DNA of 64,000 nucleotides from positions 1-64,000 of IMG/VR virus record IMGVR_UViG_3300042397_000475. One strand, written 5' to 3'. This document shows positions 1 through 64,000 of this stretch, one piece after another; positions within the stretch are counted from its first letter, which is position 1; each line of letters begins with the position of its first letter. A program made the translations under genes and the position numbers. The DNA is from a virus. A model generated the notes under the pieces. It was not told the DNA's origin, ran no database searches, and saw only the letters and a list, made by a program, of their open reading frames with translations.

Positions 1-430
1 TGGGTGGTGCATACTTAGTAATAGTTTTAGTCTCCTTAACGACAGGAATCTCATAATTTTCGCGCGTCCTCCTATATTTTATTTTGTTCTCGTTAATTGT
101 ATCTAAAACTGCAATGTATCCGTAATTGCCTACTCGTATAGTATCCGAATAAATTACTTTATTCATATACAACTGAAGCAATGCCATATACTGACGCTTC
201 AAGTTATCGTAGTTTGTGTCAGGCAACATCTCTGGTTTGGACATTACATTAACAACTACTTCTTTGTAAGCAATCTTTGTCTTCACTATAATAGAGTCGT
301 GCTTAATCCAAGATGTGTCGTGCACAACTAGCGTATCGTTAGGACGCGGCTCTCCTGCTTCCATATGCTTTGTATAAGCATAGAAGAGAGCAATCATACA
401 ACACACAAAGAGAGCTATATTAACCTTCAT
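1..430 (-). CDS. Membrane-anchored small protein, partial (possible Rz/spanin-like)
   Basis: The reading frame starts at the ATG whose complement is 428-430 and runs off the left edge, giving about 143 residues without a stop. The N-terminus (MKVNIALFVCCMIALFYAY) is one hydrophobic helix followed by a polar, charged domain. It overlaps the stop of the preceding holin-like gene by about 11 bases, so it is translationally coupled to it. A single N-terminal anchor plus a periplasm-sized domain next to holin-like genes is the layout of an inner-membrane spanin, but no family motif is visible and the 3' end is missing. The lysis role is inferred from context. Confidence 0.6.
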   Translation of the reverse strand, partial: MKVNIALFVCCMIALFYAYTKHMEAGEPRPNDTLVVHDTSWIKHDSIIVKTKIAYKEVVVNVMSKPEMLPDTNYDNLKRQYMALLQLYMNKVIYSDTIRVGNYGYIAVLDTINENKIKYRRTRENYEIPVVKETKTITKYAPP

Positions 431-710
431 CTTCTGGTAGAGGGTCTAAGCCTCCAGGTAAGTTCTTTTCGCGCTCAGCATCTGTCTTACGGTTTTGAAC
501 CTTCTCGTAAGAAGAGATACCGAAACAGCCTGCTGTTAGTGCTGCAAACACTTCAAGGATAATAGGCTCGATAACGAATTGTTGACCTACATATCCAGTT
601 ACAATGTCTACTATTCCATAAAAGAACAACACTGCAAAAGATAAGAATCCTAGTACGGATTTTTCGTTGATGTCGTTGTCGTCAGAGAACAACTGTTTGA
701 TAAATGACAT
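420..710 (-). CDS. Holin-like small membrane protein
   Basis: The 96-residue protein has two hydrophobic segments (about residues 19-40 and 46-66) separated by a short loop, and a charged C-terminal tail (about 70-96, rich in K, E and D). Two transmembrane helices with a charged tail, in a protein under 100 residues, match class II holins. It sits downstream of the fibre genes in the same orientation as another small membrane protein and a possible spanin. No endolysin is visible in the window; it may lie beyond position 1. Function is inferred from topology and position. Confidence 0.55.
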   Translation of the reverse strand: MSFIKQLFSDDNDINEKSVLGFLSFAVLFFYGIVDIVTGYVGQQFVIEPIILEVFAALTAGCFGISSYEKVQNRKTDAEREKNLPGGLDPLPEDEG

Positions 711-749
711 AATTTTTAGTGAGTTAGGTATATAAATGCTTGATGTTTT

Positions 750-1028
750 CTACAAGTAAACTTTATCGTCTTCGTCGGGCTTGATTGCTACTACTTGACG
801 CATATCTACCTGCATAGGTAGCTTAGAAGGAGGGGTTGGTACTCTTAATCCTGTTTTGTAGATTTGACGCTCTAGGTTATCTATCCTCGTCTTGTCTACA
901 TTTGATTGCACTATTAATTGCTTAATGTCAGCTTTCATTTCGCTGACGTCGTGCCAAATCATTAACGACATTATTGAAATTGCCGTAGGAAATAAATAAG
1001 CCTTTAGTTGCTCAATAGTATTGTCCAT
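750..1028 (-). CDS. Small membrane/coiled-coil protein, holin-like candidate
   Basis: This 92-residue protein has one hydrophobic stretch near residues 10-25, then a heptad-like charged region (about 27-60) and a proline-rich linker. This is like the phage haemolysin XhlA/holin-accessory type, with one membrane segment and a coiled coil. A good Bacteroidota-type promoter lies just upstream (TATCTTTG on the minus strand at 1048-1055), so the lysis-like genes probably form their own transcription unit. The family is not certain. Confidence 0.5.
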   Translation of the reverse strand: MDNTIEQLKAYLFPTAISIMSLMIWHDVSEMKADIKQLIVQSNVDKTRIDNLERQIYKTGLRVPTPPSKLPMQVDMRQVVAIKPDEDDKVYL

Positions 1029-1047
1029 TCTTCTAAGATATCTATAA

Positions 1048-1078
1048 CAAAGATAGTAGTCTTTTACACTACCTCAAA
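1048..1078 (-). promoter_or_regulatory. Bacteroidota-type promoter before the lysis-like genes
   Basis: Read on the minus strand, TTTG (1075-1078) is followed after 19 bases by TATCTTTG (1048-1055), matching the TTTG / TAnnTTTG consensus with the usual spacing. The start codon at 1028 is about 20 bases downstream. The -33 box lies inside the end of the small upstream ORF. Confidence 0.65.
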
Positions 1079-1188
1079 ACCTTTTTATAGGTAAAGCGCT
1101 CTCCATCAGGATTCTTAATAATCCGATAAGATAAAATTGCTATCCCAATAAGGCAAATAGTTCCGTATGTAATTGTTAGTGCTATCAT
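1069..1188 (-). CDS. 39-residue single-pass membrane microprotein
   Basis: The ATG is at 1186-1188 (complement) and the TAG at 1069-1071. The peptide begins with about 20 hydrophobic residues (MIALTITYGTICLIGIAILS) and ends with a basic tail (ERFTYKKVLR), a clean single-pass topology with the positive end inside. It is packed 3 bases after the stop of the 1192-1668 gene. The topology and tight packing argue that it is translated. Its role is unknown; it could be a lysis accessory protein. Confidence 0.45.
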   Translation of the reverse strand: MIALTITYGTICLIGIAILSYRIIKNPDGERFTYKKVLR

Positions 1189-1191
1189 ATT

Positions 1192-1668
1192 TTATGAAGG
1201 ACAACCAGTTTGTTCAGTTCTTTGTATGTTAGGATTGTATCCAGGTGGTATATTTATTTGTAGTGGTGTATCGTATGATGGTCCCATATAAGTATAATAT
1301 ATAAAAGGAAAAGAACTTGGTATTATATACCTATGACCTGTTCCTAGCGTAGGCGTAAGTCTTGTATAGGCAACAGGAGGAACTTCTGTGCTTCCAGGTC
1401 CTTCGCACACTTGTAGTTTATAATAAACATATTGCTTTCCAACAATCTTTTCTTTAATTACAGTCTGATTAGGAGGTGTACCCTCTAATGGACCTGGCTC
1501 AATTTCAACATATGATTGTATAAGTTCCGCTCTAATACATTTCTTGGGAGATACTCCTTGCGGAGGCATAGGCAGCAGCTCTAAAAAATATCCATAGTAG
1601 CAAGCATCTGACAAGTTTTCAAATGTAATAACTTGATTATTCGGTATATTTGCCCAAGAGATAGCCAT
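1192..1668 (-). CDS. Hypothetical virion/fibre-region protein
   Basis: This 158-residue protein is rich in proline, tyrosine and threonine, with a beta-type composition and no membrane segment or catalytic motif I recognise. It follows the S74-chaperone fibre protein with one base between stop and start, so it is co-transcribed with the fibre genes. It could be a small fibre-associated or receptor-binding protein. This is inference from position. Confidence 0.6.
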   Translation of the reverse strand: MAISWANIPNNQVITFENLSDACYYGYFLELLPMPPQGVSPKKCIRAELIQSYVEIEPGPLEGTPPNQTVIKEKIVGKQYVYYKLQVCEGPGSTEVPPVAYTRLTPTLGTGHRYIIPSSFPFIYYTYMGPSYDTPLQINIPPGYNPNIQRTEQTGCPS

Positions 1669-1669
1669 A

Positions 1670-2386
1670 TTATAATCGTGCTAATTGTATTTTTAATTCT
1701 TTGACTTCTTTTTCTAGCGCGCGAACTTTTTCTACTAATACCTCAACGTAATTAACAGCCAGGTATCCGTTTGCAGTAATTACTTGGTCTGGATTATTAA
1801 CTTTAACTTCTTCGGCAACATATCCAATATGAAGTTGCTCGTCTTTCTTGTCTTTCCACTTAAAGTAAATAACGTCCCCATCTCTTCTTATTATATCTTT
1901 TAATAAAATAGAGCTAGACTCAAAGAAACCTGTTGCTGTAACAGATGAACTAACTGTAACAGATGAACTAAATGTAGCGCTAGTCCCTCCAAATGCTCCT
2001 GTAGAAGTCATTCCATTTGCTGAAACAGTTGAACTGAATGAGGCACTAGTCCCGCCTAAAGCACCAGTCATTGTGCCCCCTGTTTTTGCCAAATAAGGAC
2101 TAAAATCAATAGGCTCCCATTTATTGTCCCCCCTTAAAAATGTTGTTGAAGATGGCGTTCCTGTTGCTGTTAAATTATTTATTCCAACTGAAGTTAAACC
2201 TGTCCCACTTCCTCCTGTACTTAGAGTCCCTGCTGGGGCTGCAATTATCTTACCATTGTTATCTGCATATAATACAGCCGATTTAACAGCGTCTTGTTGC
2301 AAATTACCATATATGTATAAGCTACCTGAAGCGGTATCTATAGTTAGGCAATTCGACAAAGAATCTAATAATTGGTCTATTCTCAT
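1670..2386 (-). CDS. Tail fibre protein with C-terminal S74-type intramolecular chaperone
   Basis: The 238-residue protein has an N-terminal fibre-type region ending in the K-T-G-G-T-M-T-G-A-L repeat type (about residue 100), then tandem copies of a G-T-S-A-(S/T)-F-S-S motif (about 110-150). The C-terminal 80 residues match peptidase S74/endosialidase chaperone domains: a Ser followed by LLK-D-I, then F-K-W-K and G-Y-V-A-E-E-V, then a terminal coiled coil. In this family the domain trimerises the fibre and then cuts itself off at a Ser-Lys dyad. It is much shorter than the 1884-residue fibre upstream and shares its repeats, so it may be a distal or branch fibre. A terminator separates it from the gene upstream. 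Confidence 0.82.
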   Translation of the reverse strand: MRIDQLLDSLSNCLTIDTASGSLYIYGNLQQDAVKSAVLYADNNGKIIAAPAGTLSTGGSGTGLTSVGINNLTATGTPSSTTFLRGDNKWEPIDFSPYLAKTGGTMTGALGGTSASFSSTVSANGMTSTGAFGGTSATFSSSVTVSSSVTATGFFESSSILLKDIIRRDGDVIYFKWKDKKDEQLHIGYVAEEVKVNNPDQVITANGYLAVNYVEVLVEKVRALEKEVKELKIQLARL

Positions 2387-2402
2387 TTATTTTAAGGTAA
2401 AA

Positions 2403-2428
2403 GGGCGAATGCATTTAAGCAATCGCCC
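2403..2428 (-). terminator. Intergenic hairpin terminator
   Basis: GGGCGA (2403-2408) pairs with TCGCCC (2423-2428), and the helix continues inward as TGC/GCA with one A-A mismatch. On the minus strand the hairpin is followed by TTTTA. It lies between the stop at 2455 and the start at 2386, so it would reduce transcription into the S74 fibre gene. Confidence 0.55.
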
Positions 2429-2454
2429 CAATAATTATCCTAAGATTATGTCCA

Positions 2455-2886
2455 TTATTCTTTGATTAAACGGAATACTAAATCATAACGCTCGTCAGAC
2501 TTAATATCCTTAATGTCTTTCAAAGATAAAGGATTGTACTCAAATTCTTTCTCTTCTAACAATAACTCATTGTATTGCTTCTTGAATTCAGTGAAATCGG
2601 GATGCTCTACTTTTTGCTCTTCATCTGCCCACATAGGGATAGAAAACTTACCCTCCTCTTCTTCTTTGCCAAACTTCTTGATTAATTCTTGTCTTAAATC
2701 GTCAACAATCTTTTTTTCGGCTGCTAATGCGTCAGACAATTTCTTTAATCGGTATTTGGTAACAAGGTCTAACTTTTCTCCAAATAATCCCTTAGAGATT
2801 ACCTCTCCAGTTTCTTGGTTTACTAAGCCATTTAACTCGGCTTCTAAGCCTACGATTTCGGTAATAGATAATTTAATTTTTTCCAT
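2455..2886 (-). CDS. Hypothetical coiled-coil protein
   Basis: This acidic, lysine- and glutamate-rich 143-residue protein is predicted to be mostly helical, with a likely coiled coil over about residues 40-75 (D-L-V-T-K-Y-R-L-K-K-L-S-D-A). It has no signal peptide or membrane segment. It has its own promoter-like element (TATATTTG, minus strand, 2909-2916) and an AACCAAACA leader 6 bases before its ATG, so it may be expressed separately within the fibre block. A fibre-assembly chaperone is possible but unproven. Confidence 0.65.
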   Translation of the reverse strand: MEKIKLSITEIVGLEAELNGLVNQETGEVISKGLFGEKLDLVTKYRLKKLSDALAAEKKIVDDLRQELIKKFGKEEEEGKFSIPMWADEEQKVEHPDFTEFKKQYNELLLEEKEFEYNPLSLKDIKDIKSDERYDLVFRLIKE

Positions 2887-2908
2887 TTCTATGTTTGGTT
2901 ATTTTTAA

Positions 2909-2916
2909 CAAATATA
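2909..2916 (-). promoter_or_regulatory. Promoter -7 element (TATATTTG)
   Basis: Exact TAnnTTTG match on the minus strand, followed downstream by the AACCAAACA leader and the ATG at 2886. No convincing -33 TTG is visible at the right distance, so strength is uncertain. Confidence 0.4.
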
Positions 2917-2924
2917 ATAAATAA

Positions 2925-3356
2925 TTAGCAGTCTACGACGTTGTCCTCTCCAAACAAGTCTACTAGCTTAGCTTTTAAATGAGAGTAGCCAAATGCAAAG
3001 ATATCAACGCCCTCTGCAGACGATAAATCTGGCACAGTAACTGTAACTATTTCTACTCGGTCAGGGAATGGATTGCCGTCGGTATCTGTTCCTGAAACCT
3101 CATAAGTATTAGTGCGTTCTTCTTGTCTAGTAAGCGGAACGTATAAACTGTCTCCAATTTGCTGGTTGCGAGCTAATCCTGCTGTCATACCTGGCATAGC
3201 CGTAACTACTTGAGTTGCATCTTCTTGTGATTGGAAGATTTCTACTTGGAAGTTAGCTGAGCCAAATTTAGATAGTTGGTAGTTTGATATACGCACATAA
3301 GCTTCTGATGTGATACCTTTGTCTGTCCCGATTTGGGTAGTGATTTTTAATGCCAT
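2925..3356 (-). CDS. Hypothetical small structural protein
   Basis: The 143-residue protein begins MALKITTQIGTDKGITSEAY and alternates short hydrophobic and polar stretches, typical of an all-beta virion protein. The middle (about residues 80-120) contains a T-D-G-N-P-F-P-D turn-rich segment. It lies between two fibre-type genes on the same strand with short spacers. It could be a tail-tip, fibre-attachment or tail-completion subunit. No catalytic motif is visible. Confidence 0.65.
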   Translation of the reverse strand: MALKITTQIGTDKGITSEAYVRISNYQLSKFGSANFQVEIFQSQEDATQVVTAMPGMTAGLARNQQIGDSLYVPLTRQEERTNTYEVSGTDTDGNPFPDRVEIVTVTVPDLSSAEGVDIFAFGYSHLKAKLVDLFGEDNVVDC

Positions 3357-3391
3357 TTTAATTTATTGTTTAAAGTTTAAAGTTAATAATA

Positions 3392-3754
3392 TTAGCAGGT
3401 AGAACCTTGTGTTTTTGTGCCATTCCCACTAGTTATATTTACTGTACCAGATTGAGCACATACACTGCCTACTGTCCCTCCTGAACCAGAATAGTTATAA
3501 AACGAAAACGTAGTATTAGGAACTCCTGCTTTTGTGGTATATGTGCCTTGTACGGTAGTGTATCCATTATAAGCTACAATGCTGTATGTATAAGAAACTG
3601 GCGTTGCACTATATCCATAAAATTCGCTTACTGCGTGAGGCTCAGTTTTCCCCGCACTTACACTCATATCTCTTAATGAAATAGCATTATCCCAAACTAA
3701 TTCAGTAGCTATTTGATTTAGACTTAAAGGTACCCCAAAATTTGGTAAAGCCAT
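3392..3754 (-). CDS. Small tail-fibre/adhesin-like protein
   Basis: This 120-residue protein starts MALPNFGVPLSLNQIATEL and contains L-R-D-M-S and S-E-F-Y-G-Y-S, a combination common at the N-termini of small phage tail proteins. The C-terminal 70 residues are Gly/Ser/Thr/Tyr-rich with two cysteines (C-A-Q-S-G-T, and the final C). It is encoded one base after the large fibre gene stops, so it is very likely a fibre partner or tip protein. Confidence 0.62.
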   Translation of the reverse strand: MALPNFGVPLSLNQIATELVWDNAISLRDMSVSAGKTEPHAVSEFYGYSATPVSYTYSIVAYNGYTTVQGTYTTKAGVPNTTFSFYNYSGSGGTVGSVCAQSGTVNITSGNGTKTQGSTC

Positions 3755-3755
3755 C

Positions 3756-6700
3756 TTATTTTGCTAATAATTGTTTAATTAATTCTTTAAGCTCAGCTAT
3801 TTCTGTGTTTTGGGATTCAACCTGAACTTGCTGCTCTTTAATAGCTTGAATAAATAAACCTGCCATATTTCCATAAGCAACTGAGTACATATCTTCTTCT
3901 GTGCCCGACACAACTTCTGGATGAACCGCTAAAACCTCTTGTGCAATAACTCCAGCGCTTCTTTTTGTTTTATCTTTAACATCATTACGAGTAAAAGTAA
4001 CTCCCCGTAACGATTTTACTTTATCTAAGGCATCAGGGATGACTTCAACGTTTTCTTTTACTCTTGAATCTGAATAAGCTACAATATCTGTTTTAGCCCA
4101 AATAGAAGTTGAGGAGCCATCTCCACCAATAATAGCGTCTATAGAACCGTTACTACATACGTATAATCCCCAACCCTGTACCTTTCCAGAACCCCAGAAG
4201 TTAGGATGCGAATAACCAATACCGTACATTCCGCCAAGAGACGTATCAGATGGCATATAATTACTACCGATTGTATAAATAGGATTTGTATTAGCGGAGT
4301 TTCCGCCAATATTATTATACGACCCTACTAAATATCCTGTTGAATGAGATGGTCTTCCGATATAGTTAGGCGTAATTGTTCCAGTGTGCCTTGAATCTCC
4401 TCCTGATGTAAAATGGTGACCTGCTCCGTTTGAAGGTGCATTACCAATAAAGGTCATTGAACCGTAAATCCAGTTAGTCCCCCCAGCTGTTGTAATCCCA
4501 TTTGGGAAGAAAGCAGAGTTTGCTGTACCCCACGGGTTACCATTACTAACATATCCTGATGGAGCGTTAACGCTCACAGCGGTGACGTCGCTAAATCTAA
4601 TTTGTGGATTAATTGCTTCTGCAACTGTATTGAAAGATGTTACAAATGTTATGTCCCAGTTATTTGATACCGCACTAACATCACTTCTTACATACCCCCC
4701 TACAAAATCTATTACAGATACTTGAGGATAAGACCAAGAAGTTGTTGTTTCGCCAATCCATACGCAGTCATAACTACCATCATTACCAAACCTTACTGTT
4801 TTAGGGTCTGCACTAACTCCTCCCATAAAATAAGCACCCCTATGATAAGAACCTGCAGAGTAAGAGTAGTTGCCAATTGTATATTCTGAAGTAGCATCAT
4901 TTGTATAATTATAAATCCTAACCTTCATAGACCACATACAATCATTCGCTCTAAAAGGTAATCTGATTTTTATTGCAGCAGTAATTCCACCAGCATTATA
5001 TCCATTTGCAGCACCTTGGGGGGCAAATGTTCTTGATATAGTAGCCTGAGAAGCTGATGAACGAGAGTTGGTTCCAAATGAACCTCCAACTTCTAAGCTA
5101 TTTTTTAATTTACCATAGCCGCTGCTACCCCACACTTCAAATAATGAATCCCATCCATCAGAATGGACCCTAAATGATTCATTTGCCCCTACGTGCATTG
5201 CTAAACTAACTCTTCCAGACCAGCTTCTTCCTGCATCACTTTTTCCTATTCTTAAATTGCCGCTACCTCCTCCAATATGTATGGCTCCCCAGTTTTCAGA
5301 ACCTCCGTTATTTACTAAAATGTTAGGTGTTCCGTTTCCACGATGAGGCATTTGAATGTATAACAAATTGGATGCGCCATCAGGGTCTAAATAGTATCCG
5401 CCATTATTAGAATCATAAAATGCTGAAGCATACCAATTGCCTGAATCATCACACCAGGCTCCCCAAGAGGAAGATTGATTTAAAAATCCAATTCTATTAG
5501 AATTGCAGTGGATTTCCCTCATTCCTTCATCAGAGTCAGTCATATATATGGAGCTAGAACTGCCTCCATAGTTAACAACCAGGTTGCCGTGCAAATTAGT
5601 TTCCCTATTAGAGTTGACTCTTAATCCCCAGTTCCCATCATTTGTTAAAATGCCAATTTGATTAGAATCGTTAACGTAAAAATAGCCTCTAGTTGTACCC
5701 CCACTAGTCATCATCTGCATTGCTGCGGTAGAGCCTCCTGAACGCATACCCATATCACTACTTCCTTGAGGATATATATGCCAACCTGTATTTGACCAGT
5801 ATATACCGTTATTACTAGTATGGTTTCTAAACCATCCACCTGTGGTATAAACATCATTTCCGTATACTGAGCCACTACTTGTTACAGTTGTAAATGTCAC
5901 ATCTTGCCCGTGAAACGCAAATTGTTTCCAAGATGCCCAGGCATCATCGTGATTATTAGTTTGCCTATAATATAGACGCGCATTAGTAGTATTATAGTTT
6001 GTGCCAATTTGAGACATACTATATCTATTGTACCCACTAAAGGTTATTACGTGAGACCAAGAGCCATCAGCAGAACCGCCACTTCCCATAAAGTCAACAC
6101 GCATACCACCTCCGCCCATTTGAGAAGCAAGAGTACTTGGTGCATTGTTTTCTATATAGCTACCATATTCATAGTAAGGCTTTAAATATTGTCCTGTAGC
6201 ATCTTTTCTTACTAAACTTCCAATTCCGACACTTCCAACCGCACCTGCATTAGATGCGTAAGAAACTGACTGAGAACCAATATTACCTGCGTGAATAACT
6301 ATATTTCCGCCAACAACCATAGATGTTGCAGCGTATATTGTACTAGCAGACCAGATATATCCAGTATAATTAGATATCATCCACTGAGCATATGCTGTTG
6401 TTGCGCCTACAAAGTTTGATGTAAGAACTCCGTTTCCACTTGAGTTTGCCGCTGACATACCTACTAGTTCAGCTCCTACAGAGGTGTATCCACCAAATGT
6501 ATGCTGACCAGTTGGAGCATTTTTCCAATATAATCCCCAGTTAGCAGCATTCTCTTGGAATATCCAAGCGTCTACTTCTGATACTGCGTGTTTAAGTAAA
6601 ACAGAGCCTCCTGGTGCAGTAAAAGTTATGCCTCCAGATAATGTTCCTCCAGTTAATGGGAGAGCATAAGATGAATAATTGCCTGCGTGAAGAACCGCAT

Positions 6701-9410
6701 TTCCTTTATAAGAGAAATCATTCATTCCAACTCTTAAAGTAACAGTTGTCCATCCATAATCAACAACTTCAAAGAATGAAGCATTAGAGCCTCCTCCTAA
6801 TTGTACTGTCATTGAGCCAGTGCTTCTGTCAGAAGCTCTACCTATCCAAGCTTCTCCTGAGTTAGAAGTAGAAACAGGGAATTGCCCCATTCTAATATAG
6901 CTAGTGCCAGAAGTAGCCATCCAAAGCGAGCCTACAGCTTGAATATTGCCATCATTTCTGATTCTTAGATATTCGGTAAATGTTGTCGAAGTGCTTTTCC
7001 CAAATGTGATACCTCCTGTAGTTGCGCCTTGCGCTCCTGAATGTATTCTAAGTTCGCTACTTTGGACTTGTATCCCGTATCTATCTTCTCCTGAATAATA
7101 AAAATCAATCTTATTGCCTGTTAAATTTGAAAAAGCAATAATTCCCGTCATCGTACCTCCTGCCAACGGCAACTTAGTATTATCCGTCGCCGCAACCCCC
7201 GCTACCGTAATAACATTTCCAGAAGAATCAAACGCAAGGTATCCTGCGGCTGTGCCTGTGTAAGATGTTGCGGAGGTGTATCCTGAAATTTGCAATTGAC
7301 GGTTGTCTTTTATAAAGAACGCATATAAGCTACTTGTTCTATTATAAACACCCATACCATCATTCTGTGCTCCAATAGACCATAGATTACCTGCAGCAGA
7401 TTGGATGTTCATCCATACGCCCCCACCTGTTCCTTGTAGGAATATTCCTTCGTTCCCAGTTGTGTAGACGTGGAGAGTTTTAGACGGAGAAGTAGTTCCT
7501 ATGCCTACATTTCCATCGCCTCTAATTCTCATTTTTTCGGCAGTTATGCCGCTTCCATCACTTACTAAAAATCTTAAATTATTGTTAGCTGAACTTCCAT
7601 CCGAGTGCTGATGTTCAATTTTGTGCAATCTTACTGTATCATAGCCAGGCTCACTAAGTGTAATAGTCCCGTTTAAGTGTATTTGGCTTTGAGGATTAGT
7701 TAAACCAAATCCTGAATTACCAGAAGTTGAAATAAATAAGCCGTTACCAGCTACCTCTCCAGATGACATTCCGCCACCAAAGTAAACTCCAGTTCCAACT
7801 GGTCTCAATACCGCTATATAGTTTGTATTAGCCGCATTAGGTGCCAAAATTCCTTTATTGTGAGCTATGAAAATTTGTCCTGTTCCATTAAATTCTCCGC
7901 CAGCATTTCCTGATGGGTCATAATTAATCGATACGTTAGTATTACTAACGCCAGTTCCAATTGCTAATACTTTATATGCTGCGCTATATCCTGTGTAAGA
8001 TGGAGTTAAGATTACTTGATTATAGCCAATTTGAACAGTGCTTGAGAAAATTGCACTAGTGCCATATAGCGCTGCTCCTAAAGTTGTTGCTCCGCCAACT
8101 ACTGTTAATCCGCCTCCACTCCCTCCTAAAGAATTTAGCTTAATTAGCATACCAGCATAATTGTCAAAATTTAGACCATTACTCTCATATCCTGCTACGC
8201 CATTTCCTCTTAAGATTCGACCTATTACAGTTGTTCCTGCTTTAAAATCTGCATAATATTGAGCAGTTCCGCTTGCTCCATTCTCATTATTGAATATAGC
8301 AGCTGAGCTAGAAGCAGCATTACCTGTTGCTGTAATAACGCTACTAAACGTAGCGCTCGTACCAGTTATTGCGCCAACAAAATTTGCCGTACCATTAACG
8401 TCAAGCTTATAAGAAGTTGCCCCATAAGTTGTATATCCAACACTTAAGCTATTCCCAAAATATGACGTTCCATCTGTGTGCAATAATACTTTAAGCGCAC
8501 CTGCTGCATTGTAATAATATGCTAAAGCAGTACCATCCACACCAATGTAGAATGGATAGGCAGATAATGAGCCATCTGACTTTTCAATACGGAACTGCCC
8601 ACCTGTAGGGTTAGAACGCATTGAAACAATATTATTGCCTTCTAATACGCCGCCATTAAGAGATAATGTTGGCGCATTAACAACTGAAGTAAATGTTTTT
8701 ATACCTGCAACTGTTTGATTACCAGTTAATTTAACTACAGCAGCATCATCCGCAGGAGTATATCCTAACGCAGCAGCGATAGTTTTATTCTTCCATAAAT
8801 CAGTTGCTGATTCATAAAACAATCCTTGATTATTAGCTAAAGAGGAGATAGATACGTCGTGGATTTCATCAAGCTCATATCCATTCTGAATCTTAACCTC
8901 AATCTGTCCTTGAGTCGGATGCGAACGAGTCACAACACCAATGTAAACTAAGTGATTAGGCGCTAATTGCTTAGTCGTTGTGTATGTTCCTGCAGTTGTA
9001 GACGAAAGGTATAATTGTGCTCCTTCAGTAAATGCACTTGTATTTATACCAGTAATATCTCCTATAACAACTACATTTCCATTTGAATTGTTAGCTATAT
9101 CAGTTTGACATAAGCCAAACGTTTGAGCCGATGTAGAATCTCCTGTTGCAAGTGCTTTTGATACTGTAGGCTTATTGCCAGTAGCTCCCGAAATATAAAT
9201 AACAGTACCCTTTGTTAAAGTAGCTCCAGTTGTATTTCTTATTTCGCGAACTAATGTACCAGCACTAGCGGTTACACCAGGAGCATTATAATCAGTGCCA
9301 GCAACCGCAGCAACTAATTTACCGTCAGCGTCAGTTTTAAGTAAAGATGAGGTTACAGCCGTTTGAGAGACGTAACCTTTTACATCCGCGTTATTTAAAA
9401 ACTTAGTCAT
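3756..9410 (-). CDS. Large tail fibre with C-terminal S74 self-cleaving chaperone domain
   Basis: The 1884-residue protein is the longest of the fibre block. The N-terminus (about 1-200) is the virion-attachment type, with K-T-D-A-D-G-K-L and V-A-G-T-D-Y-N. The shaft (about 200-1750) is built of Gly/Ser/Thr/Asn-rich beta repeats, including G-T-S-A-T-F-S-S and N-V-G-I-G-T-T-S-P-S-K-T-L-H-V, a motif widespread in fibres that carry this chaperone. The last 110 residues form an S74 domain: S-D-S-R-V-K-E-N-V carries the Ser and Lys of the self-cleavage dyad, followed by G-V-I-A-Q-E-V and a terminal coiled coil ending at K. In the family the chaperone trimerises the fibre and is then released. It is the probable host-recognition protein. 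Confidence 0.9.
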   Translation of the reverse strand: MTKFLNNADVKGYVSQTAVTSSLLKTDADGKLVAAVAGTDYNAPGVTASAGTLVREIRNTTGATLTKGTVIYISGATGNKPTVSKALATGDSTSAQTFGLCQTDIANNSNGNVVVIGDITGINTSAFTEGAQLYLSSTTAGTYTTTKQLAPNHLVYIGVVTRSHPTQGQIEVKIQNGYELDEIHDVSISSLANNQGLFYESATDLWKNKTIAAALGYTPADDAAVVKLTGNQTVAGIKTFTSVVNAPTLSLNGGVLEGNNIVSMRSNPTGGQFRIEKSDGSLSAYPFYIGVDGTALAYYYNAAGALKVLLHTDGTSYFGNSLSVGYTTYGATSYKLDVNGTANFVGAITGTSATFSSVITATGNAASSSAAIFNNENGASGTAQYYADFKAGTTVIGRILRGNGVAGYESNGLNFDNYAGMLIKLNSLGGSGGGLTVVGGATTLGAALYGTSAIFSSTVQIGYNQVILTPSYTGYSAAYKVLAIGTGVSNTNVSINYDPSGNAGGEFNGTGQIFIAHNKGILAPNAANTNYIAVLRPVGTGVYFGGGMSSGEVAGNGLFISTSGNSGFGLTNPQSQIHLNGTITLSEPGYDTVRLHKIEHQHSDGSSANNNLRFLVSDGSGITAEKMRIRGDGNVGIGTTSPSKTLHVYTTGNEGIFLQGTGGGVWMNIQSAAGNLWSIGAQNDGMGVYNRTSSLYAFFIKDNRQLQISGYTSATSYTGTAAGYLAFDSSGNVITVAGVAATDNTKLPLAGGTMTGIIAFSNLTGNKIDFYYSGEDRYGIQVQSSELRIHSGAQGATTGGITFGKSTSTTFTEYLRIRNDGNIQAVGSLWMATSGTSYIRMGQFPVSTSNSGEAWIGRASDRSTGSMTVQLGGGSNASFFEVVDYGWTTVTLRVGMNDFSYKGNAVLHAGNYSSYALPLTGGTLSGGITFTAPGGSVLLKHAVSEVDAWIFQENAANWGLYWKNAPTGQHTFGGYTSVGAELVGMSAANSSGNGVLTSNFVGATTAYAQWMISNYTGYIWSASTIYAATSMVVGGNIVIHAGNIGSQSVSYASNAGAVGSVGIGSLVRKDATGQYLKPYYEYGSYIENNAPSTLASQMGGGGMRVDFMGSGGSADGSWSHVITFSGYNRYSMSQIGTNYNTTNARLYYRQTNNHDDAWASWKQFAFHGQDVTFTTVTSSGSVYGNDVYTTGGWFRNHTSNNGIYWSNTGWHIYPQGSSDMGMRSGGSTAAMQMMTSGGTTRGYFYVNDSNQIGILTNDGNWGLRVNSNRETNLHGNLVVNYGGSSSSIYMTDSDEGMREIHCNSNRIGFLNQSSSWGAWCDDSGNWYASAFYDSNNGGYYLDPDGASNLLYIQMPHRGNGTPNILVNNGGSENWGAIHIGGGSGNLRIGKSDAGRSWSGRVSLAMHVGANESFRVHSDGWDSLFEVWGSSGYGKLKNSLEVGGSFGTNSRSSASQATISRTFAPQGAANGYNAGGITAAIKIRLPFRANDCMWSMKVRIYNYTNDATSEYTIGNYSYSAGSYHRGAYFMGGVSADPKTVRFGNDGSYDCVWIGETTTSWSYPQVSVIDFVGGYVRSDVSAVSNNWDITFVTSFNTVAEAINPQIRFSDVTAVSVNAPSGYVSNGNPWGTANSAFFPNGITTAGGTNWIYGSMTFIGNAPSNGAGHHFTSGGDSRHTGTITPNYIGRPSHSTGYLVGSYNNIGGNSANTNPIYTIGSNYMPSDTSLGGMYGIGYSHPNFWGSGKVQGWGLYVCSNGSIDAIIGGDGSSTSIWAKTDIVAYSDSRVKENVEVIPDALDKVKSLRGVTFTRNDVKDKTKRSAGVIAQEVLAVHPEVVSGTEEDMYSVAYGNMAGLFIQAIKEQQVQVESQNTEIAELKELIKQLLAK

Positions 9411-9413
9411 TTA

Positions 9414-10517
9414 TTATTTTTTTATAACTACTCTGTAAGCGTTAGAAGCTGGAGCTACTGCAAATGATACAGTAACTACAGAAGTTGAAGTAAGAACCAC
9501 GTCAGTGATTACCTCCTCGTAAGTTGTGTTGTCGTAAATTGAAACAACAACATCTCTTGTACCTAAGTTATGAGTCAATGCAAATGAAGTAGCAGAACCG
9601 TCTCCTACGTTAGCAGCATATCCTCCAGTACGGTTATCTAATAAAGTCTTTAACTTCAAAGGCGTAACGATTGTTGTATCGTCGGAACCTGTGTTAGTTT
9701 GAGTCTGTGTTGCAATCTTTGCAAGACCAAGTGTAGTTTCAGTAGCCTGGTCACGGTTAACCTCTAAAGAAAACCAGTTTGCAGCATAAGTTGTAGTTGA
9801 AGCGTTATCAACCTTAGCGCCTAATACGTCGCCAACATTAAATGCGATTCCGTCTACTGTGCCAGCAACGCTAACATACCAGTAGTCGCCTTTCTTAGTT
9901 CCTGCAGATGGAGTTGAGCCAACTGGGAAAGAACCAGCAGAAGCATCCCAAGCTCCCTCTAAATTACCTAAAGAACCTGTATTTGCGTCAACATAAGCTT
10001 TGACAGCAGCAGCGCTAGGGATATTTGAGTCAGTCGCTCCAGTAAAAGTAGTAGATGTTAATATTTCAACTTCAGCAACATTACCTGTTGAACCAGATAC
10101 GTTACCAAGTAACTTGCCGCTTGCAATGGTTTGAATCTTAGCAAATGTTACTTGATTAGCGCCAATCTTAATAGTTGTAACTGCGCCATCAGCTAATTTG
10201 CCTGTAGTAACCCCAAGGTCTTTAATTTGAACCGTGTCTGTGCTAATTTCAATCGTAGCATTGTCTACGTTAACACTAAGGGTTACAACATCGCTTTCAG
10301 TAGAAGCGCTTAAACCTGCACCACCTAATACATCTTGGATATCTCCAGACATATCTACCCAAGCGGTACCGTTGTAGAAATACATACGCAGGTCTGTTGT
10401 ATCAAAATACACCTGACCAACTACTGGAGATGATGGAGCTGATGATAGATTCTGAATCGCGACGTTTAATATCTGATTCTTTGTTAAATCTAAATTGGTT
10501 AAAAACTTCTTTGCCAT
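9414..10517 (-). CDS. Tail fibre protein
   Basis: The 367-residue protein begins MAKKFLTNLDLTKNQILNV, then has the G-Q-V-Y-F-D-T-T-D-L-R-M-Y-F-Y-N-G-T-A-W segment typical of phage fibre attachment domains (about residues 30-55). The centre is a low-complexity beta shaft. The last 60 residues (T-H-N-L-G-T-R-D-V-V-V-S-I-Y-D) form a module also found at the end of the next protein upstream, suggesting an exchangeable binding or assembly domain. It is packed 3 bases from the giant fibre gene. Confidence 0.8.
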   Translation of the reverse strand: MAKKFLTNLDLTKNQILNVAIQNLSSAPSSPVVGQVYFDTTDLRMYFYNGTAWVDMSGDIQDVLGGAGLSASTESDVVTLSVNVDNATIEISTDTVQIKDLGVTTGKLADGAVTTIKIGANQVTFAKIQTIASGKLLGNVSGSTGNVAEVEILTSTTFTGATDSNIPSAAAVKAYVDANTGSLGNLEGAWDASAGSFPVGSTPSAGTKKGDYWYVSVAGTVDGIAFNVGDVLGAKVDNASTTTYAANWFSLEVNRDQATETTLGLAKIATQTQTNTGSDDTTIVTPLKLKTLLDNRTGGYAANVGDGSATSFALTHNLGTRDVVVSIYDNTTYEEVITDVVLTSTSVVTVSFAVAPASNAYRVVIKK

Positions 10518-10525
10518 TGCTTATG

Positions 10526-11761
10526 TTAATTTAAAAATGCCTTGCCGCTAAATGCTGCTGAAAATGTTACTACTACCTGGTTTGTATTTGTATAACGTAC
10601 CTCTCCGATAACTTCATCATTTGCAGAATCAACTATACTAACGGATGGATACTTGCCTAAATTATGTGTAATTGTCCATACGGCGGCTGCAACAGTCTGA
10701 GTATGAACGTAAGCTGTTTTCGCTGTAAAGGTAAGTTTATTGTCACTTACTACAATGCTTAATCCTGCATTTGCGGATTCAAATGTAACTGTTTCTCCCT
10801 GCGTTACAGAATCTAAATTTGTACCATCAAATAGCTTAAATGATGTACTATTTGTTGTAGATAATCTAAATGGCAACATTTGAGTTGCCTTATATGTGTA
10901 TGGATTAGTAGGAGGTAATAATCCTAATAACTGGTCTAATACTGGTTTGCATCCGTCTAATGTCCCTGTATCATATCTAGCAATTAAATGAGAATATAAT
11001 CCAAGCACTAAATCATACTCTTCATTTCTTAAAGCATATTCGCTAGGATTAGTTGTCTTATATACTTCAATCTGGTCTTTATAGGCATTCATTAAAGCAA
11101 CTAACTCATCTTGAGTAGGAGCTTCTCTAATGTCATATGTTTCTTGCAATAAGTCAACATAACTTACCGTTAACCAAGACTTAGTAGAATGCGTATAAGC
11201 CACGGAAATATCTGATTTGACCAGATATATACCCTCGTAGTATTTCGAGCTGTGAGAGGGCATTAAAACGTCTCCTACGCTAGTCTTTGTAATTACTCCT
11301 ACCTCACTAGTAGATGGGGTCGTAGTGTAAAAGTTTCTAGTTAGAACGCCTGTAAAACTACCAGATGTTTCGTAAGCTGTATCGTCTAAGAACTTAATAT
11401 CAGGTAAAACTACATCTGATTCATTATTAATAGCCTTTGTCGGCTTCTCCCAGTTAAAATCAAATGTTTCTTCTTTGGCAAACTGTGCGTTTGCTGCGTT
11501 TACTGCAACAAAATTAATAACATAGGTTCCAGTAAGAATACTGTTGTCAACATCTGTAATTAAAGATATATTAGTAGAGCCACCTGGCGCACTAATGTCG
11601 GGCGATTGGAAGTCTGTGTGTATTACTTTCGACCCATCAGGAAATGTAACCGAGAAGTTACCCTTGGCTAAGACAAAGCCCGTGGACGTATCTGTCAAAC
11701 GCAAAACCCTATTTGAGGTCTTTTCGTTTACAATAAATTGGGCATTAAAATTTGCAGGCAT
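10526..11761 (-). CDS. Tail/baseplate-type structural protein with C-terminal fibre module
   Basis: In this 411-residue protein, residues 1-105 form a beta-rich domain (F-I-V-N-E-K-T-S-N-R-V-L-R-L-T-D) resembling N-terminal domains of phage baseplate or adhesin-carrier proteins. Residues 190-265 are helical. The last 60 residues carry the same I-T-H-N-L-G-K-Y-P-S-V-S-I-V-D module as the following fibre. It has its own upstream terminator and TATATTTG promoter element, so the fibre block probably starts here. The assignment to a fibre-base protein rests on composition and position. Confidence 0.68.
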   Translation of the reverse strand: MPANFNAQFIVNEKTSNRVLRLTDTSTGFVLAKGNFSVTFPDGSKVIHTDFQSPDISAPGGSTNISLITDVDNSILTGTYVINFVAVNAANAQFAKEETFDFNWEKPTKAINNESDVVLPDIKFLDDTAYETSGSFTGVLTRNFYTTTPSTSEVGVITKTSVGDVLMPSHSSKYYEGIYLVKSDISVAYTHSTKSWLTVSYVDLLQETYDIREAPTQDELVALMNAYKDQIEVYKTTNPSEYALRNEEYDLVLGLYSHLIARYDTGTLDGCKPVLDQLLGLLPPTNPYTYKATQMLPFRLSTTNSTSFKLFDGTNLDSVTQGETVTFESANAGLSIVVSDNKLTFTAKTAYVHTQTVAAAVWTITHNLGKYPSVSIVDSANDEVIGEVRYTNTNQVVVTFSAAFSGKAFLN

Positions 11762-11782
11762 ACCAGCTTAGGATAATTTGTT

Positions 11783-11790
11783 CAAATATA
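11783..11790 (-). promoter_or_regulatory. Promoter -7 element (TATATTTG) for the fibre block
   Basis: Exact TAnnTTTG match on the minus strand about 22 bases before the ATG at 11761 and just downstream of a terminator. A -33 TTG at standard distance is not clear. Confidence 0.45.
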
Positions 11791-11808
11791 CGATATTTTA
11801 TATTGCTT

Positions 11809-11841
11809 TAAAAAAAGAAAAGCGCCACAATATGCAGCGCT
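11809..11841 (-). terminator. Rho-independent terminator
   Basis: On the minus strand AGCGC (11837-11841) and GCGCT (11821-11825) form a hairpin followed by TTTTCTTTTTTT (11820-11809). It ends the transcript of the 11884-12699 gene. Confidence 0.7.
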
Positions 11842-11883
11842 CTCTTATTAACCCAACCAAACAAATCAATCCTGTTGTCGGAT

Positions 11884-12699
11884 TTAGCCTAAACGGCTCT
11901 TGATGGCTTCTAACTCATCTGGATTTGTTTCTAATAAATGGTCGGCTAATTCTTTAAAGTAGTTCTTGTCCTTACCCTTAGTGTAAGTAAAGATTACTTT
12001 TCCTGTTTCAACCCATTTAAAGCAAGACGCATTAACGTCATTCTTAATAATGTTCTTTTTAACAGCATCTTTTAATGCAGTTTCATTAGCTAAAGAAGCT
12101 CTATCTACTACATCTAAGAACTCTTCAGGATAGTCTCCTGCGTAGTCTTCTAATTCATTACGAAGTTCTTCAGTAGTATCAGCGTCAATACCTAATGCTA
12201 AGGCTACTTCGCGCGCTTTCTTATCGTCTAACTCTAACGCTAAGTTAACAGCTTTTACGATTAATTTACGCAAGTTTCTTTCAGTCTTAGCTTCCTTAAC
12301 TGCATCAACTCGATAGAATAACGCTTCTCTCTCTGGGTCTCTGTTAGGATTTGATTGATTATCGTTACATAACTCAATGAATTGATAAATTCTTTGATGA
12401 ACTGGATTGTTTCCGTTCAAAAAGAGATATCCTAAATTTTGTGCACTAAACACAATACTTGTAAACTCCGCCTCTCCTTCTGAATTTGCTCTATCAATTG
12501 CAGCAATTTTAATAAATTCCCCTGTCTCTAAGTCTCTGATTTCGTCAGTAGGTCTTACAGTTTGAGCTGAAGGGACCAAAATTCTTCCTGGATTATCTGG
12601 GTCATTTCTGACATTTAAGAGGCGGTATGTAGCTCTTTCGTTAGGTTTCAATTTCCTAACCATCTTTTCTGAGAAAAGATTAAACTCGGATGGTTTCAT
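11884..12699 (-). CDS. Capsid-region protein of unknown function
   Basis: The 271-residue protein is soluble and charged. Residues 1-90 are beta-rich (R-A-T-Y-R-L-L-N-V-R-N-D-P-D-N-P-G-R), and the rest is helical with many acidic residues. It is encoded directly after the major capsid gene but has its own promoter (TACATTTG at 12721-12728, then AACCAAACAAA) and is isolated by terminators on both sides, which suggests independent, high expression. A head decoration, completion or encapsidated cargo protein is plausible. No motif decides this. Confidence 0.65.
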   Translation of the reverse strand: MKPSEFNLFSEKMVRKLKPNERATYRLLNVRNDPDNPGRILVPSAQTVRPTDEIRDLETGEFIKIAAIDRANSEGEAEFTSIVFSAQNLGYLFLNGNNPVHQRIYQFIELCNDNQSNPNRDPEREALFYRVDAVKEAKTERNLRKLIVKAVNLALELDDKKAREVALALGIDADTTEELRNELEDYAGDYPEEFLDVVDRASLANETALKDAVKKNIIKNDVNASCFKWVETGKVIFTYTKGKDKNYFKELADHLLETNPDELEAIKSRLG

Positions 12700-12720
12700 T
12701 TTTTATTTTGTTTGGTTATG

Positions 12721-12748
12721 CAAATGTATCAATTATTCTTAAAACAAA
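12721..12748 (-). promoter_or_regulatory. Promoter before the capsid-region gene
   Basis: TACATTTG on the minus strand (12721-12728) fits TAnnTTTG. A TTTG (12745-12748) lies 16 bases upstream, slightly closer than usual. The leader that follows reads GCATAACCAAACAAAA, nearly identical to that of the 15230 gene. Confidence 0.6.
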
Positions 12749-12750
12749 AA

Positions 12751-12772
12751 AGAGGAGGATTGCTCCCCCTCT
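12751..12772 (-). terminator. Rho-independent terminator after the major capsid gene
   Basis: AGAGGAGGA (12751-12759) and TCCCCCTCT (12764-12772) form a 9-bp stem with a TTGC loop and one G-T pair. On the minus strand it is followed by TTTTTG. Confidence 0.75.
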
Positions 12773-12792
12773 CTTTGTTATTACTCTTTAGA

Positions 12793-14124
12793 TTATAGAG
12801 AGAATTTAACGAAGTGCTCGTTACCTACTGTTTCTAAACCTTCGATAGAGCTGTACACGATATCTAAAGTATCAGTGTCAGAAGTTGGAGTTGGCGCTAA
12901 ACCACCCAACATCTTCTCGCGGAAACGAGAGTTAACACCATCTGGCATCTCTAAATAACGTAACATCATGCGGTCTACTTGACCACCACCTTGCTCAACC
13001 TTAATCTTTCCAGCAGGAACTAAATAAGATTCCTTAGTGAAAGCTGTAGCTCCACCTACTGAAGTTACTTGAGGGTGAGACAATGCATTTAAACGCTTCT
13101 TGTGGAATGTACGTCCGTAAGCAGAGAATGAGCTAATACCCATTGCAATTGCTACGTCTTTCTTTCCTCCAAATGCAGCGTAGTTGATAGCACCGTTAAT
13201 GAACAATGGCTTGCTTAACATTTGAGTGTCAAAAGCATTGTCGAAATCAGCACCAGCCCATAATTGGTATTCTGCTGGACAACGATTAGCATCCATTAAA
13301 CGACCTAATGCCGCTAAGTCAGATAATTCAAAAGTATTTGATGTAGCTGTAGAAGCTGAAATACCACCTGCGTTAACAATAGTATCGCGTAAACCACGAG
13401 TTGTATTGATAGCGTTACCAGCAGCATCAGTTAAACCTGCAGACTCACGACCGAATAAGATAGAATAAAGGATATCCATACGGTGCTTCAAATACGCATC
13501 GTGCTGTTGCTTTAAGAAGTAGTAAGGCTTTCCTTTAAACTCAACCTCAATCTTAGAACCGTAAGCGATATCTGTGATAGAAGTTTTAGTTTTGAAAATC
13601 TGTAACTTGTTAGAACGCTTAATCAAGTCAGACTTACGCATTTGGTTAGAACCAGTTCCTTCCGCATATGCGTTAGACATAAATGATAACTTAGAACCAG
13701 TTGTAGCAGCAGGGATAACATCTGCAGAGTTAACTGGCTTAACAGTCAATACGAAGTCAGTAGCAGAAGAAATAGCTGATACATAACCTACAACACCGTT
13801 AGCAAACAATACTAATTCACCTACTAATGGCTTAACAGAAGTTGCGCCAACGCAAGTGATATCTACTGAAGCACCAGCTGAACCCGCAGAAGTACCTGGA
13901 GTTTTAACTGTAGCTGTAGCATATAAGAAGTTGTTTTGTACAGTGAAATACTCAGTTTGAGCAGTAGCCTTAGCCTTACCTGTCCAATCTAAGATATCCA
14001 ACATAGACGCTTCCTCATCATAGATGTCAAGTACGTCCTTTAAAATTTCACGTTGCTCTAACGTGTTTGTGAATGATACAGTCGACAAGAATGTTCTGTC
14101 GATGTTACCCGCTGCAATAGCCAT
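12793..14124 (-). CDS. Major capsid protein
   Basis: The 443-residue protein lies in the standard position after terminase, portal and scaffold. It has the composition of a HK97-fold capsid protein: an N-terminal helical arm (E-Q-R-E-I-L-K-D-V-L-D-I-Y-D-E-E), a beta region, a long helix with G-K-P-Y-Y-F-L-K-Q-Q-H-D-A-Y-L (spine-helix-like), and an A-domain-like C-terminus with W-A-G-A-D-F-D. A strong terminator follows directly. I recognise no specific family from sequence alone, so the call rests on gene order, size and terminator. Confidence 0.82.
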   Translation of the reverse strand: MAIAAGNIDRTFLSTVSFTNTLEQREILKDVLDIYDEEASMLDILDWTGKAKATAQTEYFTVQNNFLYATATVKTPGTSAGSAGASVDITCVGATSVKPLVGELVLFANGVVGYVSAISSATDFVLTVKPVNSADVIPAATTGSKLSFMSNAYAEGTGSNQMRKSDLIKRSNKLQIFKTKTSITDIAYGSKIEVEFKGKPYYFLKQQHDAYLKHRMDILYSILFGRESAGLTDAAGNAINTTRGLRDTIVNAGGISASTATSNTFELSDLAALGRLMDANRCPAEYQLWAGADFDNAFDTQMLSKPLFINGAINYAAFGGKKDVAIAMGISSFSAYGRTFHKKRLNALSHPQVTSVGGATAFTKESYLVPAGKIKVEQGGGQVDRMMLRYLEMPDGVNSRFREKMLGGLAPTPTSDTDTLDIVYSSIEGLETVGNEHFVKFSL

Positions 14125-14150
14125 TTTTTAAATAATTTAATTGTTAAACA

Positions 14151-15230
14151 CTATTTTTTAGTAATAGTCATACCTTGTAAGAATGCAATCGGGTCATCTG
14201 ATGGTCTTTCAATATTGTTAGACTCGATAACCGTCTTGTTAATCGTCGGAGGTACAACATTCTTTAGTTCAGACTCCATCGCCTTGCGTCCTAAAGACTT
14301 TCCGTGTTTAATTAACTCGCTTATAAATTGAGTTGGATTCTGTGCGAATGCAACTGTTTTTGTCCACTTATCCCAATCAACACTTCCGTCTTTTGCAAAG
14401 ATGGAAAGGAACTTGTTTGAGTCCATTGCATAATCAACTACAACATTTGGGTCTTGAATCTGGTAGTTAATACCCTCTCCGTTTGCCCCGACTTTAATAA
14501 TGTTGTCTTTAATCACACTAGAGACTCCTTCACTAATAATCTTTCTGCTCTGTTCTTGTTGAGCAGCTAGTTCTTCTTGCGAAGGATCATTCGGAACTTG
14601 TGGTGTGGAATTAACATTGTTTAGGAATTGCTGTTGCTCTTCCATAAAAGTTTTTCTCAGCTTTTGTGCATCTCGCCTTAATAAAGCCTCTCCAACTTCT
14701 TTGTCTTCCTCATCATAAGCATCCAACCCGTATTTTTCTAGCTCCTTGTCAAATAGCTTTTGTCTTGCTTTAGGGCTTAAGTCATAGTTATCTGTATCAA
14801 ACTTGACTTTTAGCACTTCTAAATCCGACATTTCTGTATAGTCGACTTCGGTTGCTCTTAAGAAAGGTTGCAGTGTACCATACATCTCGTAGTACTGTAC
14901 AGCTTTCTCAATAAACGGGTCTTTAAATTGATACTGCGCAACTGGTTTTTCTTCCGTTTTTGACTCCTCTGTTGTTTCCTGAATCTTATCAGGTTCTTGT
15001 ACAACAGTTTCTGTCGAATATCCTTCAGAATCATCTACTTGCGTAGTACTTTCTACTGAATCCTCAACGTTCTGAGGCTCATTATCTTCATTAGAATCAT
15101 CAGTTCCTTCAACTTCAGTGCTATCATCTGCACTAGTAGTTTCCTCGGAAGTCTCTGTTGTTTCTTCTGTTGGTGTTTCAATTGGTTCGTTTTTAGACAA
15201 TAATTCGTCTAGGTTAATTGGCTCTGCCAT
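14151..15230 (-). CDS. Probable scaffold/capsid assembly protein
   Basis: In this 359-residue protein, the first 110 residues are extremely acidic and low complexity (E, T, S, D with P-T-E-E-T-T-E-T-S-E-E), and the remainder is helical and charged with coiled-coil character (Q-K-L-R-K-T-F-M-E-E-Q-Q-Q-F). It lies between portal and major capsid genes, the usual slot for scaffolds. It has its own TACATTTG promoter and AACCAAACAA leader, as expected for a protein needed in many copies. No protease motif is visible. Confidence 0.75.
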   Translation of the reverse strand: MAEPINLDELLSKNEPIETPTEETTETSEETTSADDSTEVEGTDDSNEDNEPQNVEDSVESTTQVDDSEGYSTETVVQEPDKIQETTEESKTEEKPVAQYQFKDPFIEKAVQYYEMYGTLQPFLRATEVDYTEMSDLEVLKVKFDTDNYDLSPKARQKLFDKELEKYGLDAYDEEDKEVGEALLRRDAQKLRKTFMEEQQQFLNNVNSTPQVPNDPSQEELAAQQEQSRKIISEGVSSVIKDNIIKVGANGEGINYQIQDPNVVVDYAMDSNKFLSIFAKDGSVDWDKWTKTVAFAQNPTQFISELIKHGKSLGRKAMESELKNVVPPTINKTVIESNNIERPSDDPIAFLQGMTITKK

Positions 15231-15252
15231 ATTATTCTATTGTTTGGTTATG

Positions 15253-15282
15253 CAAATGTATAAACTATTATTACTTATTTCC
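15253..15282 (-). promoter_or_regulatory. Promoter before the scaffold gene
   Basis: TACATTTG on the minus strand (15253-15260) with TTG (15280-15282) 19 bases upstream, inside the end of the portal gene. The leader GCATAACCAAACAATAG precedes the ATG at 15230. Confidence 0.65.
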
Positions 15283-17565
15283 AAGCTCCTTTTCGCTCTT
15301 CTTAATCTGGGCAATGTATTCTCGGCTATCTGCTTCAATCTTAGCCGTATTAATTTTGCCCTCAAGCTTACCTTGCTCAATCATTGCCTCATTTTGTAAT
15401 TTCATAGCCAATAATTGTGCATCTAACTGTGCTTGTCTCTCCATTATCTGCATTTTTGCTGCAGCTTCTACCTGTAGAGTCTGTTGCTTAGCTTGCTCAG
15501 CTGCCATTGCTGACTGCTGTTGGATTTGACCATTCATTTGCTGTTGCTCTAAAGCACGTTTCTGCTTCTCTTGCTCGTTCTGCTTAATTTTGTATGCAAG
15601 CATTACCTCAGCATACTTCATATTCTCAAGATTCTCTAGCATAATAGCATCAGCTAAAGTAATTTGTCCAGATTGAATAGCAAGATTAACTCTTTGAGCT
15701 AATTTTTCCTTTTCAAACTCAGTAGGCTTCTGTGATACTACCAATCCGCACTCGTGAGCGCTTGTATTAGGGTCTAATTTAAAGAATTGTACAGATGAAC
15801 TACCTAATGCTCTAATATATCCTTCAATACCACCATTCTCTACAGAATCTTGGATGCGTAATGTTAAATCATAACACAACTTCTCTAATAATTCGCGTTC
15901 AGCGCGTTTAATAAAGTCTAGAGAGTTGTTAGTTGATTCAGATGCATACTTCGCCACACCATTTAATGTTCGTGGGTCAGGTGTTGAACCATCTGTAATC
16001 TCATTAAATCCTAAAATATCGCGAAGTAATTGGATATTATTAGTAATGATATTAAAGTATTGAGTTGCCTCGCTACCAATACCGTTATCAAGCTCCTCAA
16101 TAGGCTTATAGTTACTAGCTGTACCCTCATCAGATAAACGGCGATAAACCAAGTTACCTGTCTGATTGTACAAGTCAATAATCTGCATAGGAGTTAATGC
16201 CTTGCCTCCTCTACCAATTGGCACATTCTCTAATGCACCAATCTCAATCATAATACCACGAGGACGTGCGCGTAGCATCACGTTCTGTAGTTTGTACCAA
16301 GCTAACTGAATCTGGTCAGCAATAGCTTTCATTTGGCTACCTAATGAATAAGTAACCATTTGATAGATGTTAGGCGCAACAACGTGATACGAAAGCGTAG
16401 TGTTTGATAAATCAGACTTTGCGCGCTTCATATTTGTAGCCAACTTGCAATCAAAGAAGATATCGCTATCTACAATCCATTTGCCTTGGTAAACAACTTT
16501 ATAGTCAGTCTTAGAATATTTCTTATCTTTGCGACCTGGTTTTGCTTTAGCAGCTCTTCCAACAACAACGTTGCCCTTAGAGTTAATTCTTTCTTCTAAA
16601 ATAAGGCTATTAACAGAGTAGAACTCAATATCTAATACTGAGATACGGAATCCGTCATAATTTTTAGTTTGATTAAATCCTGTATTCTTAACTAACGTAG
16701 GATTACCCATCTTGTTAGTGTATTTCTCAGCAATCTGCTCATACTGCTCTGCAGTAATTTGGTCTCCAGCTAATTCTTTTAAGTCAGAGATTGTCATCTC
16801 CACTACCTCGCCCATATACTGGACGTCCTTGAATGATGGATTAGTCGTATAAGACATAACCATATTCGAAGGATTTACGCGGCGAATTTTAATATTACCA
16901 GCTGCGTCAAAGTATTCTCTGTATCCTGCAATACCAAAGTCGTGAAGGTCTTCAATTGCTAACGCGCGCTCCTGCTCAAAGCTATTCATATTTAACACAA
17001 GCTCAATTGCTTGCTCCATCTCAATAGCCATTCTATGCTTATATGAATAGTTCATATACATATCAAGCTCCTGAAGATTAGCCGCATCAATATCAGCGCC
17101 TGGAATTAACTCAGGGTCAAGACCTTGCTTCTCGAATTCTTCTTTAAGGATTAATTTAGCAGCGTTATCTGCGTAGAATTTATTCTTGTCGTCTTGTGCA
17201 ATAGGGTCAATTGCGTCTACAGAAATGTTGAAGTCAGACTTCATTAAAGTAGCAAGCGCAATACGACGGAACTTAGGGATAATAGGTAAGATGTCCCAGC
17301 TTATGTTTGCTGTTGACTGGTCTTCATTAGCAGTGGACGATGGGTTAACCAACTTCTTATATCTGCTAATAGACTGTTTACCAAGCATATAAAGCTTGAT
17401 TTCGTGATAGTTTTCGCGACCATTGTAAAGTTGATTAGGGTAATAGGTTCCAAAGTCTCGCCAAGCAGCTTTAATGTATTGTGAAATCCAATTCTTGTCT
17501 TTTTTCTCGGTCTCGATTAAATGACTTGGAAAGTCCATATTCTTTGGTACATCTTTTTCCATCAT
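15271..17565 (-). CDS. Portal protein
   Basis: The 764-residue protein follows the large terminase after 3 bases. It has the size and layout of large podovirus-type portals: an N-terminal wing with W-I-S-Q-Y-I-K-A-A-W-R-D, a long alpha/beta body containing helices rich in M, Q and R, and a very Gln/Ala/Lys-rich helical C-terminus (about residues 640-764), like the barrel and tail of portals. Two adjacent Met codons open the frame; either could start. Confidence comes from position, size and architecture. Confidence 0.85.
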   Translation of the reverse strand: MMEKDVPKNMDFPSHLIETEKKDKNWISQYIKAAWRDFGTYYPNQLYNGRENYHEIKLYMLGKQSISRYKKLVNPSSTANEDQSTANISWDILPIIPKFRRIALATLMKSDFNISVDAIDPIAQDDKNKFYADNAAKLILKEEFEKQGLDPELIPGADIDAANLQELDMYMNYSYKHRMAIEMEQAIELVLNMNSFEQERALAIEDLHDFGIAGYREYFDAAGNIKIRRVNPSNMVMSYTTNPSFKDVQYMGEVVEMTISDLKELAGDQITAEQYEQIAEKYTNKMGNPTLVKNTGFNQTKNYDGFRISVLDIEFYSVNSLILEERINSKGNVVVGRAAKAKPGRKDKKYSKTDYKVVYQGKWIVDSDIFFDCKLATNMKRAKSDLSNTTLSYHVVAPNIYQMVTYSLGSQMKAIADQIQLAWYKLQNVMLRARPRGIMIEIGALENVPIGRGGKALTPMQIIDLYNQTGNLVYRRLSDEGTASNYKPIEELDNGIGSEATQYFNIITNNIQLLRDILGFNEITDGSTPDPRTLNGVAKYASESTNNSLDFIKRAERELLEKLCYDLTLRIQDSVENGGIEGYIRALGSSSVQFFKLDPNTSAHECGLVVSQKPTEFEKEKLAQRVNLAIQSGQITLADAIMLENLENMKYAEVMLAYKIKQNEQEKQKRALEQQQMNGQIQQQSAMAAEQAKQQTLQVEAAAKMQIMERQAQLDAQLLAMKLQNEAMIEQGKLEGKINTAKIEADSREYIAQIKKSEKELGNK

Positions 17566-17568
17566 AGC

Positions 17569-19578
17569 TTAAAATGGGAATATCTCCCTTATATCGTATA
17601 TTTTCTGTTTTTGCTCTACTCTTTCACTAAATTTAGACTTGTTAGCCTGTATTAACGTATAACCAGATGCCATCGCGGCGTCAAACTTGGTTGTCTTGTT
17701 AATATCAAAAGTTAACCAGTCTTTTAATAATCGCATAAAGATAACCTTTTCTACGTTCTCTGTAATATAACTTTCTGTCACTTCTGCAATCTGCTGGTGC
17801 GTCTTAACTGTTGCAGAGATTCCATACTTACTAGCGCCAGGCAGTTTAACCAAAAACTTATCATAACCCCTGTACTCAAAGTACTTAATCAATCCAACCT
17901 TGTTATCCTCGGATAATATTTCGCATCCAAAGAAGTGACAAAGCTTAATCATATCCTCGTAGAATATCTCAGCCTTCTCAGGTCTGTTAAGGTATTCAAC
18001 TAAGAATGTCTCACTAAACTCATCTAGCGCATCATATCTTCTATACACATATGCAGCACCATCTGACCGCTCCTTACTTGTTGTAATGCTATGGTCAAAG
18101 GGGTCAACTGCTATTGCGTACTTCTTGCTTTCCTTAGGTACTTTGCGAGTACCGTACTCATCTACTTGGTTAAAGTTAGCGTAGTCGTATATGTTAAGTT
18201 TCTTATGAACTAAGAACTTCCCATTAGACGTCTCGTTGAAAACAACTCTACTGTCCCGCTCTGCTTTTTCCCAAACAAATTCTCCACGCAAATATAAATC
18301 TTTTTCAGCAATCCACGATATAGATTCCATCTGTCTGTTCAATGCCATCGCATCATACAAACAAGTCTCAGCTTCACTAAAGAATGCCTCGCCTATCGTA
18401 AAAGGGTTCTTGCGGATAAAAGAAGCCAATGCGCGTGGGTCCATCTCTAAAGCAGCACGTTCTGCTAAGTAAAATTCTTTTGCCTTCTCTTCGTCAGCTT
18501 GACCAAACTTGTCATAGAACAATGTCTTATAAGCAGGCATAAAGTACTGATATAGTCCTGAGCGTGTTCTGCCGTTAGCATTCTTTTCGTTCTGATTAGA
18601 TGCGTCCCATAACATTTTAAAGGATTCTCCACCATCTTCCATTTCCTCAACGGTGGTGGTGTATAAAGCCTTGCCGATAATGTTCTCCTCCTGCTGGAGA
18701 CAGAACTGCAAGACCTGATGTCTGTCGTAGACGTCAACGTTCTTAGTCTTACCTGCCTCATCACCTAGGTAGCGGTGAAGTTTCATACCGTCATAAGCAA
18801 ACTTATCAGCCGATTTAAAAGTAATAGATGATTCAAGCTCAATCTTTTCAGCAAAAATGTCGTCAGTTGCACCTCGTTTATTTGTTTTAAAAAATCTAAG
18901 TTCTCCTTTAGGGGTCATACCCTTCTCAGTATCGTATATAGGAACAAAGAAGTCAGGTAAGTACTTGAATGGCATAATAACACCCTTAGCAAATACGTTC
19001 TCCTTAGCATCCTCAAATGTCTTCGATTGGATACCCGCGTTCTTATTCTTGCTTCTAGAGGTTAATTCAAATAGGAATGCACCTGCGCGCATAGTCTTTC
19101 CTTGACGACGCTTCGTTACCTCAACCATTCCTAGGCAATTAGGGTCTTGTACACAGTACTCTAGGAACATAAAGAAGTCCCTGTCAGTCATCCTAAAAGA
19201 AGGATAGCCTACGTCAAGCTTCCAATGCACTAGGTAAAAGTAATGCAGACCTGTTATGTAAGTAGCGTGACCATTGTTGTAAAACCAGAATCCATTAAGA
19301 CGCCTGTCCCACTCTTGGTTGCGGTATTCCTGTAGTTCAGGGTTATAATATCCTGGACTTGTCTTTTGAGCCGCAATCTCTTTCTTACGTTTTGTTTCGT
19401 AGTCTTTAGGTGGCTCAGGTCTTTCCCAGTATTGGTAGTCCTTCTTAACAGACCGCGCCATTATCTCGCGCTTCTCCCACTGGTTAGTAATAATGTTATA
19501 GACATAGCCATTAGGCGGGATACTAACCGTTATACCATTAATCTCATAAGGCTTACCCTTGGGATGTTTTCTATACAT
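17569..19578 (-). CDS. terL: Terminase large subunit
   Basis: The 669-residue packaging motor has both catalytic halves. The ATPase shows a Walker A-like T-K-R-R-Q-G-K-T (about residues 152-160) and a Walker B with acidic pair in R-Y-L-G-D-E-A (about 267-273), with a coupling-like T-T-T-V-E-E region after it. The RNase H-type nuclease begins at A-I-A-V-D-P-F-D (about 484-491), with further acidic residues at E-I-L-S-E-D-N-K. The start overlaps the stop of the small-subunit gene by 8 bases. The W-F-Y-N-N-G and Y-I-T-G-L-H-Y-F-Y-L segments resemble terminases of large Bacteroidota podoviruses, though I cannot place it in a clade. Confidence 0.95.
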   Translation of the reverse strand: MYRKHPKGKPYEINGITVSIPPNGYVYNIITNQWEKREIMARSVKKDYQYWERPEPPKDYETKRKKEIAAQKTSPGYYNPELQEYRNQEWDRRLNGFWFYNNGHATYITGLHYFYLVHWKLDVGYPSFRMTDRDFFMFLEYCVQDPNCLGMVEVTKRRQGKTMRAGAFLFELTSRSKNKNAGIQSKTFEDAKENVFAKGVIMPFKYLPDFFVPIYDTEKGMTPKGELRFFKTNKRGATDDIFAEKIELESSITFKSADKFAYDGMKLHRYLGDEAGKTKNVDVYDRHQVLQFCLQQEENIIGKALYTTTVEEMEDGGESFKMLWDASNQNEKNANGRTRSGLYQYFMPAYKTLFYDKFGQADEEKAKEFYLAERAALEMDPRALASFIRKNPFTIGEAFFSEAETCLYDAMALNRQMESISWIAEKDLYLRGEFVWEKAERDSRVVFNETSNGKFLVHKKLNIYDYANFNQVDEYGTRKVPKESKKYAIAVDPFDHSITTSKERSDGAAYVYRRYDALDEFSETFLVEYLNRPEKAEIFYEDMIKLCHFFGCEILSEDNKVGLIKYFEYRGYDKFLVKLPGASKYGISATVKTHQQIAEVTESYITENVEKVIFMRLLKDWLTFDINKTTKFDAAMASGYTLIQANKSKFSERVEQKQKIYDIREIFPF

Positions 19579-20194
19579 TAGCTATTGATTCAGGTGTAAG
19601 ATTAAGAATCTCACTCTTCTTCTCTTTAGTGTCACCAAAGAGCTTCTCTTCGTAAGCATCAATTCTTTTAATAATAGCATCGCACTCCTGCATTAACTTG
19701 GTCTTAATCTCAAGAGCTTGCAGTTTATCTTTGTCATTTTTAAAATCCTTAATAGGAGTTAATAACTCTTGCTGATACTGCCACAATACCTCCTCGTTAG
19801 CAGCCAATACTGACCACACCTTAGACGATTGATGGCGCAGATAGGAGTTTATATAGACTAGTATATTATTGTTGCTTAAATCAAAGATACTAGATGTGTC
19901 TCCTTTAATGCCTGCCATTTCAGCAGCCTCCTCTTTACGCTCCTGTATGTTGGATATCTTTAATCGCAGTGGACTCTTTTGGTCGTATATGAGTGCAACG
20001 TAAATAAGGATTGGAATATCCGAACTGGGTGGGTTGCCAAATACCTGTTTGATAATTGGATTTTTTGCAAGGTTGCTATCGTTGATAGGTATTGCTAAGT
20101 CTGCGAAATCTTCTTTGTTGAATAATGCCATATCTGTTATGCTCCTACTATATGTTACGTGGTATTGAAAATCGGCGGCGGCGCGGCGTCCCAA
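19571..20194 (-). CDS. Probable terminase small subunit
   Basis: The open frame gives 207 residues, but the likely start is the internal Met at 20131 (MALFNKEDFADLAIP), preceded by AGGAG 10 bases upstream and avoiding an unusual Arg/Ala-rich stretch encoded by a GC-rich run. The body is helical with a coiled coil (about residues 140-190). It overlaps the large terminase by 8 bases. No helix-turn-helix is obvious, so the call rests on adjacency and size. Confidence 0.68.
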   Translation of the reverse strand: MGRRAAADFQYHVTYSRSITDMALFNKEDFADLAIPINDSNLAKNPIIKQVFGNPPSSDIPILIYVALIYDQKSPLRLKISNIQERKEEAAEMAGIKGDTSSIFDLSNNNILVYINSYLRHQSSKVWSVLAANEEVLWQYQQELLTPIKDFKNDKDKLQALEIKTKLMQECDAIIKRIDAYEEKLFGDTKEKKSEILNLTPESIANV

Positions 20195-20218
20195 TTCTTT
20201 TTCTTTTTTTTATCTTCT

Positions 20219-20239
20219 AAAGGAAACAAGTTTCCTTTT
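20219..20239. terminator. Hairpin with T tract
   Basis: AAAGGAAA and TTTCCTTT flank a short CAAG loop, forming an 8-bp stem. The plus strand continues with a T tract; the minus strand continues with TTTAG. It could end leftward transcripts coming from the co-chaperonin gene and rightward ones entering from the terminase side. Confidence 0.4.
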
Positions 20240-20280
20240 TGTTTCAATGGTTTGATAGTCTTTAGGCTCCGCGCAATATT

Positions 20281-20408
20281 GTTTATTAATACTTATTTAT
20301 TATATTATATATTATGTGCTGCCACAGCATCATAGGTATGCTGCTACAGCATCAGAGGGTATGCTGCCACAGCATCATAGGGGTATGCTGCTACAACAGC
20401 ATAGGGGG
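20281..20408. repeat. Iteron array with AT-rich tract, candidate replication origin
   Basis: An AT-only stretch (about 20284-20314) is followed by four tandem 23-25 bp repeats starting near 20314, 20337, 20360 and 20384. The core is TATGCTGCYACAGCATCAKA followed by a run of G. Each unit holds an inverted repeat TGCTG..CAGCA. A run of iterons beside an AT-rich unwinding element is the textbook layout of an initiator-dependent origin. The same repeat family occurs inside the O-like replication gene at 29476-29547. The array lies in a gap between two minus-strand genes. Confidence 0.65.
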
Positions 20409-20410
20409 TA

Positions 20411-21055
20411 CTAGTATTTTGTAGACAAAATATCGCTTTGGCGCACTGTATAGTAGTCTTTTCCCTCAATCTTGTTTACAAAGTTTGAGTTCTTGTTTAA
20501 CAAAACAAGCGAACCTGTGCTAATTCCCAGCTCATCTTCACCAACTAATGGCTTACCAATATGTACTAACCTAGCAAACTTAGTTGATGGCTTTTTATTG
20601 ATACCAATTACTAGTCCAGATGCCGATGTTATAGCTTCAATTTTCTGACCACCAACTTCAACCGTATTAAACTCCTCTTCAACCACCGTCTCACATAAAG
20701 TCCAGCTGCCAACAGGTAATATATTACCACTCCTAACGACACAAAATACCCAATAATAAGGTACTTTATAATAGTTCCCGTAGATACAGTTCGTTTCATC
20801 AGATGTAGTTAAGTAATGAAAGTAAATAATGTCTCCTACCTGCACTTCTTTTTCTATCTCAACGTTCTCTTCGTTGTAAGCCTTTCCATCAGGAACAGCT
20901 ATGACACGACCATAGATTCTAGCGTATTGTGTAGGATTAAATTCAGGGTCTATATGGAGCTTTAAATTACCGAACTGGACAGTATCATCCATTGAAGCAC
21001 CGACTTCAACCACGACCGTATTTGGTGGCGATTTTTTGATATCGTAAGTAAGCAT
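20411..21055 (-). CDS. GroES-like co-chaperonin (gp31-type)
   Basis: I choose the start at 21055 (MLTYDIKKSP), preceded by ACAAACCAAACAAAC and a promoter. The longer frame from 21112 lacks such signals. About 214 residues. The C-terminus matches the GroES end: G-S-L-V-L-L-N-K, then D-Y-Y-T-V-R-Q-S-D-I-L. The N-terminal half also reads like a GroES barrel (Y-A-R-I-Y-G-R-V-I-A-V-P, V-Q-V-G-D-I-I-Y-F-H), so two related domains may be fused. Phage co-chaperonins such as T4 gp31 adapt host GroEL to fold the capsid protein. Its position at the head of the terminase-portal-capsid transcript fits that role. Confidence 0.72.
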   Translation of the reverse strand: MLTYDIKKSPPNTVVVEVGASMDDTVQFGNLKLHIDPEFNPTQYARIYGRVIAVPDGKAYNEENVEIEKEVQVGDIIYFHYLTTSDETNCIYGNYYKVPYYWVFCVVRSGNILPVGSWTLCETVVEEEFNTVEVGGQKIEAITSASGLVIGINKKPSTKFARLVHIGKPLVGEDELGISTGSLVLLNKNSNFVNKIEGKDYYTVRQSDILSTKY

Positions 21056-21081
21056 TAAAATGTTTGTTTGGTTTGTAAAGG

Positions 21082-21112
21082 TAAAGATAGATAGATACCC
21101 ACACATATCCAA
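21082..21112 (-). promoter_or_regulatory. Promoter of the leftward structural operon
   Basis: TATCTTTA on the minus strand (21082-21089) with TTG (21110-21112) 20 bases upstream. Transcription would begin about 10 bases before the AACCAAACAAAC leader of the co-chaperonin gene. Confidence 0.55.
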
Positions 21113-21287
21113 TTCTTTCCTCTATATGTTTCCACTGCCAGTTTGCTTTAAACGCAGTTTTTTATAGCGTGTAGTTGTTTGTTGAAGGTTATATATATTA
21201 TCGGACGGGTCGCGCACACGAATGGCAAACGGGATTTTCCGATGGGGTGGGTTCACTTTCCCAAATCCAAATTCCGAAATTATGGTC

Positions 21288-21342
21288 AATGTATCTATGT
21301 GGTACAATAAACAATTTCCTAATGTATCCTTGTGGTACAATG
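21288..21342. repeat. Direct repeat pair, operator-like
   Basis: Two copies of AATGTATCNNTGTGGTACAA, 33 bp apart (21288 and 21321). Each contains the imperfect palindrome TTGTGGTACAA or ATGTGGTACAA. Spacing near three helical turns would place bound proteins on the same face of the DNA. Confidence 0.5.
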
Positions 21343-21663
21343 ACTGCTGTGCTATACTGTTCTACTCTCACGGCTACCACTTCGAGAGAATAAATGCAAC
21401 AACGTTGCAAGAAGGAACTAATGTATGCAATGTAATGTACCAAAATGATGCAATAGGATTAACTGAGGGCGTATTTGTCCAAGGCGAACTATCCGCCACA
21501 CACCACACCCCTAAAAAAACCCCCCATTTTACTAGCATTCGATTTAAGGGGTCATATCTTCGATTTAAGACACTTTACCCCCTCAAATGTCCATTCTATC
21601 CACCCTAAGCGAGATAATGCCTTAGACGCAAAATCGGGGTAATTTTGATGTTAAAAATTCTGC

Positions 21664-21794
21664 TATACGCGTGTACGTGTGTGATGTGCGCCTACGCGTG
21701 TGTACTCGCGTGTACGTGCGTGTATGTGCATACCTGCGCGACGTGTGTACGCTTGCGCGTGTCGTGATGTGCGCGCGATACGCGTGTGTGCGGT
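21664..21794. other. Alternating purine-pyrimidine tract (Z-DNA-prone)
   Basis: About 130 bp made almost entirely of alternating GT, GC, AC and CG steps, for example TACGCGTGTACGTGTGTG and GTGCGCGCGATACGCGTG. It is far richer in CG steps than the surrounding AT-rich genome. Such tracts adopt left-handed DNA under negative supercoiling. Confidence 0.7.
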
Positions 21795-21933
21795 TTCAGT
21801 ATCTTTTAAAGGGGATTCTCTGAGAAAAGTACAAAAAGGGTATATTTTCGTTGTATTATTCTAAGAAAATGGGGATTTCGTCGACACATTTCGGGATTTC
21901 GTCTCATATCTAGGTTATTTTAAGGGGGTGCTA

Positions 21934-21963
21934 TTGTAAATCAAAAAGTTTAGGCAATCTTTG
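21934..21963 (+). promoter_or_regulatory. Rightward promoter before the structured RNA and early genes
   Basis: TTG (21934-21936), 19 bases, then AATCTTTG (21956-21963), differing from TAnnTTTG only at the first base. It points at the structured segment and the early operon. No other promoter-like element is evident before 22488. Confidence 0.5.
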
Positions 21964-21964
21964 T

Positions 21965-22440
21965 AATGTCATCACGGGGAAACGTCCTCAGAGGCAAAAT
22001 ATCCACTTTTTGTGGGGGTAAAGAGAACACCCTAAATTCTCCCTGTCCCGAAAGAGGGGCATTGCAGGCAAGTATACTGAACGCACGGATTGGCTCAGTA
22101 AGTAGAACGCCCCACATAGCACCATTACGCTAGGCACTTGGATGAGCAGTTTATCGCTCCAGTGTATAAACCTCCCGACCTGATACATACGATGGTCGAC
22201 TGCGGTAGTCAGCTAGGTTAAACCCGATGCCCCCGCGATATGTGAGCCTCTACTTGCATCCCTAATTGACGGAAGGTTAAAAGTTCTGCGCGGTAGAGGG
22301 AAGATTTTATGCAAGGTTCTGTGGACTGAACCTGCCCGTCAGCAAAGGCGGTTACAAAAGCGCCACTCATTCAAGGCTTATGAATACGGCTAGTCAGGGT
22401 GCAAATGTCAATGGTGGGCGGTTCGATTCCGCCACTAGTC
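21965..22440 (+). ncRNA. Candidate large structured non-coding RNA/leader
   Basis: About 475 bases without an ORF, GC-richer than the genome and dense in helices. Local hairpins: CCAC/GTGG near 22002, GAGAA/TTCTC near 22024-22044, TACTGA/TCAGTA near 22074-22100, GAGC/GCTC near 22142-22157, AGGTTC/GAACCT near 22312-22331. Long-range pairs: GGGGC near 22056 with GCCCC near 22110, and TGACGG near 22268 with CCGTCA near 22336. It ends exactly in the tRNA-like element at 22388-22440. Size, ornate folding and a terminal tRNA-like element recall the phage-borne ROOL and GOLLD RNA classes, but I cannot match a consensus. Confidence 0.5.
22388..22440 (+). ncRNA. Truncated tRNA-like element
   Basis: A 7-bp acceptor-like stem (GGCTAGT 22388-22394 with ACTAGTC 22434-22440, one G-U pair) stacks directly on a perfect T arm (GGCGG, loop TTCGATT, CCGCC; 22417-22433). 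Only 22 bases replace the D and anticodon arms. It may be an RNase P/RNase Z recognition structure that defines the 5' end of the first early mRNA, which begins 48 bases later. Confidence 0.6.
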
Positions 22441-22459
22441 GCTAACTTTCAACTATCCT

Positions 22460-22478
22460 TTCGGTGTAGGTAACCGAA
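22460..22478 (+). promoter_or_regulatory. Conserved leader hairpin 1
   Basis: TTCGGT/ACCGAA stem with loop GTAGGTA, ending 9 bases before the ATG at 22488. First of seven copies; its outer pairs are T-A where other copies have G-C, a compensatory change. Confidence 0.75.
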
Positions 22479-22487
22479 TCAAATCTT

Positions 22488-22766
22488 ATGAAATTCAATG
22501 TATTAGCAGAAGCAATGTTACAAATCAAGGAGTTAGGCTTAGAGGGTACAAACTTTGGAATTAAGCAAAGTGTGTACGACGATGGCAAAGGCAAGTATGA
22601 GGTTGTGACCGTCGAGGTAAAGTTTGATGTCGACCTAATGAAGAAGTTGACCGCTATTAGCAATCACGTTAGCTTCAAACCATCGGTAGATGGCAAAGAG
22701 CGCTACCTAGGATTCAATACGGTGAGAGGTAGCGAAGGCGATAGACTGGACTTTAAACTAGTGTAA
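22488..22766 (+). CDS. Hypothetical early protein A
   Basis: This 92-residue soluble protein (MKFNVLAEAMLQIKELGLEG) mixes short helices and strands with no known motif. It is the first gene of the early operon, directly after the tRNA-like element and leader hairpin. Its last codons and TAA (22761-22766, GTGTAA) form the 5' strand of stem I of hammerhead ribozyme 1, so coding and ribozyme sequences overlap. The ATG is fixed by the leader hairpin spacing. Confidence 0.75.
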   Translation: MKFNVLAEAMLQIKELGLEGTNFGIKQSVYDDGKGKYEVVTVEVKFDVDLMKKLTAISNHVSFKPSVDGKERYLGFNTVRGSEGDRLDFKLV

Positions 22767-22810
22767 CTGATGAGGCTTGAATAGCCGAAACCCCTACGGG
22801 GGTCTTACAC
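22761..22810 (+). ncRNA. Type I hammerhead ribozyme 1
   Basis: All core elements are present. Stem I is GTGTAA (22761-22766) with TTACAC (22805-22810). The conserved CTGATGA is 22767-22773. Stem II is GGCT/AGCC with loop TGAAT (22774-22786). The conserved GAAA is 22787-22790, its last A pairing with T22803. Stem III is CCCC/GGGG closed by a TACG tetraloop (22791-22802). Predicted self-cleavage follows C22804 in the GTC triplet. Cleavage would separate the mRNA of gene A from that of gene B, leaving gene B with a 5'-OH end and a 43-base leader containing hairpin 2. Confidence 0.92.
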
Positions 22811-22819
22811 ACTTATCCT

Positions 22820-22838
22820 TGCGGTGTAGGTAACCGCG
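22820..22838 (+). promoter_or_regulatory. Conserved leader hairpin 2
   Basis: GCGGT/ACCGC stem plus an outer U-G pair, loop GTAGGTA, 9 bases before the ATG at 22848. It lies 15 bases downstream of the ribozyme cleavage site. Confidence 0.75.
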
Positions 22839-22847
22839 TCAAATCAA

Positions 22848-23096
22848 ATGAATAATTTATCAGGCAAATTGTTAGCAATCAACGAAATCTCTAATGAAAT
22901 CTTCGGGGGCGAAATGGCAGACACTTACGTTATCAGCGTATGGGACAAAGAAATTACCTTCTCGTGCCATTACAAAAAAGAAATCGCGGCTAAGGCTATC
23001 GCAATGGATGGCGCTAAGTGCGAAGTTAATAGCAGTGGCTTTTCCACTATCACATTTAGACATTTTGACTTAGATATCAAAATCACGCTTTCCTAG
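22848..23096 (+). CDS. Hypothetical early protein B
   Basis: 82 residues (MNNLSGKLLAINEISNEIFG), probably a small beta-rich domain with C-H-Y-K-K and C-E-V-N cysteines about 23 residues apart. No family recognised. It is bracketed by hammerhead ribozymes on both sides; its TAG stop (23094-23096) touches the first base of ribozyme 2. Confidence 0.75.
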   Translation: MNNLSGKLLAINEISNEIFGGEMADTYVISVWDKEITFSCHYKKEIAAKAIAMDGAKCEVNSSGFSTITFRHFDLDIKITLS

Positions 23097-23144
23097 TGTA
23101 ACTGATGAGTCCTAATGGACGAAACGCCTACGGGCGTCTTACAC
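23096..23144 (+). ncRNA. Type I hammerhead ribozyme 2
   Basis: Stem I is GTGTAA (23096-23101) with TTACAC (23139-23144). CTGATGA is 23102-23108. Stem II is GTCC/GGAC with loop TAAT (23109-23120). GAAA is 23121-23124. Stem III is CGCC/GGCG with the same TACG tetraloop (23125-23136). U23137 pairs with the last A of GAAA, and cleavage is predicted after C23138. Stems II and III differ from ribozyme 1 by paired changes while the core and stem I are identical, which is strong evidence for selection on structure. Confidence 0.93.
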
Positions 23145-23153
23145 ACTTAACCT

Positions 23154-23172
23154 TTCGGTGTAGGTAACCGAA
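23154..23172 (+). promoter_or_regulatory. Conserved leader hairpin 3
   Basis: TTCGGT/ACCGAA stem with loop GTAGGTA, 9 bases before the ATG at 23182 and 15 bases after the cleavage site of ribozyme 2, the same geometry as at gene B. Confidence 0.75.
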
Positions 23173-23181
23173 TCAAATGCT

Positions 23182-23475
23182 ATGAATAACTTAATCGAAA
23201 AGTCTTACGAAATTGACAACTCTTGGACAATAACAAGAGCGGATGGCACAAGTTTGCCAATGCATAAAATTGTGAGCGTAAGGATTGCAGATGGTGATAC
23301 GGTCATCTATTATTCAATACAAAGAACAAATGGCGTAGGCGAAAGTTACATCCTTATGCAAAGAAAAAATGCCAAACTCCACTACAATGAAAAAACATAT
23401 TGGAAAAATTACGATGACAACGCAAAGTTTGAGCGCGCCATCAAAAGAATTGAGCGTATGGTTTCTAGTCTTTAA
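23182..23475 (+). CDS. Hypothetical early protein C
   Basis: 97 residues (MNNLIEKSYEIDNSWTITRA), with alternating strands, an R-T-N-G-V-G-E-S-Y turn and a basic C-terminal helix (F-E-R-A-I-K-R-I-E-R-M). The first four residues match protein B, suggesting shared leader or N-terminal origin. No family recognised. Confidence 0.75.
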   Translation: MNNLIEKSYEIDNSWTITRADGTSLPMHKIVSVRIADGDTVIYYSIQRTNGVGESYILMQRKNAKLHYNEKTYWKNYDDNAKFERAIKRIERMVSSL

Positions 23476-23491
23476 TCTTTCAACCAAACCT

Positions 23492-23510
23492 TGCGGTGTA
23501 GGTAACCGCG
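23492..23510 (+). promoter_or_regulatory. Conserved leader hairpin 4
   Basis: GCGGT/ACCGC stem plus an outer U-G pair, loop GTAGGTA, 9 bases before the ATG at 23520. No ribozyme precedes this copy. Confidence 0.73.
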
Positions 23511-23519
23511 ACACATCTT

Positions 23520-23738
23520 ATGAATACGAACAGAAAAATCAATATCGCTAACACCATCACATATTTATGCGGGGCATTGCTTTCCTTATTCGCTCTTACG
23601 GGCTTAGTTAAGGCGTGGTACTTTAGTGACCCAACAATCGACACGGGTGCACATTGGATTGTATGCGCGTTCGGTATCATCACTATGTTTTTCTCGATGT
23701 TTGCAAGCGATGAGCAAAAAAAATCACGCAAGCAATAA
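23520..23738 (+). CDS. Two-pass membrane early protein D
   Basis: This 72-residue protein has hydrophobic helices at about residues 9-30 and 46-64, a short extracytoplasmic loop with D-P-T-I-D-T-G-A-H-W, and basic termini (N-T-N-R-K; Q-K-K-S-R-K-Q), so both ends are probably cytoplasmic. An early, small inner-membrane protein could act in superinfection exclusion or membrane remodelling; no family evidence. Confidence 0.72.
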   Translation: MNTNRKINIANTITYLCGALLSLFALTGLVKAWYFSDPTIDTGAHWIVCAFGIITMFFSMFASDEQKKSRKQ

Positions 23739-23779
23739 TCGTTTCAACTATCACACATTCACACACACACACAAATCTT

Positions 23780-24700
23780 ATGGCAACTCAAGCAGAATTA
23801 ATCGACCAAATCAATGACACAATTATCGCGGGCTTACAAGCTAAGGGCTTACAATGGTTCAAACCATTTAAGGATAGCTCCACCCTACAATGGAACGCTA
23901 TAAACTCATCAGGCAAGGCTTACCGAGGTGTTAATCAGTTTATCCTATCAGCTAAGGCTATCGACAAAGGATGGGTTAATAAATGGTATACCTTTGCTCA
24001 AGTAAGCAAGCTAGATGGACGTGTTAACAAGGGCGAAAAGTCTACGGATGTATACCTTTGGAAGGTCAACTTTGCAGTAGAAATCGCGGGCAAAGTTCAA
24101 TATTTCCCACGCATTGAGGATATCCCATCGCACCTACAAAAGCAAGCTAAGAAAGCGTTCTACCTACAGACATTTAAGGTGTTTTCTATATCACAAACCA
24201 ATTTGCCTATAGACACCCCCGCTGAGCCTATCGAGGTTACAGAATTGGAAGCGGACGCACACGCTGAGTCTATCCTTCAGGCTTGGACTAGCGAGGTTGT
24301 AACTATTAAGCATTCAGGCTTAGGTCGCGCTTACTATTCTCCTAGCGGGGACTACATCCATATGCCATCTAAGACTACAGACCAATGGAAATCGAACGGG
24401 GACTACTACAAAGTATTCTTTCACGAAGCTATCCATAGCACAGGTCATTCGTCACGCCTTAATCGCTTAGATAAGACGGCAAACTTTGGCTCTGACGAGT
24501 ATAGTAAGGAGGAATTAGTAGCTGAACTAGGCGCGCTATATTTAGAGGCTATCACGGGCATTAAAACAATCGTCGACGATGTCAAAAACTCGCAGGCTTA
24601 TATCAACGGATGGATTAGTAAATTAAAATCTGACCCTAAGTTGATTATGAGCGCCTCTACCAAGGCTCACGAAGCAGTAGAATTAATCCTATCCAAGTAA
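23780..24700 (+). CDS. ArdC-like anti-restriction protein
   Basis: The 306-residue protein has the two-domain ArdC plan. The N-terminal single-strand DNA-binding domain (about 1-130) has G-L-Q-W-F-K-P-F and A-Y-R-G-V-N-Q-F, then W-Y-T-F-A-Q-V and the K-G-E-K-S motif. The C-terminal zincin-like metallopeptidase domain has H-E-A-I-H-S-T-G-H (about 215-223) as zinc and catalytic residues, followed by Y-S-K-E-E-L-V-A-E-L-G with a further acidic ligand. ArdC proteins protect incoming DNA against host restriction, which suits an early position. It lacks the leader hairpin; instead its leader carries a run of CA repeats. Confidence 0.85.
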   Translation: MATQAELIDQINDTIIAGLQAKGLQWFKPFKDSSTLQWNAINSSGKAYRGVNQFILSAKAIDKGWVNKWYTFAQVSKLDGRVNKGEKSTDVYLWKVNFAVEIAGKVQYFPRIEDIPSHLQKQAKKAFYLQTFKVFSISQTNLPIDTPAEPIEVTELEADAHAESILQAWTSEVVTIKHSGLGRAYYSPSGDYIHMPSKTTDQWKSNGDYYKVFFHEAIHSTGHSSRLNRLDKTANFGSDEYSKEELVAELGALYLEAITGIKTIVDDVKNSQAYINGWISKLKSDPKLIMSASTKAHEAVELILSK

Positions 24701-24719
24701 TTTCCACTATCAAAACCTT

Positions 24720-24738
24720 GCGGTGTATAGGTAACCGC
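24720..24738 (+). promoter_or_regulatory. Conserved leader hairpin 5
   Basis: GCGGT/ACCGC stem with a 9-base loop GTATAGGTA, 8 bases before the ATG at 24747. The loop is two bases longer than in copies 1-4. Confidence 0.7.
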
Positions 24739-24746
24739 TCACTATT

Positions 24747-24986
24747 ATGGCACGTTCAAAAAAAACAATTAGTGTATCTAATATGATAGATTATGCTAAT
24801 GCTAATCTAGCAAGAACAGATGTATATGCAACTAAAGAATTTAAAGTAGGTATCACAATTATGATAGAAGAAATTTTGCATAGAACAGATAATTATTGGG
24901 GCTTTATGTTTCTAGACAATAACGACTCAAAAACGGATAGCCTTGGCTATTATTCGAGAAAATACTTTAAGTCACATAAATTGTAA
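24747..24986 (+). CDS. Hypothetical early protein F
   Basis: 79 residues (MARSKKTISVSNMIDYANAN), basic at the start, with central hydrophobic strands (V-G-I-T-I-M-I-E-E-I-L) and aromatic residues (Y-W-G-F-M-F-L-D-N). It may be a small nucleic-acid-binding protein. The codons are more AT-rich than in genes A-E. Confidence 0.7.
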   Translation: MARSKKTISVSNMIDYANANLARTDVYATKEFKVGITIMIEEILHRTDNYWGFMFLDNNDSKTDSLGYYSRKYFKSHKL

Positions 24987-25000
24987 AAACTAACAACCTT

Positions 25001-25019
25001 GCGGTGTATAGGTGACCGC
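25001..25019 (+). promoter_or_regulatory. Conserved leader hairpin 6
   Basis: GCGGT/ACCGC stem with a 9-base loop GTATAGGTG, 9 bases before the ATG at 25029. It fixes the start, which is internal to a longer open frame from 24999. Confidence 0.7.
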
Positions 25020-25028
25020 ATTAAGACT

Positions 25029-25202
25029 ATGAATAATAGATATGTAATCACATTTGGATTTGAAGGAGAAAACGGCTTTCAAGTACAAAAATCCAAACCA
25101 ATCCCAGCTAATGATGAGCAAGAGGCTTGCCAAATGTTATCTAATCAATTCGAAAATTACGAAGGTATTTCTATTGACATCCTTTTAGTAACTAAACAAT
25201 AA
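25029..25202 (+). CDS. Hypothetical early protein G
   Basis: 57 residues (MNNRYVITFGFEGENGFQVQ), with a beta-strand pattern, then a helix (E-Q-E-A-C-Q-M-L-S-N-Q-F) and a final strand (I-D-I-L-L-V-T-K). A small alpha/beta domain of unknown role. The start is chosen by the leader hairpin. Confidence 0.7.
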   Translation: MNNRYVITFGFEGENGFQVQKSKPIPANDEQEACQMLSNQFENYEGISIDILLVTKQ

Positions 25203-25214
25203 TCATTTAACCTT

Positions 25215-25232
25215 GCGGTGTAGGTCAACCGC
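25215..25232 (+). promoter_or_regulatory. Conserved leader hairpin 7
   Basis: GCGGT/ACCGC stem with an 8-base loop GTAGGTCA, 10 bases before the ATG at 25243. Most divergent loop of the seven, stem unchanged. Confidence 0.68.
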
Positions 25233-25242
25233 ATACACACTT

Positions 25243-25482
25243 ATGAAAGCATACCCAAAAAAAGTAGTTGAGCGTCGCATCAACTTAACCTTAGACGAAG
25301 TAGAATCTATGGTCGAATTTCTTAAGGCAAATTACCCTAAGGAAAATCAATTACCTGAAATAAAAACATCACTTAATAATATACTGATTGCCCTAGACTT
25401 TGAAGATGTAGAATCAGATGGATGGGAATTTTATAGCAATGGCAGTCGAGTTAACTTAAACCCTAAACCCCTTTCATTATGA
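25243..25482 (+). CDS. Hypothetical early protein H
   Basis: 79 residues (MKAYPKKVVERRINLTLDEV). A basic strand is followed by a helix (V-E-S-M-V-E-F-L-K-A-N-Y) and a second helix (L-N-N-I-L-I-A-L-D-F). It overlaps the next start by 4 bases (ATGA). No family recognised. Confidence 0.7.
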   Translation: MKAYPKKVVERRINLTLDEVESMVEFLKANYPKENQLPEIKTSLNNILIALDFEDVESDGWEFYSNGSRVNLNPKPLSL

Positions 25483-25892
25483 AAATTCAAGAATTATTAG
25501 ACTTGCGCACAGACGCATTCCAAAAGTATTTATTTGCTCCCGTTGTAATGAATAAGGTCTACTCAAACGAAGATGAAATCGTTCAATTCACAGACACGGC
25601 TTTCATAGATAAACATACGGGCGATGTAGTTTACCTTGTTGAGTTTGGCATTGACCGCTCCCATCCTCTGTATGGCGTTGTAGACCCTAGATATGGCTTT
25701 GTGGTTAGCGGATTTGAGCCTGATAGCGATGGAGGCTTCGAGTTTTCTTATCTATATGAAATAGAAAATAATACTATTGCAGATTACGAAACGGCAGAAG
25801 ACTTTTTAAAAAGTTACGAATTAGTCTTAGGCGTTACCCACGAAGTTGTAAAAATCATTAATCGATATGTCGAAAGAAAAAACAGATATTAA
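25479..25892 (+). CDS. Hypothetical early protein I
   Basis: 137 residues (MKIQELLDLRTDAFQKYLFA), a mixed alpha/beta soluble protein with many acidic and aromatic residues in the middle (D-R-S-H-P-L-Y-G-V-V-D-P-R-Y-G-F). Coupled to protein H by a 4-base overlap. No motif or family recognised. Confidence 0.7.
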   Translation: MKIQELLDLRTDAFQKYLFAPVVMNKVYSNEDEIVQFTDTAFIDKHTGDVVYLVEFGIDRSHPLYGVVDPRYGFVVSGFEPDSDGGFEFSYLYEIENNTIADYETAEDFLKSYELVLGVTHEVVKIINRYVERKNRY

Positions 25893-25893
25893 T

Positions 25894-26121
25894 ATGGCAA
25901 CAGTCAGAGAAATCCTAGAAACCAACAACGACTTGCGTTCACGTTATATCAACGCAATCACAAACTTTTGCAAGGAGCGGATGCACTCTAAGTCAGGTGA
26001 CAAAGAAGCGCCCGCTATCAGACAAATTATGGACATCTTCTTTTGGATGGGCGAAATATCTGAGAAGCAAATGGACTGGGTGGTGAAGTACGCTACCAAG
26101 AATCAAATCACTTTAAATTAA
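25894..26121 (+). CDS. Hypothetical early protein J
   Basis: 75 residues from the ATG at 25894, one base after the preceding stop; a longer frame from 25867 would overlap the upstream gene. Helical, with T-V-R-E-I-L-E-T-N-N-D-L-R-S and K-Q-M-D-W-V-V-K-Y-A. No family recognised. Confidence 0.65.
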   Translation: MATVREILETNNDLRSRYINAITNFCKERMHSKSGDKEAPAIRQIMDIFFWMGEISEKQMDWVVKYATKNQITLN

Positions 26122-26126
26122 TAGCA

Positions 26127-26324
26127 ATGAATGTCACTATCAACATTTTAGAACTAGCAAGCGAACTTGCTGATAAAGAATTACGAGAGAAATGGGATTT
26201 CCGTGATGGACAAGCAGATGTCGATGACGGACACGGCGGTATAATGTATTCAGAAACCGCACAAGATATCTTTGATAGATTATACGACGAATATTATACA
26301 ACCATAGACCAAATAAAGCAATGA
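26127..26324 (+). CDS. Hypothetical early protein K
   Basis: 65 residues, acidic (D-G-Q-A-D-V-D-D-G-H-G-G), with helical ends. It overlaps the next start by 4 bases. Unknown function. Confidence 0.6.
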   Translation: MNVTINILELASELADKELREKWDFRDGQADVDDGHGGIMYSETAQDIFDRLYDEYYTTIDQIKQ

Positions 26325-26527
26325 AAGCAAATTATGATTACCCTTTCTTTCTTTTTAGTAACCTAATTAGAGAGATGTATTTCACACAAGTAGAGGATAT
26401 GGATTATGACCTTATGTTTGATGAGACAATCAAATTATACGAAGATTTTTTAGCATCAGAATTTAACACACAAAAGCAGAGTTATTACGAAACGATGCAA
26501 CAATACATAGTTAACTTAATCGACTAA
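26321..26527 (+). CDS. Hypothetical early protein L
   Basis: 68 residues, acidic and aromatic (Y-D-Y-P-F-F-L-F-S-N; D-M-D-Y-D-L-M-F-D-E), mostly helical. A small acidic protein of this kind in an early phage operon could be a DNA mimic or an inhibitor, but this is only a composition-based guess. Confidence 0.6.
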   Translation: MKANYDYPFFLFSNLIREMYFTQVEDMDYDLMFDETIKLYEDFLASEFNTQKQSYYETMQQYIVNLID

Positions 26528-26531
26528 ACAA

Positions 26532-26732
26532 ATGAAAACAATTGAAATCAAATGGAGTACAGAAGATGTGCTAATGCAAGCAGAAAATTTGGATATCAAA
26601 TTAACTGAAGACCAAGCAGACGAAATTTTAGAAAGTTTGGGTGATAATCACGATGCAACAATCGGAATAAATTGGGATGTTATCTCATTTTATATCGAAG
26701 ATTATTCAAGAAGAGAAAACATATTTAAATAA
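26532..26732 (+). CDS. Hypothetical early protein M
   Basis: 66 residues (MKTIEIKWSTEDVLMQAENL). The S-T-E-D-V, A-D-E-I-L-E-S-L-G-D-N-H-D-A-T-I-G-I-N-W pattern is common in small phage proteins of Bacteroidota phages. Mixed alpha/beta, no catalytic motif. Confidence 0.62.
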   Translation: MKTIEIKWSTEDVLMQAENLDIKLTEDQADEILESLGDNHDATIGINWDVISFYIEDYSRRENIFK

Positions 26733-26736
26733 CCTT

Positions 26737-26949
26737 ATGAGACAGTCAGATAAACTTAAGCAGTACCTAGCAGATTATATGGCAGAAATAGATGCCATTA
26801 ACTTTCCCGAAAAAACTTATGAAGAACATTTCATTAAAAATATGAAACTAAGGGATTTTGATTTACTCGCATATTGGCTACACTATAACGGTGTATTTGA
26901 TGGCGGAGAAGATATGCTATCTAAACTAAAAATATTAATAACTGAATAA
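26737..26949 (+). CDS. Hypothetical early protein N
   Basis: 70 residues from the ATG at 26737 (MRQSDKLKQYLADYMAEIDA), which follows AACCTT directly, the same bases that precede the leader hairpins of earlier genes. Helical with Y-E-E-H-F-I-K-N. A longer frame from 26677 would overlap gene M by 56 bases and lacks such a leader. Confidence 0.62.
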   Translation: MRQSDKLKQYLADYMAEIDAINFPEKTYEEHFIKNMKLRDFDLLAYWLHYNGVFDGGEDMLSKLKILITE

Positions 26950-26956
26950 CAACCTT

Positions 26957-27124
26957 ATGACAAAGCACGAAGCAACCAAAGCCCTAGCAGACAAATTGCT
27001 AGAAGAATTACGCACGAAATTAGCGGACAGAATGTATACGTCTGATGGCGGAACTAATGGAGAGTTCTACGAAGAGTTTACCTTAATAGATGACATTCAA
27101 GCGCTTGTAAGCGCACTAGACTAA
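26957..27124 (+). CDS. Hypothetical early protein O
   Basis: 55 residues (MTKHEATKALADKLLEELRT), ATG at 26957 preceded by ACAACCTT, stop TAA at 27122-27124. Amphipathic helix first half, acidic second half. Packed 7 bases from both neighbours. Confidence 0.58.
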   Translation: MTKHEATKALADKLLEELRTKLADRMYTSDGGTNGEFYEEFTLIDDIQALVSALD

Positions 27125-27130
27125 ACACAA

Positions 27131-27184
27131 ATGAATCACGAAGACTTAGCCCACCTAATGTGGCTACTAAACAACAACAAGTAA
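27131..27184 (+). CDS. Possible 17-residue micro-ORF
   Basis: ATG at 27131, TAA at 27182-27184 overlapping the next ATG as TAATG. Peptide MNHEDLAHLMWLLNNNK. It may serve mainly to couple translation to the next gene. Too short to be sure. Confidence 0.3.
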   Translation: MNHEDLAHLMWLLNNNK

Positions 27185-27411
27185 TGAGCAATCAGAGAGA
27201 AAAAATTATCAACGCGATACAAGATTGTCGTGTTGAAGACATCTCGGTAAGAGAGATGGAGCATTTTGCAAAATTGTATACGGATGAATTAGTCGACGTG
27301 TTGATTAATGAACTATACGAAAAGCACAAAGCGCTAGAAGATAACATATCAGCGTGTAACGTAGAGACTAAGAGACTGCTAGACATCATAGAAAATGGCA
27401 ACAACCTTTAA
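27184..27411 (+). CDS. Hypothetical early protein Q
   Basis: 75 residues from the ATG at 27184 (MSNQREKIINAIQDCRVEDI). Helical, with a likely coiled coil at the C-terminus (L-I-N-E-L-Y-E-K-H-K-A-L-E-D). It overlaps the following gene by 17 bases. Confidence 0.6.
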   Translation: MSNQREKIINAIQDCRVEDISVREMEHFAKLYTDELVDVLINELYEKHKALEDNISACNVETKRLLDIIENGNNL

Positions 27412-27667
27412 TGTAATCATAAACCCGTTCTTACAAAGAATGTGTGTGTATGCCCGCGTCAACAAGGTTGACTGCGAGGCAATTATTCCCTACGGAAGTT
27501 TAGATGAATGGAATGCATTCGAGTTCAATGGCGTGGTATTTGACATCCACTTGCTATACGATGAAGACATCGAAGTTAGCATCTATGAAGTAAAGGATGG
27601 TATCACGGCTGAGTATCAGAATCCATCTCCAGTTAAACTTACAATCAGAACTAAAGATGAATTCTAA
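27395..27667 (+). CDS. Hypothetical early protein R
   Basis: 90 residues (MATTFNVIINPFLQRMCVYA), beta-rich with two cysteines in the first third and many acidic residues later (L-Y-D-E-D-I-E-V-S-I-Y-E-V-K-D). Overlaps both neighbours, so coupled translation is likely. Unknown function. Confidence 0.62.
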   Translation: MATTFNVIINPFLQRMCVYARVNKVDCEAIIPYGSLDEWNAFEFNGVVFDIHLLYDEDIEVSIYEVKDGITAEYQNPSPVKLTIRTKDEF

Positions 27668-27746
27668 AAACTCCTACGTCGACCTAATAGAGGTCGTTAT
27701 AATTATCATATCAATATGTGTCGCATATTATTTAATCGTATTATAA
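27657..27746 (+). CDS. 29-residue single-pass membrane microprotein
   Basis: ATG at 27657 overlapping the stop of gene R by 11 bases, TAA at 27744-27746. The peptide has a polar start (M-N-S-K-N-S-Y-V-D) and then about 17 hydrophobic residues. Clean transmembrane topology and overlap coupling support translation. Confidence 0.42.
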   Translation: MNSKNSYVDLIEVVIIIISICVAYYLIVL

Positions 27747-27766
27747 ATATTTTAAAACCAAACAAA

Positions 27767-28081
27767 ATGAAAAATCAAGAAAAAATTGAGTTCGATTACG
27801 CGTTGTATCAGATTGGATTATATGACGCATACATTAACTATCATTCAGAGCAACCATTTGAAATTATCTCTATCAGAAATGGGTATGCTATTGGATGGAG
27901 AGGTGACATCGCCACTAACGTAAGCGTTACCGACATCTATCTATCCAAACGCCCGCGCAAAGTATGGGTACACATCATCGAATCGCCCGAAGGTTTACTA
28001 ACGTCACGCGTTACTGACTATCAAGATGTATCTACCTACAAGGGAAACACAATCGTTAAACAAATCGAGGTAGAGATATGA
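27767..28081 (+). CDS. Hypothetical early protein T
   Basis: 104 residues from the ATG at 27767, directly preceded by AAACCAAACAAA. Mixed alpha/beta, with two tryptophans and a basic patch (L-S-K-R-P-R-K-V-W). Overlaps the next start by 4 bases. No family recognised. Confidence 0.65.
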   Translation: MKNQEKIEFDYALYQIGLYDAYINYHSEQPFEIISIRNGYAIGWRGDIATNVSVTDIYLSKRPRKVWVHIIESPEGLLTSRVTDYQDVSTYKGNTIVKQIEVEI

Positions 28082-28311
28082 GAAAGTTATCAAATGAATT
28101 AGTAGTAATCCTTATTGGATTTTTCTGCTTGGTAGGTGTAGCATTAACGCTATACCTATCACGCGATTCAGGTAAGTATACCATCAAAACAGAGTTTAGT
28201 ACCTATTGCGCAGACAACTTTAGAGTCTACGGCAAGGGCATTACATTCACCACCTCCGATGGTCGGAAGGTTATTACACAAGGTAATTTTGAAATCTATA
28301 TAAATAAATAA
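28078..28311 (+). CDS. Membrane-anchored early protein U
   Basis: 77 residues with one N-terminal transmembrane helix (about 9-29, V-V-I-L-I-G-F-F-C-L-V-G-V-A-L) and a polar domain with two beta hairpins (Y-G-K-G-I-T-F-T-T-S-D-G-R). Probably anchored in the inner membrane with the domain outside. Unknown role. Confidence 0.63.
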   Translation: MRKLSNELVVILIGFFCLVGVALTLYLSRDSGKYTIKTEFSTYCADNFRVYGKGITFTTSDGRKVITQGNFEIYINK

Positions 28312-28314
28312 ATT

Positions 28315-28557
28315 ATGACACCATACGAAAAGGCTAAAGACTTGGTACGTAGATACTATCAGATAGTACCAAACTTTGACACGGCAAAGGACTGCGCAGG
28401 ATTAGCGGTCTATGAATTAATTGAGGATAGAATCAGCAAGGGTCTAGATGCTGAAGACTTACAACAACTACGCATAGAGATTTATGCGCTAGGTAGCCCG
28501 CATATTAACACAGAGGCTAGAGTAGATAGATTTAATGAAGAACTTAACAACAACTAA
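28315..28557 (+). CDS. Hypothetical early protein V
   Basis: 80 residues (MTPYEKAKDLVRRYYQIVPN). This helical type, T-P-x-E-K-A-K-x-L-V and then C-A-x-x-A-V-x-E-L-I, is frequent in Bacteroidota phage genomes, always of unknown function. Confidence 0.65.
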   Translation: MTPYEKAKDLVRRYYQIVPNFDTAKDCAGLAVYELIEDRISKGLDAEDLQQLRIEIYALGSPHINTEARVDRFNEELNNN

Positions 28558-28569
28558 ACAACAGAAAAA

Positions 28570-28845
28570 ATGAGAAAAGTAGTAGCAACATATTTAACAA
28601 AAGAATCAGGTACTAAAAAAGAAATCTATGAGGTATACAATCCTAATGTAGACACAAGCAAGTTAATCCAAGGGTCAAAGTATTTGGTAGAGTATCGTCT
28701 ATTAAACAAGGTAGTCTCAGATTTTGGTGTATTCCTTGAGGGAACTCCAGACTTTAGGACACTAATCTTTACGCACCCACGTGAAATGTTTAGGACTATT
28801 GGTATTCCGACAATGAATATAAATAATCTAACATTGGTTGACTAA
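28570..28845 (+). CDS. Hypothetical early protein W
   Basis: 91 residues (MRKVVATYLTKESGTKKEIY). A basic strand-rich N-terminus, then K-Y-L-V-E-Y-R-L-L and F-L-E-G-T-P-D-F. Its 3' end holds the -33 box of the promoter for the replication genes. Unknown function. Confidence 0.65.
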   Translation: MRKVVATYLTKESGTKKEIYEVYNPNVDTSKLIQGSKYLVEYRLLNKVVSDFGVFLEGTPDFRTLIFTHPREMFRTIGIPTMNINNLTLVD

Positions 28846-28868
28846 TTAAAACTAATGTTGTACATTTG
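28838..28868 (+). promoter_or_regulatory. Promoter of the replication operon
   Basis: TTG (28838-28840), 20 bases, TACATTTG (28861-28868). Good match in both boxes and spacing. Transcription should start near 28875 and run into the structured leader. Confidence 0.68.
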
Positions 28869-28869
28869 A

Positions 28870-28973
28870 ATCGTACAATCGGATGAGGTGAAGTTGCGGT
28901 CAACTCATTCGGTATTCAAGGCAACTTGAACCGCCCCCTTACCTGCGCAACAAGGTTTGGGGGTTTATTTTTT
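28870..28973 (+). promoter_or_regulatory. Structured leader with terminator (candidate attenuator or riboswitch)
   Basis: Between promoter and ATG (28979) lie about 105 bases with an 8-bp stem CGGATGAG/CTCATTCG (28881-28888 with 28905-28912), an alternative pairing of AAGTTGC (about 28893) with GCAACTT (28921-28927), and GCGGT able to pair with ACCGC just before the last hairpin. That hairpin, CCCCC..ACCT/AGGT..GGGGG (28934-28963) followed by TTTATTTTTT, is a complete intrinsic terminator ending 5 bases before the start codon. Mutually exclusive pairings upstream of a terminator are the signature of attenuation. The ligand or trigger is unknown. Confidence 0.6.
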
Positions 28974-28978
28974 GCGCT

Positions 28979-29215
28979 ATGGAAGAAGAAGTTATTTACG
29001 AAAATCCATTTGTAGGCGATGAGCTAGAAATTATGTGTCACAGAGCGATACTTAATATGCGCAAGGTTCGCCTAGAGAAAGATATAAGAGACTACTCTCA
29101 GTTGTTTAGGTACGCAACACCTGAGATGGAGGCATTCGAGAAATTAGTAAATATTGTCGAGGGTCTAGTTAAAGACCTAAGCGAAGTAAACGAGAAGTTA
29201 ACACAAGCAATATGA
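28979..29215 (+). CDS. Hypothetical coiled-coil protein before the initiator
   Basis: 78 residues (MEEEVIYENPFVGDELEIMC), acidic then heptad-like (F-E-K-L-V-N-I-V-E-G-L-V-K-D-L-S-E-V-N). First gene after the attenuator, overlapping the initiator gene by 4 bases. A partner of the initiator or helicase loader is possible by position only. Confidence 0.65.
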   Translation: MEEEVIYENPFVGDELEIMCHRAILNMRKVRLEKDIRDYSQLFRYATPEMEAFEKLVNIVEGLVKDLSEVNEKLTQAI

Positions 29216-29859
29216 ATTTTATCACAATCCCATATGATTTATTGGCGCGTACAGACTTGACCGCATCAGAAAAGAATCTGATGGGATTAATTCATAGTTT
29301 GTCAGCTAAGGAAGGGTATTGTTTTGCTAGTAATCAGTATTTAGCTGATGCATTAGGAATGAAGTTATCAGGCGTAAGGAACTGCTTAACAGAACTTTAT
29401 TCAAAGGGTTTAATCACTAGAGTTATCAAGAGAAAAGACAATAATGAAATTGAATCTAGAGAGATAAAATTGGTTACCCCTCTGATGCTAGAACAACATA
29501 CCCCTATGATGCCACAGCAACATACCTCTGATGCCACAGCATCACATAATAAAGAAACTAATATAAAAGAAAATAATAACTCTATTGAACGCTTCGAAGA
29601 GTTTTGGAATATCTACAATAAACGCGTAGGTAAAGAGAAGACAAAGACTAAATGGTCTAAGTTAAAACAGAAGGAAGTAGATGCAATATTCTTAGCACTA
29701 CCAAGCTATGTAGCTAGTAGAGAAGTTAAGTTTAGAAAAGACCCTGAAAGATACCTGACTCATAGAGTTTGGGAGGATGAGATGCCAAGCGATTCGCCTG
29801 CTTCAATTCCACTATCAGCAAATAAGATAACTGAAATCATAATCCCAACTGACTTTTAA
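29212..29859 (+). CDS. O-like replication initiator with embedded iterons
   Basis: In this 215-residue protein, residues 1-85 form a winged helix-turn-helix of the replication-initiator type (T-A-S-E-K-N-L-M-G-L-I, then N-Q-Y-L-A-D-A-L-G-M and V-R-N-C-L-T-E-L-Y). A linker (about 88-112) is made of three 8-residue repeats encoded by iteron-like DNA. The C-terminal domain (E-E-F-W-N-I-Y-N-K-R-V-G-K, then D-P-E-R-Y-L-T-H-R-V-W-E-D-E) is the form shared by lambda O-type and DnaT-type helicase-recruiting proteins. A DnaB-like helicase gene follows after 2 bases. The protein probably binds the repeats and loads that helicase. Confidence 0.8.
   Translation: MNFITIPYDLLARTDLTASEKNLMGLIHSLSAKEGYCFASNQYLADALGMKLSGVRNCLTELYSKGLITRVIKRKDNNEIESREIKLVTPLMLEQHTPMMPQQHTSDATASHNKETNIKENNNSIERFEEFWNIYNKRVGKEKTKTKWSKLKQKEVDAIFLALPSYVASREVKFRKDPERYLTHRVWEDEMPSDSPASIPLSANKITEIIIPTDF
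29476..29547 (+). repeat. Three iterons inside the O-like gene
   Basis: Tandem 24 bp units start at 29476, 29500 and 29524. Unit 2 (ACCCCTATGATGC, CACA, GCAACAT) matches the reverse complement of the 20.36 kb unit except for the inverted centre (TGTG) and one other base. The 24-bp period keeps the reading frame and gives an 8-residue protein repeat. Confidence 0.75.
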
Positions 29860-29861
29860 TA

Positions 29862-31283
29862 ATGAATCAAATCCACGACAAAATGCTAGAGGCTGATGTT
29901 ATAGCCTACCTACTAGACAAACCACACCTTGTTAAGGATGCGGTTAAGATTATAGGCGAAAAAGCGTTTACTGAGCCTCTGTTTATCCACTCATTTAACG
30001 CGATGGTTAAGTTTTATTTAGATAATAAGGCTTACACACGTTTTGATATTTTTAAGCGCTTAGGAGGCACGGAATACGTTAGTACAAAGGAAGCTCAATC
30101 TATCCTAACGTTAATGCCATTGGGCACTATCGAGTTGTTATCCGCGTGTCAAGACTTGAAGTCTATTGAAAAGAAGCGTTCCTATCAGCAGTTAACTAAT
30201 GAAATAACTTTTGCCCTTAACTCTGGCGAAGATGTATCAACGATACAAACTATCATAGAGCAGGGTATTACAGGTATAGAAGACAACAACATTAATAGCG
30301 AAGTGTTTTCCCTTGGCGACGTTTACGACAACGTAATGGACAAGCTAAAGGCTAACGCAGGCAATGTAAAGTTTTCGGGAATAGATACAGGCTCAAGGAA
30401 GTTAAACTATGCGCTAGGTGGATGGCAGGAAGGAATGATTGTAGTAGCGGCTAGACCCTCTATGGGAAAAACTATCGTTGGGTTAGATTTCGCCAAAGCC
30501 TCCGCTAAGTCAGGTAAGCGCGTATTGTTTCTATCACTAGAGATGCCAAAGGAATCGCTTCTGTATCGTTACATTTCATCTGAAGCACCTGAGTATAAGT
30601 ATTCAGACATCAAGGCTAATCGTATCACACAAGAGGATGTAGCTAAGATTAGAGTGTCTAATGCTAGGGAACTTAAACGCTTGCCGATATTCTTTTACGA
30701 CTCAGATAATCGGGACATCAATTACCTATCGATGGTTTTGACAACGGAGTGTCGCAAGAATAAGATAGACATTGTAGTTATTGACTATATGCAATTGATT
30801 AGAGACAATCAGATGCGTGGGCAGGATGACTTTTCTCAGGTGTCATCTGTATCCAACAAGATACAAAAGTTGACTAGGAAGTTAAACATTCCAATTATTT
30901 GCCTTAGCCAGTTATCGCGTGGTGCTGAGGGTAGAAGTGATAAGCGTCCGCAGTTATCTGATATCAGGAGTTCAGGTAACATTGAACAGGATGCGTCAGT
31001 TGTTATAGGTTTATACAGACCATACTACTACGCTCAGGCAGAGGCGAGAGCTAACAACCAACCTGTTCCTCCTAATGATTACACCCTAGAGTTTATCTTA
31101 CTTAAGAACAGGGATGGTATGACAGGTGGTGTGGTCAGGTACTGCGATGTAACAACGAATAGAATTGCTGATGAGGAGGAGGAATTGTTTAGGTTCACGG
31201 CTATAGAGCCTGCCTACAAGAACTCTGTATTATCTAAGATGGAAGTTGATTTTGATAACGATGTAAAAATAGAACCTTTTTAA
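29862..31283 (+). CDS. DnaB-like replicative helicase
   Basis: The 473-residue protein has an N-terminal helical domain (about 1-110), a linker, and a RecA-fold C-terminal ATPase. Walker A is A-R-P-S-M-G-K-T (about 197-204), Walker B is I-D-I-V-V-I-D-Y-M-Q-L (about 304-314), and the S-Q-L-S-R-G and S-D-I-R-S-S-G-N-I-E-Q-D-A motifs are the H4 and arginine-finger regions of DnaB. Length is typical of DnaB. With the O-like protein it should assemble on the phage origin and recruit host polymerase. Confidence 0.93.
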   Translation: MNQIHDKMLEADVIAYLLDKPHLVKDAVKIIGEKAFTEPLFIHSFNAMVKFYLDNKAYTRFDIFKRLGGTEYVSTKEAQSILTLMPLGTIELLSACQDLKSIEKKRSYQQLTNEITFALNSGEDVSTIQTIIEQGITGIEDNNINSEVFSLGDVYDNVMDKLKANAGNVKFSGIDTGSRKLNYALGGWQEGMIVVAARPSMGKTIVGLDFAKASAKSGKRVLFLSLEMPKESLLYRYISSEAPEYKYSDIKANRITQEDVAKIRVSNARELKRLPIFFYDSDNRDINYLSMVLTTECRKNKIDIVVIDYMQLIRDNQMRGQDDFSQVSSVSNKIQKLTRKLNIPIICLSQLSRGAEGRSDKRPQLSDIRSSGNIEQDASVVIGLYRPYYYAQAEARANNQPVPPNDYTLEFILLKNRDGMTGGVVRYCDVTTNRIADEEEELFRFTAIEPAYKNSVLSKMEVDFDNDVKIEPF

Positions 31284-31284
31284 T

Positions 31285-31785
31285 ATGGAAGAGATTTGGA
31301 AAAATATCGAAGGATATAATGGAGATTATCAGATTAGTAATCTTGGCAAAATTATTAGTTATAAGAAAAAGCATCCAAGAGTATTAATTTATAAGGAAAA
31401 ACACGGATACCATCAAATTCAGTTAACAAACGATTGTGGCATTAAATATGAAAGGGTTCATAGATTAGTAGCACATCATTTTATTAAACCTATTATAGAT
31501 GGTTTAGTCGTTAATCATATTGATATGAATAGGCAAAATAATGTTGTAAGTAATCTTGAGATAATTTCACACAGAGAAAATGTAATTCACGGATGGAGAA
31601 GTCGTAATAAAAGCAGTATCTACACTGGAGTTAGTAAAGTTAATCGGGGAAAAAATCCTTGGTCAGCAAGAATCCAATTCAATAAGAAATATATTCATTT
31701 AGGTTATTTTAAAACTGAGTTAGAAGCATACCAAGCGCGCGTTAACTACGAAAAAGAAAACGGCATACAAAATAAATATCTATGA
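31285..31785 (+). CDS. HNH homing endonuclease with NUMOD4 and AP2 domains
   Basis: In this 166-residue protein, NUMOD4 (about 1-35) has E-I-W-K-N-I-E-G-Y-N-G-D-Y-Q-I-S-N. The HNH part (about 60-100) has V-H-R-L-V-A-H-H-F, then V-V-N-H-I-D-M-N-R-Q-N-N and N-L-E-I-I-S-H-R-E-N. A C-terminal AP2 DNA-binding domain (about 112-160) has Y-T-G-V-S and W-S-A-R-I. It is a free-standing selfish gene inserted between helicase and nuclease genes with 4-base-type overlaps. Its AT-richer codons fit later acquisition. Confidence 0.88.
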   Translation: MEEIWKNIEGYNGDYQISNLGKIISYKKKHPRVLIYKEKHGYHQIQLTNDCGIKYERVHRLVAHHFIKPIIDGLVVNHIDMNRQNNVVSNLEIISHRENVIHGWRSRNKSSIYTGVSKVNRGKNPWSARIQFNKKYIHLGYFKTELEAYQARVNYEKENGIQNKYL

Positions 31786-32558
31786 ACATATACCAAGAAC
31801 TAAAGAAATTTTCTCACATCAAGTACTATGATGAACCTCATAAGTATTTTATAGGAGAACAAGAGTTAGTATCAGGCACGGGATTTCTTAAGCTATTTAA
31901 ACCTGAGTTTAACGCTAAGGTAATGGCTCAGAAGTCAGCTAAGAAGCTAGGTATTCCTGTAGAGGATGTCTTAGCAGATTGGGACTTTAAACGAGATTTC
32001 GCGGGTATGAAGGGTACGCTAGTCCACAACTTTGCGGAGAACTATTGGTTCAATAAGATATTCCCATACAACTCTCAGGTCGTTATAGATAAGTTCGGCG
32101 AAGACCATATCAAAGAGCGTTACGATGTATGCGTTCAAATGTTTCTAGATTTCTATCGTGACTCCTCCCCTGCCCTAACGCCTATCACAATGGAGTTAGT
32201 TATTGGGGATGCAGAACTTGGGGTAGGGGGTATGGTGGATTGTTTGTTCTACAATGAGAAACTTAAGGAGTATCAGATATGGGACTACAAGACCAACAAG
32301 CAGATACGAATGAAGTCGGACTATCGCAAGCGTTTCAAAGCACCTATCTCTTTTATAGAGGAATGTGAGTACGAGTTGTATTCGCTTCAGCTAAACCTGT
32401 ACAAGTATATCATTGAGAAGAACACCAACATTAAGATTGGCAGGTTGTACTTGGTGTGGTTGTTCGAGGAGAATGAATCGTATCAGGTAATTGAATGTAA
32501 GGATTACCAATCAACAATAGAGTTAATGTTTAATAATTATAAACCAACCAAACAATAA
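31782..32558 (+). CDS. RecB/Cas4-like PD-(D/E)XK exonuclease
   Basis: The 258-residue protein shows all motifs of the family: G-T-L-V-H-N-F-A-E (motif with His, about residue 80), G-V-G-G-M-V-D (catalytic Asp, about 147), Y-Q-I-W-D-Y-K-T-N-K (D-x-K, about 165) and S-L-Q-L-N-L-Y-K-Y (the QxxxY motif, about 205). Such phage nucleases act in recombination, end processing or host DNA breakdown. Position after the helicase supports a replication/recombination role. Confidence 0.83.
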   Translation: MNIYQELKKFSHIKYYDEPHKYFIGEQELVSGTGFLKLFKPEFNAKVMAQKSAKKLGIPVEDVLADWDFKRDFAGMKGTLVHNFAENYWFNKIFPYNSQVVIDKFGEDHIKERYDVCVQMFLDFYRDSSPALTPITMELVIGDAELGVGGMVDCLFYNEKLKEYQIWDYKTNKQIRMKSDYRKRFKAPISFIEECEYELYSLQLNLYKYIIEKNTNIKIGRLYLVWLFEENESYQVIECKDYQSTIELMFNNYKPTKQ

Positions 32559-32559
32559 T

Positions 32560-33021
32560 ATGGAAGAAATATTTTTATTTGAATCAGATATGATTCTATA
32601 CGAATCAGAATTTATAAACTTTTACCAAGCTAAAGAATTAAAAGAGCTTGGAATGAAGGTTGAAACAATAGCTGGATTTGAGCCTGAGAGCCAACATCTT
32701 GACTTATGTTATGAATATGCTTATAAGAACAATATAAACACAAGCAACTATATTGATGCCCCTTTAATACAACAAGTATTTGAGTGGTTTAGGCGCAAGC
32801 ATTTTTTAAATGCAATAATATTTAATGACGATGGAGATATTGAAGAAGCAAGAATTAGGTTTAATTATGAAATAAGACCTATAAGGTACTCTTTTGATGA
32901 CCCTGAAGAAGAATGCATTGTTGGCAATTATGAAAAATATAGAACTTATAATGAAGCAAGAGAAGCTTGTTTAAAAAAATTAATTAAAATATTAAAAAAT
33001 AAAAATCTATCCAAACAATGA
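32560..33021 (+). CDS. Hypothetical protein, conserved phage type
   Basis: 153 residues with acidic N-terminus and the C-terminal T-Y-N-E-A-R-E-A-C-L-K-K-L-I-K signature that recurs in small phage proteins of unknown function. I-N-T-S-N-Y-I-D-A-P and Q-Q-V-F-E-W-F-R precede it. The codons are AT-rich. Confidence 0.7.
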   Translation: MEEIFLFESDMILYESEFINFYQAKELKELGMKVETIAGFEPESQHLDLCYEYAYKNNINTSNYIDAPLIQQVFEWFRRKHFLNAIIFNDDGDIEEARIRFNYEIRPIRYSFDDPEEECIVGNYEKYRTYNEAREACLKKLIKILKNKNLSKQ

Positions 33022-33305
33022 AAGACGTACTAGAAGACAAATTAGAAGACATCCTTGAGGAAGTAAAGGTTTCCCTAAGAGGTGCGTATCATCGTGGCTA
33101 TGTCCACGGCGAACAAGGACAAGTCCTGATTAATCAGAAGCTATCTAATCCCAAGTTAATCCTTGGCGATTTCATCAAGTTTATCAAGAACTATAAGATG
33201 ACAATGGTTGACGGAGACATCAAGTTTTCCAACAACAACTATGTTTATATGGACGAGAATATTATAAACCTATTCTTACTCAAATACGACTATGACGCGG
33301 AGTAA
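33018..33305 (+). CDS. Hypothetical protein
   Basis: 95 residues, starting with an acidic helix (M-K-D-V-L-E-D-K-L-E-D-I-L-E-E) and then a Gly/His/Arg-rich turn (R-G-A-Y-H-R-G-Y-V-H-G). Coupled by 4-base overlap to the gene before it. Unknown function. Confidence 0.65.
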   Translation: MKDVLEDKLEDILEEVKVSLRGAYHRGYVHGEQGQVLINQKLSNPKLILGDFIKFIKNYKMTMVDGDIKFSNNNYVYMDENIINLFLLKYDYDAE

Positions 33306-33555
33306 ATTAATGCTTATCAATAAGACTAAAAGGTATATTAGTTCGTTAGGATATCTTTATTATATGGTTCCTAACGCAGGAAGCCTGATGCTTTTAAAGG
33401 AAGGTGGGGATAATAACCACTATCTAATGATTATCTTTACAGGACGCAATAGAACGTGGGAGTATGAAAGACGCCACTTTAGTATTGGAACTCTGTATCC
33501 TGAGAAGTTTGAAGATGTCGAAAAGGGAATCTCTAAATATCTGAACAATGCCTGA
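33292..33555 (+). CDS. Hypothetical basic protein
   Basis: 87 residues from 33292, or 81 from the in-frame ATG at 33310, which avoids the 14-base overlap. Basic first half (M-L-I-N-K-T-K-R-Y-I-S-S-L-G-Y) and a central beta sheet (Y-L-M-I-I-F-T-G-R-N-R-T). Unknown function. Confidence 0.6.
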   Translation: MTRSKLMLINKTKRYISSLGYLYYMVPNAGSLMLLKEGGDNNHYLMIIFTGRNRTWEYERRHFSIGTLYPEKFEDVEKGISKYLNNA

Positions 33556-33745
33556 TATAGCTAAATGTTGGGGCAAGGATTGTCCACACAAAAAGAAATG
33601 CTATCGGTTCACTTCTAAAGCAAGTGAGTATCAATCTTACTTTCTAACACCGCCCATTGACAAAGATGGTAAGTGCGATTATTACTGGGGAGAAAAGTCA
33701 GAGTCTATTTGGAAACAATTAAAAGATATTATAAAAATAAAATAA
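33548..33745 (+). CDS. Cysteine-cluster protein
   Basis: 65 residues with C-W-G-K-D-C-P-H-K-K-K-C-Y-R near the start and a fourth Cys in G-K-C-D-Y-Y-W. Cys spacing suggests a small metal-binding or zinc-knuckle fold common in phage genomes, with unknown role. Confidence 0.65.
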   Translation: MPDIAKCWGKDCPHKKKCYRFTSKASEYQSYFLTPPIDKDGKCDYYWGEKSESIWKQLKDIIKIK

Positions 33746-34384
33746 ATGCCATACTTAAATCATAACATCCCCACACTAACTTGTTTCATCCGCAACGAGT
33801 TCTTATTTAACCACACTAAAGGTCACGGAGAATACACGCTATGCGATGTACACTCAGTAGCATCTATAGAGAAAAGAATTCCTTTGTTTGAAGCATTCTT
33901 AGAGAACGGTGTTAACTGGACACGTCGACCTATCCACGCATTCTGTTGGAGAAAAGATGCTGAAGAGCTACCACTTACAGAGTATATGTATTGGGACTGC
34001 TTTAGCTCATACGTGGATGTTCAGGTTAGGGCAAGGATGTCGGGGCTTAGGGCAGATTTAATCTCAATAACAGGCGTTAAAAGACAAGGTACTTACTTGT
34101 TCACGCTAGATTGGGCATTTGAGAACAAGGGTATGCTAGATACTAACTTCTCTGAGACTCCTGAGCACAAGTGTGGTCACGTATTTAAGATGGACAATGG
34201 CAACTATTTTATCTATCCTAACAACAGAATCATTTGGATGGATAACGCTTGGACTTACAATCGTATTGACAAGAACCCAGGCTATCAGATTGATATGTCT
34301 GTTTACTCAATTGAGAACAAGACAAGCTATGAAACAGATTATAGTTATGTAACTGAATTTAAAGAAGATAACAATGAAGGATAA
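33746..34384 (+). CDS. Hypothetical protein, 212 residues
   Basis: A soluble, Trp/Tyr-rich protein (MPYLNHNIPTLTCFIRNEFL). It contains H-T-K-G-H-G-E-Y, W-A-F-E-N-K-G-M-L-D-T-N and H-K-C-G-H-V-F-K. His and Cys pairs could bind metal but no known catalytic arrangement is visible. Start follows the previous stop without a gap; the end overlaps the next gene by 11 bases. Confidence 0.72.
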   Translation: MPYLNHNIPTLTCFIRNEFLFNHTKGHGEYTLCDVHSVASIEKRIPLFEAFLENGVNWTRRPIHAFCWRKDAEELPLTEYMYWDCFSSYVDVQVRARMSGLRADLISITGVKRQGTYLFTLDWAFENKGMLDTNFSETPEHKCGHVFKMDNGNYFIYPNNRIIWMDNAWTYNRIDKNPGYQIDMSVYSIENKTSYETDYSYVTEFKEDNNEG

Positions 34385-34598
34385 ACAAACAGCAGTAGAA
34401 TGGTTAATTGAAGAATTAGGAGAATATTTTCCGCACGATATTGGAGGTATTCATTTAATGGTTGAACAAGCCAAACAAATGGAGAAAGAGCAGATAGTGG
34501 AAGCTTGGTATAAAAGAGGCAACACAATAGTTCCAAGATATTATTTAAAAGAAAATATAAACGGAGAGCAATATTACAACGAAACATATGGCAAATAA
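34374..34598 (+). CDS. Hypothetical helical protein
   Basis: 74 residues with T-A-V-E-W-L-I-E-E-L-G and E-Q-A-K-Q-M-E-K-E-Q-I-V-E-A-W, a pattern found repeatedly in small phage proteins of Bacteroidota phages (role unknown). It overlaps both neighbours. Confidence 0.68.
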   Translation: MKDKQTAVEWLIEELGEYFPHDIGGIHLMVEQAKQMEKEQIVEAWYKRGNTIVPRYYLKENINGEQYYNETYGK

Positions 34599-34785
34599 AA
34601 CAGCAATGCAACAAATGTTGGAATGGACAAGGAAAACATTCCCAATGGACTTGGATACCCCAAGGATGATTGAAGATAAGATTGAATCCTTACTAAAGGT
34701 AGAAGAGGAAGAGCACAGGAAAATTGCAAGCAAGGCAAGGGAAGATGGCTGGAAAGAGGGCAAGTATGGAGTTTCACGGTGGTAA
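34588..34785 (+). CDS. Hypothetical helical protein
   Basis: 65 residues, with a charged coiled-coil-like helix (D-K-I-E-S-L-L-K-V-E-E-E-E-H-R-K) and a C-terminal G-W-K-E-G-K-Y-G. It starts inside the preceding gene, 11 bases before its stop. Confidence 0.6.
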   Translation: MANKTAMQQMLEWTRKTFPMDLDTPRMIEDKIESLLKVEEEEHRKIASKAREDGWKEGKYGVSRW

Positions 34786-34793
34786 CTAATAAT

Positions 34794-34982
34794 ATGCAAA
34801 ATAAATCAATCTTTTTGTACCCATATGTATTCTGGAGGAACGCATATGAAGACCTATGGTACGCTATCCCTCGCGAACATTATAGCGATTTTTGGAACGG
34901 CAACAAAGACGTAGCTATGAAGGCGCGTTATATGGAAGACTTAGTTAAACAATTAACCTACGACGAAGATGAAGAAGATTAA
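34794..34982 (+). CDS. Hypothetical small acidic protein
   Basis: 62 residues from the ATG at 34794 (MQNKSIFLYPYVFWRNAYED). A longer frame from 34779 would overlap the previous stop. Aromatic N-terminal half, very acidic end (Y-D-E-D-E-E-D). Unknown function. Confidence 0.58.
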   Translation: MQNKSIFLYPYVFWRNAYEDLWYAIPREHYSDFWNGNKDVAMKARYMEDLVKQLTYDEDEED

Positions 34983-35211
34983 ATTAATGCACTACAAGTC
35001 AGCTGATGGAAACGAGGTTTGCATAGTTGACTACAACGACCTTAAAGTAAACTATTATGACAAAGCAGGAAACTACCGCTACCGATTATTGGGGGCAGTC
35101 AACGACCGAATTGAAGCTAACCTGTCCTATAACGGATGGACTAAAACGAACGCCGCCACTATCAACAAATTCAGAGATGCAGTTCAAGAGATACAACTTC
35201 AGGAGAGTTAA
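34969..35211 (+). CDS. Hypothetical protein
   Basis: 80 residues (MKKIKLMHYKSADGNEVCIV), a small beta-rich domain with two strands at the start and a helix at the end (I-N-K-F-R-D-A-V-Q-E-I). Overlaps neighbours at both ends. Confidence 0.6.
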   Translation: MKKIKLMHYKSADGNEVCIVDYNDLKVNYYDKAGNYRYRLLGAVNDRIEANLSYNGWTKTNAATINKFRDAVQEIQLQES

Positions 35212-35434
35212 AGGCTACTACATTAAACTTGGGGGAATTATATACCGCGCAGAAAAATATCAGGATGTTCCTAGAGAATTGCGCTACAATATTGTCCCCC
35301 ATATTAGATTATTTGAATGGTATTTTTATAAGGTAGATGTGAGATGGCAGACAATGCAAAGAATGAAAACTATGAAAAAGCAATCCAGTGGGCTACGGAG
35401 TATATTGCGAAGAATACTGAACCTAGGGAAGTAA
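35177..35434 (+). CDS. Hypothetical basic protein, overlapping the next frame
   Basis: 85 residues from the ATG at 35177 (MQFKRYNFRRVKGYYIKLGG). The first 55 residues look genuine (Y-I-K-L-G-G-I-I-Y-R-A-E-K-Y). The last 30 (Q-R-M-K-T-M-K-K-Q-S-S-G-L-R-S) lie within a 91-base overlap with the next gene and read like out-of-frame sequence, so a lost stop codon or sequence error near 35340 is possible. Confidence 0.5.
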   Translation: MQFKRYNFRRVKGYYIKLGGIIYRAEKYQDVPRELRYNIVPHIRLFEWYFYKVDVRWQTMQRMKTMKKQSSGLRSILRRILNLGK

Positions 35435-35583
35435 GGTACAAGCAGGGAGTGATTTGCCATAGCGACATTGATATGTTGACGACCAATCTTAATAGGCTGG
35501 TTCACGCCAAAGGACGAGCGCAACAGGCATCTTATAGGCAGATAAGAGAATTTAAGATTTATTTGTCTCAAAATTTGACTTAA
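35344..35583 (+). CDS. Hypothetical helical protein
   Basis: 79 residues (MADNAKNENYEKAIQWATEY), strongly helical, with C-H-S-D-I-D-M-L-T-T-N and a basic C-terminal helix. It is the last gene before the non-coding tRNA-like array; the -33 box of that array's promoter overlaps its final codons. Confidence 0.62.
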   Translation: MADNAKNENYEKAIQWATEYIAKNTEPREVRYKQGVICHSDIDMLTTNLNRLVHAKGRAQQASYRQIREFKIYLSQNLT

Positions 35584-35605
35584 CAAAAACGTTTACCTAT
35601 CTTTG
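35574..35605 (+). promoter_or_regulatory. Strong promoter of the tRNA-like array
   Basis: TTTG (35574-35577), exactly 20 bases, then TATCTTTG (35598-35605). One of the two best promoter matches in the window, and it drives a 700-base region with no gene. Confidence 0.72.
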
Positions 35606-35716
35606 GGTCAGGGTTAAAAGCAGTTAGTCACCATATTACCGAATAGCACGAAGTCTCGGTGTGAGTAGGGAGGGAGCAAAACATAGTTATCTGAGTTGGT
35701 GTGAGGATAACTATAT

Positions 35717-35830
35717 AGTCAGGTGGCGGAATGGGTTGTATTAGGGGTTTCCCAGCCGATGGTATACGCTATAAATGTAATAAGTCTATAAAGCATTTAT
35801 ATTTTACAGGTTCGAATCCTGTCCTGACTA
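35717..35830 (+). tRNA. tRNA-like element 1, D-loop insertion, anticodon not assignable
   Basis: Acceptor AGTCAGG (35717-35723) pairs perfectly with CCTGACT (35823-35829), followed by an A discriminator. The T arm ACAGG-TTCGAAT-CCTGT is perfect. The D arm reads like tRNA-Leu (TGGCGGAATGG..TATACGC) if a 28-base insertion after the GG pair is removed; the insert ends with a copy of ATGG. In place of a normal anticodon arm there is an 8-bp stem TATAAATG/CATTTATA with a 16-base loop. Length 113 plus discriminator. Probably not a decoding tRNA. Confidence 0.5.
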
Positions 35831-35955
35831 CAAAATCATTCCAATTGGTACACGAGAGATAAAACGGTCGAGTTCAAATCTTCTTTGGGGTCTTACGAAC
35901 TGAAAATGGCATTCTAGGAAGTTCAAGGATGATAACCTTGGTGATTTTAAAAACT

Positions 35956-36042
35956 AGTCAGGTGGCAGAAATTATGGTAATGTTATAAATGTAATAAGTC
36001 TATAAAGCATTTAATGTACAGGTTCGAATCCTGTCCTGACTA
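35956..36042 (+). tRNA. tRNA-like element 2, anticodon not assignable
   Basis: 87 bases. The acceptor and T arm sequences are identical to element 1 (AGTCAGG/CCTGACT; ACAGG-TTCGAAT-CCTGT). The D arm is Leu-like with no insertion (TGGCAGAAATTATGGTAATGT). The central arm has a TAAATG/CATTTA stem with the same 16-base loop as element 1. Length suits a class II (Leu/Ser) tRNA, but I cannot build a 7-base anticodon loop with U33. Confidence 0.5.
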
Positions 36043-36214
36043 CTAGGAGCCCTTTAGGCTACATTAACAGACCGACATTTTGGACTGAGATGATTAATGA
36101 TAGAAGCATATTAATGGGGCTAAATTTAATTATATTGATATGTTTTGAGAGCAATGCCTATTAACACGTAGTTGCATCATTAATAAAAATTGACTGCTGG
36201 AAAGACAGCAATTT

Positions 36215-36307
36215 AGTCAGGTAGCTTAAAGGTCATAAGGAAATTGACCCTTGAGGATTAGAGCACTCGAAAGAGATGAGGTGTGGGTTCGATTCCCACT
36301 CTGACTA
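36215..36307 (+). tRNA. tRNA-like element 3, D-loop insertion, anticodon not assignable
   Basis: The acceptor AGTCAGG (36215-36221) pairs with TCTGACT (36300-36306) with one G-U, and an A discriminator follows. T arm GTGGG-TTCGATT-CCCAC is perfect. The D arm reads TAGCTTAAAGG..ATTAGAGCA once a 24-base insert after GG is removed; the insert forms a GGTCA/TGACC hairpin with the preceding GG and ends with GAGG. The remaining 17 bases give only a CTC/GAG stem with a 9-base loop, too short for an anticodon arm plus variable region. Confidence 0.5.
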
Positions 36308-36320
36308 CTAGATTTAAGAT

Positions 36321-36572
36321 ATGATAAAAAAAATAATACTAGACCGTATGAATAATATGCGGGCTAAACTCAAAGAAGCAAACCACGAGAAGTTAACCAA
36401 GTACGTTAGCGAAGAGCGTTGCGACGAATATAAAACTCGAATCGATGAGTTACAGTGGCTACTAAAGAAAGTAAGCCTAGCTGAAAAGAATAAATCAATT
36501 CCTGCAGACCAAGAAGAAATGACAAGAAACATTGTCGAAGAAGTAATTGGAAGGCTTTCAACTAAGATGTAA
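36321..36572 (+). CDS. Hypothetical coiled-coil protein
   Basis: 83 residues (MIKKIILDRMNNMRAKLKEA), almost wholly helical with heptads (Y-K-T-R-I-D-E-L-Q-W-L-L-K-K). First gene after the tRNA-like array. Unknown function. Confidence 0.66.
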   Translation: MIKKIILDRMNNMRAKLKEANHEKLTKYVSEERCDEYKTRIDELQWLLKKVSLAEKNKSIPADQEEMTRNIVEEVIGRLSTKM

Positions 36573-36573
36573 T

Positions 36574-36819
36574 ATGCTAGATAAAATATTAGAATACTTT
36601 AACGAAGAGACTACTTTTATTAAGGCTGACGGATTTGATGACGCTATTATTGGTCTAGAACAACAACAAATGAAGCTAGTTTACTCTGTACCTATGTGCA
36701 TTGAGGTGTTAGTAAAAGATGGGATGTCCGTTGATGACGCTATCGATTATTTTGAGTTCAACGTAAGAGGTGGGCTAGGAGCTGAATCCCCTTTATTTGT
36801 TGATACAGACTGGGACTAA
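36574..36819 (+). CDS. Hypothetical conserved phage protein
   Basis: 81 residues from the ATG at 36574, one base after the previous stop. Contains V-Y-S-V-P-M-C-I-E-V-L-V-K-D-G-M-S and D-A-I-D-Y-F-E-F-N-V-R-G, a signature seen in many tailed-phage small proteins without known function. Stop and next start overlap as TAATG. Confidence 0.72.
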   Translation: MLDKILEYFNEETTFIKADGFDDAIIGLEQQQMKLVYSVPMCIEVLVKDGMSVDDAIDYFEFNVRGGLGAESPLFVDTDWD

Positions 36820-37280
36820 TGCCTAAAATAGATTTCCACCGAACAGACTGCAGAGAGTGCCACAATCCGCACGACTTAAGACTTGTTAGGAGATGTTTAG
36901 ACAGAACATTCCGTTGTGAGAAATGCGGGTATCCACACCTAGTTGAGATGACAACTAATGGATTCTTTCATCTACATAAACGAAATGAACGAAACAAGAT
37001 TTACCTGCGCAAGAAGGAGATGTGGGACAACGAGGCATACTTGAATGAATTGATTCGAAAGAAGATTAAACGTTTTTCAGGTAAGTACAATAAAGACCTG
37101 CTAAATAAGTTCTACAAAGAAGGTAAGTGGCTATGGGTATTAAAAGCCCGCAAGATGTTTATCGAGGAGGCACATATGCTAGGGATATCCGCTTGGAATA
37201 TCTTTAAATTTTTTAGAAACAACGGCGGTATAATTGACCTACGAACTATACAATCATACATAAACCAAACAACAACGTGA
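36819..37280 (+). CDS. Zinc-ribbon protein
   Basis: 153 residues. Two Cys pairs (C-R-E-C near 11-14 and C-E-K-C near 33-36) with a central strand form a treble-clef or ribbon. The rest is helical and very basic (K-K-I-K-R-F-S-G-K-Y; N-I-F-K-F-F-R-N-N). DNA binding is likely; a regulator or endonuclease-like protein cannot be excluded. Confidence 0.68.
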   Translation: MPKIDFHRTDCRECHNPHDLRLVRRCLDRTFRCEKCGYPHLVEMTTNGFFHLHKRNERNKIYLRKKEMWDNEAYLNELIRKKIKRFSGKYNKDLLNKFYKEGKWLWVLKARKMFIEEAHMLGISAWNIFKFFRNNGGIIDLRTIQSYINQTTT

Positions 37281-37639
37281 AAAAAAGAAGAGCACTCGAT
37301 GACCAAGAGATAAGAGATATGGTCGCTTATTACGCTAAGTGTCAATCACTTAGAGATTTTATTGATGAGAAGGTTGTTCCTGCAAATTTTCATTATCAGA
37401 AGGTGAAGCAGTTTACAAACTTGTTAGTTAAAGAATTGGAGAGTCAAGTTGATTATCTAATAAAACAAAATCCAGATAGCGATATTGAAGCTATAGTTGA
37501 ACAATTTGTAGATTGTTCTCAGCAAGTTGACTACCTATATGATGTATCCTTGAGGATGGAATTATTAGAAGAGGATAAGAAAATAGAGTGTGCAACTAGA
37601 GTATCAGAAATTTTTAAAGAATATGGACTTGAAAAATAG
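37277..37639 (+). CDS. Hypothetical helical protein with GTG start
   Basis: 120 residues. The start is GTG at 37277 inside GTGA, overlapping the preceding stop and preceded by AAACCAAACAAC, which supports it. All-helical, with a basic N-terminus (K-K-R-R-A-L-D-D-Q-E-I) and acidic body. It overlaps the next gene by 17 bases. Confidence 0.66.
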   Translation: MKKRRALDDQEIRDMVAYYAKCQSLRDFIDEKVVPANFHYQKVKQFTNLLVKELESQVDYLIKQNPDSDIEAIVEQFVDCSQQVDYLYDVSLRMELLEEDKKIECATRVSEIFKEYGLEK

Positions 37640-37967
37640 TGAAGTTAAACAGACGACTACCTTTACAGATAGTGTAGTGTTTGAAATTATCAAAGAGTTT
37701 GGAGAAAGGGCTGAGAAAGGCTATAATAAGTATGGCACAGATATGGATAGAAAAGACCTATCAGTAGCCGAATGGGCGCAACACCTTAGAGAAGAATTAA
37801 TGGATGGATTAGTCTATCTTACAAGATTAAAGAAAGATATTATTAAGTTAGAAGAAGAGTTAGAAGCACACCGCAGTGACACTAAGTCCGAATCTGAAGT
37901 CAAATTTTATGATGGCGCGGAATTTGTTACATACAAATACGTTACCCAACCAAGCAAAAAGCCATAG
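37623..37967 (+). CDS. MazG-like/all-alpha NTP pyrophosphohydrolase-type protein
   Basis: 114 residues from the ATG at 37623. The helix pair E-R-A-E-K-G-Y-N-K-Y-G-T and W-A-Q-H-L-R-E-E-L-M-D-G-L-V-Y-L-T-R-L-K has the E-x-x-D spacing of MazG-fold and phage dNTP pyrophosphohydrolase-like proteins. Such enzymes adjust nucleotide pools or alarmones during infection. The C-terminal 30 residues are less conserved in type. The fold assignment is fairly clear; the substrate is unknown. Confidence 0.62.
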   Translation: MDLKNSEVKQTTTFTDSVVFEIIKEFGERAEKGYNKYGTDMDRKDLSVAEWAQHLREELMDGLVYLTRLKKDIIKLEEELEAHRSDTKSESEVKFYDGAEFVTYKYVTQPSKKP

Positions 37968-37997
37968 TTGTTGATTTGATTTCATAAGTGTGTGTGC

Positions 37998-38033
37998 GAA
38001 AGGTAGCCTGTTATACGGGCTATCTTTTTTTTA
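37998..38033 (+). terminator. Rho-independent terminator
   Basis: GGTAGCC and GGCTATC pair (7 bp with one G-U) around a TGTTATACG loop, followed by an 8-base T run. It ends the upstream early transcript just before a new promoter. Confidence 0.8.
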
Positions 38034-38043
38034 TTGTAAACTA

Positions 38044-38075
38044 TTTGTTTTATAAAAATCAATCCCGTATATTTG
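38044..38075 (+). promoter_or_regulatory. Strong promoter for the SSB/recombination genes
   Basis: TTTG (38044-38047), 20 bases, TATATTTG (38068-38075). Leader TCAAAGAAATCAATCAAACA precedes the ATG at 38096. Confidence 0.78.
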
Positions 38076-38095
38076 TCAAAGAAATCAATCAAACA

Positions 38096-38275
38096 ATGAG
38101 AAAAATTCGCTACAGCGACGTAGTCAGCAAGGCTGAGGTACTCGCAAATGACCCCAACAGTTACACCAGAAGAGGTGCACTTAAGTCCAGAATTGAGAGA
38201 AGAATTAATCGCCTGACAAACAGAGCAGTCTTCCTTACCCAGTTCGAACAACCAGAAGAAATTATTAACTATTAA
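38096..38275 (+). CDS. Hypothetical small basic protein
   Basis: 59 residues from the ATG at 38096 (MRKIRYSDVVSKAEVLANDP), which sits about 20 bases after the promoter. The longer frame from 37988 starts inside the terminator and is rejected. Helical and Arg/Lys-rich (K-S-R-I-E-R-R-I-N-R-L), likely nucleic-acid binding. Confidence 0.68.
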   Translation: MRKIRYSDVVSKAEVLANDPNSYTRRGALKSRIERRINRLTNRAVFLTQFEQPEEIINY

Positions 38276-38291
38276 ACCAAACAAATAAAAT

Positions 38292-39008
38292 ATGGCACGT
38301 TCAGATGCTTACGCTACAACAGCGCAATCCCCAGTTAAGAAGTATTTATCTTGGTCTTCTAATGACAAGTGTTTTACTTATTGGGACAAAGAGGCAAAGG
38401 AAAACAAGAAACTTCCTTTACCTGTAAAGTTTATTCACTATGATGAGATGGCTACCATCAAAGGGTGGCACGACAATTCAGGTTCAGGTATCTACTCTAA
38501 TGAAGTGAAGTCTACAAAGACTGAACCATTCACGGTTCGTTCGTTTAAGGGAGGCGAAATTGCTTCAGGTTTATACCAAGACATCAAAGGCAAAGTTAAC
38601 GCGTCAGGAGGCGACTATTACGTTAGCTTGTACGCGGAATTAGGTGGAGAGGTAGTTAACTTCTCATTCAAAGGCGCGGCTTTAATGACGTGGTCTAATT
38701 TCTCCAAGGAGAATCGCAAGCAGTTCCTAGGCAACTACATCAATGTACTTTCAGCATCTGATGAGAAGAAAGGTTCAGTTAAGTATAGCGTACCTGTGTT
38801 CACTGTTGGAAACAATATTGATGCTTCAGTAAGCGATGCTTCAGATAAGAACTACGATAACTTAGTTGACTACTTTAAAGCGCGCAAAGCTAACTCAGCT
38901 TCGTCTGCTGAAGAAGTTCAGAGCCACACCGCTGAGGCTATATTTGCGCCTAAGGAGGATTTCCCTACAACTGCATTCGAAGATGCGTCAAGCGAACTAC
39001 CTTTCTAA
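38292..39008 (+). CDS. Single-stranded DNA-binding protein-like
   Basis: 238 residues. A beta-barrel-like core (about 20-180; F-I-H-Y-D-E-M-A-T-I-K-G-W, then G-D-Y-Y-V-S-L-Y-A-E-L) is followed by a disordered acidic tail ending in A-S-S-E-L-P-F. Acidic tails ending in a hydrophobic L-P-F are the hallmark of bacterial and phage SSBs that recruit partners. It leads the RusA/nuclease gene group behind a strong promoter. The core is not recognisably E. coli SSB, so this is an analogue by tail and context. Confidence 0.72.
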   Translation: MARSDAYATTAQSPVKKYLSWSSNDKCFTYWDKEAKENKKLPLPVKFIHYDEMATIKGWHDNSGSGIYSNEVKSTKTEPFTVRSFKGGEIASGLYQDIKGKVNASGGDYYVSLYAELGGEVVNFSFKGAALMTWSNFSKENRKQFLGNYINVLSASDEKKGSVKYSVPVFTVGNNIDASVSDASDKNYDNLVDYFKARKANSASSAEEVQSHTAEAIFAPKEDFPTTAFEDASSELPF

Positions 39009-39009
39009 G

Positions 39010-39480
39010 ATGAACGAATTAGCAACACTAAAGAAAAGTACGATTGTCTCCGCTGATAAAAGAGAAATGACAAACATTGTGAGCCAGTATCTTGAGGATA
39101 TGGCTTACAATGGCGGAGAACCTCTAAAGGATTTAGCATTGTGTAGAAAATATATATTTTTGCTAGAGGAATTAGAGAAGGGTCTTAAGGACTTTGCGAT
39201 TACTGAACTAGAGTCATACGAAAGAAACGAAACTGACGTACTAGGAACAACTGTTAAGGCTGTTGACGCTGGAGTTAAGTATGACTTCTCTGCAACTCAG
39301 GCTTGGGCAAAACAAAAGGTTCTTGTTGACACTGAGTCAAAGAAACTTAAGGAAATAGAAGCGTTCGTTAAGACACTTAAGTCTAAGACTACAGTTGTAG
39401 ACGAAGAAACAGGAGAAGCAGTAGAATACTTTCCTCCAGCTAAAACAAGTTCAACATCAATTAGAGTAACTTTATCGTAA
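39010..39480 (+). CDS. Hypothetical protein, SSB partner by position
   Basis: 156 residues (MNELATLKKSTIVSADKREM). Long helices (Y-I-F-L-L-E-E-L-E-K-G-L-K-D-F-A) and K-L-K-E-I-E-A-F-V-K-T-L are followed by a short Pro/Ser/Thr tail (Y-F-P-P-A-K-T-S-S-T-S). Helical phage proteins of this layout often lie next to SSB genes. Stop and next start overlap (TAATG). Confidence 0.66.
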   Translation: MNELATLKKSTIVSADKREMTNIVSQYLEDMAYNGGEPLKDLALCRKYIFLLEELEKGLKDFAITELESYERNETDVLGTTVKAVDAGVKYDFSATQAWAKQKVLVDTESKKLKEIEAFVKTLKSKTTVVDEETGEAVEYFPPAKTSSTSIRVTLS

Positions 39481-39614
39481 TGGAAAAAACATTTAATCAG
39501 GTATGGGACAATATAGGAGAACAACTCTATAACCTACACCGACAAAAGATAGACTCAGCTAAGGCTAAGTTCGCCAAAGAGAAAGAAAATGATAAATATA
39601 ATAAAAGAGATTAG
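39480..39614 (+). CDS. 44-residue helical microprotein
   Basis: ATG at 39480 overlapping the preceding stop, TAG at 39612-39614. Charged helix (Q-K-I-D-S-A-K-A-K-F-A-K-E-K-E). It overlaps the repressor-like gene by 26 bases. Moderately likely because of coupling at both ends. Confidence 0.45.
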   Translation: MEKTFNQVWDNIGEQLYNLHRQKIDSAKAKFAKEKENDKYNKRD

Positions 39615-39819
39615 AACTGAATTAGGAATGACTCAGGCAGTATTTGCTAAAGAAGCGGGATTCAATACCGTTCAGCAAATATCAGGACTTGAAAATAACC
39701 AACGAGGCATAGGATTTAATCTCCTAGGTAAGATGGTCAGAAACTTGTCCGCTAATGGTCATCCAATCGCTCTCGATGTCAACTTAACCGTTGGGGAAAA
39801 GACACTAAGAATCCACTAA
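39589..39819 (+). CDS. XRE-family HTH regulator
   Basis: 76 residues. The helix-turn-helix spans about 12-45: M-T-Q-A-V-F-A-K-E-A-G-F, then Q-Q-I-S-G-L-E-N-N-Q-R-G. Small single-domain XRE proteins in phages act as repressors, Cro-like proteins or antitoxins. No operator can be assigned with confidence. Overlaps the next start as TAATG. Confidence 0.78.
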   Translation: MINIIKEIRTELGMTQAVFAKEAGFNTVQQISGLENNQRGIGFNLLGKMVRNLSANGHPIALDVNLTVGEKTLRIH

Positions 39820-40220
39820 TGGTAATAGACGAAGAGATTGCAACAATCAATATTGAATGGGAAGGGGTTGACCTGTCTCTTAACAAATGGTACGCGAATA
39901 GACACTGGTCTTTCCGTAACAAAGAGAAAGAGTTTTGGGCTAACCTCTTCCTAAAGTTGCTTCCTAAGCGCTTAAAAAAGATAGACAAGTATATTATCAC
40001 AATGTACTTCAATAGTCGCTTAGACGCCAGTAATACCGTCCCTATGATTAAGATTCTAGAGGATACTATGAAGAAGGCTCACTACATTGTAGATGACTCC
40101 AAAAAATTCTGCAAAGGTATCCAAATTTATCCTGATGAAAGCCTAGGTAAGAAGCATTACAAGTTAACAGTCCACATCCTATCCTATGCAACTAAAGAAA
40201 CTAAAGCTTATCGCGCCTGA
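39819..40220 (+). CDS. RusA-like Holliday junction resolvase
   Basis: 133 residues, near the usual RusA length. The typical elements are visible: L-N-K-W-Y-A-N-R-H-W-S-F-R-N near the start, then R-L-D-A-S-N-T-V-P-M-I-K-I-L-E-D (conserved Asp residues of the metal site) and A-H-Y-I-V-D-D-S-K-K-F. It would cut recombination or replication junctions before packaging. Confidence 0.82.
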   Translation: MVIDEEIATINIEWEGVDLSLNKWYANRHWSFRNKEKEFWANLFLKLLPKRLKKIDKYIITMYFNSRLDASNTVPMIKILEDTMKKAHYIVDDSKKFCKGIQIYPDESLGKKHYKLTVHILSYATKETKAYRA

Positions 40221-40710
40221 TACTTATCAGGAGAAGCTATCGGATATATTTTCAAAAGAAGTCTTCTATACTAATCTTGATAAATATAAACAGCGAAATC
40301 AATCAGATGTAAAGAAAGTAATATCTGATATCTATATAGGTAAGATGGCAGAATTTGCTGTATGGAATTACCTTCAACGCGATGGCAAAGACGCTACCTT
40401 CCCTGATATTATGATATATCTTAGTAACAAAAAATCATATGATGCTGACATTACAGCAGGAGATGTTAAGATTCACGTCAAGTCTTGTGTTGCAATGGGA
40501 GTTTATCCTATTAGCTGGGTGTTCCAGCCCAATGACCCTGTTACAATTAACCCCTCCAATAAAGACTTCCTAGCGCTTGTTTCTATTGAGGACGATAATT
40601 CCTTTAACGCGTACTTTGTTAAGGCAGCAGATGTGCTGCAAATATACGAGAAGCCTAAGAAGGAAGGATTAGATAAAAAAGTTATTTACGAATCAACCTT
40701 ATTACAATGA
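40186..40710 (+). CDS. PD-(D/E)XK restriction-endonuclease-like nuclease
   Basis: 174 residues. The core shows F-P-D-I-M-I-Y, then Y-D-A-D-I and V-K-I-H-V-K-S-C, resembling the D...hxVK arrangement of PD-(D/E)XK nucleases, with His in place of the usual Glu/Asp. E-F-A-V-W-N-Y-L-Q-R-D-G near residue 65 is the helix before the core. It could cut host DNA or process phage ends. Moderate certainty because of the His substitution. Confidence 0.6.
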   Translation: MQLKKLKLIAPDTYQEKLSDIFSKEVFYTNLDKYKQRNQSDVKKVISDIYIGKMAEFAVWNYLQRDGKDATFPDIMIYLSNKKSYDADITAGDVKIHVKSCVAMGVYPISWVFQPNDPVTINPSNKDFLALVSIEDDNSFNAYFVKAADVLQIYEKPKKEGLDKKVIYESTLLQ

Positions 40711-40850
40711 CAGCAGTATTAATTATTATCTTATGCTTATCTATCCTAGGAGTTATTGTCTATAACTGGGTAGAAAACATAGAGTATATGCAAAAGAATC
40801 ATCCTGATTACAAGGGTGAAGATTTATTTGATGAGGAAGTAAAGAAGTAA
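40707..40850 (+). CDS. 47-residue single-pass membrane protein
   Basis: ATG at 40707 overlapping the preceding stop by 4 bases; TAA at 40848-40850. Hydrophobic helix at residues 2-18 (T-A-V-L-I-I-I-L-C-L-S-I-L-G-V-I-V), then a charged tail. Last gene of the rightward operon; its stop abuts the stop of the convergent gene. Confidence 0.58.
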   Translation: MTAVLIIILCLSILGVIVYNWVENIEYMQKNHPDYKGEDLFDEEVKK

Positions 40851-41117
40851 TTACTTGCCTCCGCGCGCGCGTTTATCTCCTGATGAATCTGACTTAGAGC
40901 CTCTATTAACGGAGGCTTTTTTCATTACAATACCTTTGGATGTATGAGATGCATCCTTGCCGTCTCCGTTGCCGTATGTACCACGTTCGCGGTTAACCTT
41001 AACTAATTCCGCTCTCTTAGCGCGTTGTTCAGGCTTACGGTTAAACTCTTTATTATAGGCGTCTTTCTTAGCCTTAGATTCTGGATTAGCAGCGTAATAT
41101 TTAGCGCTCTTTTTCAT
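40851..41117 (-). CDS. Conserved small basic phage protein
   Basis: 88 residues from the second Met (MKKSAKYYAANPESKAKKDA). K-S-A-K-Y-Y, F-N-R-K-P-E-Q-R-A-K-R, G-T-Y-G-N-G-D-G-K-D-A-S-H and S-S-G-D-K-R-A-R-G-G-K form a pattern seen in many podovirus genomes near head genes. Very basic; probably packaged with DNA or bound to it, by composition. Confidence 0.72.
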   Translation of the reverse strand: MKKSAKYYAANPESKAKKDAYNKEFNRKPEQRAKRAELVKVNRERGTYGNGDGKDASHTSKGIVMKKASVNRGSKSDSSGDKRARGGK

Positions 41118-41574
41118 CACTCTCAACTTTATGTTTTGAAGCCACTAAGTTACACATTTTTATGAAGTAATCCTGAGAGTAGATGTATTTCATATAGTTG
41201 ACGTCCTTGTGAACTATCTGTATATTATCGCGCACATATCCTTCTGCATTATCTATTCTGTCCAAAGATGCAGTATCTTTAAATGCAATTGGGACACCAG
41301 TCAAAGCGCAGGCTTTATCTTGCGCGATGTAGATGTCCCAAATTTCTTCTATGGAAACTGTAAAATCGTAATTTCTTGCTTTAGCTCTTCTTACCTTTTC
41401 ATTATACCACGAAGCAGGTATACCCTGATATCCTTTAATTGCTCTGCCTTGATTAGAGCAAGTTCTGCAGGGTAAATTTTTCTTTACAGACCTGTTTCTT
41501 TCAGCAATGTCCTTATACCCAAGTTCTTTTTGGCATATAGGACAGTTGCGTTTATGTGGCTTTTCGTTTAACAA
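41101..41574 (-). CDS. HNH-type endonuclease with zinc-binding N-terminus
   Basis: 157 residues. The N-terminus has C-P-I-C and C-R-T-C pairs (about 11-14 and 36-39). The C-terminal part reads C-A-L-T-G-V-P-I, S-L-D-R-I-D-N-A-E-G-Y, N-I-Q-I-V-H-K-D-V-N, the degenerate HNH form common in phage endonucleases. It is probably a free-standing homing endonuclease; packaging-related HNH proteins are an alternative. Confidence 0.75.
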   Translation of the reverse strand: MLNEKPHKRNCPICQKELGYKDIAERNRSVKKNLPCRTCSNQGRAIKGYQGIPASWYNEKVRRAKARNYDFTVSIEEIWDIYIAQDKACALTGVPIAFKDTASLDRIDNAEGYVRDNIQIVHKDVNYMKYIYSQDYFIKMCNLVASKHKVESDEKER

Positions 41575-41576
41575 GC

Positions 41577-42398
41577 CTATTTTTTAACAGGTTTGCTATT
41601 CTTAGCTTTCTGTGCTTCAGCTGACCTCCTAGCCCACTCATCTTGTTTAGCTTGTATAGCCGCTCTTTGTTCTGGTGTCATAGAAAATTCATCTACGCCA
41701 GCCATATTCCAGCCTGAACCTTTAGCTACCTGTGTCAAATACTGCACTTCTTCAGGCAAATCCCCAGTCCTTATATATTCGTGAGTTTTATTTGGATTAA
41801 CGGGATTTCTATACACCCAATTGCCTTTTTCATTTTTTAAAGCTCGGCTCCTTATTGTTTTGTCAGGTACAGCTCCGCTTGGATTTAATGATGTTCCGTA
41901 GTCAACCATACCTACGTCAGGATGACTTCTGTCAATTGAGCCATCAGGAAGTCTCATCCCCTCTAATATTTTTGCGCCACCTACTGCTGTTTTATACTCC
42001 GTCCAAATAGGTCCTGGAGTGTTTATTAAATGCTTACTTTTTGGAGAAACATATTTAATTTCTTCTGTTGGCTGTTCTGCAAAATACCCAGTGTTATTCT
42101 CCATTTGATTCAACCAATCCAATACTGCTTGCGGAGTCTTAGTTGGTTTGCCATCTGTAGCAGAGTTTAGATACAGAGCTTTATTTTGTTTATTAGTTTG
42201 CGCAACAGCTGGCTGCTTAACAACCTTATTCCCTTTACCTGACTGAGGTGCCTGTAAGTATTGAGCCTGCTGTGGGACAGACGCCTGACCTTGCGATTGA
42301 GGCGACATAGCCATCATTGAAGTCTGCGATGTAGCCGCTGGCTGAACTGGGTCAGGAGATATGCGATTTAATAATAAATCTGATAGATTAGATAACAT
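41577..42398 (-). CDS. Hypothetical virion-region protein
   Basis: 273 residues from the Met at 42398 (MLSNLSDLLLNRISPDPVQP); the longer frame overlaps the upstream gene. Residues 10-90 are Gln/Pro/Ser/Ala-rich and disordered. The C-terminal 180 residues are globular (G-P-I-W-T-E-Y-K-T-A-V-G-G-A; S-L-N-P-S-G-A-V-P-D). The final 30 residues form a charged helix. It is likely a minor virion or internal protein, by neighbourhood. Confidence 0.65.
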   Translation of the reverse strand: MLSNLSDLLLNRISPDPVQPAATSQTSMMAMSPQSQGQASVPQQAQYLQAPQSGKGNKVVKQPAVAQTNKQNKALYLNSATDGKPTKTPQAVLDWLNQMENNTGYFAEQPTEEIKYVSPKSKHLINTPGPIWTEYKTAVGGAKILEGMRLPDGSIDRSHPDVGMVDYGTSLNPSGAVPDKTIRSRALKNEKGNWVYRNPVNPNKTHEYIRTGDLPEEVQYLTQVAKGSGWNMAGVDEFSMTPEQRAAIQAKQDEWARRSAEAQKAKNSKPVKK

Positions 42399-42399
42399 A

Positions 42400-42711
42400 T
42401 TATGAACCTTTAACCCATTTCTTAGATGGGGATGCTGTTTTACTTGGAGACCATTTAACTTTATTTGCCCAATAGGCGGCACTCATTTTGCCTTTAGCAA
42501 TGTTCTTTGCGTGACGAGATTTAAACGCCTCACGTTGACCTGCAGTCTGGTTAGTTCTAACACCTGCCTGACCAAAGCGTATAAGTTTAACGCGGTCTCC
42601 TTCCTTTGCAAGTACAATGTGAGACTTCCCGCCTTGAGTACTTCTTTTAGGCTTGTTTACACCTTGTAGACCGTATCTCTGTAACTTATTTTTAATAGCT
42701 TCGTTAATCAT
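42400..42711 (-). CDS. Conserved small basic phage protein
   Basis: 103 residues (MINEAIKNKLQRYGLQGVNK). K-R-S-T-Q-G-G-K-S-H-I-V-L-A-K-E-G, G-Q-A-G-V and S-R-H-A-K-N-I-A-K-G-K-M-S-A-A-Y-W-A-N-K form a recognisable, widespread phage protein of unknown function. It may bind DNA in the capsid. Overlaps the next upstream gene by 4 bases. Confidence 0.78.
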   Translation of the reverse strand: MINEAIKNKLQRYGLQGVNKPKRSTQGGKSHIVLAKEGDRVKLIRFGQAGVRTNQTAGQREAFKSRHAKNIAKGKMSAAYWANKVKWSPSKTASPSKKWVKGS

Positions 42712-42854
42712 TTCTTCTTAGCAGTTTTAGCGGCTTGCTTGAATTGTTTAGCTGTAGGAGCACCTTTAGCTCCTGGAGTTCTCATTTTTTCACCAGAACC
42801 AGCTTCAATTCGTTTCCGCTTAGCGTGAATATTAGCGTATAACCCATTCTTCAT
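42708..42854 (-). CDS. Conserved small basic phage protein
   Basis: 48 residues, ATG at 42852-42854 (complement). M-K-N-G-L-Y-A-N-I-H-A-K-R-K-R-I, then G-S-G-E-K-M-R and P-G-A-K-G-A-P-T-A. The G-L-Y-A-N-I-x-A-K-R start and the lysine-rich end recur in many tailed phages. Too short for a standard ORF cut-off but clearly conserved in type. Confidence 0.75.
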   Translation of the reverse strand: MKNGLYANIHAKRKRIEAGSGEKMRTPGAKGAPTAKQFKQAAKTAKKK

Positions 42855-42855
42855 A

Positions 42856-42999
42856 TTACTTCTTTTTTGACGCAAGATACTTAAAATAATTTACTTGTTT
42901 CTCACGTTTTTCTATACCTGCTTTAGTCTTAGCAGTTCCTAAGTTACGACCAGTTGTTTTGGAGACTAACTTGTAGCCTCCTTTTATTTTCTTTATCAT
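42856..42999 (-). CDS. Conserved small basic phage protein
   Basis: 47 residues, ATG at 42997-42999 (complement) overlapping the stop of the giant gene by 4 bases. I-K-G-G-Y-K-L-V-S-K-T-T-G-R-N-L-G-T, then K-R-E-K-Q-V-N-Y-F-K-Y. This small fold is common in phages with unknown role. It belongs to a chain of coupled basic proteins (42999 to 40851). Confidence 0.75.
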   Translation of the reverse strand: MIKKIKGGYKLVSKTTGRNLGTAKTKAGIEKREKQVNYFKYLASKKK

Positions 43000-45900
43000 T
43001 TTTTGATAGATTTTTGTTCGTTATTATAAGCTTCAAGATAATATGGTATAACTGCTTTATCCCACATCTTTAAGACAATTAAATCTTTTAGTAATTTAAC
43101 TGCCTCAGGAGATTTATTAGGAGCTAATAAGTCCTGATTAAGTTGATAAATCATCTTACCTTGGCTCACTGGACTCTTTTCAAACATAATTTGAGCATAC
43201 TCATTTTCAAACTGAGGATAATTAATTGTATTCTTTGTCTTTAAGAATGTGTAGTATTTAGCTGCGCCGCTTAAGAATTCTTCTCCATTGTTATTGACAA
43301 TAGTTCCTACTGCGTCAAAGTTTTTACCTGCTTTAACAGCTTCTGAAATCTGTGTTTTCACAATCTGATATCTTCTGTTTTCGGCTTTTTGAATAACATC
43401 AAATGTTTCTTTAAGACCATTCTTATATACAATTTTAGGGTCTGATACATCTACAGCTCTATTTTTTATAGCGCCTAAGAATGCCATTGGTATATCAGTT
43501 AAGTTACCTGTCTCATATTTAGAGCGTTGTTCAGGCTTAAGATTACCAATGCTAAATGTATTAATAGATTTATCCATTAAAGAATACGCCATTTGGACAA
43601 GAGGGTTAGATACAGGTAATATGTCCTCTAAAGCCTTCTGACCTCTGATTGGAGAAATTCCACCTGTCTTATATTCTGTTCCTCTTATGTTAGTTGTAGT
43701 AGCTGTAGCAGCACCTAAAACTTTCATAAACTCAGTAACCTTTTTATTATCAGCACCTTCTTCCCAATCCTCTACTTTTGGACCGTTGTAAATAGGTCTA
43801 TTTCTCCAAGTATCAATGTTATTTGAATACTCTTTAATTGCTTTGTATGCAGGAGGGAAGAATGAAGATGTAGATGGCAGCAAAACAGATAATGATTTCT
43901 GCAACCTATCTGCTTTCCAAGCTTCTAATTCCTTTTCTTTTCCATCAATGCTTCTATAGTAGATACCCTCAGCTTGATTTTGGAATATATTCAAAAACCC
44001 TTTTACTGTATTTGGTACAGCTATTTTTGTATAAGCGCGCGTCCCATCTTCATTCTTAAATGGATGGAAAATAACAATGTTCTTAAGTAAATCATTCTGA
44101 ACATCATCATTGTCGTAATCGTCTCCTGCTACCATTAAATTATATATCGTAATAGCAGCTAAAGCGCCACCTACAGCGCCAATTTTTTTAGTAAATTCTT
44201 TAGGGTTATTAATAATATACTCAGCAGTTATTTTGTTTGCTTGAGTTAATACGTTCAAGTAAGGAATAAATCCATCTAACCATTTGGTAGCCAAGCCGCC
44301 TCTATGGTAATCCATTGCAGCACGAGCTTTAAAAGCTGCTTTTGCTTTAATTTTTTCTAAATCTACACCTTCTGCATCTCTTCCGTTTTTCTTATTGTAT
44401 TCCTCAAGCATTGTATCGCGCATAGTTTTATACGCGTTAAGCTTAGATGCCAACTCGGAAATATTACCAAGTAAACCTAGAGCTTCGCCCACTTTACCTG
44501 CTATATTAGCTTCCATAGTTTGAGTCAACATCAAACCACCAGCCTGACCATATTCTAAAATAAGGTTATTTATATCAGTATTATCACCCAACTTAAATTC
44601 AGCCTTAAGAAGTTCCTCGGCTAAATTTAATGTACCTGTAACAGCTTGTTGGTATTGACCTGCAACACCGCCTGCATAAATATCATTTAAGTGGACTTGA
44701 GATATAATATCAACAGGAATATTACTGATAGGGAACGCCATATTCATACCAGTTGCAATAGCTCTAACAATTGCCGCACCTGTTGAATTGCTAATGATTT
44801 TATAGTAAATGTTACTTTTGTCAAATAACTGTTCATCATAAAATTCTTTAGCTAAATTATCTCTCATTTGGAAAGCATAACTCTTGCCATCTACCTTATA
44901 ATACATATTTCTGAATGCATTATTCTTCCCTGCATTATCAGCTGCTAATATCTTAGGAGAACCATCAGGATTCATCTTAATTGTTCCGTCAGAATATCTA
45001 TCGTAATTAGCTTCCTTAATCCAATCGTAATTAGCAGTTACCATTTCGTCGTGTAAAACCTTAGTAGCTTTATTTGTAGCAACCTTAACTTCAGCAGCAA
45101 TCATCGCGGCGTGTAATAGCTTTTCGGTATCTAATTCTAATAATTCTTCTGAGCCACCAGTGATATTGTTTATATCTTTTTTAGTAACTAACGAGCCTCT
45201 AGAATTGAATGAATTCAAAGTTATTCCTGATAATTCATTGTTCTGAATACCATACATAAACATCATAAACTGCCTAGGACTATAGTTATAGTCTTTATAC
45301 ATATTATATGTTGCTTCGTCAATAATTCCGTTGTCAAATTTATATTTTAAAATATCGCTAAATGCTTTAAAGTATTTATCGCTGCGAGAATATAATGCAT
45401 CGTAAGCTTCCTTACCTAATAATCTTTCCATATCAGCAAGCGTTTTCTTTGCTGAAACTTCATTAGTTGGAACATCTTTTTTAGTTGCATAATCTGTATG
45501 TGATGTATGTAACACAGTTGGCTTGTCTCTTAAATCTTTCTGCAAATCAGCAATCTGCTTTTTAATAGACTTAATGTCATTAGCACTTGTTGCAGTTTTA
45601 AGAATACCTTTAAGAAAATCAATTCTATCAGTTAATTGTTTGCGCAGATTAGCTCTATTATTATCAATCGCAATAACTCTTCTAAGGAATATAATATCAT
45701 CTAATAGTTTTCTATTGCTTTTGCTAACTCCTTCATATATCTCCTTATATCTTTCTGCAAACTTTAAAGTTCCAAAATTAGAAGCTCCTGCTTTGTTGTA
45801 CATAGCATATAAAGCGTACTCAAAATCTGCTTGCTCAAAAGCTTTCTTAACATTAATATTTCTTTCAAAAAGAGCTTTTACTATACCATTCCAAACAGTC

Positions 45901-48900
45901 GTTAAATTAGCCTTTCTTAATGCCTCTAATTCATCACGCTTGTTTTGCATAATAGAAGGCAATGTAACTTGCTGACGTAACGTATCTTTTTGGCGTTGCT
46001 TAAATTCAGCTTGCTTTAAATCGTCACGTTTAGATTCATCCAAGTTAAAGCCCATACTTCTAGCAACACTTGCTGCGACGTTAGCCTTATTGAACTTAAC
46101 CAATCCCTTAGGCATCAATACGTCTTTTTTAAATGCAATCTTTTTTTCAGCAAGCAAGTCTGTATACTTTCTTTCTTCTAAAGGCTTATTTCTTGATTTT
46201 GGTTTATAGTCATTATCGTTTGGATATAACTCTCTAACCATATCGTCTCTTTCTGATTCAGCCATATCAATAGCCGATTCAGCTGTAGCGTATTCAGAAA
46301 AGTTTTCATTTACATCATATAAGCCATCAAGAACAAAGTGATTAGTTCCGCCTAACTTTCCATTAAATAATGGATGCTCAATTCCTTTATTTTGCAACTC
46401 TGATATTTCACTATTACGCTGTTCCTCAGATTTAATATCTACTTCAAATCCTCCAACAACAAAGTTTCCAATATTGTTGCTAATCAAATCTTCTGTTAAA
46501 AAAGAACTGTCGCCATACTCATTTAAAAAACCAGTCTTACTGTATCCTACGTTTTTTAATGCAAGTTTAACAGGGTCTGTTTTAGCGTTTGTTCTTATAT
46601 CAAGCGAATCAATCATAAAGCCATTTAATATGGCTGTTCTTGAGTTAAATGTAGTATCCTTTATAAACTCTTGAGTAAACTGATTGATATCAATATTAGA
46701 ATCGATACTGTCAATTAATGCAAATAATGCTTTTTCTGTGTTTCTTTTTCCTGTCTTAGAATCTTCTCTTGCTAACTCATCTGCAACAGCTTTGTTATTT
46801 AAAACATAGTCTTTCATTGCTTGCTTAATAGAATCAAGTTGCTCAGGAGTTGCAGTTGCAACTTCCTTTAATCCACGAGCAAAATACTTAACACCATAAG
46901 AATTACCAATCGTTGTAAATGGAGGCTGAATCATAATTAATACAGCAGCCTTACCTTCACCGTGAATATTATATGCGCGAGACATTGTGCTCTTAACAGC
47001 TCCTTCATTTACAGATGCAAACCCAATTCCATCTTCTATATTCTTTTTAATAGTAGAGAATCCAAATCCTCCTAAAATAGGTTCACCAAGAGAGTCTACA
47101 CCGTATCCTGTAGCATCACTTGTAATAATAATTACGCGACCATCATATTCTGCAATTACATCTTTTAAGCTCTTAGATGGCAAATTAATGCTTTCAAATA
47201 CAGCCCCTTCAGGGAACTCATATTTGCCAATCTTTTGGCTTTTAAGGATTGGTTTGGACGCCTTGAATGAATCAGGCTCAACCTCCACAGATAGTCCCTC
47301 AGAATAAGGGTCTTGCGCTTCTAAATCTTCTGTAGTTGCTGGAGCTTCTTGGCGAGAAGTAACATAGTCTAAATTTGCAACTCCGCCCTCTCTTAATGAT
47401 TTAGATAATCCTTCAAAGAAATTAGCAACCTCTTCTACAGATGCTTCTTCTGTAAATAAACTATTAGCATAATCACTTAATACTTTGCTATCAAGTCTAT
47501 CCGCAATAGAAGCAACAAAGTCTCTAATAGCAATAGCTATTTTTTGCATTAATGGTCTATCAAGTTGGATATCCTTTGTAGTCATTAACCCTGCTAATTC
47601 CGCTAAGAACTCCTCGTTTTGAACATCCTGTGATTCATTAGAATAAGACTCAAGGAACTTATTTAAAGTCTCAATATTGTTGTCTGAAAGAACCTTAATA
47701 ATCTTTTCTTTCATTGCCTGGAACTCAGCTGGATTATCCTTAGCCATTTTAACAACAGCTTCGTGGAATATTTCGTGAGCTGCAGTTGAGTCACTCATAC
47801 GAGATACATCAATGTGAATAACGCCAGCGTGATGTAATCCTGTTGAAGTCTTAGCCGCCTTGTTAGCTTTAGTCTTAGAATATCCACGAGATATTAATCC
47901 ATTTGCCATATCAGATGCATTATCATATAATATGATTTGCGCATCTGGGTTGATAGATTGAAGTGCTTGATAGCTATTCGCTAAACGTTGTTTTGCTCCA
48001 GGAGTTAACTTCCCTAAGATTTTGTTCTGAGCCTGCATTATGTTTGAGTCAACTGAATATTGTCTATTCGCTGACTCCATTGCTTGCTGCTTAGCTTCTT
48101 TATTTGACAAGAATGAAATAAGCTCGCCGTTAGTAACTTTTAATTTATTACCTGTCTTAGTATCATTTAATACAGCAGATACAAAGTTTCCACTATCATC
48201 TTTTTCTGTTGACTCAATAGTCACATCTCCGACAGCTACAGTATTATCCTCAATAGCTTGCTCTTCAGAAACACTTCTGTATCTTCTTTTAGGGCTAAGC
48301 TTTACCTCTCCATTAGCTGAAACAGATGCAACCATCTTGGACTTTTTACCCTCTGGATTTGTTACCTCAATAACCTCTCCTTCAAAGCGTTGGTTCTGTA
48401 GTCTTTTTGCTCGCTCAGCTCTCTTCTTTGATTCAGATTTAAATGCATCTGCATTCTCAACAGGGCTAACTAATTGACCATTTTTAGTCGCAAATTTATA
48501 CCCCTCAATCTTATTAAGTTGCTGGTCAATCTTGTTTAAAACAATGTCTTTCTCAGTATTACTTAATTCTTCATTTTGCTCTACCTGAGTCTGTAAACTA
48601 TATAAAGTATTAGCAGCTTGATTTAAAGACGTGCTTTCAACCTCTAGTTGGTTATCAATCTTATTAATAACTTCTTGGTGAGCAGTTTCGTACTCTTGAA
48701 ACAAGTTATTACTATTAATAAACTCTTCAGCATTAGCTTTTGCAAGCTTACCCATTGCCTCTTGACCTTGCTGAGTTCTCGATAAAATGTTAGAGTAATT
48801 TTGTTCAAAAATGTTGTCTAATATATCTTTATGATATTTTATCTGGTTATCTAAATCTTCTTGAATGTCAATATCTTTTACGTTTTGTTTTTTCTCTTCA

Positions 48901-50399
48901 AGAGATTGGATAACATTAGCTCTGTCTAAAGCGTCTGCCCTTTGTGCTTTATCCTCAATGCTAGAGAATAATCCATAGTTTTCATATGCTTTGTCTATAC
49001 TGTATTTCTTAATTGATTTAATTTTTTCTCTTGCTATTTCTCTTACATCTTCAAACTGTGTATCATCATTGGCAATTTCTTTGTATCTAGCAATACTTCT
49101 TTTTTCTGTTTCTGTAAGCTTTACTTGGCTTGCTTTTGCTAATGCTCCACTCATTCCAAATCCCGATAAATTGCCTATTACAAAGCCGTCCACAACATCG
49201 TGCATTAATTTATTCCATTGCTCAGGAGATGCTTTACCATCAAGAATTCTATCTACACCAAAGCTTCCAATAGCAGCAACAACTTCTTCAACACCTTCTT
49301 CTAATCCACCCTTAAAGGCAGTCTGTATTCCTCCATCTAAAAAGCTTCTTACAATTTTCTGTTTTGCAGCATCTTTTCCTTCATCTGCAACTAATTTTTT
49401 GATGCTACTTTTTACAGCGTCATCTGTCAAGCCAATCGCTTTTCTGCCCAATGACCTAAGAGCGTTTAAGTCTCCTTGGAACATCATTTCTGACATACCT
49501 TCTACAAGACCGTATCCAATAGCTCTATAAGTATCTTCAACATCTACATCTCCATCTTGTTGGTAAGCTCTTGTAACTTCTGCGCCACCTGCAGATATAG
49601 CAGCTCCTGTAAACACACCTGTTGAGCCTCCTGTTGCCGCCAAAAGCATTGATTGAGGCATACTTCTAGCAACGTTTAAGCCTGCTATCTTAAAAGCATC
49701 ACCTACATTACCTTCTGTTGCTAAGGTTAATATACTTTTATTCTGATTTTCGGGTGCAATTCCCCATTGTTTTTGAGATACGTCAAATAACACATCTCCA
49801 GCCCTTTGCATTTCGGAAGCTAACTCATATATAGGAGCAGCAATACTCTCTTTAGAAGTAGGTCGATTTTGAGCTTTTTGCTCTAAATTTATTATAGCTG
49901 CGCCTGACTCAATAACACCTTTGCCTTTAGTCGCTTGCTCTGCTAATTTACTTTGCTCTTCTATATTTTTAAAGAAACTACCTGGAGAGTAGCTACTTTT
50001 ACCAGTATAGAAATCTTTAATTTCTTTAGCTGAACTAACAACATTTTCAGTCACATTACCGATGAAGCCCAACAAACTGGCTGCCATATTAGGAATAGAA
50101 GTTTTTAATGCAGTAGATATTGCTCTAAAACCCCCACTTGACTCTTCGTCATCGTCTGATTTATATAAACCTGAATAAGCTTTTTTAGTTAAATCAACGC
50201 CCATCCCTGAATGGAAACCAACTTTAAATCCGCCATCCGTAGAACTTGCCTCCCCAGATGATGCCGTATCTTCTTTTTTTTTTATTGGTTTAGCAAAAGA
50301 GGCAAATGGGTCACTACCTACAGAAGCTGCAGGAGTTGCAATAGGTTTTGCAAAAGATGCAAATGGGTCATTGCCTGGATTGTTTGCGTTATTTAACAT
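42996..50399 (-). CDS. Giant polyvalent internal virion (ejection) protein
   Basis: 2467 residues. The N-terminus carries two copies of D-P-F-A-S-F-A-K-P-I (about 11-40). A Gly/Ala-rich membrane-active region lies near 250-330. Coiled coils span about 460-660. A zincin-type metallopeptidase motif H-E-I-F-H-E is near residue 873. The C-terminal third resembles the large polyvalent-protein-associated domains of phage ejection proteins, with a Gly/Ala hydrophobic helix (I-G-A-V-G-G-A-L-A-A-I) near 2150. Such proteins are stored in the capsid and injected with DNA to breach the envelope or disarm defences. Two further internal-type proteins follow upstream. Confidence 0.8.
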   Translation of the reverse strand: MLNNANNPGNDPFASFAKPIATPAASVGSDPFASFAKPIKKKEDTASSGEASSTDGGFKVGFHSGMGVDLTKKAYSGLYKSDDDEESSGGFRAISTALKTSIPNMAASLLGFIGNVTENVVSSAKEIKDFYTGKSSYSPGSFFKNIEEQSKLAEQATKGKGVIESGAAIINLEQKAQNRPTSKESIAAPIYELASEMQRAGDVLFDVSQKQWGIAPENQNKSILTLATEGNVGDAFKIAGLNVARSMPQSMLLAATGGSTGVFTGAAISAGGAEVTRAYQQDGDVDVEDTYRAIGYGLVEGMSEMMFQGDLNALRSLGRKAIGLTDDAVKSSIKKLVADEGKDAAKQKIVRSFLDGGIQTAFKGGLEEGVEEVVAAIGSFGVDRILDGKASPEQWNKLMHDVVDGFVIGNLSGFGMSGALAKASQVKLTETEKRSIARYKEIANDDTQFEDVREIAREKIKSIKKYSIDKAYENYGLFSSIEDKAQRADALDRANVIQSLEEKKQNVKDIDIQEDLDNQIKYHKDILDNIFEQNYSNILSRTQQGQEAMGKLAKANAEEFINSNNLFQEYETAHQEVINKIDNQLEVESTSLNQAANTLYSLQTQVEQNEELSNTEKDIVLNKIDQQLNKIEGYKFATKNGQLVSPVENADAFKSESKKRAERAKRLQNQRFEGEVIEVTNPEGKKSKMVASVSANGEVKLSPKRRYRSVSEEQAIEDNTVAVGDVTIESTEKDDSGNFVSAVLNDTKTGNKLKVTNGELISFLSNKEAKQQAMESANRQYSVDSNIMQAQNKILGKLTPGAKQRLANSYQALQSINPDAQIILYDNASDMANGLISRGYSKTKANKAAKTSTGLHHAGVIHIDVSRMSDSTAAHEIFHEAVVKMAKDNPAEFQAMKEKIIKVLSDNNIETLNKFLESYSNESQDVQNEEFLAELAGLMTTKDIQLDRPLMQKIAIAIRDFVASIADRLDSKVLSDYANSLFTEEASVEEVANFFEGLSKSLREGGVANLDYVTSRQEAPATTEDLEAQDPYSEGLSVEVEPDSFKASKPILKSQKIGKYEFPEGAVFESINLPSKSLKDVIAEYDGRVIIITSDATGYGVDSLGEPILGGFGFSTIKKNIEDGIGFASVNEGAVKSTMSRAYNIHGEGKAAVLIMIQPPFTTIGNSYGVKYFARGLKEVATATPEQLDSIKQAMKDYVLNNKAVADELAREDSKTGKRNTEKALFALIDSIDSNIDINQFTQEFIKDTTFNSRTAILNGFMIDSLDIRTNAKTDPVKLALKNVGYSKTGFLNEYGDSSFLTEDLISNNIGNFVVGGFEVDIKSEEQRNSEISELQNKGIEHPLFNGKLGGTNHFVLDGLYDVNENFSEYATAESAIDMAESERDDMVRELYPNDNDYKPKSRNKPLEERKYTDLLAEKKIAFKKDVLMPKGLVKFNKANVAASVARSMGFNLDESKRDDLKQAEFKQRQKDTLRQQVTLPSIMQNKRDELEALRKANLTTVWNGIVKALFERNINVKKAFEQADFEYALYAMYNKAGASNFGTLKFAERYKEIYEGVSKSNRKLLDDIIFLRRVIAIDNNRANLRKQLTDRIDFLKGILKTATSANDIKSIKKQIADLQKDLRDKPTVLHTSHTDYATKKDVPTNEVSAKKTLADMERLLGKEAYDALYSRSDKYFKAFSDILKYKFDNGIIDEATYNMYKDYNYSPRQFMMFMYGIQNNELSGITLNSFNSRGSLVTKKDINNITGGSEELLELDTEKLLHAAMIAAEVKVATNKATKVLHDEMVTANYDWIKEANYDRYSDGTIKMNPDGSPKILAADNAGKNNAFRNMYYKVDGKSYAFQMRDNLAKEFYDEQLFDKSNIYYKIISNSTGAAIVRAIATGMNMAFPISNIPVDIISQVHLNDIYAGGVAGQYQQAVTGTLNLAEELLKAEFKLGDNTDINNLILEYGQAGGLMLTQTMEANIAGKVGEALGLLGNISELASKLNAYKTMRDTMLEEYNKKNGRDAEGVDLEKIKAKAAFKARAAMDYHRGGLATKWLDGFIPYLNVLTQANKITAEYIINNPKEFTKKIGAVGGALAAITIYNLMVAGDDYDNDDVQNDLLKNIVIFHPFKNEDGTRAYTKIAVPNTVKGFLNIFQNQAEGIYYRSIDGKEKELEAWKADRLQKSLSVLLPSTSSFFPPAYKAIKEYSNNIDTWRNRPIYNGPKVEDWEEGADNKKVTEFMKVLGAATATTTNIRGTEYKTGGISPIRGQKALEDILPVSNPLVQMAYSLMDKSINTFSIGNLKPEQRSKYETGNLTDIPMAFLGAIKNRAVDVSDPKIVYKNGLKETFDVIQKAENRRYQIVKTQISEAVKAGKNFDAVGTIVNNNGEEFLSGAAKYYTFLKTKNTINYPQFENEYAQIMFEKSPVSQGKMIYQLNQDLLAPNKSPEAVKLLKDLIVLKMWDKAVIPYYLEAYNNEQKSIKK

Positions 50400-50423
50400 A
50401 TTTATTGTTTATAATCGGATTTA

Positions 50424-51956
50424 TTAATAACCTTCTACTGAGTAACCTAAGTTTACTGCGGCTTTAGCTGCTTCAACTTCATTTGGGAATTGCTTCCCAG
50501 GTCCGTATGAATTTTCTAAGTCTTTTTTACTAAGAAATTTACCTACACCTGGGAGTGCTGTATTAGCTACAGGCATTGAAGGCAAGCTAGGGAATTTCTT
50601 TAATAGACCAAGAGACTTTGCATTTGTTTTCCCGCCCAATGCAGTTACTAAGTTATAATAGGTTTTACTTCTAGCCAAATCTTTTGGCAATACAACCTCT
50701 TTTCTTATTCCAGTAGACATACCATTTTTAATCAAATCATCTACTGATTCACCCCCTTTAGGTACATAGTAAGCTAAACGCGGGCTACCTTTTTCGTCAT
50801 AAAAAAGTTCTGACGCTAATACTCTTTGGGTATTACCTTTTATTTCTAAATCAATCTTAGGCGGTTTTTCAAAACCTAAAATAGGCTTTCCTTTTTGGTC
50901 ATAATAATACCCGTCAGAACCTGGATTTTGAAGCAAATCTCTTTGCGCATTATAATACGCAGTTTGCGCGCGCGCGGCTGCTGTAGAAGCTCCTTTTTGA
51001 GCCAACTCAGCTTTTACCATTTGTGGTGCAAACTGTGCTTGTACTTTTTCTTGCGTAGCTTTTGCTTCTTCAGCTTCTAATTGTGCTTTACGAACAGTTT
51101 CTTTAGCAGAAACACCTACTTTAACTTGGTTATTTAAGTAGAATTCAGTAATCTGTTCGTCACTTAAACCAGCTGCAGGAAACCCACTCTGTTCTTTTAA
51201 TAAAGGGATTAAAGTTGGGTCTTTAGCTTTTAGTTCAGCTGTTATTTGAGCTAAATAAGGAACTTCTCTTGTAGTTCCATCAGGATTAGTAATAGTAATA
51301 GTCTTAGGCATACTAACTCGACCATCTTCTCCGACTACCCAGTTTTTAGGAATTTCTGCTTCAATGTCTGTAATGCCTCCTTTAGTATTTGTTATCTGTT
51401 TTTTTATTGGGCTATATGGCGCAATAGTTTTAAAGATATTAACAAACTTCTTTGAGCCATCTAGATTATTAGTATATGTCTTAGAAAAAGCTGCTTGTAA
51501 GTCTCTTGGATTTTTAATAAGATTTTCATTGCTCATTAAAGAACCAAGCTCAGCATAATATTTCTGAAAGCTTAACAAATCTTCTTTCGAACCAATACCT
51601 AGTTGCAATGCTTTTTCGTATTCTTTAGCTGCTAAATCATAGCCTGTCTTAAGGTCTTTTATATCAGAAACGGCTCTTCTAATTTCTCCAATTTTATTAT
51701 AATCCAGTTTCCCATTTTGCATTATAGAAGAACTAGCATTACCTAAAAGGCTATTTGCTTTAGAGGTAATACTTTGTTGCCCATAAATATTTATATCCTT
51801 TTTTAGGGCTTCAATATTAGCAAAAGTATTTTCTGCAAGCGTATAATCGCGCTGCTGTTGCTGAATTAATTGCGTAAAAATATTGCCAAGACCTGATTGC
51901 GCTTGCTGAAAATCTTGTCTAATACTTTCTGCTGGGTTATAAATATATCCTGCCAT
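50424..51956 (-). CDS. Internal virion protein-like, helical
   Basis: 510 residues. The first 170 are Gln/Ala-rich helices (D-F-Q-Q-A-Q-S-G-L-G-N-I-F-T-Q-L-I-Q-Q-Q-Q). A central beta domain (about 195-240) is followed by a long Ala/Glu/Gln coiled coil (about 285-345) and a mixed C-terminus. It lies between an Ala-rich coiled-coil protein and the giant polyvalent protein, so it is probably part of the ejected core. Confidence 0.7.
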   Translation of the reverse strand: MAGYIYNPAESIRQDFQQAQSGLGNIFTQLIQQQQRDYTLAENTFANIEALKKDINIYGQQSITSKANSLLGNASSSIMQNGKLDYNKIGEIRRAVSDIKDLKTGYDLAAKEYEKALQLGIGSKEDLLSFQKYYAELGSLMSNENLIKNPRDLQAAFSKTYTNNLDGSKKFVNIFKTIAPYSPIKKQITNTKGGITDIEAEIPKNWVVGEDGRVSMPKTITITNPDGTTREVPYLAQITAELKAKDPTLIPLLKEQSGFPAAGLSDEQITEFYLNNQVKVGVSAKETVRKAQLEAEEAKATQEKVQAQFAPQMVKAELAQKGASTAAARAQTAYYNAQRDLLQNPGSDGYYYDQKGKPILGFEKPPKIDLEIKGNTQRVLASELFYDEKGSPRLAYYVPKGGESVDDLIKNGMSTGIRKEVVLPKDLARSKTYYNLVTALGGKTNAKSLGLLKKFPSLPSMPVANTALPGVGKFLSKKDLENSYGPGKQFPNEVEAAKAAVNLGYSVEGY

Positions 51957-51958
51957 AA

Positions 51959-53014
51959 TTAATTACGAGTTGAGAACCATTGTTTATTTATAGGGTCCCA
52001 AGAATATTGAGAATCAAAAGTTTGTTGCGCATCCATTACAGGAGTTCCTACTTTAAATCCGCCAGGAGCCATTGCTGCGAATGAAAAATCTTGCCCCGTC
52101 GACCCCATTAAAGGGTTTCCTAATAAAGAAGTTGAATCAGACTTAACTCCTGATGAGCCAAATATACCTAGTCCAGTTGGGTTAAATTGACCGCTAGAAA
52201 AGAATGAGCCTAATTTGTTCATAGTTTTTTGATTAGCCTGATTGCCTCCTCCATATATTTTAGTAAGCATATCCATATTATCTTTTTGGTTTTGCATTTG
52301 CAACATCCCCATACCTAATCCTGAAGCAATACCTCCAATTCCTGAATAAATAGCACTTCTAGCTTCTTGAATTGCTGCAGCTTTAGCTTGTTCTTGGTCA
52401 AACAATTGTTGATTAAGATTCATCTCGCCTTCTAACTTATTCTGAGTAACACCCATAATATTAGCTTGTCTATTAGCTAAAGAAGAAAACTCTAAGCCTC
52501 TTTCTCTCATTGCAGCTGCAGCAGTTTGACCTAGAGCAGCTAATTGATTTTGCTGAGCTTGATTCTGTAATGCAAATTGCTGCTCTGCTGAACGTGCACT
52601 AATAGCGTTTTGAGCTTGATTTTCTCCTTGTTGAGATAATAAAGCAGCTGTCATAATATCTGTGCCACTACCAGCTCCTCTTGTTGCTGCAGCTAATGCG
52701 TTAGCAGATGTTTGTGCTGCTTGGTCTCTAGCAATTTGTTCTCCAGCTCCACGCGATTGACCTGATGCCATACGCTTAGCTAAGTCAGCTTGCTGCTCTA
52801 CTTTAGTAAAACGAGAAATATCTCCTTGATATGTAGGTGTTGATTTTGCTTGAGACAATAGGTCTGCGTAACCTGTATCGAATGCGCTTCTTTGTTGTCC
52901 TGCAAAAACACGTTGATTAGCTAATTGTCTTTTGGCTTCGTTTTTCTTGCCAACAGCTCCAATTACATTCATTGCGCCTCCTGCTGCTCCTAAAAGTAAT
53001 GATGGTAATGCCAT
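51959..53014 (-). CDS. Internal virion protein-like, Ala/Gln-rich coiled coil
   Basis: 351 residues. Starts MALPSLLLGAAGGAMNVIGA, a glycine/alanine hydrophobic helix. Residues 60-215 are an Ala/Gln/Arg coiled coil (Q-N-A-I-S-A-R-S-A-E-Q-Q-F-A-L-Q-N-Q-A-Q). The C-terminus is Gly/Ser/Phe-rich and ends W-D-P-I-N-K-Q-W-F. This matches the layout of T7 gp14-type ejection proteins. Tight spacing with the two neighbours supports a shared complex. Confidence 0.72.
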   Translation of the reverse strand: MALPSLLLGAAGGAMNVIGAVGKKNEAKRQLANQRVFAGQQRSAFDTGYADLLSQAKSTPTYQGDISRFTKVEQQADLAKRMASGQSRGAGEQIARDQAAQTSANALAAATRGAGSGTDIMTAALLSQQGENQAQNAISARSAEQQFALQNQAQQNQLAALGQTAAAAMRERGLEFSSLANRQANIMGVTQNKLEGEMNLNQQLFDQEQAKAAAIQEARSAIYSGIGGIASGLGMGMLQMQNQKDNMDMLTKIYGGGNQANQKTMNKLGSFFSSGQFNPTGLGIFGSSGVKSDSTSLLGNPLMGSTGQDFSFAAMAPGGFKVGTPVMDAQQTFDSQYSWDPINKQWFSTRN

Positions 53015-53026
53015 TTTGTATTATTG

Positions 53027-56000
53027 TTATGAGTGTCCTGATATTGGTTGTACTTCTATATCTAAGGAGTTCAATCTCATATTCTGAGTTTTATCCTTTA
53101 AAGATACGACAAAATTATTTAGATAGCCAATTATGTAGTTACCTGATATTAATCCACCAGTTGATGAGCTGTCTCTTAATATGTGCGCATACAATCTATT
53201 GTCCTCTGCTATAAAGTTAGTTTCGTTTATTGCGCTTGTTTGTCCATTCTCATTTGTTATAGCAATTGACAATAAAGATTCTTTAACTCCGTTAGCTTTA
53301 GAGTAGTCCATAACGTTCATATTGTGCGATACAGACACGTTCAAAGGCATAATAGGCAATCTACTGTTCAGCGTAAAAGTAATCGCAGAATCAACGGCGG
53401 AAACCCCTAAGAAGGCGTTATATCCTGACTGTAATGACTTATAAACTACACCGCTCTTAAATAATACCATCTTATCTCCGTAGCTTTCTGCGTAATCTGG
53501 TTTAAATGTATACTTAGATATCCAACGCTTCAACGTATCTGAGTATCCTAAAGAGGTTGCCTCCTCTCCAATAGACACAAAGCACATATTATAGAATGGG
53601 TCAAAAGCAAATTTGGCAGCACCTGATTTAGTCAAGAACTCTGAGCGCATATATACATCGCTTACTAGCTCAATGCCTTTTTCGTTGTACTTAATTATTT
53701 TCTTATTGTAGTTGTCCCACCACCAGATATTTCCCTTGTAGTTGAACGCCGACTGCTTTTCTTGTAAGCCGTAGTTATATCCAAGGTTACGAATTGTACC
53801 TATTACATTAGAAGAGATAGATAAGATGCCTTGATTATTACCTTGCGTTAATTCTTGTTCTCCTAATAGGATATAAGCAGATTCATTCTGACATAAAGCA
53901 AGTAACATTGTGCCATTGCCTTGTAATCTTGAAGCTCTGTGTAATGCTACAATCTCACCGTTCTCAACTGGCACATCTGCGCTATCTAAAGCAAAGAATG
54001 AGCTAAGGTTATTAATCTTAGTTCCTGCTACATAATTACCTCCATAACGAATAGTGTTTTTTCGCGAAGTTGTATTTAAGTTTTTGGAAACTAATACTAA
54101 TGGCTTTCCAGCTGAAGTATTCCAGTGTTGTTTTGAAGTAGCAGTAGAAGACGCGCGGAAAACAAGCTTTTCTTTTGTACCCGATATAATTGAGTTTGAA
54201 TCGTAAGTAGTGATAGTCTTTGGCTTAGTTCTATCTCCATTTAAACTAAACAGAATACCCCTTGTTTCACCAGTTGTCTTAGCAATAGTTACTGAGCCAT
54301 TTGAGAAATCTGTTCCACCTCCAACTAATGTAAGCGTTAAATCTGTATAGAACTTGTCATTTGCTGCAATGTCATTATCTGAAGACAATAACACTTCTTT
54401 AGTTACATTAATATTGTAAGTACCTGATGAAGTTGTTCCGCTACCTGTATGATAATATGTATAGTCGGCGCTTGTTAAGAAGTTTTGAATAGGACCAAAT
54501 ACGACTGGGGCACCATATGTATTTGTATTGTTATCATAAGGAACTCTGTATATCTGTCCCTTTAGGCTCCAAGTAATATATGGTGTATTTGTAGATGCAA
54601 ACGGTCTTGTTACAGACATACTTGCTGTAAGTGTTGCGGTTAAAGTTATCTTATTAACATCATCTTGGTCTCCTATATCATAGAATCCTGACACCGCCAT
54701 ATAATTACCTGCAGACACTGTAGCATTTGAGTCATCTAAGAATCTAGCTGTATCACCATTAGGATTAGCTTCAAAAGAAGTTAATACTAATTTTGTTGTA
54801 GATGGCGAAGGTGTTGGAGACGATGAGGTAGCAAACTTTGTCATTGACTGATAAACAAATCCATTTGCTGACGCTACTACATCTTCAGTTACCTGCTTTG
54901 GTAAATCCTTAACTGTATTATATAAGAATGGAGAAGTTGAATATACAGGCAAATCAACTTTAGAAAATACCATATCTCCTAATAACTTGTTTGTGTTCAA
55001 AGTTCCGTCTCCTGATATATCTTTATTAGTAGATGCGACCCAATTTTCCCCAGTAGATGTAATATCAATTAAGCTACCATACTCATAAAAGAGTAATGAC
55101 TCATCTTCTGGAACTTGCTTAGGCGTATAAATCTCAAAATATAGACTCTTTGCTACTGGTATAGCAGGATTTGACATAACATCCTTATCGTACTTGCAAT
55201 ACAAGAAATTGTCGTTCTGACTTTCTATTCTAAGGTCAAGTAATCCAATAGGAGTGTTAATAGAAATCCTGTCGCCATCAGAGAAGTTGTATATATTATT
55301 AGCTCTGAACATACCCATTAAGTCAACAACAAGAGAACTAACGTTCTTTAATTGGTCAACTGTAATAGACTGAGATATCGTGGTTATTTCTGTAACAGCT
55401 TTTGTAGTCGATAAAGTTGTTAAAGACTTTAACTCAAAGAAGATATTACTTGCATATCCTTCATAGATATATGACTTAGAGATATTCTTAGTATATACTA
55501 ATTGTGCATACTTTGCCCAAGAAGGCTTAGCCCAAGTAGAACCTAAAGCAACTCTGATTGTTGGCAATATAGGATAAGCGAACTTTCCTGTATTAAACTT
55601 AACATACTTCTCCACACCGCGCGTCTTCATAGCTTCATCATAGTAAGCTAATCCAATACCATAAGTTGAGTTATTAGCAAATGGCTTATAATAAGCGGTT
55701 GAAGTAGACTCTTTGCTACTAAGAGCCGCCTCTGCAAATAGATTACTAGAAGACAAATAGCTTCCATATGTGCCACCTGATGTAGATGGCTCATATCCGT
55801 TACCAGCAAGTTTAGTAATAGTAAAGTCTAGGTTAGCAGAAGTTATATCATAGTCATCTACAATATTAGCTAAGAATACACGATTCTTGGCAATCTCAAT
55901 ATGTTTAGCGCTAACTGGAACAGCGTCAAATGGCTTAGATGTCGTTACTGAATCTAAGCTCTCATATATTTGTCCTGTCCAAATAAAGTCTCTACTTGGT

Positions 56001-56776
56001 GGAGTAGCTAAGGCGTCTCCTATTTTCCAAGTATCAATTCTACGCCAGATACCTGCATTACCAATTCTTGTATATACTTCTAAGTATTCTGCATTTGCAG
56101 GCGCTCCTGAAAAAGAATAATTAAACCCGTATTCAGTTATACCAACCTCAGCCTTATACATCTGAGAATAAGAACTCATTGCTGAGTATTCTCCTGACTT
56201 GTATTGATATCTAGCACAAAACTGGAAGTCATTAGTTTCCAAGAACTCTAATCCAGCTTCTGCTGTGCCAACTACTTTATTAATAGAGAATGTGTTATTA
56301 GGTGTTCTTTTAACTAACTTCAAGTCCCCAATTGCAGGATTTACAGCAGTCGACCATCCATCTAAACAAAACAATAAAGGTGTTCCTGTACCGTGATAAT
56401 TCCAGATAATACAGTTGTCTAGAACTTTAATGTCAGGAGCAAAATCAGTGCTTACGCTATGAGTATAGCTAAGAATTAAAACTTTAGAATCTAATGTCGT
56501 AGGTATTCTATAAATATACGCTGTAGCGACATTTACCGTTAAAACATAAATCTGACCATCCGCCGACTGGTGCGTATCTTTAATTGTATGGGAAGAAAAA
56601 TTTATATTAGGGTTATCAGCTAATATAGACTCAAGCATCTTAATTGCTCCAGCACCACCCGTTTTACCTGAATCAAAGATTATATTAGTTGCATCTGAAT
56701 AATCGCCCTCTGGCAATAAATTCAAGTCTACATCTTTATTTAATCCGCCTGTAGCTTTTAAAGATACTTTAGCCAT
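53027..56776 (-). CDS. Tail nozzle/stabilisation-type protein
   Basis: 1249 residues. Begins with the form typical of tail tubular B/P22 gp10-type proteins: G-G-L-N-K-D-V-D-L-N-L-L-P-E-G-D-Y, then A-T-N-I-I-F-D. The body is beta-rich, consistent with propeller-like folds, with many Thr/Ser and Y-I-Y motifs and a late P-I-M-P-L-N-V-S segment. It follows the adaptor genes and precedes the ejection proteins, the usual podovirus order. It should form the lower tail tube that plugs the portal channel. Confidence 0.78.
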   Translation of the reverse strand: MAKVSLKATGGLNKDVDLNLLPEGDYSDATNIIFDSGKTGGAGAIKMLESILADNPNINFSSHTIKDTHQSADGQIYVLTVNVATAYIYRIPTTLDSKVLILSYTHSVSTDFAPDIKVLDNCIIWNYHGTGTPLLFCLDGWSTAVNPAIGDLKLVKRTPNNTFSINKVVGTAEAGLEFLETNDFQFCARYQYKSGEYSAMSSYSQMYKAEVGITEYGFNYSFSGAPANAEYLEVYTRIGNAGIWRRIDTWKIGDALATPPSRDFIWTGQIYESLDSVTTSKPFDAVPVSAKHIEIAKNRVFLANIVDDYDITSANLDFTITKLAGNGYEPSTSGGTYGSYLSSSNLFAEAALSSKESTSTAYYKPFANNSTYGIGLAYYDEAMKTRGVEKYVKFNTGKFAYPILPTIRVALGSTWAKPSWAKYAQLVYTKNISKSYIYEGYASNIFFELKSLTTLSTTKAVTEITTISQSITVDQLKNVSSLVVDLMGMFRANNIYNFSDGDRISINTPIGLLDLRIESQNDNFLYCKYDKDVMSNPAIPVAKSLYFEIYTPKQVPEDESLLFYEYGSLIDITSTGENWVASTNKDISGDGTLNTNKLLGDMVFSKVDLPVYSTSPFLYNTVKDLPKQVTEDVVASANGFVYQSMTKFATSSSPTPSPSTTKLVLTSFEANPNGDTARFLDDSNATVSAGNYMAVSGFYDIGDQDDVNKITLTATLTASMSVTRPFASTNTPYITWSLKGQIYRVPYDNNTNTYGAPVVFGPIQNFLTSADYTYYHTGSGTTSSGTYNINVTKEVLLSSDNDIAANDKFYTDLTLTLVGGGTDFSNGSVTIAKTTGETRGILFSLNGDRTKPKTITTYDSNSIISGTKEKLVFRASSTATSKQHWNTSAGKPLVLVSKNLNTTSRKNTIRYGGNYVAGTKINNLSSFFALDSADVPVENGEIVALHRASRLQGNGTMLLALCQNESAYILLGEQELTQGNNQGILSISSNVIGTIRNLGYNYGLQEKQSAFNYKGNIWWWDNYNKKIIKYNEKGIELVSDVYMRSEFLTKSGAAKFAFDPFYNMCFVSIGEEATSLGYSDTLKRWISKYTFKPDYAESYGDKMVLFKSGVVYKSLQSGYNAFLGVSAVDSAITFTLNSRLPIMPLNVSVSHNMNVMDYSKANGVKESLLSIAITNENGQTSAINETNFIAEDNRLYAHILRDSSSTGGLISGNYIIGYLNNFVVSLKDKTQNMRLNSLDIEVQPISGHS

Positions 56777-56784
56777 TATGTTAA

Positions 56785-57543
56785 TTAGTTTTTAAGTGCA
56801 CCGTGGATACCGTTTCTGATTAAGCTAATCATTTCCGCGAAGTCCATTGAATTCATTCTTGCTCTAAATACGCGTTTAGCGTTTTGATAATCCTGTTGTG
56901 CTAGTTGATACTTACCAATAGTAGAACCTTCTGCCTTAGCTGCCATCATAGTAATATACTTACTAATAACATCTGTTGCATATGGAGTCACTACGTTAGC
57001 TGTAGAACGAGATACTGCTGAAGTTATATAAGTTAACGTAACCTCAATTAAATCCATCGTATTGCTAAATACTAGCTCCGAATTAATGGTGTCAATATCG
57101 TAAGTCATTAAAGGATTTCTTTGACGACCATAGAAGCGACCAATTAACTCACCTCTGGAGTTCATAGTTGCACCACCGCTAATTAAGTTGTAGTTAAATT
57201 CAGCATCATAGTTAACTGACTGCTCAGCTGGATAAGGTATTTTATTACCTTGAGTATCTCTGTTATACAGCTTGTTAAGGTTACGTACTCTTTCTAATGG
57301 TAAAAGATGCTCGCCGTGCTTTCCAGATACGTCCACAACATCAATAAAGTCAGCAGGGAGAATAGCCCTGCGATAATCAGTAACACTAAGAACAACAGTC
57401 TTAATATTACCCATATCAAAGTCAAGAGATAGTTCATCTAAGCATCGAAGTCCGTGATGTAAATATCGAGTATAATAGTGTAACGGCAAACCGTTATCTA
57501 ACAAAGTATCTCTTACGATAACGTCTAAACTCTTTGTCTTCAT
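56785..57543 (-). CDS. Head-tail adaptor/tail ring protein
   Basis: 252 residues. Helical N-terminus (D-V-I-V-R-D-T-L-L-D-N-G and H-H-G-L-R-C-L-D-E-L), then strands with Y-R-R-A-I-L-P-A-D-F-I-D-V-V, the pattern of gp11/tail-tubular-A-like adaptors in podoviruses. The C-terminal helix pair (M-M-A-A-K-A-E-G; A-K-R-V-F-R-A-R-M) matches. It lies 9 bases from the nozzle gene. Confidence 0.74.
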   Translation of the reverse strand: MKTKSLDVIVRDTLLDNGLPLHYYTRYLHHGLRCLDELSLDFDMGNIKTVVLSVTDYRRAILPADFIDVVDVSGKHGEHLLPLERVRNLNKLYNRDTQGNKIPYPAEQSVNYDAEFNYNLISGGATMNSRGELIGRFYGRQRNPLMTYDIDTINSELVFSNTMDLIEVTLTYITSAVSRSTANVVTPYATDVISKYITMMAAKAEGSTIGKYQLAQQDYQNAKRVFRARMNSMDFAEMISLIRNGIHGALKN

Positions 57544-57545
57544 TC

Positions 57546-58178
57546 TTATTGTTGTTTACTAGCTACTTCCGCCTGAGATACACGACCATTGCTAATTGTT
57601 TCTAAAACGTCTGCAATGATTGTAGACTCAACTTCTGGTGAAATTGGTAACAAATCATTGTCTCCAAATTGACTTAAATCCATTGTTAATAAGTTAACAA
57701 CAACTGAAGTTACTGTACCGTTAGCAGTAAGTGTAATGTTCTTTGTAAAGTACACTCTTTTGCCTTGTACATAATACCCAATCTTGCCTTCCAGGTAGCT
57801 TAAGTTTGCCCCCTGAAATACCAATACATCTTGTGCAGGGATTGGTATATAAGGATTCATCGCTCCAGTTGCTGCTGCAATAGACCAAATACCCATATCC
57901 ATAGGCAATGTTAATGGAATAACAGGAAGTGTAATATAAGCGCGATTGTTTCCTGAGTCAGCAGTAACAGCAGCTGTGTATTCAATTAAGTTACACTTAG
58001 GTACATCAATCATACCCGCCTTAAATGACTCAGCTACCTGTAGCTTAAGTACTTTATTAAGGCTTTGACCAACAAGTAAAATAATCTCTCTTGTGTCAAT
58101 TATATCAGACGGGTTCTCTTTATCTATAAATCTAGCATAAAGGCGCTGTATCTGTTCAGCTAAAATTTTCTTAGTCAT
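57546..58178 (-). CDS. Probable tail ring/adaptor protein
   Basis: 210 residues. Helices at the N-terminus (I-Q-R-L-Y-A-R-F-I-D-K-E-N-P), a beta core with Y-I-T-L-P-V-I-P-L-T-L-P-M-D-M-G-I-W-S-I, and L-P-I-S-P-E-V-E-S-T-I near the end. Sits between two adaptor-type genes with 2-7 base gaps. Role from context and fold pattern. Confidence 0.68.
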   Translation of the reverse strand: MTKKILAEQIQRLYARFIDKENPSDIIDTREIILLVGQSLNKVLKLQVAESFKAGMIDVPKCNLIEYTAAVTADSGNNRAYITLPVIPLTLPMDMGIWSIAAATGAMNPYIPIPAQDVLVFQGANLSYLEGKIGYYVQGKRVYFTKNITLTANGTVTSVVVNLLTMDLSQFGDNDLLPISPEVESTIIADVLETISNGRVSQAEVASKQQ

Positions 58179-58184
58179 AACTTA

Positions 58185-58877
58185 TTACCTTTCGTCTAAT
58201 CTCTGATTGTTATCTCTCATTGCTTCAACAGAAGCAACATCTCCGTCTTTTAATGATATACCTAAGTACATTAGTGCGCGAGTCACAATGTCAGAAAAGT
58301 ATCTTTCGTCAATATCAATATCTACGCTACCTGTTGGATTATAAGTAAAATTACCCCCGCTTGTAGTAAAAGCATAAACCCCCTTCTTAGGGCGTCTCAT
58401 ATATATTAATATGTACTCATATGTTGTTCCTGATGGAGGCACAGGTGCAAACTCTATCTTAGGTACGTTTACTGAACTTTCTTCAGCAACATATACCGTA
58501 GCAATTGGGTCGCTTAAACTTGGAGGTATAATTGCACTATTTTTTACTTCTAAAAACGTATCCCAGTTATATAATCTCCCTTCTACAGTATTTGCCCCGT
58601 CTTTAATATAAATAGTTAAGCCCTGAACATAATCATCTTGACCAATACTTTGAATTGATGTAGAGCTACCTACAGTAAATGTCTTCTTCTTAACCAATAA
58701 ATGGTCATAATCAAACTTCCCTGTTGATTGATATTTAACTAATGCAGCGTTTGTCCAATCGGACGCACTGCGATTAAGAGCCATATCTATATCTGCTGGA
58801 CTAACAAACCCTCCTTTATTTTTCTTTATAATGGAGCGAATGAAGTCGTGCGCATCCTTAATTGCTATATTAGCCAT
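58185..58877 (-). CDS. Probable tail ring/adaptor protein
   Basis: 230 residues. The N-terminal helices (A-H-D-F-I-R-S-I-I-K-K-N-K-G-G-F-V-S-P-A-D-I-D-M-A-L-N-R) are the form found at the start of ring proteins in Bacteroidota podoviruses. A beta domain is followed by D-E-R-Y-F-S-D-I-V-T-R-A-L. It has its own promoter (TAACTTTG) just after a terminator, so a tail-module transcript starts here. Confidence 0.7.
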   Translation of the reverse strand: MANIAIKDAHDFIRSIIKKNKGGFVSPADIDMALNRSASDWTNAALVKYQSTGKFDYDHLLVKKKTFTVGSSTSIQSIGQDDYVQGLTIYIKDGANTVEGRLYNWDTFLEVKNSAIIPPSLSDPIATVYVAEESSVNVPKIEFAPVPPSGTTYEYILIYMRRPKKGVYAFTTSGGNFTYNPTGSVDIDIDERYFSDIVTRALMYLGISLKDGDVASVEAMRDNNQRLDER

Positions 58878-58899
58878 TATACATAATGTTATATTTATC

Positions 58900-58931
58900 C
58901 AAAGTTATGAAATTTTATCTATAAAAGACAA
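58900..58931 (-). promoter_or_regulatory. Promoter of the tail module
   Basis: TAACTTTG on the minus strand (58900-58907) with TTG (58929-58931) 21 bases upstream, inside the terminator of the previous gene. The ATG at 58877 is 22 bases downstream. Confidence 0.6.
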
Positions 58932-58958
58932 TGCCCTGGCTCATAGAACCAAGGCATT
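58930..58958 (-). terminator. Rho-independent terminator
   Basis: AATGCCCTGG and CCAAGGCATT form a 10-bp stem with one G-U pair; on the minus strand it is followed by TCTTTTAT. It isolates the 58987-59190 gene. Confidence 0.7.
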
Positions 58959-58986
58959 AGATAAACAACCTATATGAAAAATTATT

Positions 58987-59190
58987 CTACTTTCTTAATC
59001 TTTTAACAATTTCGTTTAAAGCGTCTAATACATTAGTTTCTAGCTCTAATTTAGACTCAACAGGAATCTGTTCAATACCATCTAATATGTCTAAAAGCGA
59101 CTTAATTTTAGCATCTTGGATTCCTAAGAACTTAATGTGCTCCATATCATCAATACCGATGGCATCTGATGGAATCATAAATTGAATCAT
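58987..59190 (-). CDS. Hypothetical small helical protein
   Basis: 67 residues (MIQFMIPSDAIGIDDMEHIK). Helices rich in Leu, Asp and Glu (K-I-K-S-L-L-D-I-L-D-G-I; L-D-A-L-N-E-I-V-K-R-L-R-K). It is a single-gene unit with its own promoter, AACCAAACAAT leader and terminator, suggesting independent expression. Unknown function. Confidence 0.66.
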   Translation of the reverse strand: MIQFMIPSDAIGIDDMEHIKFLGIQDAKIKSLLDILDGIEQIPVESKLELETNVLDALNEIVKRLRK

Positions 59191-59209
59191 ATCCTATTGT
59201 TTGGTTGAG

Positions 59210-59241
59210 TAAAGATACCTATAAATTTATCTTTGTCCCAA
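59210..59241 (-). promoter_or_regulatory. Promoter of the 58987-59190 gene
   Basis: TATCTTTA on the minus strand (59210-59217) with TTG (59239-59241) 21 bases upstream, within the end of the barrel-protein gene. Followed by the AACCAAACAAT leader. Confidence 0.5.
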
Positions 59242-60499
59242 TCATACCCAAATAACTTTGTGGAATAATTGGGTTAGTATTGAATCCTGTCTTTAACGCA
59301 AAGTTAAACTTAAACCGTTTAGTAAGCGCTATATCAAAGGATGCGCCTGTAAGTACTCCAATGTCATCTGATGTGATAAACTTTTGTTGTGCCGTCAAGA
59401 ATCCTGTTGAGCTACCTGATAGATAAATATCAGGAGAAATGGTTAGTCTCTTACTAATCTTAACTGGTATAGTGTAGAATAGCATTACGTTATTACTGAT
59501 GTTTAGCCCCACATCTGCGCCTGCAACACTAAGCGTATAGTTGGCTCCTGAGACACCGTATTTCCCTAAAGGTTGGATATGTGCAGCAGTAACAAATCCA
59601 AGCGTTGTGCCCCCTAAATAGACGCCTGTCACACCAAAATTAGAGATAGATTGCATCTTGCCTTCTGAAAAGTTCATTAAGGTGTATCTGCCCGATAAAG
59701 CAAACTGGTCAAACGTAGACCATATCATAGAAGATATGCCCCACGAAGAGTTTCCCATTAGTGAACTTTGGCTAAGTCCTACGCTTGCGATAATAGAAAC
59801 GATATCACTTGTTGGAGCGACCGTAAAGTCCGAGCTATATATAATCGGATTCGCCACAGCGTTCGATTTCTTGGACTCGCTTTTCTTTTCTGATTTGGAT
59901 TCTTTCTTGCTTTCACTTTTTGATTCGGATTTAGATTCAGACTTCTCTTCGCTTTTAGACTCTGACTTTGTTTCTGACTTAGACTCTGTTTTAGGAGAAC
60001 TGCTCTCGCCTTGAGATGAACTACTTGAACTGCTTGATGAAGGTGTACTACTAGGTGCTGGTGTTGAAGCTGCCGCACTACTTGCTGCAGAAGATGCTGC
60101 TCCTGATGCCGCTGAGGAGGCAGCTGATGTTGCCGCAGATGTTGCTGCTGAAGTAGCCGCCGCTGTCGCAGTTGCTGTTGCTGTGGCTGTTGCTTGCGCT
60201 ACTGCCTGCTGAACTGCATTTGCTACTGTTTGTTGTACAGCAACTGTAGCTTGCGGGCAAGGAAAGTTTATAGTCAGGTCATTAATCCAAGCTTGTAGTG
60301 CGCCTGAAGTAATATCGTTTGCCGTTATTACTCTGTATTGACCTCTGTAGACAACTGTGGTTTTCCCGTTAGCGATTGGCACAACTACAGTTGTTATTTT
60401 CCCGCTACAAGGGTCAACAAATACTTGTGTTAGTACTTGAGAAAACGCCTGTATTTGTACTGTGAGTATAAGTACGAGCGCAATTACAAACCATTTCAC
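59219..60499 (-). CDS. Secreted Ser/Ala-rich protein with probable outer-membrane barrel
   Basis: 426 residues. A clear signal peptide (MKWFVIALVLILTVQIQAFS) precedes an 80-residue domain. Then comes an Ala/Thr/Ser tract (about 95-150), an S-S-S-P-K-T-E tract with about ten K-S-E-S-type repeats (about 165-215), and a C-terminal domain (about 225-426) of alternating polar/hydrophobic strands ending M-I-G-T-K-I-N-L, like a small outer-membrane beta-barrel. It overlaps the CsgG-like gene by 4 bases, so the two act together. An exported phage protein of this kind could alter the host surface; no family match is evident. Confidence 0.68.
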   Translation of the reverse strand: MKWFVIALVLILTVQIQAFSQVLTQVFVDPCSGKITTVVVPIANGKTTVVYRGQYRVITANDITSGALQAWINDLTINFPCPQATVAVQQTVANAVQQAVAQATATATATATAAATSAATSAATSAASSAASGAASSAASSAAASTPAPSSTPSSSSSSSSSQGESSSPKTESKSETKSESKSEEKSESKSESKSESKKESKSEKKSESKKSNAVANPIIYSSDFTVAPTSDIVSIIASVGLSQSSLMGNSSWGISSMIWSTFDQFALSGRYTLMNFSEGKMQSISNFGVTGVYLGGTTLGFVTAAHIQPLGKYGVSGANYTLSVAGADVGLNISNNVMLFYTIPVKISKRLTISPDIYLSGSSTGFLTAQQKFITSDDIGVLTGASFDIALTKRFKFNFALKTGFNTNPIIPQSYLGMIGTKINL

Positions 60500-61200
60500 T
60501 TGAATATCTTCTTCTTAATCATCCGAACGATAATCTTAGCCGCAGCATTCTCTAGCGCTTTCTTGGTTGTTGTACCGATAGTAGACTGATTGAACTTAAC
60601 CTCTGCGAAGTTGCCGTCATTCATTAATGTAGCCTCGCGCGTAGTTTTAGCTTCTCCTAATCCTGAACCTGTAAAGAACTCTCCAGTCTCTGCATTGACG
60701 AATTTTACCTGCAAACCTAATCGCGTGACTACAGTTTGTTTTGTGTCGCCCTTAATTGAAATGGATTCATCTTCACTAATTGAGAAGTCGTAGCATTCGA
60801 TGTAAACAAAGTATTGAGCAAGCTTAATCTTGCCTCTACCGTCTAGTTTGTTTTCTGAGATTCCAGCTTGTGAGGCTTGGAACTGCTTTACCATCCTGTT
60901 CTTAATTTCCGCTTTATCTTCAGTAAACGTAAAACGGTTAGTTTCCTCTAGGAACTCGATAACAATGTTGGTAACTCCAAGCCCCACACGCTTGTCTTTA
61001 AGCTCAGGATAAGCCGCATAGACCTCTTCATTGATGCCTAAAGATAATAGCTGAATAGGGATTTTTGGACCTTCGTAGTCCATTAACGAATCGATATTAA
61101 TCTTCTTCTCAAACGAGGCTGTATAAGCTTCTGTCTTAACAGAGGCTACCTGTGCCGTTGCTGCAAATGAACATAACAATAAGACTAATATTTTCTTCAT
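60496..61200 (-). CDS. CsgG-like secreted outer-membrane assembly protein
   Basis: 234 residues. Signal peptide (MKKILVLLLCSFAATAQVAS) without a clear lipobox Cys. The body follows the CsgG plan: K-R-V-G-L-G-V-T-N-I-V-I-E-F-L, then A-Q-Y-F-V-Y-I-E-C-Y-D-F, R-L-G-L-Q-V-K-F-V-N-A-E-T-G-E-F-F and a final helix K-A-L-E-N-A-A-A-K-I-I-V-R. CsgG forms export pores in the outer membrane for curli-like fibres. Paired by overlap with the barrel-type protein. It may build a surface pore or modify host export; presence in a phage is unusual. Confidence 0.66.
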   Translation of the reverse strand: MKKILVLLLCSFAATAQVASVKTEAYTASFEKKINIDSLMDYEGPKIPIQLLSLGINEEVYAAYPELKDKRVGLGVTNIVIEFLEETNRFTFTEDKAEIKNRMVKQFQASQAGISENKLDGRGKIKLAQYFVYIECYDFSISEDESISIKGDTKQTVVTRLGLQVKFVNAETGEFFTGSGLGEAKTTREATLMNDGNFAEVKFNQSTIGTTTKKALENAAAKIIVRMIKKKIFK

Positions 61201-61482
61201 AACGTTAAGTATCTTTTACAAAAATTTACATATTTGTAAATTATAGTTTATATTACTAATGCAAACCATATCGGTTTGGATTTTTATTATTTTCCTCCCC
61301 ATATTGGTTTGGATTTTTAACAACTTCCGAATTCGGCATCATTTTGTTACAGATTTTGGCAAATAGGTAACACTAATTCGGAATTGTGCACAATGGAATG
61401 TTCAAATTATGCCCAATAATGTATAATATATCCATCATTAATACCTAAAAGCGGGGTTAATGTATAATATAACCAACATTAA
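61201..61482. promoter_or_regulatory. Control region of the exported-protein genes with two repeat families
   Basis: 280 non-coding bases. A 21-mer beginning CCATAT(C/T)GGTTTGGATTT occurs at 61266 and 61299 (33 bp apart). A palindromic element TAATGTATAATATA..CATTAA occurs at 61417-61440 and 61457-61482; the second copy has a perfect TTAATGT/ACATTAA dyad. TTTACAAATATGTAAA lies near 61230. They look like operator sites for a regulator of the CsgG-like operon. No confident TAnnTTTG promoter is visible. Confidence 0.5.
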
Positions 61483-61791
61483 TTACCACTTCGGCTCTTC
61501 TTGCAAAGCTTCTTTCTCTGTTTTCTTCTTAGGTGCCGCTGGTTTCTCTACAACCCGCTCAACAACTCTTGTGCCGCCTGCTGATGCCGCTTGCTTCTGC
61601 TGTTGCGTGTTATTAGTTGTAATGTTAATTACGGGAGCAGGAGCTGTTACAGCAGCCGCTGGTTGTGCAGCCTCTTCTTCTCCTGTTAATTGTTTTGTTA
61701 CAAATCCACCTACACCTAGTGCGATAGTACTTGCTAATCCGATAAGGATGCTCTTCAACGAGCCACCTTCATTTCCTGTATTCTCTTCCAT
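61483..61791 (-). CDS. Membrane-anchored low-complexity protein
   Basis: 102 residues. A hydrophobic helix near 15-32 (L-I-G-L-A-S-T-I-A-L-G-V-G-G-F-V) is followed by Ala/Pro/Thr/Gln and Lys/Glu-rich sequence, with V-I-N-I-T-T-N-N-T-Q-Q. Single-pass anchor plus disordered tail. Start overlaps the stop of the GIY-YIG gene by one base. Possibly holin- or spanin-like; unknown. Confidence 0.6.
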   Translation of the reverse strand: MEENTGNEGGSLKSILIGLASTIALGVGGFVTKQLTGEEEAAQPAAAVTAPAPVINITTNNTQQQKQAASAGGTRVVERVVEKPAAPKKKTEKEALQEEPKW

Positions 61792-62360
61792 TATTTTAAT
61801 TTTATTAATTTACAATTTTCAAAATGCCATCTTTTCATAGTATTATCCCCTCCTGCTTTCTCGCAATGTGGGCATATTATTATATTTGCTTTTTTACCTA
61901 ATCTAGCTTTTTGGATATTTAATCTGTGTGTTTCACTTTTAGGTTTACGCATATTCTTTTTAGCATCCTCTGTCTTTTTTATTCTAAATTTCTCAAGTGT
62001 TGATTCAGATAATACTTTTCCAGATTGAGCTAAACTCATTCTTTTTCGAGTCTCATCAGAAAAAACTACTCCAACGGCACCTTCGCCTCCATCAGTTAAA
62101 TTAACCAAAGTGCCTAGTTTTCTATCTCTTCTTCCGTATAGCTTAATAAATTCAATTTCTTTTTCCTTAGCTACATCTAAATCTATGTCGTCAAAAAGGA
62201 TATCAATCCTATATTCAGTTTTACTAGTTATATTTTTCCAATACAGACTTCTTCTTCCTGTATCTTTAGCTCTTTTGTATTTGCCACTATTGTCGCCTCC
62301 TATTCCTATATAAAATACTTTATTTGTATCTAGCCTTATATGTCGATAAACATATGCCAT
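61791..62360 (-). CDS. GIY-YIG homing endonuclease with zinc finger
   Basis: 189 residues. GIY-YIG core: V-Y-R-H-I-R-L, then F-Y-I-G-I-G (about 17-22), with E-x-x-F-I-K-L-Y-G-R (about 69-77). NUMOD3-type helices: S-D-E-T-R-K-R-M-S-L-A-Q-S-G-K and S-E-T-H-R-L-N-I-Q-K-A. C-terminal zinc finger C-P-H-C..W-H-F-E-N-C. A selfish insertion that separates the lipoprotein from the membrane protein gene; no intron is apparent. Confidence 0.87.
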   Translation of the reverse strand: MAYVYRHIRLDTNKVFYIGIGGDNSGKYKRAKDTGRRSLYWKNITSKTEYRIDILFDDIDLDVAKEKEIEFIKLYGRRDRKLGTLVNLTDGGEGAVGVVFSDETRKRMSLAQSGKVLSESTLEKFRIKKTEDAKKNMRKPKSETHRLNIQKARLGKKANIIICPHCEKAGGDNTMKRWHFENCKLIKLK

Positions 62361-62361
62361 T

Positions 62362-62715
62362 TTAATTAATTATTAAAGGTTTTTTAATTGTTACACCCGA
62401 TACATCTGTTAATGTAAGGTCATATAACCCACGGGATACTGTATCCAACTGGATACTCTTTATTGTAGCTACAGACGTTGCTGTAAAACCAACTGTTTTA
62501 AAAGGTTCGGTTTTCCCGAACTTGTATAGCTGAATAGAGTATCTAGCACCTACTACTGTATTTGCTACAATGGTTGCTGTCTGTCCATCCACTACTAAGC
62601 TAGAAATATCTGTCTTAGCAGGAGCAGAACCAAGGTTTACTTCCTTTTCTAACACTTCAATGTCGTGGCAAGCCGCCAGCATCACTATCAACAACAAAGC
62701 TACAATCTTCTTCAT
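62362..62715 (-). CDS. Exported lipoprotein
   Basis: 117 residues. Signal peptide with lipobox V-M-L-A-A-C (about 12-17), then a beta-sandwich-like domain (G-A-R-Y-S-I-Q-L-Y-K-F-G; L-Y-D-L-T-L-T-D-V-S-G). Asp follows two residues after Cys (C-H-D). In Bacteroidota such signals can lead to surface exposure. Encoded 5 bases after the cohesin/dockerin-like gene, so likely a partner. Confidence 0.72.
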   Translation of the reverse strand: MKKIVALLLIVMLAACHDIEVLEKEVNLGSAPAKTDISSLVVDGQTATIVANTVVGARYSIQLYKFGKTEPFKTVGFTATSVATIKSIQLDTVSRGLYDLTLTDVSGVTIKKPLIIN

Positions 62716-62720
62716 TTAAC

Positions 62721-64000
62721 TTAAAAGTTATTTATTCCTGTCAATTTTATAACGTCTAGGTTTAAATTAATCCCTAGTTGGTAACCTGTTTTAGATGCGG
62801 CATCCATATTGGGAGACACGCGAATAACAGTATTGATGTCCGCACCATTGCCTATTGTCTCAAACTTCAATACAAATGGAGTAAACTCGCCTGTCACAGG
62901 ATTCTTTATTTCCTTGTCTATAGCTCCAATTCTTACCTTACCTTCTTTGTTCTGTACAAATGTATACCAAGTGTTAGGAAGCTCGTTTAACAACGATACA
63001 AATTTAACTTTTGTTGGGTCATAAACGAACTCAAATTGTAGTGCCGCGACATTACTTGCCTTAGTATTTACTTTAACAGGTATATCAAAGCTATTAGTTG
63101 TCACAGTTTTTCCTAAAATTGTGACATCGATAGCAGGGATTAACTGAGGAGTATTGATTAATAAGTGGGCTGTCTGAGTCATAGATAGGTTTTTCTTTAG
63201 ACTAGGGACTGCGTTAGTAGCGATAGCATTATTAATTATAACCTGAGAGCTATGGCTTCTGTTGATGTCTCCTGGGATAAGGAATCTAAGCTTTAATGGA
63301 AGATTCTTTCCAATTTCTGCTGTCTTAAAGCGTACATAATTATTAGGTGCATCCTTCCAATTTGCCGCAGTTAATCTATTAAACGTAGAGTCTGTGAACG
63401 TAGGCACACTCATATACATATCTGTTCCTGATGCGTAATTAGCAGGTAGCGTAACTAAGTTCTCTACTCCTGTTACCTGTGCATATAGTCGTACCAAGTC
63501 TCCTCCGTCAAACTTCTTATTGAAGTTTACATCTGCCGCGTAGTATCCTGCACCTGTGACGATGTTTTGATTCTTAAACGTTCCATCTAGGTTCTGTGTA
63601 ACAAATTCTGCTTGAGCTGTTGTGTAATCAGATACAGATACTGCCGCGTCGGATAGCTCCTTTATGGAGTCCATATTAAATAATGTCCGAACGTGGTAAA
63701 CTGTGTTAGGCTTAAACTGAGTTTGGTCAACAGGAATCGTTCCGTCGGATAACGCATCTACTAAGTAAGTTGTATTAGCAACGCTGTCAGTAAAGGCAAT
63801 GCGATGAAGCGACTGCACGTCTACATTTGCGTTGTAATCAATTGTAGGGTTAATATACCTAGTAGCTACTGGGTCTAGCATAATAACGCTTGTAAGAGGC
63901 GTTGTCATTAAGGTTGAACCAGATGTACCATTTTGATTAAATGCTGCAGCAAAGTTCATTACAATGGGATTCCAAGCGTATCCTGGGGAGTCCGTCTTTA
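62721..64000 (-). CDS. Cohesin/dockerin-like structural or surface protein, partial
   Basis: The frame is open to the right edge (reading in frame through Y-A-W-N-P-I-V before the first Met at 63959), so the true start lies beyond 64000; at least 426 residues are present. Near 155-180 the sequence A-D-V-N-F-N-K-K-F-D-G-G-D-L-V-R-L resembles a dockerin calcium repeat. Residues about 290-412 resemble a cohesin-type beta sandwich (I-P-V-K-V-N-T-K, F-V-Y-D-P-T-K-V-K-F, F-V-L-K-F-E-T-I). Such modules mediate protein-protein attachment on surfaces. It could be a surface adhesin or a tail appendage. Confidence 0.62.
   Translation of the reverse strand, partial: KTDSPGYAWNPIVMNFAAAFNQNGTSGSTLMTTPLTSVIMLDPVATRYINPTIDYNANVDVQSLHRIAFTDSVANTTYLVDALSDGTIPVDQTQFKPNTVYHVRTLFNMDSIKELSDAAVSVSDYTTAQAEFVTQNLDGTFKNQNIVTGAGYYAADVNFNKKFDGGDLVRLYAQVTGVENLVTLPANYASGTDMYMSVPTFTDSTFNRLTAANWKDAPNNYVRFKTAEIGKNLPLKLRFLIPGDINRSHSSQVIINNAIATNAVPSLKKNLSMTQTAHLLINTPQLIPAIDVTILGKTVTTNSFDIPVKVNTKASNVAALQFEFVYDPTKVKFVSLLNELPNTWYTFVQNKEGKVRIGAIDKEIKNPVTGEFTPFVLKFETIGNGADINTVIRVSPNMDAASKTGYQLGINLNLDVIKLTGINNF

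Follow-up and report, generated by a model that had tools for sequence, protein, structure and literature searches.

Multiple hammerhead ribozymes that flank single genes in prophages were described by Perreault et al. in 2011. In that report, a function in mRNA dicing is proposed, and the tandem phage hammerheads cleave both in vitro and in E. coli (PMC3088659). The tandem arrangement was therefore already known, and the preliminary description of the present DNA was mistaken in calling it new. In mitochondrial tRNA punctuation, and with the t-elements of plants, structures made of an acceptor stem and a T-arm lie between genes, and RNase P and RNase Z free single-gene mRNAs. The plant mitochondrial t-elements are treated in PMC11658184.

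Phage genome and early operon

The window is the whole stretch of DNA that was analysed, 64,000 of the 66,253 bases of a virus record. Its large terminase shares 31% sequence identity with the Flavobacterium elemoviruses and 25-26% with the Cellulophaga podophages, and both the terminase and the portal match PHROGs families. Judged from these matches, the phage host is most likely a member of the Bacteroidota, and probably Flavobacteria-like. The structural genes run leftward from about 21.1 kb. The early operon runs rightward, in the order noncoding leader, gene A, gene B, gene C, gene D, and an ArdC-type anti-restriction gene. The features are listed below.

21965-22387, plus strand: noncoding leader of the rightward operon, with few, spurious-looking ORFs; same position in relatives
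22388-22441, plus strand: minimal tRNA-like element between the noncoding leader and gene A, from structural scans and pair counts over 24 distinct elements
22460-22478, plus strand: leader hairpin 1, before gene A, from fold and sequence comparison
22488-22766, plus strand: gene A, 92 aa, from the ORF list; its stop codon TAA lies within stem I of hammerhead copy 1
22761-22810, plus strand: type I hammerhead copy 1, from its fold and covariance model R1 (68.6 bits, E 6e-16)
22820-22838, plus strand: leader hairpin 2, before gene B and 3' of hammerhead copy 1
22848-23096, plus strand: gene B, 82 aa, from the ORF list, with one hammerhead on each side
23096-23144, plus strand: type I hammerhead copy 2, from Rfam RF00163 (34.4 bits), its fold and model R1 (62.3 bits, E 3e-14)
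23154-23172, plus strand: leader hairpin 3, before gene C and 3' of hammerhead copy 2
23182-23475, plus strand: gene C, 97 aa, from the ORF list, the first gene 3' of hammerhead copy 2
23491-23511, plus strand: leader hairpin 4, before gene D, at a junction without a hammerhead
23780-24700, plus strand: ArdC-like anti-restriction gene (Pfam ArdcN and MPTase-PolyVal; PHROG 7245, anti-restriction protein)
24720-24738, 25001-25019 and 25215-25232: further leader hairpins, no hammerhead upstream

Genes A and B have no match in Pfam or PHROGs; gene A shares 74% identity with a gene of a relative. The operon leader is probably transcribed, over about 420 nt from a predicted start, and ends at the tRNA-like element. 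Apparently structured noncoding leaders of a few hundred nt, each with a terminal tRNA-like element, precede the first early gene in several other phages (L180, L181, L183, L184, L187, L033, L069, L112, and L223), and their sequence varies from one relative to another. Rfam reported no family for those leaders that were searched, and neither Rfam nor ARAGORN recognised the long leader. The noncoding leader may be released as a small RNA. Upstream of the operon, at 21632-21822, the window contains an alternating purine-pyrimidine region rich in GT/GC/AC, which is common to L177 and partly to L187.

Two type I hammerheads

Each side of gene B carries a complete type I hammerhead. With the loops in brackets and the predicted cut at the slash, copy 1 is GTGTAA-CTGATGA-GGCT(TGAAT)AGCC-GAA-ACCCC(TACG)GGGGT-C/TTACAC, and copy 2 is GTGTAA-CTGATGA-GTCC(TAAT)GGAC-GAA-ACGCC(TACG)GGCGT-C/TTACAC. 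Both copies have a 6-bp stem I, a 4-bp stem II, and a 5-bp stem III with a UACG loop. The core (CUGANGA...GAAA) and the GUC cleavage triplet are exact in both. Stem I is open-ended, and stems II and III are closed in the folds, which is the type I topology. The predicted folds are exactly the hammerhead structure, with z values of -2.8 for copy 1 and -3.3 for copy 2. Copy 1 and copy 2 differ on both sides of two base pairs in stem II and of one in stem III, around a fixed core; paired stem changes are also seen in the relatives.

Covariance models, which had been proposed as a check, bear out both copies. With Rfam RF00163 (cut-off 34), copy 2 passed and copy 1 fell below. Model R1, which was built from 59 phage hammerheads, all outside the present phage family, detected both copies. 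It also detected one hammerhead each in the relatives L001, L011, L180, and L183; in the L001 hammerhead, stem II is that of copy 2 and stem III is that of copy 1. When 2.16 Mb of sequence was shuffled and put through the structural scan, neither of two rounds yielded a hammerhead. Two matches to the bare core pattern were found in 2 of 100 shuffles of the window, so the core pattern is insufficient and the stems carry the case.

The cuts are predicted between C22804 and U22805 in copy 1, and between C23138 and U23139 in copy 2, with new 5' ends at 22805 and 23139. The stop codon of gene B is TAG, and copy 2 begins at the G of this codon. The predicted released gene B RNA extends from 22805 to 23138 (334 nt). 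The distance from cut to start codon is 43 nt, due to the leader hairpin in between. In all these respects (two type I hammerheads in the A/B and B/C gaps, the gene A stop codon in stem I, paired changes in stems II and III, and both cut sites) the preliminary description was borne out, and the hammerheads are confirmed as real and correctly read. Most junctions of the operon from gene C onward have no cutter; dicing is therefore not needed for every gene.

Leader hairpin

The leader hairpin has the consensus CCUU-GCGGU-GUAUAGGUMA-ACCGC, with CCUU upstream and AGG in the loop. It lies about 7-16 nt ahead of at least seven start codons of the window, mostly without a hammerhead. In the relatives (L177-L187, L185) it is found ahead of most early genes, whether a hammerhead is present or absent. 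The hairpin arms covary (GCGGT/ACCGC, UCCGU/ACGGA, CCUGU/ACAGG, and ACGAU/AUCGU). The upstream CCU and the loop AGG, which are candidates for a pseudoknot, are both nearly invariant. A hairpin common to both hammerheads had been noted before and is real; it is not specific to them, as five sites of the window carry it with no hammerhead upstream.

A role of the hairpin as part of a hammerhead device was rejected, as it precedes many genes that have no hammerhead. A DNA operator is unlikely, since the two arms vary together. Pairing between GUGUA of the hairpin loop and the UUACAC at the new 5' end is not supported; it is lost in L183, and GUGUA is also present at junctions without a hammerhead. 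The leader hairpin is a separate element of the 5' leader, perhaps with a role in translation.

Hammerheads across phages

A structural scan over viral-contig loci identified at least 184 distinct hammerheads among the matches listed. The position between genes is strongly conserved: among the matches listed, 164 of the 179 hammerheads with enough flank (92%) lie between same-strand ORFs, compared with 23% of sites drawn at random from these loci. The start codon is found at a median of 27 nt past the cut (same 179 hammerheads, among the matches listed). Stop codons are often located in the core or in stem I; in stem I, the codon starts at -3, -8 or -9 relative to the core. The first scan pattern was biased toward the -3 class; outside that pattern, this class was also found in 13 of 67 hammerheads, among the matches listed. 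A missing Shine-Dalgarno sequence was rejected as the general reason for the cut, as an SD-like motif is present at 63 of the 164 junctions (matches listed).

Of 171 phage hammerheads among the matches listed, 94% have an A immediately before stem I and 84% an A immediately after it, and loop II conforms to UNANU. The window copies keep both the A residues and the loop. From the sequence, these features are as would be expected for the loop contact needed in fast cleavage. In alignment A1, selection sets the pair counts at 100%, and these counts are informative on the range of pair types only.

Clustering is common. Dozens of contigs, at least, carry two to six hammerheads among the matches listed, which also speaks against a new arrangement in the window. 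Several same-strand copies flank single genes, and 67 adjacent pairs from about 37 loci were collected from the matches listed. Stem I is identical in 30 of these 67 pairs, compared with 8.5% between contigs (matches listed); stem-loop II is identical in 4 of 67 and stem-loop III in 4 of 67.

Phage isolates also carry such elements. In the Cellulophaga baltica phage phi18:3, a predicted hammerhead (21904-21958, minus strand) is located between gp050 and gp049 (40 bits). In Agrobacterium phage OLIVR1, a hammerhead with 86% identity to copy 2 (3959-4009) is located between gp097 and gp096. Both isolates are open to laboratory testing. Flavobacterium phage elemoF has a partly degenerate hammerhead (35 bits); this hammerhead-like element (NC_055853.1, L301, 16045-16102, minus strand) lies between gp65 and gp67, has a broken stem II, and is perhaps decaying. 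Similar hammerheads are also found in Legionella and other bacterial assemblies. One 5.8-kb contig of an assembly labelled Aliivibrio sp. (L250, JAAGZR010000219.1) contains five hammerhead pattern matches within 3 kb, and is probably phage.

tRNA-like elements

A second type of element, which the preliminary description missed, opens the same operon. The element at 22388-22441 contains a 7-bp acceptor stem, a GG-containing D-like segment, and a 5-bp T-stem with a TTCGATT loop. It is no canonical tRNA: there is no anticodon arm, and 22 nt separate the acceptor stem from the T-arm. In the relatives, the junctions without a hammerhead often hold a tRNA-like element of about 42-58 nt, with the same 7-bp acceptor and 5-bp T-stem, a TTCGATT-type loop, no anticodon arm, and no CCA. 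Seven of them are found in L279, mostly at consecutive junctions.

The D-like segment contains GG in 24 of 24 distinct elements; in tRNA, the GG of the D-loop docks on the T-loop. All 12 helix pairs covary among these 24 elements, which were selected for pairing. A test blind to pairing started from the GGTTCRANTCC cores of these loci and asked for two helices, a complete T-stem and an acceptor of 7 bp, less than 30 nt apart. Both were present in 24 of 42 cores, and in 0 of 25 controls. A 7-bp acceptor on a 5-bp T-stem with a T-loop is the shape of an RNase P/RNase Z-type substrate.

ARAGORN and Rfam did not report the short tRNA-like elements, and ARAGORN also passed over the one at 22388-22441. 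A blastn search of phage isolates for these elements gave essentially only short T-arm matches, many of them in ordinary tRNA genes. Outside the family, a tRNA-like element was found near the hammerhead at 9 of 105 loci, compared with 2 of 77 controls; this enrichment is not significant (p 0.12) and was not accepted. At all nine loci the two elements are on the same strand.

The 5' strand of the acceptor overlaps the stop codon in L033, L184, L187, and at one L279 junction. A 5' cut by RNase P would thus harm the upstream ORF, so the 3' cut is likely the useful one. RNase Z acts on the 3' ends of tRNAs without CCA. For RNase P, the acceptor/T-arm stack is sufficient for recognition (PMC4919913, PMC11143913).

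Elsewhere in the window, a 700-base noncoding gap holds three tRNA-like genes (35717-35830, 35956-36043, and 36215-36307) with a common acceptor stem, AGUCAGG. Their inner parts are long or odd, and ARAGORN cannot name them clearly. Several relatives also have clusters of GGTTCRANTCC cores elsewhere in the genome.

Possible exchange of the two elements between relatives

Different cutters are found before an orthologous gene. The gene beginning MRKLFNQ... is 90% identical in the two settings; in L001/L177 it comes after a hammerhead, in L033 a tRNA-like element takes that place, and it keeps the same leader hairpin and start in both. L001 and L033 have different upstream genes. In L180, a version of the gene with 51% identity is again located 3' of a hammerhead. 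L180 and L183 have the upstream gene and the hammerhead in common (87% identical proteins), and their downstream genes are different. The upstream gene may therefore carry its cutter with it, as opposed to an exchange of the cutter alone. At some junctions, certain relatives carry neither a hammerhead nor a tRNA-like element.

The tRNA-like elements of the relatives suggest two interchangeable ways to cut one message into single-gene messages. The exchange amounts to a natural replacement experiment, in which a second, chemically unrelated candidate cutter at the junctions of the relatives provides independent evidence for cutting between genes as the purpose. It looks new, as it is not described in the open-licence papers found; its novelty is thus not proven.

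Proposed function and alternatives

The function of the window hammerheads is probably transcript dicing. It is quite likely that ordinary type I hammerheads dice the early operon, that the tRNA-like element of the relatives does the same job, and that the two cutters are interchangeable. After a polycistronic transcript is made, each hammerhead would fold and cut itself on its 3' side. At the 3' end, the RNAs of genes A and B would carry the compact stem II/III structure and a 2',3'-cyclic phosphate. Each upstream mRNA would keep its stop codon and gain a folded 3' end. The next RNA would begin at 22805 or 23139 with a 5'-OH, ahead of the leader hairpin and 43 nt from the start codon. The operon would thus become a set of single-gene mRNAs with defined ends, which may benefit stability or translation initiation. 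The tRNA-like element would most probably be cut at its 3' end, after the discriminator base, by the host RNase Z, and perhaps also at its 5' end by RNase P. The order of stop codon, cutter, short 5' leader, and start codon would be kept, and the cutter type would vary. The wider proposal, that some phages punctuate early operons at a constant position between stop and start codon, by a self-cutting hammerhead or by a tRNA mimic that lacks the anticodon arm and would be cut by tRNA-processing enzymes of the host, is put forward with a little more belief than doubt.

The same cuts could serve other ends. The hammerheads might mainly lower or limit the expression of the flanking genes, by mRNA turnover or timing, and not yield stable mRNAs. 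Self-cutting would separate the genes from the promoter-proximal transcript and remove the protective 5' triphosphate. However, the stop codon would stay on the upstream mRNA, whose 3' end would be folded, and the new 5' end would be fixed near the next start, which looks like the production of usable mRNAs; a lowering function is considered unlikely. A circular product is judged less probable again. According to this explanation, the gene B RNA would be released and its ends ligated by the downstream hammerhead, giving a circular RNA that codes for protein, in the manner of retrozymes and viroid-like RNAs. The identical stem I sequences would allow the 5' UUACAC of the released RNA to re-pair with the GUGUAA of copy 2, and the frequent sharing of stem I between adjacent copies would fit. 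Yet in several phages with three to five tandem hammerheads (L088, L097, L103, and L150), stem I differs in most of the copies, and the sharing may be due to common descent, recombination, or a shared preference for the 5'-end sequence. Circular or spliced products were also sought by Perreault et al., who found none (PMC3088659).

If the elements were decaying passengers of recombining gene cassettes without present function, the relatives' junctions with neither element and the degenerate elemoF copy with its broken stem II would be accounted for. An intact core, paired changes in stems II and III in both the window and the relatives, and a tightly kept junction position argue against this, and it is hardly credible. 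mRNA dicing, with predicted cleavage, is the best-supported reading of the type I hammerheads, as the preliminary description had proposed.

Comparison with known systems

The window copies share with the Rfam family RF00163 (Hammerhead_1) the same core, three stems, and type I topology. They differ in that copy 1 scores below the cut-off despite its complete anatomy, and was recovered by the phage-trained model. In comparison with the clusters of Perreault et al. (PMC3088659), the same ribozyme is placed in tandem between phage genes, and the same dicing function is proposed. The anti-restriction neighbour is ardA in that case and ardC in the window. By contrast, the phage and the host group are different, the window has a stop codon inside stem I and a leader hairpin after the cut, and equivalent junctions of the relatives carry tRNA-like elements, of which the passages of PMC3088659 consulted make no mention. 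In retrozymes and viroid-like RNAs, as in the window, two hammerheads would release a unit-length RNA whose ends could re-ligate. However, the unit in the window is a protein gene of a DNA phage, and no circle was seen.

In mitochondrial punctuation and in these phages, structures with an acceptor stem and a T-arm lie between genes. The phage structures differ in having no anticodon arm, their cutting is predicted, and they would be interchangeable with a self-cutting ribozyme. These comparisons bear on the biological role of phage hammerheads, a question since the discovery report of 2011. If the proposed mechanism is true, these operons might be the phage counterpart of tRNA punctuation in mitochondria, with the hammerhead as a second option beside the tRNA mimic.
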